Positions 1-41,191 of a stretch of 41,191 nucleotides of DNA are shown in pieces. Source of the DNA: Tyzzerella sp. An114 (lineage in GTDB: Bacteria; Bacillota; Clostridia; Lachnospirales; Anaerotignaceae). The stretch lies in NCBI RefSeq assembly GCF_002161055.1, contig NZ_NFLT01000014.1, positions 1 through 41,191 on the forward strand, in the 5' to 3' direction. The notes under the pieces are model-generated. The model was not told the origin of the DNA and made no database searches. It saw nothing but the letters and a program-made list of their open reading frames with translations. A program made the translations under genes and the position numbers. How positions within the stretch are numbered: position 1 is the first letter of the stretch; each line of letters starts with the position of its first letter.

Positions 1-161
1 TTAATTCTGCCAGAATTATTCTGACTTTTTTTCCAAAATTACTTGATGATTTCATCATCAATTTTAATTGACTTGGGTTGTATGTGTTATTCAACTGTTT
101 AGTTTTCAAAGACCAATTTCAAAAAATTAACAGAAATTCATTGTTGTTACCCTAAGTAGAA
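1..161 (-). promoter_or_regulatory. rRNA operon leader with boxA-like antitermination element
   Basis: Read on the minus strand this stretch follows two tRNA-Ser genes and carries GGTCTTTGAAAACT (positions 101-114), which resembles the boxA element found in Firmicute rRNA leaders and 16S-23S spacers. Downstream come two short inverted repeats, TGATGA/TCATCA (44-57) and AATTCTG/CAGAATT (3-17). The rRNA gene itself would lie off the left edge; whether it is 16S or 23S cannot be decided here. Confidence 0.6.
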
Positions 162-253
162 TGGCGGAGAAAGTGGGATTTGAACCCACGCGCCGCTATT
201 AACGACCTACTCCCTTTCCAGGGGAGCCCCTTCAACCACTTGGGTATTTCTCC
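162..253 (-). tRNA. tRNA-Ser (GGA anticodon)
   Basis: On the minus strand a class II tRNA folds with acceptor stem GGAGAAA/TTTCTCC, anticodon loop CTGGAAA (anticodon at 217-219), a long variable arm and the T-arm GGTTCAAATC-type sequence. The 3' CCA is encoded at 162-164. It is the second gene of a tRNA-Ser pair that leads into an rRNA unit. Confidence 0.95.
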
Positions 254-273
254 ACAATGGTCTCTGTTTTAAA

Positions 274-362
274 TGGCGGAGAGGGTGGGATTCGAACCCA
301 CGGCCCCTTTCGGAGTCACCGGTTTTCAAGACCGGCTCCTTAAACCACTCGGACACCTCTCC
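274..362 (-). tRNA. tRNA-Ser (UGA anticodon)
   Basis: Minus-strand class II tRNA with acceptor stem GGAGAGG/CCTCTCC, anticodon stem CCGGT/ACCGG and loop CTTGAAA giving anticodon UGA. CCA is encoded at 274-276. It is the first gene after the tandem promoters at 381-658 and lies 20 nt from the following tRNA-Ser(GGA), so the two are co-transcribed towards the rRNA gene at the left edge. Confidence 0.95.
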
Positions 363-380
363 ATATTAAGTTTTTTTGTT

Positions 381-437
381 TTCGCATTTTTTGCTGCGAA
401 CATTTGTTATTATATATTATCTTTTTTAGTTTGTCAA
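381..437 (-). promoter_or_regulatory. Stable-RNA promoter Pa plus 5' hairpin
   Basis: Minus strand: TTGACA (-35, 432-437), 17-nt spacer, TATAAT (-10, 409-414). A hairpin TTCGCA...TGCGAA (381-400) begins at about the expected transcription start. It is the closest of three tandem promoters to tRNA-Ser(UGA). Confidence 0.85.
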
Positions 438-501
438 GTACTTTTTTCGATTTTTTTAATTATTTTTTTCAATCGAATTTTGTACTATCAAAAACCTTTT
501 T

Positions 502-554
502 GCTGTTTTTCGTAACAGCTTGTTTATCTTATCATAAACATTTTAACTTGTCAA
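502..554 (-). promoter_or_regulatory. Stable-RNA promoter Pb plus 5' hairpin
   Basis: Minus strand: TTGACA (549-554), 17-nt spacer, TAAGAT (526-531), then a hairpin GCTGTT...AACAGC (502-519) starting at the predicted +1. The -35 flank AAGTACTTGACAA is shared with promoter Pa. Confidence 0.8.
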
Positions 555-606
555 GTACTTTTTTAATTTTTTATTTTTAATTTACTTGACTTTAACTTGT
601 TTATCT

Positions 607-658
607 CTGTCGTTCGTGACAGCTTGTATATAATATCACAGCATTTTTACTATGTCAA
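607..658 (-). promoter_or_regulatory. Stable-RNA promoter Pc plus 5' hairpin
   Basis: Minus strand: TTGACA (653-658), 17-nt spacer, TATTAT (630-635), then a hairpin CTGTC...GACAG (607-622). The start region TATTATATACAAGC is identical to that of the tRNA-Leu promoter at 39094-39122. Between 363 and 750 I see only these three promoters and the pepT ribosome binding site. Confidence 0.82.
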
Positions 659-750
659 CACTTTTTTTCAATTTTTTTATTTTATTTTTGTTTTAGTATT
701 TTTCAAATATGATATACTTATTATTGAAACCATTTAAGGAGGTAAATAAT

Positions 751-1971
751 ATGTATAATGTAAAAGATATATTCTTAGATATAATAAAGTATGATACAAC
801 TTCAGATGAATTATCCAAATCATATCCAAGTACAGAAACACAGCTTCAGTTTGGAAAAATTCTTGCAGATAAATTAAAAACTTTTGGCGCATCAAATATA
901 GAAATAGACAAATATGGTTATGTTACAGCAGAGATACCATCAAACACAGAAAAAGAATGCCCAACAGTAGGATTTATTGCTCATATGGATACAAGCCCAG
1001 AATGTTCAGGTAAAAATATAAATCCAATAATAACAGAAAACTATAATGGTAAAGATATAGTTTTAAATGGAATAATACTCTCCCCTACTGAATTTCCATC
1101 TCTTTTAAAATATAAAGGAAAAACAATAATATCATCTGATGGTACAACTCTTTTAGGTGCAGATGATAAAGCTGGTATTGCTGAAATACTATCTGCTATT
1201 GATTATATTGTAAAAAATGATACACCACATGGAAAAATAAAAATAGCTTTCACTCCTGATGAAGAAATAGGAAAAGGCGTAGACTATTTTGATGTAAAAA
1301 AATTCGGTGCAGATTTTGCATATACTTTTGACGGTGGAGAAATTGGGGAGCTTGAATATGAAAATTTTAATGCTTCAAGACTTAATATAGAGATAACAGG
1401 AAAAAGTGTTCATCCAGGATATGCAAAAAACACAATGATAAACGCTTCTCTTATAGGAGCTGAAATAATATCATCATTCCCACCATCTGAAACACCTTCA
1501 AGAACAGAGGGATACAGTGGATTTTTCCACCTTTGTTCTATAAAAGGTTCAGTTTCAAAATGCAATCTGTCATATATAATAAGAGACTTTGACAAAAACT
1601 CTCTTGAAGAAAGAAAACTTTTTGCATCATCTGTAATCAAATCAATCAATGAAAAATATGGAAATGTATGTGCTTTTGAGATATATGACGAGTATGAAAA
1701 CATGATTTCACAGTTTGATGATAAAATGTATATTGTTGATATAGCTAAAAAAGCTATGGAAAACAAAGATATTACACCAAATATCCGTCCTATAAGAGGA
1801 GGAACAGACGGAGCAAGACTTTCATTTATGGGGCTTCCATGTCCTAATATATTTGCTGGAGGTCATAACTTCCATGGACCTTTTGAATTTATACCTGTGT
1901 CATCAATGGAAAAAGCTGTTGATGTAATAGTTGAGATATGTAGAATTGTAGCGGAGGAAAATATTATATAA
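751..1971 (+). CDS. pepT: Peptidase T (tripeptide aminopeptidase)
   Basis: Cytosolic zinc exopeptidase of family M20B that removes the N-terminal residue from tripeptides. The 406-residue product matches the family length. Zinc-ligand motifs are visible: HMD (H78, D80), GADDK (about 136-140), the EE pair (171-172), FDGGE (about 193-197) and a C-terminal AGGHNFHGPFEF carrying the last histidine. An upstream in-frame ATG at 709 is rejected because AAGGAGG (736-742) sits 8 nt before the ATG at 751. It is monocistronic; no clear terminator follows before the tyrS leader promoter. Confidence 0.93.
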   Translation: MYNVKDIFLDIIKYDTTSDELSKSYPSTETQLQFGKILADKLKTFGASNIEIDKYGYVTAEIPSNTEKECPTVGFIAHMDTSPECSGKNINPIITENYNGKDIVLNGIILSPTEFPSLLKYKGKTIISSDGTTLLGADDKAGIAEILSAIDYIVKNDTPHGKIKIAFTPDEEIGKGVDYFDVKKFGADFAYTFDGGEIGELEYENFNASRLNIEITGKSVHPGYAKNTMINASLIGAEIISSFPPSETPSRTEGYSGFFHLCSIKGSVSKCNLSYIIRDFDKNSLEERKLFASSVIKSINEKYGNVCAFEIYDEYENMISQFDDKMYIVDIAKKAMENKDITPNIRPIRGGTDGARLSFMGLPCPNIFAGGHNFHGPFEFIPVSSMEKAVDVIVEICRIVAEENII

Positions 1972-1980
1972 AATATTTTC

Positions 1981-2009
1981 TTGACTTTAAAATTTTGCTA
2001 TGATAGTAT
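1981..2009 (+). promoter_or_regulatory. Promoter of the tyrS T-box transcript
   Basis: TTGACT (1981-1986), 17-nt spacer, TAGTAT (2004-2009). Transcription would start near 2016, just before T-box Stem I. Confidence 0.65.
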
Positions 2010-2012
2010 AGT

Positions 2013-2288
2013 CTCAAATTCCATAAAGGAACAAGCAGTGATTGAGTTTATGGGCAGGTTTGGTTACAATATCAGAGAGTATTTCGGTTGGTGAAAGAAA
2101 TATAGCACAACATCTGTAAATTACGCCTCATGAGCTTCGCACAAGAGTATTTTAATATTTTTTATTTTACAAAGGTGCGACGTTTTCCGAGCGTTACTTC
2201 GGTATAGAGATGTATTTATATTAGATTAAATACGAATTAAGGTGGTACCACGGTCTTTCGTCCTTTATTAGGACGAAAGACCTTTTTT
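2013..2288 (+). promoter_or_regulatory. T-box riboswitch (tyrosine) upstream of tyrS
   Basis: This tRNA-sensing leader controls tyrS by transcription antitermination. The T-box core AAGGTGGTACCACG is at 2239-2252, directly before a terminator hairpin with 12-bp arms (2252-2263 and 2271-2282) and a U-run. Stem I elements lie at about 2020-2140. I read the specifier as UAC (2122-2124), a tyrosine codon in the usual context just before the 3' side of Stem I. Uncharged tRNA-Tyr would stabilise the antiterminator. The tRNA-Tyr gene at the far right of the window is one possible ligand. Confidence 0.92.
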
Positions 2289-2326
2289 ATTCCGCCAAAA
2301 TCAATTACAAAAAGGAGAGATTATTT

Positions 2327-3553
2327 ATGGCAAGTGCATTTGATGTACTTAAAGAAAGAGGATTTATTGAACAGCTTACACATGAAGAAGAAATAAAAGA
2401 GCTTTTTGAAAAAGAAAAAATAACATTTTATATTGGTTTCGACCCTACTGCTGACAGTCTTCATGTAGGACATTTCCTCACAATAATGGCTATGGCTCAT
2501 ATGCAGAGAGCAGGACACAGACCTATCGCTCTTATGGGTGGTGGTACAGGTATGATTGGAGACCCTACTGGAAAAACAGACATGAGAAAAATGATGACAA
2601 CTGAAACAATAGACCATAATGTTGAATGTTTCAAAAAACAGATGTCACACTTTATAGATTTCTCTGACGGAAAAGCTCTCATTGTAAACAATGCAGACTG
2701 GATAAGAAACCTTAATTACATTGATTTCCTTCGTGAAATAGGTGTACATTTCTCTGTAAATCGTATGCTCACAGCAGAATGTTTTAAAACAAGAATGGAA
2801 AAAGGTCTTTCATTCTTAGAATTTAATTATATGCTCATGCAGGCAAATGACTTTCTTGAATTAAACAAAAAATACAACTGTGTAATGCAGCTTGGAGGAA
2901 ATGACCAGTGGTCAAATATTATTGCTGGTGTTGACCTTATAAGAAGACGTGAAAACAAACCAGCTTACGGTATGACATTTAAACTTCTCACAAATAGTGA
3001 AGGTAAAAAAATGGGTAAAACAGAAAAAGGAGCTGTATGGCTTGACCCAGAAAAGACATCACCATACGAATTCTACCAGTACTGGAGAAATATTGGTGAC
3101 AAAGACGTTCCAAAATGTCTTGCTCTTTTAACATTCCTTCCAATGGACGAAGTAAGAAGATTAAGCGCCCTTGAGGGAAGTGAAATAAACAAAGCAAAAG
3201 AAATACTTGCTTTTGAACTTACAAAGATTGTTCATAACGAAGAAGAAGCTATAAAAGCACAGACAGCAGCAAGAGCGCTTTTTGCTGGTGGTGCTAATGG
3301 TGGTTCAATACCTACAACAGAACTTCCTGCTTCAGACTTTGCAGAGGGAATGGATATACTTACACTTCTTACAACAGTAAAACTTGCACCATCAAGAGCA
3401 GAAGGAAGAAGACTTGTTCAGCAAGGCGGTATAAAAGTTAATGAAGTAAAAGTTGATACAATAGAAAGAAAGATAACAGCTGATGACTTCAAAGATGGTG
3501 AAATACTTGTACAAAAAGGTAAAAAGAGTTTCCACAAAGTAAAACTTTCATAA
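2327..3553 (+). CDS. tyrS: Tyrosyl-tRNA synthetase
   Basis: Cytosolic class Ic aminoacyl-tRNA synthetase that charges tRNA-Tyr using ATP. The 408-residue protein has the HIGH-type motif HVGH (46-49), the tyrosine pocket sequence QLGGNDQW (188-195), and a KMSKS-type loop read as KMGKT (228-232). A C-terminal S4-like RNA-binding domain covers about 345-408 ([18 protein letters not shown]). AAGGAGAG precedes the ATG. The T-box leader indicates induction by tyrosine starvation. Confidence 0.97.
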
Positions 3554-3567
3554 TAAAACAATGAATA

Positions 3568-3610
3568 AAAAAAACCTCCTTTAATATTTTAGTATAAAGG
3601 AGGTTTTTTT
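3568..3610 (+). terminator. tyrS terminator that also contains the spoIIM ribosome site
   Basis: A perfect 16-bp inverted repeat (3568-3583 and 3595-3610) with an 11-nt loop and an A/T-rich end forms an intrinsic terminator 14 nt after tyrS. Its right arm contains AAAGGAGG (3596-3603), which lies 7 nt before the ATG of the next gene at 3611. The terminator and the Shine-Dalgarno site are therefore the same sequence. Confidence 0.85.
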
Positions 3611-4276
3611 ATGAAAAATACAGCTTTAAAAAATTTATTACCCATAAAGATAAAACCCATAAAAAAACAGTTTAAACCACCCCAAAGATATAATAAAAGG
3701 GCTCAAAACAACACAAGTATAATTTCAAAAAATGATAAAATACTAATATCAGTAATATCATTTATTATATTTCTAGGAAGTTTTATAGGTTCAATATATG
3801 GTGTAAAAACAGATACAACAGATGAAATACTTATAAAATATGCACCTGCATTATATAATTCAGAAAATTTATATATTATATCAATTTTTACTAAAAATAT
3901 AAAATACATAATAGCACTGTGGATATGTGGTTTTTTTGAATGTGGTTGGGGATTTAACGGAGCAATAACAATATTTTGGGCATTTTCAAAGGGGAACATA
4001 TCATCAAAAGTAATACAGTTCTTAGGCAATAAAGGTATATTATACTCTGCCCTTTCAATAATTCCAAATATATTTACATTTACATCAATTATGCTTGTGT
4101 CATTTTTTTCTTTTCAAATGGTTATGAAAGGACTTTCAAAACCTGTTGGAAAAATGAACCTTAGACGTGAAAAACATAAAATATATACTGAATATTTTAT
4201 TATACTTTCTGTATGTATAATCATGTGTTTCATATCATCAATATTTGAATTTTATATCATACCGTTACTATTTTAA
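3611..4276 (+). CDS. spoIIM: Stage II sporulation protein M-like membrane protein
   Basis: This 221-residue integral membrane protein resembles SpoIIM, a subunit of the SpoIID-SpoIIP-SpoIIM machine that drives peptidoglycan remodelling during engulfment of the forespore. After a basic N-terminal tail (1-45) there are about five hydrophobic segments (about 47-65, 98-115, 120-135, 145-170, 195-219), with the family-like glycine-rich stretch WICGFFECGWGFNGAITIF. Its position just upstream of xerD matches the spoIIM-xerD neighbourhood of Bacillus. No other start codon precedes the first membrane segment, so translation must begin at the ATG that abuts the tyrS terminator. The identification rests on topology, length and context. 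Confidence 0.72.
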   Translation: MKNTALKNLLPIKIKPIKKQFKPPQRYNKRAQNNTSIISKNDKILISVISFIIFLGSFIGSIYGVKTDTTDEILIKYAPALYNSENLYIISIFTKNIKYIIALWICGFFECGWGFNGAITIFWAFSKGNISSKVIQFLGNKGILYSALSIIPNIFTFTSIMLVSFFSFQMVMKGLSKPVGKMNLRREKHKIYTEYFIILSVCIIMCFISSIFEFYIIPLLF

Positions 4277-4440
4277 GCATTAGTTTATATAGTATATTTA
4301 TACAAAAAATATTTTTATTTTAGGGAAAACTGTCTAAAAAGCAGAATTTAATTTTTTTGAACAAAACATGTCGACTTTTACTAAAAAAAATTCTATAATA
4401 TTTTTGTTTACTAAAGTCTACATAAAGGAGAAAAACCCCT

Positions 4441-5325
4441 ATGGAAGAATATCTTTCTGAATTTTCAGAGTATTTAAAACTTTATAAAAACTCATCTGAA
4501 AATACTATTATGTCATATAAACGTGATTTAAAAAATTTTTTCAGTTATATGAAAATGTGCGGTATAAACAACATAAAAAATGTAACCAAAACAAATATAC
4601 TAGCATATATATATGAGCTTCAGAAAGAGCAGAGGGCAAGCTCTACAATATCACGTAACATAGCATCTTTAAGAAGTTTTTTTCAGTATCTAAATAAAAA
4701 AGAAATTTTAAATTCAAATCCTGCTATGGAACTTGAAGCTCCAAAGGTTGAAAAGAAAATTCCGGAAATACTTTCAACAGAAAAAGTAGAATTACTTTTG
4801 GAACAACCTTCTGGAAATGATAATAAAAGCCTTAGAGATAAAGCAATGCTTGAACTTCTTTATGCAACAGGAATACGTGTTTCAGAACTTATAACATTAA
4901 AGAAAACAGATATAAATCTTTCTCTTGAATATATAAAATGTTCACACAACGAAAAAGAAAGAATAATACCTCTTGGAAAGGCAGCAATAAAATCCATTGA
5001 AAATTATATAAATCTTTCAAGAGATAATATGATTAAAAATACTGATGAAGATTATCTTTTTGTAAATTGCAGCGGAAAACCTATGACACGTCAGGGATTT
5101 TGGAAAATAATAAAATTTTATGCAATGAAAGCTGGAATTACAGAAGATATAACTCCACATATGTTGAGACATTCATTTGCAGCCCACTTAATAGAAAATG
5201 GTGCACCACTTCAGTCTGTACAAGAAATGCTTGGTCATTCTGATATATCAACAACTCAAATTTACACAAAAATAAATAAAACCAAACTTAAAGATATATA
5301 TTTAAAAGCTCACCCAAGGGCATAA
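4441..5325 (+). CDS. xerD: Tyrosine recombinase XerD
   Basis: Site-specific recombinase that resolves chromosome dimers at dif together with XerC. The 294-residue protein has an N-terminal SAM-like core-binding domain (about 1-95) and a catalytic domain with the full set of residues: R146 (ATGIRVSEL), K172 (NEKERIIPLG), H240 and R243 (HMLRH), H266 (LGHSD) and the nucleophile Y275 (TQIYTK). AAGGAG lies about 10 nt before the ATG. Length and neighbours argue for the housekeeping Xer protein and not a mobile-element integrase. Confidence 0.9.
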   Translation: MEEYLSEFSEYLKLYKNSSENTIMSYKRDLKNFFSYMKMCGINNIKNVTKTNILAYIYELQKEQRASSTISRNIASLRSFFQYLNKKEILNSNPAMELEAPKVEKKIPEILSTEKVELLLEQPSGNDNKSLRDKAMLELLYATGIRVSELITLKKTDINLSLEYIKCSHNEKERIIPLGKAAIKSIENYINLSRDNMIKNTDEDYLFVNCSGKPMTRQGFWKIIKFYAMKAGITEDITPHMLRHSFAAHLIENGAPLQSVQEMLGHSDISTTQIYTKINKTKLKDIYLKAHPRA

Positions 5326-5352
5326 AAATTAAAATCATAAAATTCGTAAAAA

Positions 5353-5388
5353 ACGGTACGATTAAATATTTTTCGTGCCGTTTTTTAT
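5353..5388 (+). terminator. Intrinsic terminator after xerD
   Basis: ACGGTACGA (5353-5361) pairs with TCGTGCCGT (5373-5381), with one G-U pair, followed by a T-run. Confidence 0.85.
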
Positions 5389-5403
5389 TTTTTTAAAAAT
5401 AAT

Positions 5404-5433
5404 TAAACTTTTTAACGGTTTCAAAGAGTCTAA
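5404..5433 (+). promoter_or_regulatory. Candidate ECF-sigma (autoregulatory) promoter
   Basis: TAAACTTTTT (5404-5413) and GTCTAA (5428-5433) resemble the AAC / CGTC elements of SigV/SigM-type promoters, but the spacing is 1-3 nt longer than the usual one. The position, 38 nt before the ECF sigma gene, fits autoregulation. Confidence 0.45.
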
Positions 5434-5470
5434 TAATTGAATTCAAAAACAAAAGAGAAAGGGGATTATT

Positions 5471-5947
5471 ATGAGCAACAGGCAGCTGCTAGAAAAATTT
5501 ATAACTGAAAATCTTGATAATGCTTATCGTTTCGCTTACAGCTATACAAAAAATAGCCAAGCGGCGGAAGATGTTGTAAGTGAAAGTGTAATAAAAGCAC
5601 TTTCCGCCATAGATACACTTAAAAACAAAGAATTTCTTAAAACCTGGTTTTACAGAATAATAATAAATACCGCTATAAGTCGTATAAGAAGTGAACAAAA
5701 AATAATATATATAGACTCAAAGGACACTGATATATACGAAAAAACATTTGATGACTATTCCCATATAACATTAAATGAATTTATAGAAAAACTTGATGAA
5801 AAATACAAAATAGTAATAATACTGAGATACTTTGAAGATATGACACTAGAAGAAATATCGAAAGTAACTGGAGAAAACCTAAGCACTGTAAAAAGCAGGC
5901 TATACCGAGGTTTAAAGATACTTAAAACAGAAATGGAGGAAGATTAA
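5471..5947 (+). CDS. sigV: ECF-type RNA polymerase sigma factor (SigV-like)
   Basis: A 158-residue sigma-70 family protein with only regions 2 and 4. Region 2 (about 10-80) contains NAYRFAYSYTKNSQAAEDVV and TWFYRIIINTAISRIR. Region 4 (about 100-155) contains the helix-turn-helix LEEISKVTGENLSTVKSRLYRGL. It is translationally coupled to the next gene: the stop TAA and the following ATG share one base. The RsiV-like partner suggests the lysozyme/envelope-stress group of ECF factors known as SigV in Bacillus and CsfV in Clostridioides. The symbol is assigned by this context. Confidence 0.82.
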   Translation: MSNRQLLEKFITENLDNAYRFAYSYTKNSQAAEDVVSESVIKALSAIDTLKNKEFLKTWFYRIIINTAISRIRSEQKIIYIDSKDTDIYEKTFDDYSHITLNEFIEKLDEKYKIVIILRYFEDMTLEEISKVTGENLSTVKSRLYRGLKILKTEMEED

Positions 5948-6834
5948 TGAATAATATAGATAAATTAAAAAAAGAATATTCAGAAATAAAAGCCCCCGAA
6001 ACACTGAGAAAAAACATTGAAAAAATATTTGAGGAAGATAGAAAAAAGCAGTCAAAAAAGCAAATAAAACATTTTAAACCAATTAAAACAGCAGTTGCAG
6101 CTTGTTTTGCTGTTACAGTCACATTCTGCGGAGTTTTAAATGTAAATCCAGCCTTTGCAGAGTCTATTTCAAATATACCAGGAATGTCAGGTGTTGTTCG
6201 TGTACTTACATTCAACAGATATACATTTAATGACAATGGTATAGAGGCAAATGTTGTAACACCACAGATAGAAGGACTTTTAAACAAAGACCTTGAAAAC
6301 AAATTAAATGAAGAATTTAAAGAAAATGCTAACACTATAATTGCAGCCTTTGAAGCTGATGCAAAAAAACTTAGAGAAGATTTTCCAGACGAAGATGTTC
6401 ATATGGGTGTTGAAAGCAACTACACCATAAGAACAGACAATGAAGATATACTTGTTCTAGACACATATATATTTAATGCAGTAGGTTCATCATCAACAAT
6501 ACACAATTTCTATACAATAAACAAAAAAACTGGTGAACTTATAACTCTTGAAAGTCTTTTCAAAGAAGGTGCTGACTATGTAACACCTATAAGTAATTAT
6601 ATAAAAGAAGAAATGAAAAGACAAAATGATGAAAATGAATATGATATTTATTTTAATGATTTCCAAGATGAAACACAGCTACTTTTCAAAGAAATATCAA
6701 AAGACCAAAAATTCTTTATAAATGATGACGGAAACATTGTAATATGTTTCGACAAATATGAAATAGCACCGGGAGCAACAGGTTCACCTGAATTTGTAAT
6801 ACCTAATGATGTAGTAAAAGATATATTGAAATAA
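5947..6834 (+). CDS. rsiV: RsiV-like anti-sigma factor (DUF4163/DUF3298)
   Basis: A 295-residue single-pass membrane protein expected to hold the upstream ECF sigma inactive. It has a cytosolic N-terminal segment (1-45), one membrane helix (about 47-66), then AFA-E (69-72), which looks like a signal peptidase site. The extracellular part carries a DUF4163-like region (about 85-190) and a DUF3298-like region (about 195-293; ITLESLFKEGADY and FDKYEIAPGATGSPEFVIP). In Bacillus, RsiV binds lysozyme through DUF3298 and is then cut by signal peptidase. The same mechanism here is inference. Confidence 0.82.
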   Translation: MNNIDKLKKEYSEIKAPETLRKNIEKIFEEDRKKQSKKQIKHFKPIKTAVAACFAVTVTFCGVLNVNPAFAESISNIPGMSGVVRVLTFNRYTFNDNGIEANVVTPQIEGLLNKDLENKLNEEFKENANTIIAAFEADAKKLREDFPDEDVHMGVESNYTIRTDNEDILVLDTYIFNAVGSSSTIHNFYTINKKTGELITLESLFKEGADYVTPISNYIKEEMKRQNDENEYDIYFNDFQDETQLLFKEISKDQKFFINDDGNIVICFDKYEIAPGATGSPEFVIPNDVVKDILK

Positions 6835-6868
6835 AAATAAGGGAGAAGACTTAAGTCTTCTCCCTTTA
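6835..6868. terminator. Bidirectional terminator between rsiV and rny
   Basis: A 24-nt perfect palindrome (6841-6864, centre GACTTAAGTC) is flanked by A-rich and T-rich tracts. It ends the convergent rsiV (plus) and rny (minus) transcripts. Confidence 0.85.
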
Positions 6869-6881
6869 ATATTAAAAAAAT

Positions 6882-8420
6882 TTACTTTGCGTATTCAACA
6901 GCTCTTGTCTCTCTAATAAGATTAACTTTAATCTGTCCTGGATACTCAAGCTCATCTTCAATTTTCTTAGCTATATCTCTTGCAAGAAGTGTCATACCTT
7001 CATCATTAACATCTTCCGGTACAATTATAATTCTAAGTTCACGACCAGCCTGTATTGCAAAAGATTTTTCAACACCTTTGAAATTATCGGCAATTTCTTC
7101 AAGTTTCTGAAGTCTCTTTATATATGACTCAAGAGTTTCACGTCTAGCTCCTGGTCTTGCAGCTGAAATAGCATCAGCAGCCTGAACAAGTATAGCTATA
7201 ATACTTTCAGGGTCAACATCACCATGGTGAGCCTCAACAGCATTTATAACAAGAGGAGACTCTTTGTATTTACGACAAAGGTCAACACCTATGCTGACAT
7301 GAGAACCTTCCATTTCATGGTCAACACTCTTACCAATATCATGTAAAAGACCTGCTCTCTTAGCGATATTAACATCAACACCAAGTTCAGCAGCCATAAG
7401 ACCTGTAAGGTGAGCAACCTCCATAGAATGTTTAAGTACATTCTGACCATAGCTTGTTCTGTATTTGAGTTTACCAAGAAGTTTTACAAGTTCAGGGTGA
7501 AGTCCATTTACACCTGTATCAAATGTAGCAGCCTCTCCCTCGTCTCTAATAATAACTTCAACTTCTTTTTTAGCTTTTTCAACCATCTCTTCAATTCTTG
7601 AAGGATGAACACGCCCGTCAACAATAAGTTTTTCAAGGGCAATTCTTGCAATCTCTCTTCTTATAGGGTCAAATCCTGAAAGTATAACAGCTTCAGGAGT
7701 ATCATCTATAATAAGGTCAATCCCTGTAAGAGTTTCAAGGGCACGTATATTTCTTCCCTCACGTCCGATAATACGGCCTTTCATCTCGTCATTTGGAAGC
7801 TGTACAACAGAAACTGTTGTCTCAGCAACATGGTCAACAGCACATTTCTGTATTGCATTTGCAACAATCTCTCTTGAGCGTCTATCTGCCTCAAGTTTAG
7901 CTTTTGACTCAATTTCTTTAATCATGAGAGTAGCCTCATGTTTCACATCATTTTCAACAGTGGCGAGAATATAGTTTTTAGCTTCCTCTCTTGTAAGACC
8001 ACTTATTCTTTCAAGTTCTTTTATCTGTTCTTCGTGAAGAGCATTAATCTCCTCTTTCTGTTTTTCAAGTTCTTCAAGACGTTTGTTAAGCTGTTCTTCT
8101 TTTTTCTCATAAGCATCAGCTTTTCTATCAAGAGTTTCCTCTTTCTGAATAAGACGTCTTTCTGTTCTTTGCTGTTCATTTCTTCTGTCACGAACTTCTT
8201 TTTCCATTTCATTCTTAACTTTTATGCTTTCTTCTTTTGCCTCAAGAAGAATTTCCTTCTTTTTAGCTTCTGCATCTTTTTTTGCATCCTCAACTATTCT
8301 TTCCGCTCTCTCTTCGGCCACGCCGATTTTTGCCTCTGCAATGCGTTTTCTATAGTTAAAGCCCACTAAAGCGCCAAGAATTACTCCGATAATACCTGTA
8401 ATTATAGTTATCGGTTCTAT
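6882..8420 (-). CDS. rny: Ribonuclease Y, apparently starting at an AUA codon
   Basis: Membrane-anchored endoribonuclease that starts bulk mRNA decay. From the chosen start it has 512 residues, the usual length: an N-terminal membrane helix ([20 protein letters not shown]), a long coiled coil (about 30-170), a KH domain ([19 protein letters not shown]) and an HD domain ([19 protein letters not shown]). The first conventional start is a GTG at 8366, but it would delete the membrane helix and has no ribosome site. The frame stays open upstream to 8420, where an ATA lies 7 nt after AGGGGG (8428-8433). No ATG, GTG or TTG exists in frame between the upstream stop and that point. The identity is certain; the start codon is inferred. 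Confidence 0.93.
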
Positions 8421-8491
8421 AAAAACACCCCCTGAAATTTATTTTTTAATACTCATTTAGAGCAAATTTTAATGCAAAAAGCACTCTTTTA

Positions 8492-8520
8492 ATTTTAAAT
8501 CTTTTTAATAATTATGTCAA
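8492..8520 (-). promoter_or_regulatory. Promoter of rny
   Basis: Minus strand TTGACA (8515-8520), 17-nt spacer, TAAAAT (8492-8497). Transcription would start near 8485, giving an untranslated leader of about 65 nt. Confidence 0.75.
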
Positions 8521-8557
8521 GATACATTTAAAATGCCTATCTATAATTACAGTTTCA

Positions 8558-8595
8558 TGTGCATATTGCACAATTAAATATAAAATTTTATATTT
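8558..8595. repeat. Two adjacent inverted repeats between rng and rny
   Basis: TGTGCA-TAT-TGCACA (8558-8572) is followed by an A/T-only 20-nt palindrome (8576-8595). They lie just after the RNase G stop codon on the minus strand. Neither has a convincing U-tract, so termination there is uncertain; an operator role is equally unproven. Confidence 0.4.
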
Positions 8596-8609
8596 TTTGT
8601 ATTAATTTA

Positions 8610-10055
8610 TCACATTAAACACTTTCCATTTAAAATTTCATACTCACAGAATTTTTTATCTCTATCTTCAATAAAATAAACTTTCTTTCCTGTGGTTTTT
8701 TCAATATAATTGAGAATATTATCATTTTTACCTTTAAAGGTTAAAAAAAGTTTTTCATCACATTTTATGGTTACACTATCAAAAACAGTGCTATTAAAAA
8801 TTTTAATAACTTCCCTTCTCATAGCATTTATAGTCCATTCCACAGAATAAACCATACCAGTTCCATTACATTCTTTACACTTATACATTACAGAATGGGA
8901 CAAAGGTGGTCTTACTTTTTTTCTTGTAATCTGCATAAGACAAAGTTCAGTCATTCCAACAACAACAGTTTTTATTCTATCTTTAGACAAAGCACTTTCA
9001 AGAGTTTTTCTCAAAATAATTTTATCTTCATTATCTTTTATATCAATAAAATCAACTATTATCATTCCTGAAAGATTTCTTAATCGTATCTGTTTTGCCA
9101 CTTCATAACAGGCTTCAATATTAGTTTTCATTATTGTTTTTTGAAAATTTTTACTGCCTGTAAATTTTCCTGTATTAACATCTATGACAACACAGGCTTC
9201 AGTCTCCTCTATAATAAGAAATCCTCCACTTTTAAGCCAAACTTTTTTTTGTAAAGCCTTTTCCACTTTACTCTCAATAAAATATTCCTCAAAAAGAGGA
9301 ATATTACTGTCATAAAATTTCAATTTTTCTTTTATACCTTCATATTCTTTCCCATATTCTAAAAGCTCATTATAATATTCTCTGTCATTGACAACAAGTT
9401 CATCTATGTCATCAGAAAAAAGTTCTCTTATTATACCGAAAGCAGTTCCAGCATCTTTCAATATAAGAGCAGGAGCTTTTATATATTTACCCTTTTCCTC
9501 CACAAAACGGCTTTTTTCCAAAAGACTATTTATTTCTTTTTCATACTCCTCAAGGCTTTTTCCTTCACCTTCTGTTCTGACAATAATACCATAATTTTCA
9601 GGTAATATTTTTTCTATAATTGATTTTATTCTCTGTCTTTCTTCTTTAGAAACTATCTTTTTTGATATACCTATATTATTTTCATCGGGAAGTATGACAA
9701 CAAATTTTCCTGTATAAGATATTTTTTCAGTTACAACAGCACCTTTTGTGCCTACTCCGTCTTTTTCAACTTTTACAATAACATCTGTTCCAGCTTTAGG
9801 GCGGTTTTTTCGTGTATTATTTTCGTCATTCTCCGCTCTCTCTTTGCCATAATACATATAAGCGTTTTTATCTCTACCTATATCAACAAAGGCTGCCTGC
9901 ATACCGGGAACAACGGACTCTATCTTTCCGCAATATATATTGCCCGCAATAGAGTCCTCTTTTCCATTATCAAATATAAGCTCCAAAAGTTCTCCATTTT
10001 CTGTAAGGGCAATTCTCTTTTGACCTCCAAAGGAGTCTATAAGTATTCTTTTCAT
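8610..10055 (-). CDS. rng: Ribonuclease G/E family endoribonuclease
   Basis: A 481-residue single-strand-specific endoribonuclease of the RNase E/G family. It has an S1 RNA-binding domain (about 38-105; GNIYCGKIESVVPGMQAAFVDIG) and an RNase H-like/DNase I-like catalytic region with acidic motifs VVIDVNTGKFTG and MIIVDFIDI. A zinc-link CxxC (CKECNGTG) follows. The length matches RNase G, without the RNase E scaffold tail. Its ATG overlaps the stop of the preceding gene (ATGA), so it is translationally coupled as the last gene of a three-gene operon. In many Clostridia rplU follows this gene; here RNase Y follows. Confidence 0.9.
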   Translation of the reverse strand: MKRILIDSFGGQKRIALTENGELLELIFDNGKEDSIAGNIYCGKIESVVPGMQAAFVDIGRDKNAYMYYGKERAENDENNTRKNRPKAGTDVIVKVEKDGVGTKGAVVTEKISYTGKFVVILPDENNIGISKKIVSKEERQRIKSIIEKILPENYGIIVRTEGEGKSLEEYEKEINSLLEKSRFVEEKGKYIKAPALILKDAGTAFGIIRELFSDDIDELVVNDREYYNELLEYGKEYEGIKEKLKFYDSNIPLFEEYFIESKVEKALQKKVWLKSGGFLIIEETEACVVIDVNTGKFTGSKNFQKTIMKTNIEACYEVAKQIRLRNLSGMIIVDFIDIKDNEDKIILRKTLESALSKDRIKTVVVGMTELCLMQITRKKVRPPLSHSVMYKCKECNGTGMVYSVEWTINAMRREVIKIFNSTVFDSVTIKCDEKLFLTFKGKNDNILNYIEKTTGKKVYFIEDRDKKFCEYEILNGKCLM

Positions 10056-10804
10056 AATACACCGACACCCTCAGAAAGTCCCATATATTTCCCATTTTCT
10101 TCTCTAAACATCTCAACTCTTTTATATCTTATATCAAACTTATTAAATTCAAATCCAATATATTTATAAAATCCATCAACAACATTTTCAGGTTTAAGAT
10201 TTCTTTTACTTCCTGCTGCCAAAAACATAAAAAGTTTAGGTGTGTTTTCATCAGAAATATTTTTAATCTCAAAAATATCCTCACGTATATTTGTTTCTTT
10301 GAAATTATTTTTTGTTTTTTTCATAACCATAATTTCATTTTGAGCCAAATATCCTGAAAGATTTTCTTCTATCATTTTAGGAGTCACTCTATCATCAAGT
10401 ACAGCTTCATAAGTTGCAGCGGCAATACTAGCCATAGCCTTTTCAGTTCCATTTTTAAGTAAAACAACATCAACAACTTTCACACCAAAAGGCAAAACCT
10501 CATTAAATCTGTTTTTAATATCCTCTGTATCAACTTTCTCTCTAAATTCAAAATCACCATACTCTCCACAGCTTGTTGTTCCAAGAGTTAAAGGACTAGC
10601 AAAGGATAAAAGCTGATGAGGATTAAATCCCTGTGAGTAGGCAATAGGAAGTTCAGCTCTTTTTATAGCTCTCTGAAAAATACGCATAACATCAAGATGA
10701 CCTATATATTTTACTTCCTCACCTTTAGTAAATTTAACTCTATATATAATACGTTCTTTTGGCGGAGTAAAAGCTCCGCCGCCATAAACAATGTCTTTTT
10801 TCAT
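10052..10804 (-). CDS. TIGR03936 / DUF2344 family protein
   Basis: A 250-residue protein of the DUF2344 family, usually encoded between a TIGR03960 radical SAM protein and RNase G, as here. Recognisable sequence includes YRVKFTKGEEVKYIGHLDVM, FQRAIKRAELPIAYSQGFNP and a beta-rich middle section. It has no signal peptide or membrane segment. The family fuses with, or pairs with, radical SAM partners, and its exact role is unknown. The start ATG has AAAGGTAG about 9 nt upstream, and the gene overlaps rng by 4 nt. Confidence 0.88.
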   Translation of the reverse strand: MKKDIVYGGGAFTPPKERIIYRVKFTKGEEVKYIGHLDVMRIFQRAIKRAELPIAYSQGFNPHQLLSFASPLTLGTTSCGEYGDFEFREKVDTEDIKNRFNEVLPFGVKVVDVVLLKNGTEKAMASIAAATYEAVLDDRVTPKMIEENLSGYLAQNEIMVMKKTKNNFKETNIREDIFEIKNISDENTPKLFMFLAAGSKRNLKPENVVDGFYKYIGFEFNKFDIRYKRVEMFREENGKYMGLSEGVGVL

Positions 10805-10843
10805 ATTTTATCTACCTTTCAGCAATATTAATATATTAACAAA

Positions 10844-12703
10844 TTAATAATTTTCTCTCTCATCAAAACATATACCTGTTTTAAAGCATTTAGCACCACA
10901 GTTTGAACAATCCTGACGACAGTTAGGAGTTGTCTCTGCTCTTTCAGCCTTAAGTCTTTCATTCATAAGGAAATGTTTTGAAACACCAACAGAAATATGG
11001 TCCCAAGGAAGTATTTCGTCAAAGCTTCTCTTTCTGTTAGCATAGAAAGCCATGTCCACACCTGTCTCATCAAAGGCCTGAACCCATTTATCATAGTCAA
11101 ACATATCTGACCAACCATCAAAAGTACAGCCAAGCTGCCAAGCTCTATAAACAGCACGACCAACTTTTCTATCACCTCTTGCAAGAACACCTTCAAGACT
11201 TGATAATTTTGTCTCATGGTACTGATATTTAAGCTGTTTTCTTGTGACTGCATTTTTTACAAGTTTTGCTTTTTCTCCAAACTCTTGATATGTGTTCTGA
11301 GCGTCCCACTGGAAAGGAGTGAAAGGTTTTGGAACGAAACAAGAACTACTTGCAACAACATTTACAGGTCTATTTCTCTTTTCCTTAGGCTGTTCATAGT
11401 ATTTATCAACAATCTTTTCAGAAAGTTTAGCAATACCCAATAAGTCCTCCTCTGTTTCTGTTGGTAAACCAATCATAAAGTAGAGTTTAACTCTATTCCA
11501 ACCACCAGAGAAAGCAAGTTCACAGCCTTTTAATATATCTTCCTCAGTAAGATTTTTATTTATAACATCTCTAAGTCTCTGACTTCCCGCTTCAGGAGCA
11601 AATGTAAGAGAACTTTTTCTAACTTCTTGTATTTTCTGCATAAGGTCAAGGGAGAAAGCGTCAATTCTCAAAGAAGGTAATGAAAGATTTACAGCTTTAT
11701 CCTTAAACTCATCTAAAAGACCATTAGCAAGCTCTGGGAAACAAGTATAATCGCTTGTACTTAAAGATATAAGAGAAATCTCCTCATGACCAGAAGCCGC
11801 CACAAGATTTTTAGCCTGTCCCATAAGAACATCAGGTTTTTTCTGTCTAACAGGTCTATAAACAAAGCCAGCCTGACAGAAACGGCAACCTCTTATACAA
11901 CCTCTGAAAAGTTCAAGAGTAACCCTGTCATGGACAACTTCAATAAGAGGCACAAGCTGTTTTTCAGGATAGAAAACATTATCCATGTCAGTAACTATAA
12001 CTTTTCTTATTATTTTTCTTGCTTTTGGGTGATTTGGAGTAAATGATTTTATCTCTCCATTTTCTTTATACTCAACATCATAGTATTTAGGAACATATAT
12101 GCCTTCAAGGTCAAGGAGACTTTCAAGGAAATCAGCCTTTGTTCCACCGTTTTTCTTATTTTCTTTATACATTTCTATAATTTGGTCATATAAAACTTCA
12201 CCCTCACCCATATAGAAGAAATCAACCATTTCAGCCAAAGGCTCTGGATTGTAAGCACAAGAACCACCACATACAATTATAGGGTCATCTTCACTTCTAT
12301 CCTTTGAGAATATAGGTATACCACCAAGGTCAAGCATATTAAATATATTTGTATAACTCATTTCATACTGTAATGTGAAACCTAAAAAATCAAAATTTTT
12401 GATACTTTCCTGAGTTTCAAGGGAGAAAAGAGGTATATTTTTTTCTCTCATAATTTTTTCAAGGTCAATCCAAGGAGCAAAAACACGTTCACAATAAGTG
12501 TCCTCACGTCTGTTTAAGAAAAAGTATAAAATTTGAAGTCCAAGGTGACTCATTCCCACTTCATAAACGTCAGGGAAACAAAAACCAAAACGAACATCAA
12601 CTTTTTTAGGGTCTTTAACGACCATATTTATTTCATTTCCAGTATATCTAGCAGGTTTTTCCACTTGCATAAGTATACTGTCAGGTATCATATTTTTTTT
12701 CAT
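10844..12703 (-). CDS. TIGR03960 family B12-binding-type radical SAM protein
   Basis: A 619-residue radical SAM protein. The N-terminal part (about 1-230) resembles a B12-binding fold (VRFGFCFPDVYEVGMSHLG, DFLGFTLQYE, IVCGGSCAYNPEPLAE). The radical SAM core contains the 4Fe-4S motif C-x3-C-x2-C in FRGCIRGCRFCQAGFVYRPV. The C-terminal region ends with a cysteine cluster (CRQDCSNCGAKCFKTGICFD). The start is moved to 12703 because GGAGG precedes that ATG; the longer frame begins with a TTG inside the ribosome site. It heads the operon with DUF2344 and rng. The substrate is unknown. Confidence 0.9.
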   Translation of the reverse strand: MKKNMIPDSILMQVEKPARYTGNEINMVVKDPKKVDVRFGFCFPDVYEVGMSHLGLQILYFFLNRREDTYCERVFAPWIDLEKIMREKNIPLFSLETQESIKNFDFLGFTLQYEMSYTNIFNMLDLGGIPIFSKDRSEDDPIIVCGGSCAYNPEPLAEMVDFFYMGEGEVLYDQIIEMYKENKKNGGTKADFLESLLDLEGIYVPKYYDVEYKENGEIKSFTPNHPKARKIIRKVIVTDMDNVFYPEKQLVPLIEVVHDRVTLELFRGCIRGCRFCQAGFVYRPVRQKKPDVLMGQAKNLVAASGHEEISLISLSTSDYTCFPELANGLLDEFKDKAVNLSLPSLRIDAFSLDLMQKIQEVRKSSLTFAPEAGSQRLRDVINKNLTEEDILKGCELAFSGGWNRVKLYFMIGLPTETEEDLLGIAKLSEKIVDKYYEQPKEKRNRPVNVVASSSCFVPKPFTPFQWDAQNTYQEFGEKAKLVKNAVTRKQLKYQYHETKLSSLEGVLARGDRKVGRAVYRAWQLGCTFDGWSDMFDYDKWVQAFDETGVDMAFYANRKRSFDEILPWDHISVGVSKHFLMNERLKAERAETTPNCRQDCSNCGAKCFKTGICFDERENY

Positions 12704-12750
12704 ATTTTCCTCCAAAATTTATTTATTGCATAGTTACCTAGTTTATATAA

Positions 12751-12787
12751 TAACTCAAAATCAATACAATTTCATCATTTTGAGTTA
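12751..12787. repeat. 11-bp inverted repeat in a divergent promoter region
   Basis: TAACTCAAAAT (12751-12761) is repeated inverted as ATTTTGAGTTA (12777-12787) with a 15-nt spacer. It lies between the divergent TIGR03960 operon (minus) and malic enzyme (plus), immediately before the malic enzyme -35. The form fits a regulator binding site or a leader hairpin of the minus transcript. Confidence 0.5.
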
Positions 12788-12810
12788 AATACTCATATTT
12801 TCTAATATTA

Positions 12811-12839
12811 TTGACATAAGTTATTTAAAAATATAAAAT
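12811..12839 (+). promoter_or_regulatory. Promoter of the malic enzyme gene
   Basis: TTGACA (12811-12816), 17-nt spacer, TAAAAT (12834-12839), placing the start near 12846. Confidence 0.8.
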
Positions 12840-12873
12840 TATTAACATAATTTTACTAAAGAAGGTGTAAAAA

Positions 12874-14046
12874 ATGGATATTAAAGAAAGAGCATTACAA
12901 GCTCACAGAGAATGGAAAGGCAAAATAGAAATCAAATGCAGAGCAAAAGTTACAAACGCTGATGAACTTTCAGTGGCATACACACCGGGAGTTGCCCAGC
13001 CTTGTTTAGCAATTCAGAAAGAACCAAATCTCTCCTTTGAGCTTACAAGAAGATGGAACACAGTAGCAGTAATAACAGACGGTACAGCTGTTTTAGGTTT
13101 AGGTGACATTGGACCTGAAGCTGGTATGCCTGTTATGGAAGGAAAATGTGCCTTATTCAAAGAATTTGGAGATGTTGACGCAATTCCTCTCTGTGTACGT
13201 TCAAAAGATACAGATGAGATTGTAAAGGCAATAAGTCTTTTTGCTGGAAGTTTTGGTGGAATAAATCTTGAAGATATTTCAGCTCCAAGATGTTTTGAGA
13301 TTGAGAAAAAACTCAAAGAAGTATGTGATATACCTGTATTCCATGATGACCAGCATGGTACAGCTGTTGTTGTTCTTGCAGGACTTAAAAATGCCCTTAG
13401 ACTTGTAGGTAAAAGTCTTGAGACATCAAAAGTTGTAATAAATGGTGCTGGAAGTGCTGGAACAGCTATTGGAAAACTTCTCTTAAAAGCTGGAGTAAAA
13501 AATCTTATACTCTGCGATAAAGATGGAGCTATAACAGCTGATAACACATACGAAAATCCTGCTTTCACAGAACTTTCACATATAACAAATCCTGAAAGAA
13601 AAAGTGGTAAACTTGCAGACGTTTTGAAGGGAGCAGACGTATTTATAGGTGTATCAGGACCAAAACTTTTAAAAGCGGAAATGATACAAGAAATGGCAAA
13701 AGACCCAATTGTATTTGCAATGGCAAACCCTGTACCTGAAATATATCCTGATGAAGCTAAAAAGGCAGGAGCAAGAGTTGCTTGTTCAGGAAGAAGTGAT
13801 TTCCCTAACCAGATTAACAACGTTCTTGCATTCCCTGGAATATTTAGAGGTGCCCTTGATGTGCGTGCTAAGGACATTACAGAAGATATGAACATAGCAG
13901 CTGCTTTCGCCATAGCAGACCTTATATCAGAAGATGAACTTAAAGAAGACTATGTTATACCTTCTCCTTTCGACAAGAGAGTATGCCCTGCAATAGCAAA
14001 GGCAGTTTCTGAAAAAGCAAAAGAATTGGGTTTAGCAAGACTTTAA
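12874..14046 (+). CDS. NAD(P)-dependent malic enzyme
   Basis: Cytosolic enzyme that oxidatively decarboxylates malate to pyruvate, yielding NADH or NADPH. The 390-residue length fits the short bacterial type (like YtsJ/MaeA-type proteins). Malate-binding and metal motifs are present: VAYTPGVAQPC, DGTAVLGLGDIGPEAGMPVM (about 68-87) and FHDDQHGTAVVVLAGL. A Rossmann fold with VINGAGSAGTAIGKLLL follows. AAGAAGGTG precedes the ATG. Cofactor preference cannot be told from the sequence by eye. Confidence 0.93.
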   Translation: MDIKERALQAHREWKGKIEIKCRAKVTNADELSVAYTPGVAQPCLAIQKEPNLSFELTRRWNTVAVITDGTAVLGLGDIGPEAGMPVMEGKCALFKEFGDVDAIPLCVRSKDTDEIVKAISLFAGSFGGINLEDISAPRCFEIEKKLKEVCDIPVFHDDQHGTAVVVLAGLKNALRLVGKSLETSKVVINGAGSAGTAIGKLLLKAGVKNLILCDKDGAITADNTYENPAFTELSHITNPERKSGKLADVLKGADVFIGVSGPKLLKAEMIQEMAKDPIVFAMANPVPEIYPDEAKKAGARVACSGRSDFPNQINNVLAFPGIFRGALDVRAKDITEDMNIAAAFAIADLISEDELKEDYVIPSPFDKRVCPAIAKAVSEKAKELGLARL

Positions 14047-14095
14047 CACAATAATAGTTGATTTTTTTTAAAATTCTGTTATTATAGTCTTTAAT

Positions 14096-14118
14096 ACAGT
14101 CTTTTAAAGACTGTTTTG
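14096..14118 (+). terminator. Short hairpin with T-run after malic enzyme
   Basis: ACAGTCTTT-T-AAAGACTGT (14096-14114) followed by TTTTG. A weak promoter-like TTGATT (14058) / ATTATA pair lies just upstream, so the hairpin could also be the 5' end of the next transcript. Confidence 0.55.
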
Positions 14119-14158
14119 TATCTTATTATTTTTATATTTTTTAGGAGAGTGATTTTTA

Positions 14159-15397
14159 GTGGAACCTGGTAGTTCGTGGATGTTTATTGTTTTGGTGATT
14201 TTACTTATGATGTCAGCATTTTTCTCGGCATCTGAAACTGCTCTTACTTCTCTTAGTAAGATAAGACTTAAAAACATGGTTGAAGATAAAATTAAAAATG
14301 CAGCATTAATCGAAAAACTTGTAAATAACCCCAATAAACTGCTAAGTGCCATACTTGTAGGAAACAACCTTGTAAACATAGCAGCAACATCTCTTTTGAC
14401 TTCATTGACTCTTGCTTATGCACCAAAAAACGGTGTAGCCATAGCAACAGCCATAACAACAATAGCTGTACTTATATTTGGTGAGATAACACCAAAAACA
14501 TTTGCGGCTGAAAACTCAGAGAAGGTTTCCCTTGCTGTGGCAAAAATTATAAACGCTATTATATTTGTACTTACTCCTGTAATATGGATATTAAATATAA
14601 TAACAGGTGTTATAATGAAAATACTTGGTGTAAATAAAAATGGTATTTCCGCAACAATAACAGAGGCTGAACTTAAAACAATGGTAAATGTTAGCCATGA
14701 AGAAGGTGTAATTGAGATTGACGAGAGAAGAATGATAAACAATGTATTCGACTTTGACAACTCAAAAGCAAAAGATGTTATGACACCTAGAACAGACATG
14801 ATTGCCATTGAAGATACAGCAACATATGAGGAAATAGTTACTCTTTTTAAAGAGGAACGTTTTTCAAGACTTCCTGTTTATCATGAAAGTATTGACAACA
14901 TAACAGGTATACTTCATCTTAAAGACATTGTATTTATTGATGAAAAAGATTTCAAAGTTGAAAATTATATGCGTGAACCGTATTTTACATACGAGTCAAA
15001 AATCATATCAGAACTTTTTTCAGAAATGCGTACAAACAGAATTCCTGTTGCCATAATACTTGATGAATATGGTGGAACATCTGGTCTTGTAACAATAGAA
15101 GACATGGTTGAAGAAATCGTTGGCGAAATTGCTGATGAATATGATGAAGAAGATGAAGAAATAACAGTAATAAAAGAAGATGAATATATCGTTGACGGAA
15201 GTACAAGACTTGAAGACGTAAACGAAATGATAGGAACAAAATTCGAGTCAGAGGATTTTGACACAATAGGCGGATATGTCATAGGAGTTATGGGACGTTT
15301 CCCTGATGAAGGTGAAGAAATAGAGACTGACGGAATTAAGATAAAAGTTGAAAAATCCGATAAAAACAGAATAGATGAACTTAGAATATTCACATAA
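14159..15397 (+). CDS. CNNM/CorC (HlyC) family membrane protein with CBS domains
   Basis: A 412-residue protein with the order DUF21 transmembrane domain (about 1-185, three to four helices, with SAFFSASETALTSLSKIRLK near the start), two CBS domains (about 205-325; MTPRTDMIAIE and PVAIILDEYGGTSGLVTIEDM) and a C-terminal CorC_HlyC domain (about 335-410; FDTIGGYVIGVMGRFPDEGE). Homologues have been linked to Mg2+/Co2+ or Na+ transport; the hemolysin label is historical. The GTG start gives the normal N-terminus (MEPGSSWMF); AGGAG lies 12 nt upstream, slightly far. A bidirectional terminator follows. Confidence 0.87.
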   Translation: MEPGSSWMFIVLVILLMMSAFFSASETALTSLSKIRLKNMVEDKIKNAALIEKLVNNPNKLLSAILVGNNLVNIAATSLLTSLTLAYAPKNGVAIATAITTIAVLIFGEITPKTFAAENSEKVSLAVAKIINAIIFVLTPVIWILNIITGVIMKILGVNKNGISATITEAELKTMVNVSHEEGVIEIDERRMINNVFDFDNSKAKDVMTPRTDMIAIEDTATYEEIVTLFKEERFSRLPVYHESIDNITGILHLKDIVFIDEKDFKVENYMREPYFTYESKIISELFSEMRTNRIPVAIILDEYGGTSGLVTIEDMVEEIVGEIADEYDEEDEEITVIKEDEYIVDGSTRLEDVNEMIGTKFESEDFDTIGGYVIGVMGRFPDEGEEIETDGIKIKVEKSDKNRIDELRIFT

Positions 15398-15398
15398 T

Positions 15399-15433
15399 AA
15401 AAAAAGGTATTCCCATAAGGGAATACCTTTTTT
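15399..15433. terminator. Bidirectional terminator between the CNNM gene and spoIVFB
   Basis: GGTATTCCC (15406-15414), loop ATAA, GGGAATACC (15419-15427), with A-tract and T-tract flanks. It serves both converging genes. Confidence 0.9.
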
Positions 15434-16244
15434 AAGTAAGTATTTTCACAATATCTTCCATGCTTTTTTCTACAATATGACCTCTTTTATTTTTATATAC
15501 AACAAAGAAATAATCGTCATAATTAAAATATCTTACTATACTTCTATAATCACCCCTATAAAATATTCTTTTAATATTCATAGGTCTCAAATTATAATCT
15601 CTGTCTTTATCAATAACAGTTATATAAAAATCTGAAATTCTTTCAAGATACTCTCTCCTTCTTGAAAAAAAGAAATATCCTCCTATAACCATAAGACTTA
15701 TATTAAAGGGATACAATATAACTTGAATAACCCCTACAATCATAAGTATTAATCCAAAAATACCTTCAACATTTGTCATAAACTTTGCAGTTCTCACAAC
15801 ACCTAAATTTCTTCCCATAATACTATAAACAATATTTCCACCGTCAAGAGGTATTACCGGTATAATATTAAAAACTGCAAATACAATGTTTATGTGAGAA
15901 AAGAACAACATCATATCACCTTGAAACATATGAACAATAATTCCTATAATTATATTAGTTAAAGGTCCACATAAAAGTATAAAAATTCTTTCATACTGAG
16001 AAAAACTCCAAAAATTTTTTATTTTAGCAATTTCACCTATGGGTGTTATATAAAATTCTTCAATCTCTCCACCACAAATATAAGCTGCTGCAACATGGGC
16101 AGTCTCATGGAGAGTCACAGCAGCAAAAACAGCCATAATCTCAATAAAATACCCCATTGAAACAGCAAATATAAAAAGTATAATAACACCTAGATGTAAT
16201 TTTAATTTACCTAGAGAAATCAAAATCCAAACTCCTTTTGTCAT
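15432..16244 (-). CDS. spoIVFB: SpoIVFB-like site-2 (M50) metalloprotease
   Basis: A 270-residue polytopic membrane zinc protease. In Bacillus SpoIVFB cleaves pro-sigma-K in the mother cell during sporulation. The zinc motif HETAH (46-50) lies in a membrane segment, and the second signature NIIPVIPLDGG (127-137) supplies the third ligand. A C-terminal cytosolic region starts near 190 and may hold a CBS-like domain. The chosen ATG lies 11 nt after the stop of the upstream M23 gene. An upstream TTG (16283) would overlap that gene; neither start has a clear ribosome site, so translational coupling is likely. Pairing with an M23 gene matches spoIVFA-spoIVFB. Confidence 0.85.
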   Translation of the reverse strand: MTKGVWILISLGKLKLHLGVIILFIFAVSMGYFIEIMAVFAAVTLHETAHVAAAYICGGEIEEFYITPIGEIAKIKNFWSFSQYERIFILLCGPLTNIIIGIIVHMFQGDMMLFFSHINIVFAVFNIIPVIPLDGGNIVYSIMGRNLGVVRTAKFMTNVEGIFGLILMIVGVIQVILYPFNISLMVIGGYFFFSRRREYLERISDFYITVIDKDRDYNLRPMNIKRIFYRGDYRSIVRYFNYDDYFFVVYKNKRGHIVEKSMEDIVKILT

Positions 16245-16254
16245 TTTATTTTTG

Positions 16255-17078
16255 TCAATTTTTTGTAAGCAATCCTTTTTCAATTATATTTTCAAACAAT
16301 ATTTCAGGGTCTATATAATTATCGCTTTTATCTTTAACTCCCACATGAACATGAGGCCCTGTTGAATATCCTGTATTTCCTGAAAGAGCTATTTTCTGAT
16401 TTTTAGCTATAAAATCCCCTTCTTCAACAATATATTTATTCAAATGTGCATATATAACTGTATATCCCGAAACAGTCTCATATTTTATAAAAACTCCATT
16501 AGCTTTATCTTCACCTACAAAAGTAACGTATCCATCATCAACAGCAAAAACATCACTATTTTCATCAACACCTATATCAATACCATTATGAAAATCAGTA
16601 TCATTAGAAAAAGGGTCACTTCTCTCTCCAAAATCTGAAGTTATAACACCACAAGAAACAGGGGAACAAAAATTTAATTCACCATTTTTCCAGAGTCCTC
16701 CCTGTTGTTCTCCATATAAGTCCTCTGTCCCTCTGTGCTGGTATCTGGTATAAACCCCTCCTCACCATTTTTATCATCTTTAAAATAATTTTTTCCACCA
16801 AAAACTTTAATTGTCTCAACAGTCTCTTGCCCTTTTTCAACAACCTGTTGAAAAGGTATTTGTTCTCTTAAAACTTCCGAAACTTTGTCCAATATTTTTC
16901 TACTGCCTTCTCCTCCTGCTATTGTCATAATAATTACAGCAAAAACTATAACAGCAGATATGTATCCTTGAAATACAAATATATTACCTTCGGGAACATC
17001 TTCACTTTTTTTGTTTAGCCTTCTTCGTCTTGAAAAATCATCAGAACTGTACCTTTTTAATATCTTATCCCTATCCAT
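16255..17078 (-). pseudogene. spoIVFA: SpoIVFA-like M23 family protein, interrupted by a frameshift
   Basis: Two reading frames together make a protein of about 274 residues. Frame one (17078-16674, 134 residues) has an arginine-rich cytosolic head and one membrane helix (about 36-55). Frame two, open from before 16740 to the stop at 16255, holds an M23 domain with both zinc motifs, HNGIDIG and GPHVHVGV. Frame two has no start codon of its own until a TTG at 16443 inside the domain. The frames join by a -1 shift; adding one A to the A5 run at 16685-16689 fuses them as ...EDSGKNGELNFCSPVS. In Bacillus SpoIVFA anchors and regulates SpoIVFB. True mutation, sequencing error and slippage are all possible. 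Confidence 0.75.
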
Positions 17079-17143
17079 AAAATATATAACCTCCCTTTTC
17101 TTTAATACAAATATATTAATGAATATTTAAAATAATAACCGAG

Positions 17144-17172
17144 TTTACAACAAAGAATATATATTATATAAT
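17144..17172 (+). promoter_or_regulatory. Promoter of the thioredoxin-like lipoprotein gene
   Basis: TTTACA (17144-17149), 17-nt spacer, TATAAT (17167-17172). Confidence 0.75.
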
Positions 17173-17206
17173 GTTTTTTAAATAACCAAAATCAGGAGGA
17201 ATATAA

Positions 17207-18289
17207 ATGAAAAAAATAGTATCTTTTCTGCTTGCGTTAACATTATCATTTTCAGTTTTCACAGGCTGTTCCAGTGATAATAAAAATACAAATAATGTAA
17301 CACTTTCAGAGGAAGAAAGAACAACAACAGTTGATGAAATGGGTATAACATACACAATACCAGAAGAATGGTCAACAAACACAATGAAATATACTTCTGT
17401 TATGACTGACAGTGATATATTCGGAGAAATAAAATTTGTATATGGCACAGATGAAAATCTTGAAATAATATCAGACCCAGAATTTACAGGTAATACAGAA
17501 TACTTTACAGTTCCAATAACAAGAATTGTACTTGTAAAAACAGGTGAAGAAGGTTCAGACTTTGAAAGTCTTAAATCTGATTACAACACTATAACAGCTG
17601 TGGGAGAAAATTGTGGATACACATACTATGTAATGTATGATTATAAAGGCGGTCTTGGAAAAGGTTCAGACTCTGAAGAAAATGTAAAAGAATATGAAAA
17701 CAGACTTGCCGCAGTACCAAAACTCATTGAAACAATAAAATTCAGTGAATTTAACGCTGAACAGACTACACAGACAGCTATTGACCGTCAAAATATGATA
17801 ACATTTGTTTCAAAAACTCTTGAAGGAGATGATATAGGAAGCACAATATTTGATGAATATGACCTTACAATGGTTAATTTCTGGGGAACATACACATACC
17901 CTGATATAAATGAAACAGCTGTACTTGCTGAGCTTGACAAACAGATAAAAACAATGGATGGTGTAAACTTTATGCAGGTTGTAATAGACACACCTTCTGA
18001 TGAAGCTGAGGAGCTTGCTCTCAAAATAAAAGCTGAAAACGGTGCTGAATATACTTCTGTAATACCAGACAAGAGACTTGCATCATGGATTGTAAATAAC
18101 ATTGAGGGAATACCTACAACAGTATTTGTAAATAATGATGCTGTTGTTGTTGGAGAACCTATACAGGGAGTAAAAACTCTTGATGAGTATTTAACTCTTT
18201 TAAATGCACAGCTTGAGACAATGAAATCACAGGATACAGCAAATACAGAAACTCCTAGTGAAACACCAACAGAAACACCAGCACAATAA
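17207..18289 (+). CDS. Lipoprotein with a cysteine-less thioredoxin-like domain
   Basis: A 360-residue predicted lipoprotein: signal peptide 1-20, lipobox FTGC with the lipidated C21, an acidic linker and an N-terminal domain of unknown type (about 40-180). The C-terminal part (about 195-335) looks like a TlpA/redoxin fold. The usual NFWATWCPPC block appears as NFWGTYTYPD (224-233), with T230 and D233 in place of the two cysteines, while the cis-proline motif GIPTT (P303) is kept. The protein ends in a Thr/Pro/Glu-rich tail. Thiol redox activity is therefore unlikely; a binding or scaffold role is inference. AGGAGG precedes the ATG. Confidence 0.72.
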   Translation: MKKIVSFLLALTLSFSVFTGCSSDNKNTNNVTLSEEERTTTVDEMGITYTIPEEWSTNTMKYTSVMTDSDIFGEIKFVYGTDENLEIISDPEFTGNTEYFTVPITRIVLVKTGEEGSDFESLKSDYNTITAVGENCGYTYYVMYDYKGGLGKGSDSEENVKEYENRLAAVPKLIETIKFSEFNAEQTTQTAIDRQNMITFVSKTLEGDDIGSTIFDEYDLTMVNFWGTYTYPDINETAVLAELDKQIKTMDGVNFMQVVIDTPSDEAEELALKIKAENGAEYTSVIPDKRLASWIVNNIEGIPTTVFVNNDAVVVGEPIQGVKTLDEYLTLLNAQLETMKSQDTANTETPSETPTETPAQ

Positions 18290-18301
18290 TTAAAATATCT
18301 A

Positions 18302-18338
18302 AAATAAAAAAGAACGGTTTTTATAACCGTTCTTTTTT
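18302..18338. terminator. Bidirectional terminator between the lipoprotein gene and nadC
   Basis: AGAACGGTT (18311-18319), loop TTTAT, AACCGTTCT (18325-18333), flanked by A- and T-tracts. Confidence 0.9.
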
Positions 18339-18341
18339 ATT

Positions 18342-19178
18342 TTATAATACTCTCAAATTTTTAAGGGATATATCCATTATAGGTGCAGAATGAGTTAAAG
18401 CACCACAAGAAACATAATCAACACCAATTTTTGAAATCTCTTTAAGTCTTTCTTTTGTCACATTTCCAGAACATTCTGTTTCAGCACGACCAGCCACAAT
18501 ATCAACAGCTTTTTTCATAGTATCATTATCCATATTATCAAGCATAACAATATCAGCTTTAACCTCTAAAGCCTCCATAAGCATATCAATATTTTCAACT
18601 TCAACTTCTATTTTTCTAACAAAAGGAGCATATTCTCTTGCCATTTCAACAGCTTTTTTAACACTTCCCGCAGCTCCAATATGATTATCTTTTATCAAAA
18701 CACCGTCAGACAAATTATATCTATGGTTATATCCTCCACCAACTTTAACAGCATATTTTTCAAAAGGTCTCATATTAGGAGTTGTCTTTCTTGTATCAAG
18801 AAGTTTTGTTTTACTTCCTTCAAGTTCCTTTGAAAGCTCCCTTGTAAATGTAGCTATACCACACATTCTTTGAAGATAATTTAAAGCAGTTCTTTCTCCT
18901 GAAAGTATAGCTTTTATATCGCCCTCAATAATTCCCATGAGCTGACCTTTTTTAACTTCGTCACCGTCTTTTAACTCTGTTCTAAACTCTGCTGTATCAT
19001 CAATAAGCTCAAAAGTTCTTTTAAAAACATCAAGACCACAAACAACTCCATCTTGTTTACATATAAGCTCAGCCACACCTCTTTTACTTTCAGGCATAAC
19101 AGCATTTGTTGTAACGTCCTCGCTTGTTATATCTTCTCTAAGAGCATTTATAATATATTTATCTATATTAACCTGCAT
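18342..19178 (-). CDS. nadC: Nicotinate-nucleotide pyrophosphorylase (quinolinate phosphoribosyltransferase)
   Basis: Converts quinolinate and PRPP to nicotinate mononucleotide, the third step of de novo NAD synthesis. The product has 278 residues. Family motifs include ALREDITSEDVTTNAV near the N-terminus, LNYLQRMCGIATFT, LLDTRKTTPNMRPFEKYAV (phosphate and quinolinate site), GGGYNHRYNLSDGVLIKDNH and the C-terminal VDYVSCGALTHSAP. I chose the ATG at 19178 because it gives the usual N-terminus and has GGTG 6 nt upstream; in-frame TTG 19205 and ATG 19196 are alternatives. It overlaps the end of nadB by about 11 nt, so the two are coupled. Confidence 0.93.
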   Translation of the reverse strand: MQVNIDKYIINALREDITSEDVTTNAVMPESKRGVAELICKQDGVVCGLDVFKRTFELIDDTAEFRTELKDGDEVKKGQLMGIIEGDIKAILSGERTALNYLQRMCGIATFTRELSKELEGSKTKLLDTRKTTPNMRPFEKYAVKVGGGYNHRYNLSDGVLIKDNHIGAAGSVKKAVEMAREYAPFVRKIEVEVENIDMLMEALEVKADIVMLDNMDNDTMKKAVDIVAGRAETECSGNVTKERLKEISKIGVDYVSCGALTHSAPIMDISLKNLRVL

Positions 19179-20472
19179 GTTTACACCATTTATCATAAAA
19201 CTCAACGTCCCTTCTTTTTATTTCATTAAGTATAGATTTTCTGTATTCCTCATCAGTTTTACTATCATCATTATAGCACTGTGTATCAGGCTGAAAATCT
19301 GAAATTTCAATATCATCAATATACTTTTCAAAATCTTTTACAGCTCTTTTAGCAAAAACAAGGCTTTCAAGAAGTGAATTACTAGCAAGTCTATTAGCAC
19401 CATGAACACCGTTACAGCTAACTTCACCGGCTGCATAAAGATTTTCCATAGATGTTTTACTGTCTGTATTAACCTTTATCCCGCCCATAAAATAATGCTG
19501 AGCAGGAGTTACAGGAACAGGCTCTTTTGTCATGTCATAGCCTTCTTCAAGACATCTCTCATAAATATTAGGGAATTTTGATTTAACAAAATCAGGGTCA
19601 AGATGAGTTACAGATATATAAACATGGTCACTATTATCTTTTTCCATTTGATTAAGTATTGCACTACTTACAACATCACGTGGAAGAAGTTCATTTACAA
19701 ATCTTTCACCTTTTTTATTTAAAAGATATGCTCCCTCACCTCTCACAGACTCAGATATAAGAAATCTTCTTCCTTTTTCTTTACTGTAAAGAGTTGTAGG
19801 GTGAATTTGAATATAATTTATATCTTTAATATCAATATTGTGTTTAAGGGCAATAGCAACACCGTCAGCAGTAAGATGAGGAAAATTTGTGGAGCTTTCA
19901 AAAATGCCACCAATACCACCTGTGGCAAGTACAGTGACTTTAGATTTAACAGTATGAACAATTCCGTCTTTTTTATAAACAATACCTGTACAAACTCCAT
20001 TTTCTTCAATAATATCAACCATTTTAGAGTATTCGCTTATATGTATATTTTTTCTCTTTTTTACAGCCTCAAGAAGTTTACTTGTAATTTCTTTACCTGT
20101 AATATCTTTGTGATGAAGTATTCTAAAATTAGAGTGAGCACCCTCACGAGTATAAGAAAAGTTTTTTCCCTCCATATCAAAATCAACATTATACTGTATA
20201 AGGTCTTTTATAATATCGGGAGACGATTTTATCATAACATCAACAGCAGTTTTATCATTTTCATAGTGACCGGCTCTCATAGTATCTTCAAAATAGCTGT
20301 CATAGTCATCTTTATTTTTAAGAGTTGAAATTCCTCCCTGTGCAAGAAAAGAGTCATTATTTTCAACAGCATCTTTTGTTATCATAAAAACATTTTTATT
20401 TTCAGGTATATTAAGGGCACAAAAAAGACCTGCAACCCCTGTACCTGCAATTATAACATCAGCTTTTTCCAT
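19168..20472 (-). CDS. nadB: L-aspartate oxidase
   Basis: FAD-dependent enzyme that oxidises L-aspartate to iminoaspartate, the first step of NAD synthesis. The 434-residue protein starts with the dinucleotide-binding motif IIAGTGVAGLFCAL (about 7-20) and contains FLAQGGIS, the flavin/substrate block EGAHSNFRILHHKDITGKEI, ATGGIGGIFESSTN, HPTTLYS, and the late motif NGVHGANRLASNSLLESLVF. It is somewhat shorter than the 510-540 residues of many NadB proteins; the C-terminal helical domain appears reduced. AAGGAAG precedes the ATG, 20 nt after nadA. Confidence 0.93.
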   Translation of the reverse strand: MEKADVIIAGTGVAGLFCALNIPENKNVFMITKDAVENNDSFLAQGGISTLKNKDDYDSYFEDTMRAGHYENDKTAVDVMIKSSPDIIKDLIQYNVDFDMEGKNFSYTREGAHSNFRILHHKDITGKEITSKLLEAVKKRKNIHISEYSKMVDIIEENGVCTGIVYKKDGIVHTVKSKVTVLATGGIGGIFESSTNFPHLTADGVAIALKHNIDIKDINYIQIHPTTLYSKEKGRRFLISESVRGEGAYLLNKKGERFVNELLPRDVVSSAILNQMEKDNSDHVYISVTHLDPDFVKSKFPNIYERCLEEGYDMTKEPVPVTPAQHYFMGGIKVNTDSKTSMENLYAAGEVSCNGVHGANRLASNSLLESLVFAKRAVKDFEKYIDDIEISDFQPDTQCYNDDSKTDEEYRKSILNEIKRRDVEFYDKWCKHAG

Positions 20473-20492
20473 AAATAAATTACACTTCCTTT

Positions 20493-21401
20493 TTACTCAG
20501 CAAGACGGAGCATTTCATCAAGGGCTTTTTTAGCACCCTCAGACATTTTTTCTGAAAGCTCCACAACATTTTCAGTATTTTCAATAACATTTTTAATTTT
20601 TTCAAGAGTCACATATTTCATATCAGGACAAATTTGACTGTCATTTACAGTATAAAATTTCTTTTCAGGATTTTTATTTCTAAGCTCATAAAGAACACCT
20701 TTTTCAGTGGCTATTATAAATTCATCACAATGACTTTTTGTAGCATAATCTATAATACCAGCAGTAGAACCTGCATAATCAGCCAACTCCACAGCATCAG
20801 GAGTGCACTCAGGGTGTATCAAAACTTTTGCATTAGGGTATTCTTTCTTTTTGTTTATAATATCCTGTCTTGTTATTTTCACATGGACAGGACAATATCC
20901 ATCATTAAATATAAAATTCTTATCAGTAACTTTTTCTGCAATATATCTTCCAAGATTGCCATCAGGAATAAAGAAAATATTCTTGTTTGGTAATGATTTA
21001 ACTATTTTTAAGGCATTAGAACTTGTAACGCAAACATCAGAATGAGCTTTTATCTCTGCTGTTGAGTTTATATAACAGCATACAGCTAAATCATCATATT
21101 TACTGCGAACTTCCTCTATTTTTTCAGGTGTCACCATATGAGCCATAGGACAATCAGCCTTACCATCGACCATAACAACAGTTTTTTCAGGATTAAGTAT
21201 TTTTGCACTTTCACCCATAAACTTTACACCAGCAAAAACAATCATACTTTCAGAAACTTCTGTGGCTTTTTTGCTTAAATAATAAGAGTCACCAACAAAG
21301 TCTGCTATCTCTTGAACTTCATCACAAACATAATAGTGGGCAAGAATAACAGCATTTTTTTCTTTTTTAAGTTTTTTAATTTCATTTATAATATTATCCA
21401 A
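20493..21401 (-). CDS. nadA: Quinolinate synthase A
   Basis: Condenses iminoaspartate with dihydroxyacetone phosphate to quinolinate using an oxygen-sensitive 4Fe-4S cluster. The 302-residue length is that of the short NadA type. Visible motifs are LAHYYVCDEVQEIADFVGDS near the N-terminus, GVKFMGESAKIL, CYINSTAEIKAHSDVCVTSSNA, FIPDGNLGRYI, HPECTPDAVELAD and the C-terminal NDSQICPDMKYVT. Candidate cluster cysteines sit in the CCYINS, HPEC and ICPDMK segments. Translation seems to start at TTG 21401, 7 nt after GGGAGG. It is the first gene of nadABC, behind an operator-like palindrome and a leader hairpin. Confidence 0.94.
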   Translation of the reverse strand: MDNIINEIKKLKKEKNAVILAHYYVCDEVQEIADFVGDSYYLSKKATEVSESMIVFAGVKFMGESAKILNPEKTVVMVDGKADCPMAHMVTPEKIEEVRSKYDDLAVCCYINSTAEIKAHSDVCVTSSNALKIVKSLPNKNIFFIPDGNLGRYIAEKVTDKNFIFNDGYCPVHVKITRQDIINKKKEYPNAKVLIHPECTPDAVELADYAGSTAGIIDYATKSHCDEFIIATEKGVLYELRNKNPEKKFYTVNDSQICPDMKYVTLEKIKNVIENTENVVELSEKMSEGAKKALDEMLRLAE

Positions 21402-21441
21402 AGTTTATCCTCCCAAAAATATTAAACACAAATATTCACAT

Positions 21442-21475
21442 AATAAAAAAGCGAAATTCCAAAAAAGGAACTTCG
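21442..21475 (-). terminator. Terminator-like hairpin in the nadA leader
   Basis: On the minus strand CGAAGTTCC (21475-21467) pairs with GGAATTTCG (21460-21452), with one G-U pair, followed by CTTTTTTATT (21451-21442). It lies between the nad promoter and nadA, about 17 nt after the predicted start, so it may attenuate the operon. A competing antiterminator is not obvious. Confidence 0.65.
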
Positions 21476-21500
21476 ATTGAAATAAAAATACACTGTATAT

Positions 21501-21529
21501 AATATGCCACTTTAAAAGGATTTTGTCAA
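21501..21529 (-). promoter_or_regulatory. Promoter of nadABC
   Basis: Minus strand TTGACA (21524-21529) with a weaker -10 region around 21498-21506 (CATATTATATAC; 17-19 nt spacing depending on the hexamer chosen). Confidence 0.65.
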
Positions 21530-21552
21530 TACACTTATATATATAAGTGTAT
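21529..21552. promoter_or_regulatory. 24-bp perfect palindrome next to the nad promoter
   Basis: ATACACTTATAT followed by its exact inverse ATATAAGTGTAT, touching the -35 of the nadABC promoter. The symmetry and position suggest an operator. It does not look like the NiaR site as I remember it, so the regulator is not assigned. A half-site AGTGTAT recurs just after the -10. Confidence 0.6.
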
Positions 21553-21571
21553 ATACATCTGTAACAAAAAT

Positions 21572-21600
21572 AAAAGGGTACATTATGTACCCTTTTTTAT
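21572..21600 (-). terminator. Terminator after the ABC-F gene
   Basis: AAAAGGGTACAT (21572-21583) pairs with ATGTACCCTTTT (21585-21596); on the minus strand a T-rich tail follows. It separates the ABC-F gene from the nad promoter. Confidence 0.85.
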
Positions 21601-21618
21601 AAAAACTGTAATATTTTT

Positions 21619-23541
21619 TTACAAACCTTTTTTGTTTCTCTCTATCTCCTCGTTAAGCTCATTGAGATAAACCCATCTATCCATAGCCTCATCAAGTTCA
21701 GCTTCAAACTTTTCTTTTTCCTCTGTAAGCTCTTGAAGTTTGACATAGTCACTGCCACACTTTGAAATTTCTTCATCAATCTCAGCTATTTTAAGTTCTA
21801 TTCCTTCAATTCTGTCATTTATAGTGTCAAACTCACGCTGGTCTTTATATGTCATTTTCATAAGTTTTTTTGGCTTTTCTTCTTCCTGTTTTCTCTCTAC
21901 TTTTTCAGCCTTCACAGGTTTTTCAACATTTTCAATAACTTCTTCTTTATCATGCTGAATTTTATAATCTGTATATCCCCCTTCATACTGTTTTATTTTG
22001 CCATTTCCCTCAAAAGAGAATATTCTATTTACCATTTTATCAAGGAAATATCTATCATGGGAAACAGTAACAACAGCTCCCGGAAAATCCTCCAAATATT
22101 CTTCAAGTATTGTCAAAGTTTCAATATCCAAATCATTTGTAGGCTCATCAAGGAAAAGCATATTAGGAGCAGCCATAAGAACTCTCAAAAGATAAAGTCT
22201 TCTCTTTTCTCCACCGGAAAGTTTTGATATAGGAGACCACTGTATATCCCCCTTAAAGAGAAATTTTTCAAGCATTTGAGAAGCTGTTATTCTTCCGTCA
22301 GCAGTTGGAACATACTCTGCAACCTCTTTAATATAATCTATAACACGCATATTTTCGTCCATTTCACCATTATCTTGGGCGAAAACACCTATTTTTACAG
22401 TATCACCAATCTCAACTGTTCCACTATCAGGTGCAAGTCTACCTGTTATTATATTCATAAGAGTAGATTTACCACAACCATTATGACCTATAATTCCAAC
22501 TCTGTCATCTCTAAGTATAATATAGCTAAAATCATCAATATACTTTTTGCCCTCATAACTCATAGAAACATTGTTTATCTCTATTGTTTTTCTTCCAAGT
22601 CTTGAAGCTCCAACGCTTATCTCAACACTTCCACGGAGTTCAGGAGCTTTTATAGCAGAAACCTCCTCAAAACGCTCAATACGAGCTTTCTGTTTTGTAC
22701 TTCTAGCCTGTGCCCCTCGTCTAATCCAAGCAAGCTCTCTACGCAAAAGATTTTGTCTTTTTCTCTCCCCTGCCAGTTCAAGTTCTTCTCTTTCAGCTTT
22801 AAGCTCTAAAAATTGACTGTAATTTCCCTGATAGGTATATAATTTACCTTTGTCAAGTTCTATTGTTTTATTAACAACTCTATCAAGGAAATATCTGTCA
22901 TGAGTTACCATAAGAAGGGATTTTGTACATTTACCCAAATAATTTTCAAGCCAGTCAACAGTTTCATTATCAATATGGTTTGTAGGCTCGTCCATAATAA
23001 GAATATCAACAGGAGAAATCAAAGCCCCTGCCATAGCAACACGTTTTCTCTGTCCACCACTTAAAAGCTGTACTTCTTTATGAAAGTCAGTTATACCTAA
23101 TTTTGTAAGTATAGTTTTAGCCTCACTTTCAAGTCCCCAAGCATCCTCTTTATCCATTTTTTCAGTAAGTTCTATAAGTTTTTTCTCAGCTTCCTTTGAA
23201 TAATTATTTTCAACCTGAAAGAGAGCCTCCTCATATTCCTTTACAGTCTGCATTTTAGGATTATCATTTTTAAAAACCTGATTTATAACAGTCATCCCCT
23301 CATCAAATTCAGGCATTTGAGGAAGATAACCTATTCTTAGACCATTCATAGTTGTTATTGTACCACTGTCAGCATTTTCAACACCTGCAATTATTTTTAA
23401 AAGTGTTGATTTTCCTGTACCATTGACACCTATAACACCTATTTTATCACCTTCATTTATACCGAATGAAATTTCATCAAAAAGAATTTTATCAGTAAAA
23501 GTCTTTGAAAGTTTTTCAACAGTTAAAAGATTATTCATCAT
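21619..23541 (-). CDS. ABC-F family ATPase (Uup/YdiF-like)
   Basis: A soluble 640-residue protein with two ABC cassettes and no membrane domain, the ABC-F architecture of ribosome-acting translation factors. Cassette 1: Walker A GVNGTGKST, signature LSGGQRKRVAMAG, Walker B ILIMDEPTNHID. Cassette 2: Walker A GHNGCGKST, signature LSGGEKRRLYLL, Walker B MLFLDEPTNDLD. The interdomain linker lies at about 240-320 (RRELAWIRRGAQARSTKQKAR), and a lysine/glutamate-rich coiled-coil C-terminus (about 545-640) resembles Uup. GAGGTG precedes two adjacent ATGs (23541 and 23538), the second with better spacing. Housekeeping is more likely than antibiotic resistance, but the sequence alone does not settle it. 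Confidence 0.92.
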   Translation of the reverse strand: MMNNLLTVEKLSKTFTDKILFDEISFGINEGDKIGVIGVNGTGKSTLLKIIAGVENADSGTITTMNGLRIGYLPQMPEFDEGMTVINQVFKNDNPKMQTVKEYEEALFQVENNYSKEAEKKLIELTEKMDKEDAWGLESEAKTILTKLGITDFHKEVQLLSGGQRKRVAMAGALISPVDILIMDEPTNHIDNETVDWLENYLGKCTKSLLMVTHDRYFLDRVVNKTIELDKGKLYTYQGNYSQFLELKAEREELELAGERKRQNLLRRELAWIRRGAQARSTKQKARIERFEEVSAIKAPELRGSVEISVGASRLGRKTIEINNVSMSYEGKKYIDDFSYIILRDDRVGIIGHNGCGKSTLMNIITGRLAPDSGTVEIGDTVKIGVFAQDNGEMDENMRVIDYIKEVAEYVPTADGRITASQMLEKFLFKGDIQWSPISKLSGGEKRRLYLLRVLMAAPNMLFLDEPTNDLDIETLTILEEYLEDFPGAVVTVSHDRYFLDKMVNRIFSFEGNGKIKQYEGGYTDYKIQHDKEEVIENVEKPVKAEKVERKQEEEKPKKLMKMTYKDQREFDTINDRIEGIELKIAEIDEEISKCGSDYVKLQELTEEKEKFEAELDEAMDRWVYLNELNEEIERNKKGL

Positions 23542-23570
23542 TCACACCTCTTCTATAATAATCTTATATA

Positions 23571-23600
23571 AATATATATTTTAAAAGATACTTTTGTCAA
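23571..23600 (-). promoter_or_regulatory. Promoter of the ABC-F gene
   Basis: Minus strand TTGACA (23595-23600), 18-nt spacer, TATATT (23571-23576). The -35 follows directly on the T-run of the upstream symporter terminator. Confidence 0.6.
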
Positions 23601-23602
23601 AT

Positions 23603-23629
23603 ACAAAAGGCGTCCAAAGGACGCCTTAA
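23603..23629 (-). terminator. Terminator after the symporter gene
   Basis: GGCGTCC (23609-23615), loop AAA, GGACGCC (23619-23625); on the minus strand the hairpin is followed by TTTTGTATTT. Confidence 0.85.
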
Positions 23630-23641
23630 AATATTTATTAT

Positions 23642-24898
23642 TTATTTACAAGCTATATATTTTTCTCTGTCAATTTCTTTTTCACTATTTGCAACAACAA
23701 CAGAACATACACAGTCACCCATAACGTTTACAGTAGTTCTCATCATATCAAGAATTCTGTCGAAACCGATTATAAGAGCAATACCATCAAGAGGAAGACC
23801 GGCAGACTCAAGAACCATAGCAAGTGTAATCATACCTACACCAGGAGCTCCAGCAGTACCTATTGATGCTAAAACAGCAGTAAGTATTACTGAAAGTATC
23901 ATATGTATTGACATATCAATACCATAAACCTGAGCTATAAATACAGCTGCAACACCCTGCATAATAGCAGTACCGTCCATATTAATTGTAGCACCTAAAG
24001 GAAGTGTAAAAGAATATATTGATTTATCAACACCAAGTTTCTCCATAGTTTCCATACTTACAGGAAGAGCAGCATTACTTGATGATGTTGTAAATGTAAC
24101 AGTTGCAACAGTAGCATACTGTTTTAAGAAATTTTTAACAGGAAGACCTGTAAGAGTTTTTAAAAGTCCACTGTATATTATAAAACTGTGTATAAGCATA
24201 CCTATTGCAACAACACCAATCATTTTTGCAACACTTACAAGAGACTCTACACCAACACTATAAACAGTATTTGCAATAAGAGCACATACACCAATAGGAG
24301 CAATATACATAACTATTGTAACAACTTTTAATACACAATCATTTAACGCTCCAAGAATATCAACAAGTATTTTTCCTCTCTCACCTATAAGACCTATACC
24401 AACACCAAAGAAAAGAGCAAAAACTATAATCTGTAAAAGATTTCCTTCAGACATAGCCTGTATAGGGTTTGTAGGTAACATATCAAGGAAAGTATCAACA
24501 ACAGGTTTTGACTCAGGTATAGTATATTCACCCTGTAAAAGCTGTGACATATCAAGTCCAGCTCCCGGACGAAGTGTAAGACCTAATATAACAGCTATTA
24601 TAACGGCAACAGCTGTTGTAACAATATAGAAAGATATTGTTTTTGCTGAAATTCTTCCCAATTTCTTAACGTCAGACATCTCACAAACTGCATAACTTAA
24701 TGAACAGAATACAAGAGGTACAACCATCATTTTAATAAGATTTATAAATCCATTACCTAAAAACTTAATTATTCCTCCTACAAGAACAGTATCTCTAAAT
24801 GTTCCTTCAGGCATCTTTTTAAGTAAAAAGCCTATAAGGATACCAAGAGCAAGACCTATAAATATATAAGTCGCAAGACTCATTTTTTTCTTTTCCAT
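23642..24898 (-). CDS. Dicarboxylate/amino acid:cation symporter (DAACS, GltP/DctA-like)
   Basis: A 418-residue polytopic transporter that imports glutamate, aspartate or C4-dicarboxylates with Na+ or H+. It has about eight membrane helices. Signature sequences of the family are the serine-rich re-entrant loop TFTTSSSNAALPVSM, the unwound helix motif LPLGATINMDGTA (NMDGT), and the late re-entrant loop ASIGTAGAPGVG. GGAGGATAA precedes the ATG. The exact substrate cannot be assigned by eye. The leader holds an 18-bp palindrome. Confidence 0.92.
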   Translation of the reverse strand: MEKKKMSLATYIFIGLALGILIGFLLKKMPEGTFRDTVLVGGIIKFLGNGFINLIKMMVVPLVFCSLSYAVCEMSDVKKLGRISAKTISFYIVTTAVAVIIAVILGLTLRPGAGLDMSQLLQGEYTIPESKPVVDTFLDMLPTNPIQAMSEGNLLQIIVFALFFGVGIGLIGERGKILVDILGALNDCVLKVVTIVMYIAPIGVCALIANTVYSVGVESLVSVAKMIGVVAIGMLIHSFIIYSGLLKTLTGLPVKNFLKQYATVATVTFTTSSSNAALPVSMETMEKLGVDKSIYSFTLPLGATINMDGTAIMQGVAAVFIAQVYGIDMSIHMILSVILTAVLASIGTAGAPGVGMITLAMVLESAGLPLDGIALIIGFDRILDMMRTTVNVMGDCVCSVVVANSEKEIDREKYIACK

Positions 24899-24968
24899 AT
24901 TTATCCTCCGTTTTTAATATTTCCTCACAAACACAGTTAATATTAACACTCACCAAACTTATTTTAAA

Positions 24969-24986
24969 GCTGTAAATATTTACAGC
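24969..24986. promoter_or_regulatory. 18-bp palindrome in the symporter leader
   Basis: GCTGTAAATATTTACAGC is perfectly symmetric. It lies about 70 nt upstream of the symporter ATG and about 30 nt after its predicted start site. A regulator binding site is plausible; no regulator is assigned. Confidence 0.5.
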
Positions 24987-25022
24987 AGTTCAATGAAATT
25001 TTAACCACACCATAAAACTATG

Positions 25023-25065
25023 TATATAAAGCATTATTTCACAGTAACAAATTTACTTTGAAATA
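25023..25065 (-). promoter_or_regulatory. Candidate symporter promoter inside an inverted repeat
   Basis: Minus strand TTGTTA (25045-25050), 16-nt spacer, TATATA (25023-25028). TATTTCA (25035-25041) and TGAAATA (25059-25065) form an inverted repeat around the -35. The rest of the gap to 25181 is plain A/T-rich sequence in which I see nothing else. Confidence 0.45.
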
Positions 25066-25181
25066 GCATTATTTTATATCGCTATCAAGTATTTTTATAT
25101 TATTATGGTAATTATATAAATAATATTTATATAAAAATATACTCTAAAAAAACCCATTATAATTATATATTTATTTTTGTC

Positions 25182-25232
25182 ATTTATCAATATAAAATTT
25201 CATATTGATAAATTTAAAAATTCAATTATAAT
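25182..25232 (+). promoter_or_regulatory. Promoter overlapped by a 12-bp inverted repeat
   Basis: ATTTATCAATAT (25182-25193) and ATATTGATAAAT (25202-25213) form a perfect inverted repeat with an 8-nt loop. Its right arm contains the -35 TTGATA (25205-25210); the -10 TATAAT is at 25227-25232 after 16 nt. This looks like an operator controlling the next gene. Confidence 0.6.
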
Positions 25233-25271
25233 TAAATATAAAAATTATAGTGACCGTTAGGAGGAAAGAGA

Positions 25272-25883
25272 ATGATAAAACTTGAACGTACAGACGTTAT
25301 GAATTTTGAAAACGCCATAAGAGGAGCAAGAAACCCTATGAACAGCTGGAACAGAATGGACAGCTTTTATGACGAAAATGGTAATTTTATAATGGGCGAA
25401 AATGATAGAGACTTAGCAAAAAGACTTGTAAAAGCAGGAAATGACCACAGAAAATTTATACGTCAGATTTTTGTTTCCGTTGATATAACAGCTCCTCTTT
25501 ACTGGTGGAAAGAATACGATACATACAAAGTAGGAACAGTTGCAAACTCCACAAGCACAATGCATAAAATAACATCAAAGCCTTTTAGTATAGATGATTT
25601 TAGCTGTGACAGAATGAATGATGATACAGTTAAACAAATGGAAAATGTAATAGCTCACTTAGAAAAACTTCGTCTTGAATTTTTAGAGACAAAAGATAAA
25701 ACAATATGGTATTCAATAATACAGTTTTTACCTTCAAGCTACAATCAGATGAGAACTTGCACTTTAAACTATGAAAATATTTTAAATATATACTATGCAA
25801 GAAAAAATCATAAACTTGATGAATGGCATAAATTCTGTGATTGGATAAAAGATTTACCATATATAGCAGATTGGATTGATTAA
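25272..25883 (+). CDS. Uncharacterised protein resembling the ThyX fold without the RHR motif
   Basis: A 203-residue soluble protein, not a standard annotated enzyme. Two blocks recall flavin-dependent thymidylate synthase ThyX. Residues 85-98 (YKVGTVANSTSTMH) align in spacing with the ThyX signature RHRxxSxNExSxRY, keeping N92 and S95 but not the arginines and histidine. Residues 153-177 (LPSSY...N166...R177) match the late LP/N/R pattern. The segment H59 to W79 (HRKFIRQIFVSVDITAPLYW) would be the flavin-contact helix and strand. Activity as thymidylate synthase is unlikely with this motif. It is transcribed alone, behind an operator-like repeat. GGAGGAAAG precedes the ATG. The fold assignment is my inference. 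Confidence 0.5.
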   Translation: MIKLERTDVMNFENAIRGARNPMNSWNRMDSFYDENGNFIMGENDRDLAKRLVKAGNDHRKFIRQIFVSVDITAPLYWWKEYDTYKVGTVANSTSTMHKITSKPFSIDDFSCDRMNDDTVKQMENVIAHLEKLRLEFLETKDKTIWYSIIQFLPSSYNQMRTCTLNYENILNIYYARKNHKLDEWHKFCDWIKDLPYIADWID

Positions 25884-25917
25884 TAAAAAACCGCTGTAAA
25901 TACAGCGGTTTTTATTT
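25884..25917. terminator. Bidirectional terminator
   Basis: CCGCTGTA (25891-25898), loop AA, TACAGCGG (25901-25908), with A6 and T5 flanks, between convergent genes. Confidence 0.9.
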
Positions 25918-25920
25918 TAA

Positions 25921-26631
25921 TTATTGAACTGAAAAACTTTTAAGTTTTTCAATAAAATCAGCATACTCTTTAGTATCTTTCATCTCTGTTAAAAGGTCAC
26001 CAAAACGCTGTTTAACTTTTCCATGAGCTTTAAAGAACTCAAGACAGACATTAGTAACATCTTTTGCACTTTCATAAGGAATTCTACAAATTTCCTCACC
26101 TATAATTGACTGTCTTCCAAAACGTCCACCTATGAAAACACGAAGGTTATTTTTAGGAGCACCCATAAATGCAAGGTCATTAAGCTGAACTTTCGCACAG
26201 TTATTTGGACATCCTGTAATATTAATTTTAAATTTATGTGGGAGAGGAGCTTCAAAAAACTCATCGTGGAGCTCTTTACAAAGTTTCTGTGTATCAACAA
26301 GACCAAATTTACATACAGTACCTTTACAACATACAAGAGGTCTTACACCAACACTTGTACCACCATAAACAAGACCAAGCTCGTCCATTTCTTTCATCAT
26401 AGGTTCAACATTTTCATATTTAATTCCAGGAATTTCAGCATTAAGTCTTACTGTAACAACAACTTTTCCCTCTGCATATTTTTCTGCAACATAAGCAATT
26501 TTTTTAAGTTCTTCAGCAGTAGCCATACCAGCTGGTAAAATAATTCTAACTACAAAATGCTCTTTATCCTTCATAAAAAGGAAACCTTTACTTTTAAGCT
26601 CAGCTAATCTTTCAAGACTTACATCTATCAT
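25921..26631 (-). CDS. Small siroheme/4Fe-4S nitrite or sulfite reductase-like protein
   Basis: A 236-residue protein containing a single nitrite/sulfite reductase half-repeat, much shorter than the usual 450-600-residue enzymes. Cluster and siroheme ligands are present as CCKGTVC (C-x5-C) and TGCPNNCAK (C-x3-C). The ferredoxin-like N-terminal part (FVVRIILPAGMATAEELKKI) is also present. There is no extra ferredoxin domain and no neighbouring electron-transfer subunit. Low-molecular-weight assimilatory-type sulfite reductases of anaerobes have this build; the substrate here is unproven. GGAGGAATG precedes the ATG. Confidence 0.82.
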   Translation of the reverse strand: MIDVSLERLAELKSKGFLFMKDKEHFVVRIILPAGMATAEELKKIAYVAEKYAEGKVVVTVRLNAEIPGIKYENVEPMMKEMDELGLVYGGTSVGVRPLVCCKGTVCKFGLVDTQKLCKELHDEFFEAPLPHKFKINITGCPNNCAKVQLNDLAFMGAPKNNLRVFIGGRFGRQSIIGEEICRIPYESAKDVTNVCLEFFKAHGKVKQRFGDLLTEMKDTKEYADFIEKLKSFSVQ

Positions 26632-26675
26632 AGTTCATTCCTCCATTTTTCATTTTTATTTAAACCTCTTTTTAT

Positions 26676-26704
26676 ATGATAACACCATAAAAAGAAAAAC
26701 ACAA
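26676..26704 (-). promoter_or_regulatory. Promoter of the siroheme protein gene
   Basis: Minus strand TTGTGT (26699-26704), 17-nt spacer, TATCAT (26676-26681). Confidence 0.5.
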
Positions 26705-26780
26705 AGACAAATTGCACAAACAACTATTATATTATTTTATTATATTATTACTCAAATTTATTGACTGATACATTTTAATT

Positions 26781-26820
26781 AAAAATAAAAAAGCGTGTTC
26801 CTTTTGGAACACGCAATTTT
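26781..26820 (-). terminator. Terminator after the amino acid ABC importer operon
   Basis: GCGTGTTCC (26793-26801), loop TTTT, GGAACACGC (26806-26814); minus-strand T-run CTTTTTTATTTTT follows. Confidence 0.88.
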
Positions 26821-27549
26821 TTAAAGAACCATATTGAGGAAATCCTGAGTTCTCTTATTTTGTGGATTACCGAAAACTTCTTCAGGAGTTCCCTGTTCAA
26901 CAATATAACCTCCGTCCATGAATATAACTCTGTCAGCAACTTCACGGGCAAATCCCATTTCGTGAGTAACAACAACCATAGTCATACCCTGTTCAGCAAG
27001 TTTTTTCATAACATTTAAAACCTCTCCAACCATTTCAGGGTCAAGAGCACTTGTAGGCTCATCAAAAAGCATTATATCTGGTCTCATTGCAAGAGCTCTT
27101 GCAATAGCAACCCTCTGCTGCTGACCACCTGAAAGATTAGCAGGATATTCATCATATTTTTCAGAAAGACCTACTGTCTCAAGGAGTTTTCTTGCTGTTT
27201 TTTCAGCTTCCTCCTCTGTAAGTCTCTTTCTGTCAACAGGTGCAAGTTTAATATTTTTTCCAACTGTTAAATGTGGGAAAAGATTAAACTGTTGGAAAAC
27301 CATACCGATATTTTCTCTTATTTTATTTATATCAGCATTTTTATCCATAATGTCAAAACCATCAACAATAATTGTACCTTCTGTGGCTTCTTCAAGTTTA
27401 TTAAGACATCTTAAAAATGTACTTTTACCTGAACCAGAAGGCCCAATAAGACAAACAACTTCGCCGTCCTGAACCTCAAGGTCAATACCTTTAAGGACTT
27501 CAAGTTTTCCATAATTTTTATGAAGATTTTTAACGACTACCTTTGCCAT
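26821..27549 (-). CDS. glnQ: Polar amino acid ABC transporter ATPase (GlnQ-like)
   Basis: The 242-residue ATP-hydrolysing subunit of a polar amino acid importer. Motifs in order: Walker [11 protein letters not shown]-loop [14 protein letters not shown], signature [15 protein letters not shown], Walker [16 protein letters not shown]-loop VVTHEM. The ATG at 27549 is chosen because AAAGGAGG lies 7 nt upstream; a longer frame reads through that ribosome site. It overlaps the permease gene by 20 nt. The partner genes lie directly upstream, completing a one-permease importer. Confidence 0.93.
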
Positions 27550-28195
27550 TAGAAAGCCTCCTTTCAAGAATACCAAGAATTTTTGTCAATGAGAATATAA
27601 CAACAAAATACATTACAGCTGTAAATCCATATATTTCGAAAGCCTTAAAGTTTCTTGAAACTATAAGAGTTGATGCTTTCATAAGCTCTGGTGCACCTAT
27701 AACAGAAATTATAGATGTATCTTTAAGTGTAATAATAAACTGGTTAGCAACAGAAGGAATAACAATTCTTATTGCCTGTGGAATAATAACTTTTGTCATA
27801 GCCTTTGAATAAGGAAGTCCAAGGCTTCTTGCAGCCTCCATCTGTCCTTTGTTTACTGCATTTATACCACTTCTAAATATTTCAGAAAGATAAGCTCCAG
27901 CATTAAGTGAAAGAACTATAATACCAGCTGTAAAATTACCCATAGTGAATTTAAATACTGCTGTAATACCAAAGAAAAGGAAATATGCCTGAATAATAAG
28001 AGGTGTTCCTCTTATTATATCAACATATATTGTTGCTATGGCTTTTAATATTTTAAATCTTGAAATCTTAAAAAGACAAGTAACCATACCAAGAACAATA
28101 GCAATAATAAGAGATACAACAGTAAGCTCTATTGTAACTCCAAGACCTTTAAGAAGACTTGGAAAACTCTGTAAAAAAAGTTGATAAAGACTCAT
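27530..28195 (-). CDS. Polar amino acid ABC transporter permease
   Basis: A 221-residue membrane subunit of the His/Glu/Gln/Arg/opine type (HisM/GlnP family). It has about five helices. The cytoplasmic EAA-type coupling loop reads [27 protein letters not shown] (about 137-163), with the core EAARSLG. The start of the channel domain shows [16 protein letters not shown]. It is probably a homodimer, because only one permease gene is present. It lies 6 nt downstream of the binding-protein gene and overlaps glnQ. Confidence 0.92.
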
Positions 28196-28201
28196 ATTGC
28201 A

Positions 28202-29023
28202 TTACTCCTGAATATAAGTATCTAAGATTTCCTGATACTTACCACTTTCTTTGAGATTTGCAAGACCATCGTTGAACATCTCTACAAGTTCAGCTTTCTC
28301 GCCTTTTTTAACACCAAATCCATAAGATGAACCCTGTTCTTTTTCAGTAACAAATTTAAGGCCTATACCCTGTGTAATAGCATAACCTACAACTGGATAG
28401 TCTTCAAAACAAGCAACTGCACTTCCTGAAAGAACTGCCTGATACATTGAGTTTGAATCATCATAAACGTCCATAGTAAAACCATACTGACTAGCAATAG
28501 AGTTAGCAAATCTTTCACCCTCTGTACCAATCTTAACAGCTACTTTTTTACCTTTTAAATCTTCATAAGATTTGATGTCATTATTATCTTTACCAATAGC
28601 CATAATAACACCTGAGTCAAAATAAGGGTCTGAGAAATCAAAAGTCTGTTTTCTTTCATCTGTTATAGACATACCAGCAATCATACCATCAGCCTGTCCT
28701 GATGTTACAGCCTGTAAAGCAGCATTAAATCCAAGAGACTGGAGTTCAATCTCAAAACCTTGGTCTTCTGCAATAGCATTGATAAGGTCAATGTCAATAC
28801 CTACAAACTCTCCACTTTCATTCTGGAATTCGAAAGGAGCAAATGTTGTATCTGTTGCGATAACATATTTTTTGCCCTCTCCTGGTTTTTCGCCTTCTGT
28901 CTGGCTTTCTGTGTTTGAATTGTTTGAATTTGTACTAGCTGAGTTGTCAGAACCACAGGCAGCAAGTGAAAATACCATACCCATTGAAAGCACTACTGCC
29001 ATTGTTGATTTGAAAAATTTCAT
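28202..29023 (-). CDS. Amino acid ABC transporter substrate-binding lipoprotein
   Basis: A 273-residue family 3 solute-binding protein that delivers a polar amino acid to the importer. Signal peptide 1-22 ends in the lipobox LAAC (C23), followed by an Asn/Ser-rich linker. The binding domain shows the family pattern YVIATDTTFAPFEFQNESGEFVGIDIDLI and later GMSITDERKQTFDFSDPYF. The ATG at 29023 has AAGGAG 10 nt upstream; the longer frame would begin at a TTG too close to that site. It is the first gene of the three-gene operon. The ligand (perhaps Gln, Glu, Arg or Cys) is not identifiable here. Confidence 0.93.
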   Translation of the reverse strand: MKFFKSTMAVVLSMGMVFSLAACGSDNSASTNSNNSNTESQTEGEKPGEGKKYVIATDTTFAPFEFQNESGEFVGIDIDLINAIAEDQGFEIELQSLGFNAALQAVTSGQADGMIAGMSITDERKQTFDFSDPYFDSGVIMAIGKDNNDIKSYEDLKGKKVAVKIGTEGERFANSIASQYGFTMDVYDDSNSMYQAVLSGSAVACFEDYPVVGYAITQGIGLKFVTEKEQGSSYGFGVKKGEKAELVEMFNDGLANLKESGKYQEILDTYIQE

Positions 29024-29058
29024 TACTATCAATCTCCTTTTTGATAAATTTACAAATT

Positions 29059-29087
29059 AGTATATCATAATCATAAAAAAAACACAA
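29059..29087 (-). promoter_or_regulatory. Promoter of the amino acid ABC importer operon
   Basis: Minus strand TTGTGT (29082-29087), 17-nt spacer, TATACT (29059-29064). Confidence 0.55.
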
Positions 29088-29180
29088 ACTGTCTATAATC
29101 TCTATACTTATTTGCATTTACAAATTACACTACTTAATTATAAAGTTAAACAATATTATATACAAGTATTAATTTAGGCA

Positions 29181-29212
29181 AAAAATAAAGGGTGTATTCA
29201 CACCCTTTAAAA
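29181..29212 (-). terminator. Terminator after the MacB-like gene
   Basis: AAAGGGTGT (29187-29195), loop ATTC, ACACCCTTT (29200-29208); the minus-strand tail is ATTTTTTGCC. Confidence 0.85.
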
Positions 29213-29227
29213 ATTTATTTTTTAAAA

Positions 29228-30454
29228 TTATTCATATCTTAAAGCCTCAATAGGGTCTTTTTTGGCAGCCTTTCCAGCAGGATACATTCCAAAGAATATA
29301 CCAACAAAAGCAGAGAATATGACAGCTCCTATAACAACTTGAGGTTTTATAACAACAGATATTCCCGCAATTCTACCACCTATCATGACAATACTTGCAG
29401 CCAAAACAGTTCCTATTATACCTCCAACAGCTGATATAATAGCCGACTCTATAAGAAACTGCATAAGAATATCTTTAGTTCTAGCTCCAAGAGCTTTTCT
29501 TATACCTATTTCCCTTGTTCTCTCTGTAACAGAAACAAGCATTATATTCATAATACCAATACCACCAACAACAAGAGATATTGCCGCAATAGCACCAACA
29601 GCAGCAGAAAGACCACTCATAATACTATCAATAGTTCCGCTTTCCTCCTCTGCCGAATAATAAATAACATTTTCAGGTTTTACATTTTTTATTCTGGCAA
29701 TATAATTTACAATTCTCTCTTTAAAAACAGCCGAATTAGTATCTTTATTTTTATAAAAATAAGGTGAGAAATATGAACCATCAGGAGATGTCAAAAGACT
29801 TTCAGCCACAAAAGCCTCCTTTGTAGCTGTACCCATAAGAAGTTTCATAATGGCTGACTGTTCACTTCTATAAACTCCAACAACATTCATTTCTTTTGTC
29901 TCTTTACCATTATAGTTATCGAATGTTACTTTGATTTGTTTTCCAATAGGTTCATTGTTACCAAAAATTTCATTTGCTGTTGTTTCCTCAAGGACTATAT
30001 TCATTTTTTCCCCATTTTGGTCACTTTCGTCAATCATTCTTCCCTTTATAAGTTTGACAGTAGGGGTAACTTTTTCATATCCGTCTTGTATTCCAACAGC
30101 ACTTACAGAACTAGAATTTCTTCCATTTGCAACAGTAACTTTTGAACTACTTCTTGTTGTTACATGATAATCAAGATTATCTTTAAATGTATTTTCTATT
30201 TTTTCTATATCATCAAGAGTAAAAGACTCATTATTGCTATAATAGCCATTTTCAGAACGTATATATACATAAGCAAGACCAGAGCCCACAGCTTTATACT
30301 GGTCAGCCATAACACTTCTCATAGTATCACCTATTGATACTATTGATATAACAGAGCTTATGCCTATAATCATTCCAAGCATTGTAAGGAAAGACCTCAT
30401 TTTATTAATTCTTATAGCAGAAAGAGCAAGTTTAAGATTTTCAAGTATAAGCAT
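29228..30454 (-). CDS. MacB/FtsX-type ABC transporter permease
   Basis: A 408-residue membrane subunit with the MacB layout: one N-terminal helix (about 17-45, MRSFLTMLGMIIGISSVISI), a large extracellular MacB_PCD domain (about 50-250), then three helices in a C-terminal FtsX domain (about 280-405; VVGGIGIMNIMLVSVTERTREIGIRKALGA). Such systems use ATP-driven motion of the outer domain to export peptides or drugs; Bacillus YknZ is comparable. Its ATG shares one base with the stop of the ATPase gene. The substrate is unknown. Confidence 0.9.
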   Translation of the reverse strand: MLILENLKLALSAIRINKMRSFLTMLGMIIGISSVISIVSIGDTMRSVMADQYKAVGSGLAYVYIRSENGYYSNNESFTLDDIEKIENTFKDNLDYHVTTRSSSKVTVANGRNSSSVSAVGIQDGYEKVTPTVKLIKGRMIDESDQNGEKMNIVLEETTANEIFGNNEPIGKQIKVTFDNYNGKETKEMNVVGVYRSEQSAIMKLLMGTATKEAFVAESLLTSPDGSYFSPYFYKNKDTNSAVFKERIVNYIARIKNVKPENVIYYSAEEESGTIDSIMSGLSAAVGAIAAISLVVGGIGIMNIMLVSVTERTREIGIRKALGARTKDILMQFLIESAIISAVGGIIGTVLAASIVMIGGRIAGISVVIKPQVVIGAVIFSAFVGIFFGMYPAGKAAKKDPIEALRYE

Positions 30455-31164
30455 CAGTCTTTCACCACCTTTGTATCACTTATAATTTGACCATCTTTAA
30501 ATCTGACTATACGTTTTGTAAATTCCGCAATATCGTCTTCATGGGTAACAACAATAACTGTTGCACCTTCATTATTAAGCTCTGTAAAAAGCTCCATAAT
30601 CTCTATTGATGAAGCTGTATCAAGATTTCCCGTAGGTTCATCAGCAAGAATTATAGGTGGGTTGTTAGCCAATGCACGAGCTATGGCAATTCTCTGTCTT
30701 TGACCTCCCGAAACCTCATTAGGCATATGGTTCATTCTAGCTCCAAGTCCAACTTTTTTAAGAAGTTCCTCAGCTCTTTTTCTTCTTTCATTCCTTCCAA
30801 CTTTTGCATATATCATAGGCAATTCAACATTTTTGATAGCTGATGTTCTTGGAATAAGATTAAAAGACTGAAATACAAAGCCTATTTTTTTATTTCTTAT
30901 ATATGAAAGTTTTTCTTTTTTCTCCTTAGTTATATCAATACCATCAAGATAATATTTACCTGATGTGGCAGTGTCAAGACAACCTAAAATATTCATCATT
31001 GTAGATTTACCTGAGCCGGATTGTCCCATAATAGCAACATATTCACCTTGTTTTATTGTAAGATTTATACCTCTTAAGGCTTTCACTTCCAAAGCCCCTG
31101 TATCATAGGTTTTATGTATATCCTGTAAAACAATTATATCTTTTATATCTTTTTTGTTGTCCAT
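30454..31164 (-). CDS. MacB/LolD-type ABC transporter ATPase
   Basis: A 236-residue ATPase of the macrolide/lipoprotein exporter subgroup. Walker A GQSGSGKST, the subgroup motif KIGFVFQSFNLIPRTSAIKNVELP, signature VSGGQRQRIAIARAL, Walker B IILADEPTGNLD and H-loop VVTHED are all present. The start at ATG 31164 is preferred, with AGGTGGTG 5 nt upstream; a GTG at 31182 overlaps the macA-like stop codon. It lies between the adaptor and permease genes, with tight coupling on both sides. Confidence 0.92.
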   Translation of the reverse strand: MDNKKDIKDIIVLQDIHKTYDTGALEVKALRGINLTIKQGEYVAIMGQSGSGKSTMMNILGCLDTATSGKYYLDGIDITKEKKEKLSYIRNKKIGFVFQSFNLIPRTSAIKNVELPMIYAKVGRNERRKRAEELLKKVGLGARMNHMPNEVSGGQRQRIAIARALANNPPIILADEPTGNLDTASSIEIMELFTELNNEGATVIVVTHEDDIAEFTKRIVRFKDGQIISDTKVVKD

Positions 31165-31181
31165 AAAATCACCACCTGTCA

Positions 31182-32504
31182 CTAGGCTGACATAACGACA
31201 GTTCCCTCTGTCATTGTTGAAGGGTCAGGACTCATTATAATTTCATCACCAACATTTATTCCCTCGCCTTTAATTTCAATATTTACATCATTTTCAATAC
31301 CAAGTTCAACAGGTATTATTTCAATTTTATTTTCACTATTTACTCTATAAATAGAATATGTTTTATCACCATTATCATAAACACATTCAATAGGCACATA
31401 CAATGTATCTTTACTTAAATTTATATGTATTTTAGCCTTAGCATTTATTCCTGCAATAAGTTTATCATTTTTTCCTATAACATCAATTAATATAGGTATA
31501 ACTCTCTCTGTACTTCCTGTTTTCTGTTCACCTGTTGGAGATATTCTTGAAACGACACCTTCAACAGTTTCATCACCAAGTATATCAGCACTTATAGTTA
31601 CACTTTGACCTTCTTTAATCTTATCTATATCATACTCACTTACATTTACTTTCATTTGGAGTTTATCAATATTTTCTATTACAAACATAGGCTTTTCAGC
31701 TTCTGTATCATCAGCAAAACGTCCCACTTTAGAGTTAACTCTTGTAACAGTTCCATCAATTCCACTTTTTATATTACATTCCAAAAGCTCCTCTTTTTTT
31801 CTCTCCAAATTTCTTTCGGCAATCTCAATATTTTTATTCATAGAAGCTGTACTTGTTCCATTCTGAATATTTTCAAGATTTTGAAGTTCCGCCTCAGTTG
31901 GAACAATCTGACCATTTACAGCACCATAAGCGTCAACATCTCTTTTTGAATTATCATATTCAAGTTGAGCTTGTTTAAGATTTTCACCAGTTTCAATACC
32001 ACTATTATATAAAGTTTGAATATTATCTAATTTTCTTTTAGCTTCATTCATATTATCAACAGCTTTTTCATAATCTTTCTGTTTATTAGCTATACTGTCA
32101 TCAAGCTGTGCTTTTGCCAATTCATAGGAATTATCTGTGCTATTTTCAGCCTCATTTCTCTGTATTTTTAAAAGTTCAATATTATCCTGAAGCTCTCTTA
32201 TATCCTTTTCTATACTTTCAGTATCAAGTCTAGCTATAATTTGGTCTTTTGTTACTCTGTCACCTTCTTTTACATTTATTTCAGTGACTTTATAATGTAA
32301 TTTAGAAACAACATCAACACTTTCAGTGCCTTCAAGAGGAGCTGTAAGTTCAATATTATTTTCTATATCCCCTTTCCCAACAGGAAAAGTTGTCACAGGA
32401 ACTCCCGTAGGTTTTTGTGTTCTATTAGAAAATTTAAAACCTACAATACCTACTATTACAAGAAGTCCTATTCCAATTATTAATTTTTTCTTTGTAAATT
32501 TCAT
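31182..32504 (-). CDS. HlyD/MacA-type efflux adaptor protein
   Basis: A 440-residue membrane-anchored adaptor. It has one N-terminal helix (about 6-22), a split lipoyl/barrel-sandwich domain (IENNIELTAPLEG... and IKSGIDGTVTRVNSKVGRF), a long alpha-helical coiled-coil hairpin (about 95-225) and a beta-barrel region (about 260-340). In Firmicutes such proteins (YknX-like) link to the ABC pair without an outer-membrane channel. GGGAGGGAG precedes the ATG at 32504; the longer frame lacks a ribosome site. It is the first gene of the efflux operon. Confidence 0.9.
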   Translation of the reverse strand: MKFTKKKLIIGIGLLVIVGIVGFKFSNRTQKPTGVPVTTFPVGKGDIENNIELTAPLEGTESVDVVSKLHYKVTEINVKEGDRVTKDQIIARLDTESIEKDIRELQDNIELLKIQRNEAENSTDNSYELAKAQLDDSIANKQKDYEKAVDNMNEAKRKLDNIQTLYNSGIETGENLKQAQLEYDNSKRDVDAYGAVNGQIVPTEAELQNLENIQNGTSTASMNKNIEIAERNLERKKEELLECNIKSGIDGTVTRVNSKVGRFADDTEAEKPMFVIENIDKLQMKVNVSEYDIDKIKEGQSVTISADILGDETVEGVVSRISPTGEQKTGSTERVIPILIDVIGKNDKLIAGINAKAKIHINLSKDTLYVPIECVYDNGDKTYSIYRVNSENKIEIIPVELGIENDVNIEIKGEGINVGDEIIMSPDPSTMTEGTVVMSA

Positions 32505-32731
32505 AATTTTACTCCCTCCCACAATCAAATCATACATCAATATAATAATAAACTAGAAATCTTAAAAAATTTTTAAGCACTTCTTACTAATAAATTTCAA
32601 TATATTTACATTACGACATCAATATATAATTTATTTCAAAAATATTTTATAATAATAAAGCAATTTTTGTCTAAAAATCGTATAATATTATATATAACAT
32701 TACCATTTATTTAGTAATTATGGAGGTAATC
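32505..32731. other. Divergent intergenic region (efflux operon / relQ-like gene)
   Basis: A/T-rich region between divergent genes. On the plus strand TTGTCT (about 32669) with a TATATA/TATAAT-rich segment around 32682-32696 could be the promoter of the synthetase gene. I see no clean minus-strand promoter for the efflux operon and no repeats. Confidence 0.35.
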
Positions 32732-33451
32732 ATGAACACTAATCCTATCGACGAAATAACAAAGAATTATATAACAAACAATTACAGTCTCTTTCCAGAA
32801 CTTCCTTTTGAGAAACTTATAAGAGATTTTCAAGAACTTAATCTTATATATAAATGTGCAATAAAAGAGGTTTATACAAAGCTTGAAGTATTAAGTGAAG
32901 AATTTCAAGTTAAACGCCAAAGAAACCCAATAGAATATATGAAAACAAGGGTAAAATCAATACAAAGTGCCGTTGAAAAAGTTCACAGAAAAGGTTTTGA
33001 CCTTTCAATAGAGTCAATAAGAACAAATCTTCACGATATGGCAGGAATAAGAGTTGTTTGTTCATATGTTGATGATATATATGCAATAGCTGATATGCTT
33101 ACAAGTCAAAATGACATAACTTTGATAGAGAAAAAAGATTACATAAAAAATCCAAAACCTAATGGATACAGAAGTCTTCATCTTATTGTTGAAGTTCCTG
33201 TATTTTTCTCTGACCATACAGAGCTTGTAAAGGTTGAAGTACAAATTAGAACAATAGCAATGGATTTTTGGGCAAGTCTTGAGCATAAATTACACTATAA
33301 ATCAAACGTTACAAAATGCTCAATAAATATTAAAAATGACCTTAAAGAATGTGCTGACATAATAGCTCAAACAGATATGAGAATGCAAAGCATACATGAA
33401 ATGGTTGAAAAACTTGAAGATGATATTGAATTAAAAGAAATAAAAATATAA
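32732..33451 (+). CDS. Small (p)ppGpp synthetase (RelQ/YjbM-like)
   Basis: A 239-residue single-domain RelA_SpoT synthetase that makes the alarmones ppGpp/pppGpp from GDP/GTP and ATP. Motifs visible are NPIEYMKTRVKSIQSAVEK, the catalytic core DMAGIRVVCSYVDDIY, IKNPKPNGYRSLHLIVEVP, and EVQIRTIAMDFWASLEHKL. It has no HD hydrolase, TGS or ACT domain. The length and C-terminal helices match the tetrameric RelQ/RelP group. ATG 32732 is preferred, with GGAGG 5 nt upstream; another ATG at 32720 overlaps the ribosome site. Confidence 0.92.
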   Translation: MNTNPIDEITKNYITNNYSLFPELPFEKLIRDFQELNLIYKCAIKEVYTKLEVLSEEFQVKRQRNPIEYMKTRVKSIQSAVEKVHRKGFDLSIESIRTNLHDMAGIRVVCSYVDDIYAIADMLTSQNDITLIEKKDYIKNPKPNGYRSLHLIVEVPVFFSDHTELVKVEVQIRTIAMDFWASLEHKLHYKSNVTKCSINIKNDLKECADIIAQTDMRMQSIHEMVEKLEDDIELKEIKI

Positions 33452-33481
33452 AAAAAGATACCCTTTTAAGGGTATCTTTTT
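33450..33481. terminator. Bidirectional terminator
   Basis: GATACCCTT (33457-33465) and AAGGGTATC (33468-33476) with A6 and T5 flanks, between convergent genes. Confidence 0.9.
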
Positions 33482-33489
33482 ATAATTTA

Positions 33490-34779
33490 TCAAGAAGCAC
33501 TTTTTGTATTTCCGCCACGTTTTTTTCTTGATTTTCTGTTAATAGGTTCTCTATTTTCATTATAAACATACTCAGGAACTTTTGTATTAACAGTATCCTC
33601 TGTAATTATACACTTCTCAACATTAGTTTCTGAAGGTATTTCATACATAATAGGATTTATAAACTCCTCAACAATACTTCTAAGTCCACGAGCTCCTGTC
33701 TGTCTCTCAACAGCCTGTTTAGCGATAGCACGGAGAGCCTCATCTTTAAATTCAAGATAAACATCATCAAGCTCAAAAAGATACTCATACTGTTTTGTAA
33801 GAGCGTTTTTAGGCTCTTTGAGTATTTCAACAAGGGCATCTTCATTAAGATTATTGAGAGTAACAACAACAGGAAGACGACCTATAAACTCTGGAATAAG
33901 ACCATATTTGAGAAGGTCTTTAGGCTGAAGCTGTTTTAAAAGTTCATCGGCTGTACTGTCATTTTTAGACTGAACCTTAGCACCAAAACCAATAGCTTTC
34001 TGTCCAACTCTCTGCTGTATAATCTTTTCAATACCTCCGAAAGCACCACCACAAATAAAGAGTATATTTGTTGTGTCAATCTGTAAAAACTCCTGATGAG
34101 GGTGTTTTCTGCCACCCTGAGGAGGAACAGAAGCCACTGTACCCTCAAGTATTTTTAAAAGTGCCTGCTGAACACCTTCACCACTTACATCACGAGTTAT
34201 TGAAGGGTTTTCAGATTTCTTTGTAATTTTATCTATCTCATCAATATATATTATACCTCTCTCTGCTCTCTCCATATCATAATCAGCAGCCTGTATGAGT
34301 TTAAGGAGTATATTTTCAACGTCTTCACCAACATAACCAGCTTCTGTTAAAGATGTGGCATCTGCAATGGCAAAAGGCACATTGAGAAGTCTTGCAAGAG
34401 TCTGGGCAAGAAGTGTTTTACCTGTTCCAGTAGGACCAACAATAAGTATATTACTCTTTGCAAGCTCTACATCATCACTTAACTGACCTGAGTTTATTCT
34501 CTTGTAGTGATTATATACAGCAACAGAGAGCACTTTTTTAGCTTCGTCCTGACCTATTACATACTCGTCAAGTATAGCTTTTATTTCCTTTGGTTTTGGT
34601 ATTTCAAAGTCTTCATCAACACTTGAATAGTGCTGTGGCTCTTCATCTATTATATCAGCACAAAGCTCTATACACTCATCACAGATATAAACATTAGGAC
34701 CAGCAATAAGTCTTCTAACCTGCTCCTGTGTTTTTCCGCAGAAAGAACATCTAAGCTGTTTCTTTTCTTCGTTTTTCAC
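33490..34779 (-). CDS. clpX: ATP-dependent Clp protease ATP-binding subunit ClpX
   Basis: AAA+ unfoldase that feeds substrates into ClpP. The 429-residue protein has an N-terminal C4 zinc finger (CSFC...CDEC, about 11-40), Walker A GPTGTGKT, Walker [11 protein letters not shown], the pore loop GYVGEDVE, sensor and ClpP-docking region near IGFGA, and a C-terminal small domain with [14 protein letters not shown]. Translation starts at GTG, 7 nt after AAGGAG. It is separated from clpP by 30 nt and is probably co-transcribed with it. Confidence 0.97.
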
Positions 34780-34809
34780 GGCTTTTCTCCTTTCTCAGAT
34801 TAATTTATA

Positions 34810-35397
34810 TCAATACTGAGGTCTTTTTATAACTTCGTCAATAAGTCCGTAATTAACAGCCTCCTCAGCTGTCATATAGTTATCACGCTCAGTATCTCTG
34901 TCAACTTCCTCATAGCTCTTTCCAGTATTCTCAGCAAGAATTTCATTTAACTGTCTTCTTGTTTTAAGAATATTTTCAGCAGCTATTCTGATTTCAGTTT
35001 CCTGACCTCTAGCACCACCGGAAGGCTGATGTATCATAATTGTTGAATTAGGTAAAGCAAAGCGTTTTCCCTTTGCACCACCTGCAAGAAGGAATGCACC
35101 CATGCTAGCAGCCATTCCAAGACATATTGTTGACACATCAGGTTTTATATACTGCATAGTGTCATATATGGCAAGACCTGCTGTTACAGAACCTCCCGGA
35201 CTGTTTATATAAAGGCTTATATCTTTGTCTGGGTCTTCCGCTGCAAGGAATAAAAGCTGAGCAACAACAAGGCTTGCTGTCACGTCATTTACTTCCTCAC
35301 CAAGGAATATTATTCTGTCTTTTAAAAGTCTTGAATATATGTCATAGGAGCGTTCTCCGCCCTTAGTCTGTTCAATAACGTAAGGTACTAAACTCAT
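34810..35397 (-). CDS. clpP: ATP-dependent Clp protease proteolytic subunit ClpP
   Basis: Serine peptidase forming the two-ring proteolytic chamber used by ClpX. With the start at ATG 35397 the product has 195 residues and begins [11 protein letters not shown], the normal N-terminus. AAAGGA lies 8 nt upstream. The catalytic triad then falls at S98 (GMAASMGA), H123 (IMIHQPSGG) and D172 (TERDNYM), the Bacillus numbering. The upstream ATG at 35415 overlaps the ribosome site and is rejected. The tig terminator precedes it, so clpP-clpX probably has its own promoter, which I cannot place with confidence despite a TTGACA at about 35454-35459. Confidence 0.97.
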
Positions 35398-35473
35398 ATA
35401 ATCATTCCTTTCCATAATTTTATTTTATATACGTAAAATATTTTGCTGAGTTTTGTCAAAAACCTTTTAAATC

Positions 35474-35503
35474 CAAAAACAGGGCGGTAAATCCGCCCCG
35501 TTA
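35474..35503 (-). terminator. Terminator after tig
   Basis: GGGCGG (35482-35487) and CCGCCC (35493-35498) around TAAAT; the minus strand reads on into CTGTTTTTGG. Confidence 0.85.
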
Positions 35504-35515
35504 AAATTCAAAAAA

Positions 35516-36817
35516 TTACTCAGCTTTTGGTTCAACCTCAACAGCGTTTTCTTCAATGAATGTCATTGCTTTACGAACAAGGAGGTCTTTTTCAAGGTTA
35601 GCTCTGTCTTCATCTCTGAAGATTTCAAGCATTTTTTCTGGTTTAAGTCCCCATGACTCGCCAAGTTTACCAACTTCCTCATCAACTTCCTCTTTAGAAA
35701 GTGTAAGATTTTCTTTAGCAGCAACAGCTTCAAGAACAAGTCTTGCATCAACGCTCTTCTTAGCTGTATCTTTGAACTGGTCTCTTAAACCATCTTTTGT
35801 TATTCCCATGTAGCTGCAGTATAAGTCAAGTGAAAGACCGCTTCTTCCGATATTCTGTTCAAAATCTCCAAGAAGCTGTTCTAATTTGTTATCATACATG
35901 CATTCTGGAACATCCATTGTTGAGTTTTCAACAGCTTTGTCAAGAAGGCTATCGCTCATAATCTGTTTAGCTCTTGCTTCTTTGTCTTTTGTAAGTTTTT
36001 CAACTATGCTTGCTTTGTATGCATCAAGTGTGTCAAAATCTGAAACGTCCTGAGCAAGTTCATCATTAGCTTCTGGAAGTTCTTTGAATTTGATTTCTTT
36101 AACTTCAACAGCGAATACAGCATCTTTACCTTTAAGGTCTTCTGTGTGGTAATCTTCTGGGAATTTAACGTTTACGTCAAATTTATCTCCTGTGTTGTGA
36201 CCAACAATCTGGTCTTCAAATGTATCAATGAATGTATGTGAACCTAAAGTAAGGTCATAAGCGTCTGACTGTCCGCCTTCAAAAGCAACACCGTCAACTG
36301 TTCCAAGGTAGCTGATTGTTACAACGTCGCCCATCTGTGCAGCTCTGTCTGTGATAGTAACCATTCTTGAGTTCTGTTCCTGAACTTTTTTGATTTCAGC
36401 TTCAACTTCATCAGCTGTAACTTCAACATTCTGTTTTTCAACTTCAAGACCTTTGTACTCACCTAAAGTTACTTCAGGTTTTACATATACACCGATTTCA
36501 AAAGTTACACCAGTTTCTTTTCCAATTTCTTTGATTTCAACATCTGGTCTTGAAACAACATCAAGTTCAAGTTCTTTTATAACTGACTCATATTCTTTAT
36601 TTAAAATAAAGTTTACAGCATCATCATAGAATTTTCCTGCACCATACTGAGCTTCAATAATTTTTCTTGGAGCTTTACCTTTTCTAAATCCAGGGATAGA
36701 GATATTCTTTTTAGCTTTGTTGTAAGCATACTGAATACCTTCCTCAAGAGCCTCAGCACTTGACTGGAAAGTAAATTTAACTAAATTATTTTCTTTACTT
36801 ATAATAGTTGCGTTCAT
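35516..36817 (-). CDS. tig: Trigger factor
   Basis: Ribosome-bound chaperone and prolyl isomerase. The 433-residue protein has the N-terminal ribosome-docking motif GFRKGKAP (about 43-50), an FKBP-type domain (about 155-245; AQMGDVVTISYLGTVDGVAF) and a helical C-terminal substrate cradle (about 250-430). GGAGG lies 10-11 nt before the ATG. The order tig-clpP-clpX is conserved widely, linking folding of new chains with proteolysis. Confidence 0.97.
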   Translation of the reverse strand: MNATIISKENNLVKFTFQSSAEALEEGIQYAYNKAKKNISIPGFRKGKAPRKIIEAQYGAGKFYDDAVNFILNKEYESVIKELELDVVSRPDVEIKEIGKETGVTFEIGVYVKPEVTLGEYKGLEVEKQNVEVTADEVEAEIKKVQEQNSRMVTITDRAAQMGDVVTISYLGTVDGVAFEGGQSDAYDLTLGSHTFIDTFEDQIVGHNTGDKFDVNVKFPEDYHTEDLKGKDAVFAVEVKEIKFKELPEANDELAQDVSDFDTLDAYKASIVEKLTKDKEARAKQIMSDSLLDKAVENSTMDVPECMYDNKLEQLLGDFEQNIGRSGLSLDLYCSYMGITKDGLRDQFKDTAKKSVDARLVLEAVAAKENLTLSKEEVDEEVGKLGESWGLKPEKMLEIFRDEDRANLEKDLLVRKAMTFIEENAVEVEPKAE

Positions 36818-36932
36818 TTCTAAAAATTCCTCCTAAAAATTTATAAAAGTCTTAAAAAGGACTTATTTCTTTATGCATTGTAGAACAAATAAGGAGAACA
36901 AATCTCCCTCTACGCAATCACATGATATTATA
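36818..36932 (-). promoter_or_regulatory. tig promoter and structured leader
   Basis: An extended -10, TGATATAAT (hexamer at 36927-36932), drives a leader of about 100 nt. In it GTAGA...TCTAC encloses the hairpin GGAGA-TTTGT-TCTCC (about 36863-36915 on the minus strand). No known riboswitch is recognised. Confidence 0.5.
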
Positions 36933-36981
36933 TCATAGTAAAATAATAAAATCCATAAAAATATGTTGATTTTACAACTTT

Positions 36982-37263
36982 TTAGTATATTTCCCATTCT
37001 GTATTACACACAACAGCGTCTGTATTCCATTCTATAAAATCCAAAACATTCTGCACAATTTGCTCTGCATGATTAGACTCTCCTGATACACAAGAAAAGC
37101 CTATAACAATAGTTTCATGTATATCCTGACAATCAACCTCCGCAACAGATATATTAAACTTATTTTTCATTCTTGAAATAAGGCTTTTTACAACCATTCT
37201 TTTCTCTTTAAGAGTATTAACCCACTCTGCCCTAAGTGTAACTTTACATATACCCGTAAACAT
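36982..37263 (-). CDS. DUF503 (YlxP-like) small protein
   Basis: A 93-residue soluble protein of the DUF503 family, with the typical start GICKVTLRAEWVNTLKEKRMVVKSLISRMKNKFN and the middle FNISVAEVDCQDIHE. In other Firmicutes the family member YlxP lies near infB-rbfA; here it stands alone upstream of tig. The function is not established. The ribosome site (AAGGTGG) lies about 5 nt before the ATG. Confidence 0.85.
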   Translation of the reverse strand: MFTGICKVTLRAEWVNTLKEKRMVVKSLISRMKNKFNISVAEVDCQDIHETIVIGFSCVSGESNHAEQIVQNVLDFIEWNTDAVVCNTEWEIY

Positions 37264-37371
37264 ATTTACACCACCTTAAAAGTTTCTTAAAAAATTATTA
37301 ATTTAAGCATTTTTTAATATTTCATCATTATAATTAAATCATATAAAACATATCAAAAAAGGAGGCATTAT

Positions 37372-37746
37372 ATGAATAAAAAATACCTAAAAATAATATT
37401 TTCAGTTGCATTTGCAATTTTTATAATAGTAGCTTTTTCTGTAATAAGCAACCCTATTGCTTCGGCAAAAAACAAGTTTTCAAAAATATATTCTATAAGC
37501 ATAGAAATAAAAAACGATAATATAGACAGAGAATATACATTTATGAGTAAAGATGAAATATCAAAACTTCTTGATATAGCCGACACAATAGAGGAAGCTG
37601 ACAAAAAAACAGAAACAACAGCTGACATAGAATTTACAGTATTTATGAATGATAATTCAGCAATGCAATTTTCATTTGAGGACGTCGAAAATTATGCAGA
37701 ATACTTTAAACCTTTTGCAAATGTATACAGTGACCTTACAAATTAA
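37372..37746 (+). CDS. Small membrane-anchored or secreted protein, unrecognised
   Basis: I do not recognise this 124-residue protein. It has an N-terminal hydrophobic segment (about 7-28) followed by SNPIASAK, where ASA-K could be a signal peptidase site. A charged extracytoplasmic domain of about 90 residues follows, in a beta-alpha-beta order (YSISIEIKNDN, MSKDEISKLLDIADTIEEAD, IEFTVFMNDNSAMQFSFEDV). An AAGGAGG ribosome site and a strong bidirectional terminator support it as a real gene. The divergent neighbour is DUF503. Confidence 0.7.
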   Translation: MNKKYLKIIFSVAFAIFIIVAFSVISNPIASAKNKFSKIYSISIEIKNDNIDREYTFMSKDEISKLLDIADTIEEADKKTETTADIEFTVFMNDNSAMQFSFEDVENYAEYFKPFANVYSDLTN

Positions 37747-37780
37747 AAAATGCGTACAAAATATTTGTACGCATTTTTTA
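37744..37780. terminator. Bidirectional terminator
   Basis: TGCGTACAAA (37751-37760), loop ATA, TTTGTACGCA (37764-37773), with A6 and T6 flanks. Confidence 0.92.
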
Positions 37781-37786
37781 TGTAAT

Positions 37787-38548
37787 TTATAATAAAAAGT
37801 CTATAAATGTTTTTCCAAGAAGCATAACAACAACAGTTATCATAACAGGACGTATAAATTTTGAACCTTTCTTTACTGCCAATCCTGAACCTATATAATT
37901 TCCCGCAATATTACATATAGCTGCTGGTATAGCAATTTGATATATAACCATTCCAGAAATCATAAAACTTACAAGGGCAGAAATATTTGATGATAAATTT
38001 AATATTTTTGTGTTCCCTGAAGCAGTTTTCAAATCATACTTCATAAAAGCTGAGAAAAAGAATATGGCAATAGTACCTGTTCCCGGTCCTATAAAACCGT
38101 CATAAAAGCCCACAGAAAGACCTATCAATAAAGATACAAAAACAGCCTTAATTCCCCTCATAAGCTGTCCTTCAACCTGTCCTATATCTTTTTTAAGTAT
38201 AATTAAAATAGATATTACAGGAAGGACAATAACCATCATTGTTCTCAAAAATTGGTCACTTAAATTTATAACAATATGAGCAGCTATTCCAGAGCCTATT
38301 ATAGCACCAACAGCAGACACAAGAGCTATTTTAATATCAAGAGCCTTATTTGCCATAAACCTTGCCACAGAAAAAGATGTTCCACAAGTTGATGAAAATT
38401 TATTACACCCCATAACACAATGCATAGGCATACCTGTCAAAGTATAAGCAGGTATTGATATAATACCGCCACCTCCAGCAATAGAGTCAATAAGACCAGC
38501 AATAAAAACCATGATGCAAACAAAAGCCATCTGTCCAAAACTATACAT
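37787..38548 (-). CDS. TauE/SafE (TSUP) family membrane permease
   Basis: A 253-residue membrane protein with about eight helices and the two family repeats: AGLIDSIAGGGGIISIPAYTL (about 16-36) and SVGFYDGFIGPGTGTIAIFFF (about 145-165). The family exports or imports sulfite, sulfoacetate or other organic anions; the substrate here is unknown. The frame stays open upstream across tRNA-Gly, but that part is tRNA sequence read as protein. The ATG at 38548 with GGGGG 6 nt upstream is the real start. It may be expressed by readthrough of the tRNA terminator or from a promoter I cannot see. Confidence 0.9.
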   Translation of the reverse strand: MYSFGQMAFVCIMVFIAGLIDSIAGGGGIISIPAYTLTGMPMHCVMGCNKFSSTCGTSFSVARFMANKALDIKIALVSAVGAIIGSGIAAHIVINLSDQFLRTMMVIVLPVISILIILKKDIGQVEGQLMRGIKAVFVSLLIGLSVGFYDGFIGPGTGTIAIFFFSAFMKYDLKTASGNTKILNLSSNISALVSFMISGMVIYQIAIPAAICNIAGNYIGSGLAVKKGSKFIRPVMITVVVMLLGKTFIDFLL

Positions 38549-38573
38549 AATTAACCCCCAAAAAATAATAGAT

Positions 38574-38613
38574 ATACAAAAACCGGATTTTGAATTACAA
38601 AATCCGGTTTTAG
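38574..38613 (-). terminator. Terminator of the tRNA cluster
   Basis: AACCGGATTTTG (38581-38592), loop AATTA, CAAAATCCGGTT (38598-38609); on the minus strand TTTTTG follows. Confidence 0.88.
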
Positions 38614-38625
38614 AAAAAAAATAAA

Positions 38626-38697
38626 AGCGCGAAACGGGATTCGAACCCGCGGCCCTCGCCTTGGCAAGGCGATGCTCTACCACTGAGCCATTCGCGC
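38626..38697 (-). tRNA. tRNA-Gly (GCC anticodon)
   Basis: Minus-strand cloverleaf with acceptor GCGCGAA/TTCGCGC, anticodon stem TCGCC/GGCGA, loop TTGCCAA and T-arm CGGGTTCGAATCCCG. CCA is not encoded. Last gene of the cluster. Confidence 0.95.
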
Positions 38698-38710
38698 ATA
38701 GTATATTTAA

Positions 38711-38781
38711 AGCGGGTGATGAGAATCGAACTCACGTGTTCAGCTTGGAAGGCTGACGTTCTACCATTGAACTACACCCGC
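38711..38781 (-). tRNA. tRNA-Gly (UCC anticodon)
   Basis: Minus-strand cloverleaf with acceptor GCGGGTG/CACCCGC and anticodon loop CTTCCAA giving UCC. CCA is not encoded. It lies 13 nt before tRNA-Gly(GCC). Confidence 0.95.
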
Positions 38782-38805
38782 ATAATATTTAAATTATATT
38801 TTAGG

Positions 38806-38834
38806 ATTATACAGACAAAACTTAATTTTGTCAA
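38806..38834 (-). promoter_or_regulatory. Promoter of the two tRNA-Gly genes
   Basis: Minus strand TTGACA (38829-38834), 17-nt spacer, TATAAT (38806-38811): full consensus. Unlike the other stable-RNA promoters here it has no hairpin at +1. Confidence 0.88.
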
Positions 38835-38853
38835 CACTTTTATTTTTAATAAA

Positions 38854-38929
<76 letters not shown>

Positions 38930-38971
38930 ATATTGTGTTTACTGTGCTAAGAACAAGATTTTAAAAAATCA

Positions 38972-39055
38972 TGCCCGAGACCGGAATCGAACCGGTACGG
39001 GTTTTACCCCGCAGGATTTTAAGTCCTGTGCGTCTGCCAGTTCCGCCACTCGGGC
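38972..39055 (-). tRNA. tRNA-Leu (UAA anticodon)
   Basis: Minus-strand class II tRNA with acceptor GCCCGAG/CTCGGGC, anticodon loop CTTAAAA giving UAA, and a long variable arm. CCA is not encoded. First gene of the cluster. Confidence 0.95.
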
Positions 39056-39069
39056 AAACACTTTTTTAT

Positions 39070-39122
39070 CAGCCGTTTTTCGACTGCTTGTATATAATAC
39101 CAAAGTAAAAATATTTTGTCAA
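39070..39122 (-). promoter_or_regulatory. Promoter of tRNA-Leu/Phe plus 5' hairpin
   Basis: Minus strand TTGACA (39117-39122), 17-nt spacer, TATTAT (39094-39099), then a hairpin CAGTCG/CGGCTG (39070-39086, one G-U pair) beginning at the predicted +1. The start region is the same as in promoter Pc at the other end of the window. Confidence 0.85.
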
Positions 39123-39185
39123 CACTTTTTCTAAAAATTTTCTAAAAAAATTTTTAGCCTGTATAAAACAGGCCAAAAAATAAAA

Positions 39186-39740
39186 CTAAAATTCAAATTC
39201 TTCAATAACATTTCCATTTACATCAAGACCTTCAAAGTTCTTAATAGAATATTCAAAAGCCCCTCCAATAGGAATGAAAAATATTCTACTTTCAGAAACT
39301 TCACCTGTAATATATTTATTGTCACTTCCCTCTATATTACACCTAATAGTTTTTACATCTTCATTTTTGGAATATCCCCAAGCAAAACTTTTATCATAAT
39401 TACCATAGGCAACCATTGTAACATATAAATTATCTTCCATATCATCAAAAGGAATATTTCCAGGATAGGAAGGTTCATCTCCTGTTTCCCACAAAAAAAG
39501 CATTGTACGTCTAACTTCATTAAAAGATATACCATAATCGTGTTTGCCAATCATAATATATCTATCATCATCTAAACTATATTTTACAGATATATCATAG
39601 GAAGGTCCATAATTATTACCTCTTTCAGCAGCATAAAAAGCTTTTTCAGGAGTTATATATCTATCAATCAATCTTAAATATGAAAAAACAAGAGCAATTA
39701 TAATAACACTATATACAACTATTTTTCTATTTCTGTTCAT
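39186..39740 (-). CDS. Uncharacterised single-pass membrane protein in the padR operon
   Basis: I do not recognise this 184-residue protein. It has a short basic start, one membrane helix (about 8-25) and an extracytoplasmic domain rich in aromatic and acidic residues, with predicted beta strands (PSYDISVKYSLDDDRYIMIG, NLYVTMVAYGN, DNKYITGEVSESRIFFIPIG). It overlaps the upstream HAAS gene by 14 nt and has GGGGGG 5-6 nt before its ATG. Its partner genes suggest a membrane-stress or sensing unit, but this is inference. Confidence 0.72.
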   Translation of the reverse strand: MNRNRKIVVYSVIIIALVFSYLRLIDRYITPEKAFYAAERGNNYGPSYDISVKYSLDDDRYIMIGKHDYGISFNEVRRTMLFLWETGDEPSYPGNIPFDDMEDNLYVTMVAYGNYDKSFAWGYSKNEDVKTIRCNIEGSDNKYITGEVSESRIFFIPIGGAFEYSIKNFEGLDVNGNVIEEFEF

Positions 39741-40455
39741 AAATTCCCCCCTTTTTCATAGATATTTCAACAGTATACTCCTCTTTCCTGTCACCATATT
39801 TTATAATAAGTTTCTCTTCATTTTTAGGAAAGTTATCAACAGTATATTCATAGTATGAATAATATTTTTTATTAGGGCTTCGTCTTCTAAAAATATATTC
39901 ATTATTATTTTCATCATATATTTTTAATATATCTCCATTAGTAAATTTTGTACCATATGAAAAAGGATTTTTAAATAATGAATATAATATTTTTATATCT
40001 CCATTATCATATCTAACAATTTTATCTAAAAATATATATGTATTATCAATTTTTCTTTTTTCGTCTATCTCTTGTATAAATTCAATTTTTTGACCATATT
40101 TCTCTACATTTTCATTTACAGTAACAAAATTATTTATTGATGAAAATATAAATATAAAAACAGTAGATATATTTAAAAATATAAGTAACATAGCAGAATA
40201 TTTTAAAATTCTATATATCCAACCAACGAAAGGATTATGCTCTTTATTTAAGGCTTTTCCAATCTCCTCACTGTCTCCCATATATTCAACAGTAAGTTTT
40301 ATAGCTTCATTCTCATCAATACCCTCATTTACAAGGTTGTTATATAAATCCTCCATATGCTCCATAATTTCAGAATATATATATTTATGGTCATATTTGA
40401 ATTTAACATGAGACAATATATCTTTTACGTATTTTTCCCACTCAGGTGAACGCAT
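39727..40455 (-). CDS. HAAS-domain (DUF1700-like) membrane protein
   Basis: A 242-residue protein. The N-terminal 75 residues (EWEKYVKDILSHVKFKYDHK, EIMEHMEDLYNNLVNEGIDENEA, TVEYMGDSEEIGKALNKEH) match the HAAS/DUF1700 helical domain usually encoded beside PadR regulators. One membrane helix follows (about 90-112), then an extracytoplasmic domain of unknown type. The ATG at 40455 is chosen, with AGGAGG 8 nt upstream; the GTG nine bases earlier touches that site. It overlaps padR by 14 nt. The likely role is as membrane partner or signal input of the PadR system. Confidence 0.82.
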   Translation of the reverse strand: MRSPEWEKYVKDILSHVKFKYDHKYIYSEIMEHMEDLYNNLVNEGIDENEAIKLTVEYMGDSEEIGKALNKEHNPFVGWIYRILKYSAMLLIFLNISTVFIFIFSSINNFVTVNENVEKYGQKIEFIQEIDEKRKIDNTYIFLDKIVRYDNGDIKILYSLFKNPFSYGTKFTNGDILKIYDENNNEYIFRRRSPNKKYYSYYEYTVDNFPKNEEKLIIKYGDRKEEYTVEISMKKGGIYEQK

Positions 40456-40786
40456 GACCTCCACCTCCTACTACCGAATTTACAGAGGAAGTAAACTCCG
40501 ACCACTGTTTTTTCTCTTTCTCAAGCTGTTTTTTTCCCTCAAATGTTATTCTATAATATTTTCTCACCTTTCCGTTTTCAGTCTCACAGCGATAGGATTT
40601 AACAAAATCCTGATTTTCCATTCTGTGTAATACAGGATATAAAGTACCTTCCTTAAACTGAAAAACACTGTTACTTCTCTTTTCTATCTCCTTTATAATT
40701 TCATAACCGTAATAATCTTTTTCTTTAAGTAAAGATAAAATCATAAAAACTGTACTTCCACCAATAAGACCTTTATCCAATGCCAT
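40442..40786 (-). CDS. PadR family transcriptional regulator
   Basis: A 114-residue winged-helix repressor of the PadR family: GSTVFMILSLLKEKDYYGYEIIKEIEKRS, FKEGTLYPVLHRMENQDFVKSY and the wing GKVRKYYRITFEGKKQLEKEKKQW are diagnostic. The short C-terminal dimer helix marks the PadR-s2 type. It heads an operon with a HAAS protein and an unknown membrane protein. A GGAGGTG ribosome site precedes the ATG. Two tandem repeats over its promoter suggest autoregulation. Confidence 0.92.
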   Translation of the reverse strand: MALDKGLIGGSTVFMILSLLKEKDYYGYEIIKEIEKRSNSVFQFKEGTLYPVLHRMENQDFVKSYRCETENGKVRKYYRITFEGKKQLEKEKKQWSEFTSSVNSVVGGGGHAFT

Positions 40787-40815
40787 AATATTTCACCTCC
40801 ATTCAAATTTAAAAT

Positions 40816-40867
40816 TTATACCTAGTATCTCTATGTATATTATACCTTGATAATCTATGTATGTAAA
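40816..40867 (-). promoter_or_regulatory. padR promoter with tandem operator-like repeats
   Basis: Minus strand TTTACA (40862-40867), 17-nt spacer, TATAAT (40839-40844). Two 22-nt direct repeats of the form TACATAGA-N7-GGTATAA lie at 40840-40861 (the spacer) and 40816-40837 (over the start site), 24 nt apart. This is the expected layout for repression by the PadR product. Confidence 0.72.
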
Positions 40868-40870
40868 CAA

Positions 40871-40905
40871 TAAAAAAGCACATAATTTCATAAAAAACTA
40901 TGTGC
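40871..40905 (-). terminator. Second terminator of the 16S-tRNA-Tyr transcript
   Basis: GCACATA (40878-40884) and TATGTGC (40899-40905); on the minus strand CTTTTTTATT follows. Confidence 0.75.
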
Positions 40906-40920
40906 ATAATATAAAAATCG

Positions 40921-40951
40921 AAAATAAAAAAACAGAGTAAAAATTACTCTG
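40921..40951 (-). terminator. First terminator after tRNA-Tyr
   Basis: CAGAGTAA (40933-40940), loop AAA, TTACTCTG (40944-40951); on the minus strand TTTTTTTATTTT follows. It lies 8 nt after tRNA-Tyr. Confidence 0.9.
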
Positions 40952-40958
40952 TCAAAAG

Positions 40959-41039
40959 TGGATGGGGAAGGATTCGAACCTTCGAAGCTATCGCAACAGA
41001 TTTACAGTCTGCCCCCTTTGGCCACTCGGGAACCCATCC
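40959..41039 (-). tRNA. tRNA-Tyr (GUA anticodon)
   Basis: Minus-strand class II tRNA with acceptor GGATGGG/CCCATCC, anticodon stem CAGAC/ATCTG-type, loop CTGTAAA giving GUA, and a long variable arm. CCA is not encoded. It starts 49 nt after the 16S rRNA 3' end and appears to be transcribed with it. Confidence 0.93.
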
Positions 41040-41087
41040 ATATGTACTGTGAAATAAAAATAGTGTATCAAATCAACCAAATCTCCA

Positions 41088-41191
<104 letters not shown>

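Follow-up and report, generated by a model that had tools for sequence, protein, structure and literature searches.

Why should the transcripts of rRNA and tRNA genes begin with a hairpin? A contig of 41,191 nt from the 2.75-Mb draft genome of Tyzzerella sp. An114, analysed whole and called the window below, carries three tandem consensus promoters (Pa, Pb and Pc) ahead of two tRNA-Ser genes and a fourth promoter ahead of a tRNA-Leu gene, and each of the four is followed, at or next to its predicted start, by a short inverted repeat. To judge from comparisons of related sequences, these hairpins are almost certainly real and under selection. As for what they do, the reading that we prefer, with a probability of about 0.42, is that they guard the 5' ends of stable-RNA precursors against RppH and RNase J.

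Four promoters and their surroundings

The sequence-only reading of the window had proposed that the four promoters each have a hairpin of 5-6 bp near the expected start, and coordinates, folding and the place of opening all agree with it (Table 1). Against the consensus TTGACA-17-TATAAT, Pc matches at 11, Pb at 10 and Pa at all 12 of the 12 bases; their stems are 5, 6 and 6 bp long and open 7, 6 and 8 bases after the -10 hexamer, and the tRNA-Leu promoter has a 6-bp stem that opens 7 bases after it. With the start predicted 6 bases past the -10, all four stems open at +1 to +3. The folding energies of the four start hairpins lie between -6.2 and -7.3 kcal/mol (z from -2.5 to -3.1), and the shuffles that fold as well number, out of 200, 6 for Pc, 4 for Pb, 0 for Pa and 2 for tRNA-Leu. 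The same reading had noticed a sequence common to Pc and the tRNA-Leu promoter; this sequence, TATTATATACAAGC, is found exactly twice in the genome, at these two sites.

Table 1. Promoters, start hairpins and stable-RNA features of the window
Feature	Position	Strand	Details
boxA-like element	96..116	-	minus-strand sequence TTGGTCTTTGAAAACTAAACA; past the tRNA-Ser genes, towards the contig end; found by eye
tRNA-Ser(GGA)	162..253	-	second gene of the unit
tRNA-Ser(UGA)	274..362	-	first gene of the unit
Pa	381..437	-	TTGACA 437-432, TATAAT 414-409; predicted start 402 or 401
Pa stem TTCGCA/TGCGAA	400-395/386-381	-	
Pb	502..554	-	TTGACA 554-549, TAAGAT 531-526; predicted +1 G at 519
Pb stem GCTGTT/AACAGC	519-514/507-502	-	
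Pc	607..658	-	TTGACA 658-653, 17-nt spacer, TATTAT 635-630; predicted +1 G at 623
Pc stem CTGTC/GACAG	622-618/611-607	-	loop 617-612
tRNA-Gly(UCC)	38711..38781	-	own promoter with 24-nt leader, without hairpin; negative example
tRNA-Phe	38929-38854	-	after tRNA-Leu(UAA)
tRNA-Leu(UAA)	38971..39056	-	
tRNA-Leu promoter	39070..39122	-	TTGACA 39122-39117, TATTAT 39099-39094; predicted +1 G at 39087
tRNA-Leu promoter stem CAGTCG/CGGCTG	39086-39081/39075-39070	-	

What kind of unit do the tandem promoters serve? At the left end of the window lies an element that we take to be a boxA, and at the right end (41091-41191) stands the 3' end of a 16S gene, its last 101 bases. From these two ends we conclude that the contig probably lies between rRNA operons and that the tRNA-Ser genes most likely lead one of them, with its 16S expected past the contig end. 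The boxA of the window is about 265 nt (Pa) to about 490 nt (Pc) downstream of the hairpins, past the tRNA-Ser genes, and boxA-like elements also stand upstream of 16S in relatives with assembled operons. A 16S search of the genome gave no match at its threshold, the gene being represented by the 101-base 3' end in the window, and the rRNA promoters analysed below were for that reason taken from relatives. Rfam at gathering scores recognises only tRNA and 16S within the window, and its covariance models gave no match, at E up to 1, in the promoter stretch 363-720.

Start hairpins in the genome and in its relatives

Within the genome of origin, 60 tRNA genes were located and their upstream promoters picked by a fixed hexamer rule that is blind to structure, which gave 27 tRNA promoters and, once six with leaders shorter than 26 nt had been dropped, a set of 21. 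Here as in all other sets, some of the promoters picked by this rule are probably chance hits, and the signal is diluted to that extent. Our strict hairpin test asks for a helix of at least 4 bp, at -2 kcal/mol or better, that opens 5-9 bases after the -10. Twelve of the 21 promoters pass it, compared with a mean of 1.1 and a maximum of 2 in 40 dinucleotide shuffles, and when the window's own four promoters are taken out, 8 of 17 pass (shuffle mean 1.0, maximum 4 in 500). At openings 11-19 bases after the -10 the same set shows no enrichment (3; shuffle mean 1.6, maximum 5). Nine of the 21 have no hairpin by the strict test, and a stem was found in none of six leaders of 10-24 nt.

Two further leaders deserve mention in their own right. 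The longest stem in the list of this genome, upstream of a tRNA-Thr on the reverse strand of locus L050, is an AT-rich helix of 12 bp with one G-U pair (TAGATATGTACA/TGTATATATCTA) that opens 4 nt after the -10. The leader of a tRNA-Gly at locus L033, apparently a tRNA-only unit, contains CCTTTGAAAAACT, which clearly resembles boxA, and has no start hairpin.

Loci of relatives were fetched from among the matches listed, at most 30 per search, with a further 40 mRNA places and 60 tRNA places. The family tRNA set (L055-L106) went from 76 promoters to 66 on removal of near-duplicates and to 50 on leader length, with 10 rows at the level of the order and 3 from the genome itself; the class tRNA set began with 90 loci, 19 of them without a recognised tRNA start, and went from 71 to 67 to 58 in the same way. 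For rRNA, 21 of 26 family loci were usable and their 51 promoters came down to 33; 30 class loci, 4 with the 16S at a contig end, gave 46 and then 43; and 30 loci from other classes of the phylum, 1 without a 16S start, gave 41 and then 39. Control promoters of mRNA genes were chosen by the same hexamers (family 70, 65 and finally 51; all together 93 and then 79, two rows being from the genome itself).

By the strict test, start hairpins are found in 16 of the 33 rRNA promoters of family members with assembled 16S (shuffle mean 1.7, maximum 5), in 23 of the 43 of the class (mean 4.1, maximum 8) and in 23 of the 39 from other classes of the phylum (mean 5.0, maximum 13). Among tRNA promoters they are found in 20 of 58 in the class (mean 5.1, maximum 12) and, leaving out the rows from the genome itself, in 16 of 47 in family and order together (mean 4.5, maximum 10); the family alone accounts for 14 of 37, and the order alone is weak, at 2 of 10 (mean 0.7, maximum 4). 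The mRNA promoters show a small excess, 12 of 79 (mean 5.3, maximum 11). Several of them have inverted repeats over the -10 or the start that resemble repressor operators, and such repeats may account for part of that excess. Allowing bulges raises the phylum rRNA count to 29 of 39 (mean 9.2, maximum 13) and the mRNA count to 13 of 79 (mean 6.8, maximum 12). Pooled and deduplicated across sets, 109 of 238 stable-RNA promoters have the hairpin, as against the 12 of 79 for mRNA, with a Fisher P of 5.5e-7 that is too small because the rows are related by descent; the sums of 126 and 247 used further on are not deduplicated. An earlier comparison by energy alone, in which the stable-RNA sets fold better than mRNA, mixed composition with structure and was set aside for that reason, its median shuffle probabilities being uneven (0.05 for the genome itself, 0.27 for family tRNA, 0.13 for family rRNA and 0.28 for mRNA).

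Conservation of individual stems

All three tRNA-Ser promoters are present in a congener, and in them the stems are better kept than loops and background sites: 1 of 34 stem sites has changed, turning a G-C pair of Pa into G-U (position 384), compared with 6 of 20 loop sites (1 substitution, 5 deleted; P 0.008) and 40 of 156 other sites (P 0.002). Changes affect 1 of 36 sites in the hexamers, 0 of 21 between the -10 and the stem, and 8 of 51 in the spacers. The stem of Pc is unchanged, as is that of Pb, whose loop is shortened. The stem of the genome's tRNA-Phe promoter is lost in the congener, where no helix was found at any opening from 4 to 11.

In the wider set of family and order relatives, a perfect helix begins 4-10 bases past the -10 at 12 of 25 promoters adjoining tRNA-Ser (at one of the 12 it is weaker than -1 kcal/mol), and the other 13 have no helix. 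Quite different stem arms are found at the tRNA-Ser promoters of three family members (L057, L068 and L075) and of a member of another family of the order (L079). A covariation analysis of five close tRNA-Ser leaders was matched by 191 of 500 shuffles; by eye, MAFFT places one row (L056) off register. The sequence-only reading had named a lack of stem conservation in relatives as an outcome that would speak against it; what we find is enrichment in family, class and phylum. In the congener, its expectation holds for the stems of the tRNA-Ser promoters and fails for tRNA-Phe.

The hairpin of the tRNA-Leu promoter is also met elsewhere. Loop included, GTCGNAAAACGGC (window 39070-39087) begins the transcribed region, as predicted, at 17 named loci, whose labels give Clostridia or groups that we take to be part of Clostridia, and in 14 of the 17 a tRNA gene (Val, Thr, Phe, Leu, Ala or Arg) follows 28-67 nt after the -10, so that the hairpin is common to different genera and tRNA kinds. 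Two of these loci, from uncultured Lachnospiraceae (L205 and L217), share their promoter with family members G022 and G006.

Position, pairing and the sequence at the start

In these promoters the position of the hairpin is tied to the predicted start, or to the -10, and not to the gene. At 135 of the 238 promoters in the deduplicated stable-RNA set the best hairpin reaches -3 kcal/mol or lower, and 75 of these hairpins open 6, 7 or 8 bases after the -10 (34, 26 and 15), a range in which mRNA promoters show no peak (4 of 29 hairpins, 4 of 79 promoters). The median opening is 7 bases (interquartile range 6-10), whereas the distance from hairpin to gene has an interquartile range of 15-239 nt (138 rows).

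Is it the pairing that is conserved, or the sequence in which it begins? One alternative holds that conservation acts on the bases transcribed first (G, then TCG or CTG), which would serve GTP sensing and fast promoter escape, the hairpin behind RNA polymerase aiding early elongation by hindering backtracking or R-loops. The bases around the start are indeed distinctive. Among promoters with a spacer of 17, and with the start predicted, 217 of 247 for stable RNA and 35 of 93 for mRNA have a G as the sixth or seventh base past the -10; in the class sets, tRNA and rRNA alike, the start 4-mers seen most often are AGTC and GTCG; A follows directly on the -10 in 64-83% of the promoters of the stable sets and 51% of mRNA promoters; and at bases 7-10 A is rarer, with 0-16% in the five sets from relatives and 8-29% in the genome's own set compared with 37-44% in mRNA. 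Moreover, when the 3' halves were swapped between promoters, a mean of 56.4 hairpins in 238 survived (maximum 74 of 200 swaps), so a shared 5' arm explains part of them. Yet the promoters' own halves pair about twice as often, giving the 109 hairpins counted above. In the genome's own set the swap leaves a mean of 3.4 (maximum 7) where 12 are observed; the effect is weaker for the tRNA promoters of relatives, both of the class (20 observed; mean 11.7, maximum 23) and of the family (18; mean 9.7, maximum 17). The 109 stems have 69 different 5-nt arm openings, and loops change where stems do not.

Because the arms differ between promoters while the pairing is kept, structure appears to be what is selected. 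The sequence-only reading had suggested selection for structure at a constant position, and shuffles, tail swaps, mRNA controls and the congener all bear this out. The signal as a whole seems to consist of both, a structure and a shared start sequence, and we think it rather unlikely that the start sequence is the conserved part with the hairpin as its aid. From the sequences compared, stable-RNA promoters here, and many in the class and phylum, would share a consensus -35 and -10, a G as first or second base and a hairpin that opens roughly at +1 to +3, counted from the predicted start.

A proposed guard for the 5' end

Of the roles that the sequence-only reading had offered (a block to 5'-end-dependent decay, setting of the start, antitermination), we favour the first and suggest that the hairpin protects the front of the transcript. 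RppH would find too few unpaired bases next to the 5' triphosphate of the new RNA, and RNase J no single-stranded end at which to enter; the untranslated leader of a tRNA or rRNA precursor, which unlike an mRNA would have no ribosomes to shield it, could then escape decay from the front until it is processed. The start G, by analogy with the rRNA promoters of B. subtilis, may couple these promoters to the supply of GTP. According to PMC3997798, purified B. subtilis RppH needs at least 2 unpaired nucleotides at the 5' end, and RNase J1 then degrades the RNA from its 5' monophosphate; in Bacilli, the same source states, RNA can be stabilised over long distances by a hairpin placed at its 5' end or close to it. 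All rRNA promoters of B. subtilis initiate with GTP (PMC7824091). With the six sets summed (a few rows counted twice), 95 of 126 stems have a helix that opens at most 1 nt beyond the first G found at base 6-8; if transcription starts at this G, RppH would be left with too few free bases.

Several observations weigh against such a guard, the loss of the tRNA-Phe stem in the congener and the greater frequency of hairpins beside boxA included. B. subtilis RppH favours G at +2, and where the start is a T or A followed by the G, it is just this favoured base that the promoter supplies. Many promoters, furthermore, do without a hairpin, among them 9 of 21 in the genome itself, all six short leaders and 13 of 25 neighbours of tRNA-Ser.

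We would go one step further only tentatively, and consider it possible rather than probable that stable-RNA promoters of the phylum generally include the start-anchored hairpin, which would give rRNA and tRNA precursors begun with GTP a structural cap at the 5' end, and that the boxB of E. coli rrn is its remnant or cousin and so a device of the 5' end rather than an antitermination site. As rRNA and tRNA make up most of the RNA of a growing cell, a guard of this kind, if true, would explain how precursors can last in bacteria whose RNase J attacks RNA from the 5' end; the stable-RNA promoter would gain a further defining part, and the unexplained boxB hairpin of rrn leaders a reason.

Comparison with boxB and other known elements

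The hairpin could instead be the boxB of an antitermination module of the rrn type (promoter, hairpin, boxA), in which case the copies at tRNA units and at upstream promoters would have arisen from it or would work with the same elongation complex. This is suggested by the company that the hairpins keep: they are commoner beside boxA, being found at 29 of 38 rRNA promoters with a boxA within 60 nt and at 33 of 77 without one, though some of the 77 could have a boxA further downstream and a share of them were probably picked as promoters in error. Many proximal rRNA promoters have CTTTGAAAA or a similar stretch shortly downstream of the hairpin. The rrnB operon of E. coli, read from NC_000913, has the same order, a hairpin directly after P2 and then the boxA TGCTCTTTAACA; folded alone, the P2 hairpin begins 7 bases past the -10 in the minimum free energy structure and 11 in the centroid, a place close to that of the hairpins described here.

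The order hairpin, then boxA after a stable-RNA promoter is likewise that of the boxB-boxA-boxC leader after P2 in the account given in PMC10250234. Unlike boxB, however, the hairpins here can follow more than one tandem promoter of the same unit, a long way upstream of boxA, and they also accompany tRNA-only units that lack a boxA; Pb, Pc and the tRNA-Leu promoter are examples. Their arms and loops vary widely, and their position follows the start. The start of E. coli P1 lacks such a stem, folding at -1.2 kcal/mol with 78 of 200 shuffles as good. Deletion of boxB in E. coli had little effect, and its presence in rrn is called puzzling, in the passages of PMC10250234 that treat it. Since hairpins are found at rRNA promoters without a boxA within 60 nt and at tRNA-only units, antitermination as the sole role is weakened, and we regard the boxB reading as a minority possibility. 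A comparative study of rRNA antitermination leaders from several bacteria is said to exist and may mention stems before boxA.

Could the hairpin insulate the leader from misfolding with the tRNA or 16S precursor? Leaders of 26-60 nt before tRNA genes are often largely hairpin, as this would predict, but the hairpins of Pb and Pc open 157 and 260 nt upstream of the tRNA, those of rRNA promoters lie about 100-600 nt upstream of 16S, and so variable a distance to the gene makes insulation quite improbable. A repressor of stable-RNA synthesis, with the inverted repeats as its DNA operators, would account for repeats that are palindromic and overlap the start; we rejected it as very improbable because the arms (CTGTC, GCTGTT, TTCGCA, CAGTCG and CGCAA within this one genome) share no half-site. 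Chance or base composition, finally, finds some footing in the commonness of short stems and in the slight excess in mRNA controls, but for the sets as a whole it is rejected as the least probable account of all by dinucleotide shuffles, tail swaps and the congener and mRNA comparisons, even if single weak stems may be due to chance.

A 5' guard has its closest models among mRNAs. The ompA message is one that bears a stabilising stem-loop at its 5' end. Others are papA in E. coli and the 5' hairpins of B. subtilis, cited in PMC3997798 as short stabilising stems at or near the 5' end; the hairpins described here differ in belonging to a class of rRNA and tRNA promoters, where stabilisation is a prediction, and they lie within a few nucleotides of the 5' end only if transcription starts, as predicted, 6-8 nt after the -10. 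The GTP-initiating rRNA promoters of B. subtilis resemble ours in being tandem and close to consensus with a G at the start (predicted in our case), and the text of PMC7824091 contains the words 'hairpin' and 'stem-loop' 0 times. Nor do the titles and abstract openings of the literature searched, in which subscription journals are few, describe a start-anchored hairpin of stable-RNA promoters.

The stable-RNA promoters of the window have a protein-coding neighbour. Divergent from them, on the plus strand at 709-1971, lies a peptidase T gene (NCBIfam TIGR01882, E 2.7e-154), for which an in-frame ATG at 751, after GGAGG, is a likelier start than the first ATG of the open reading frame.
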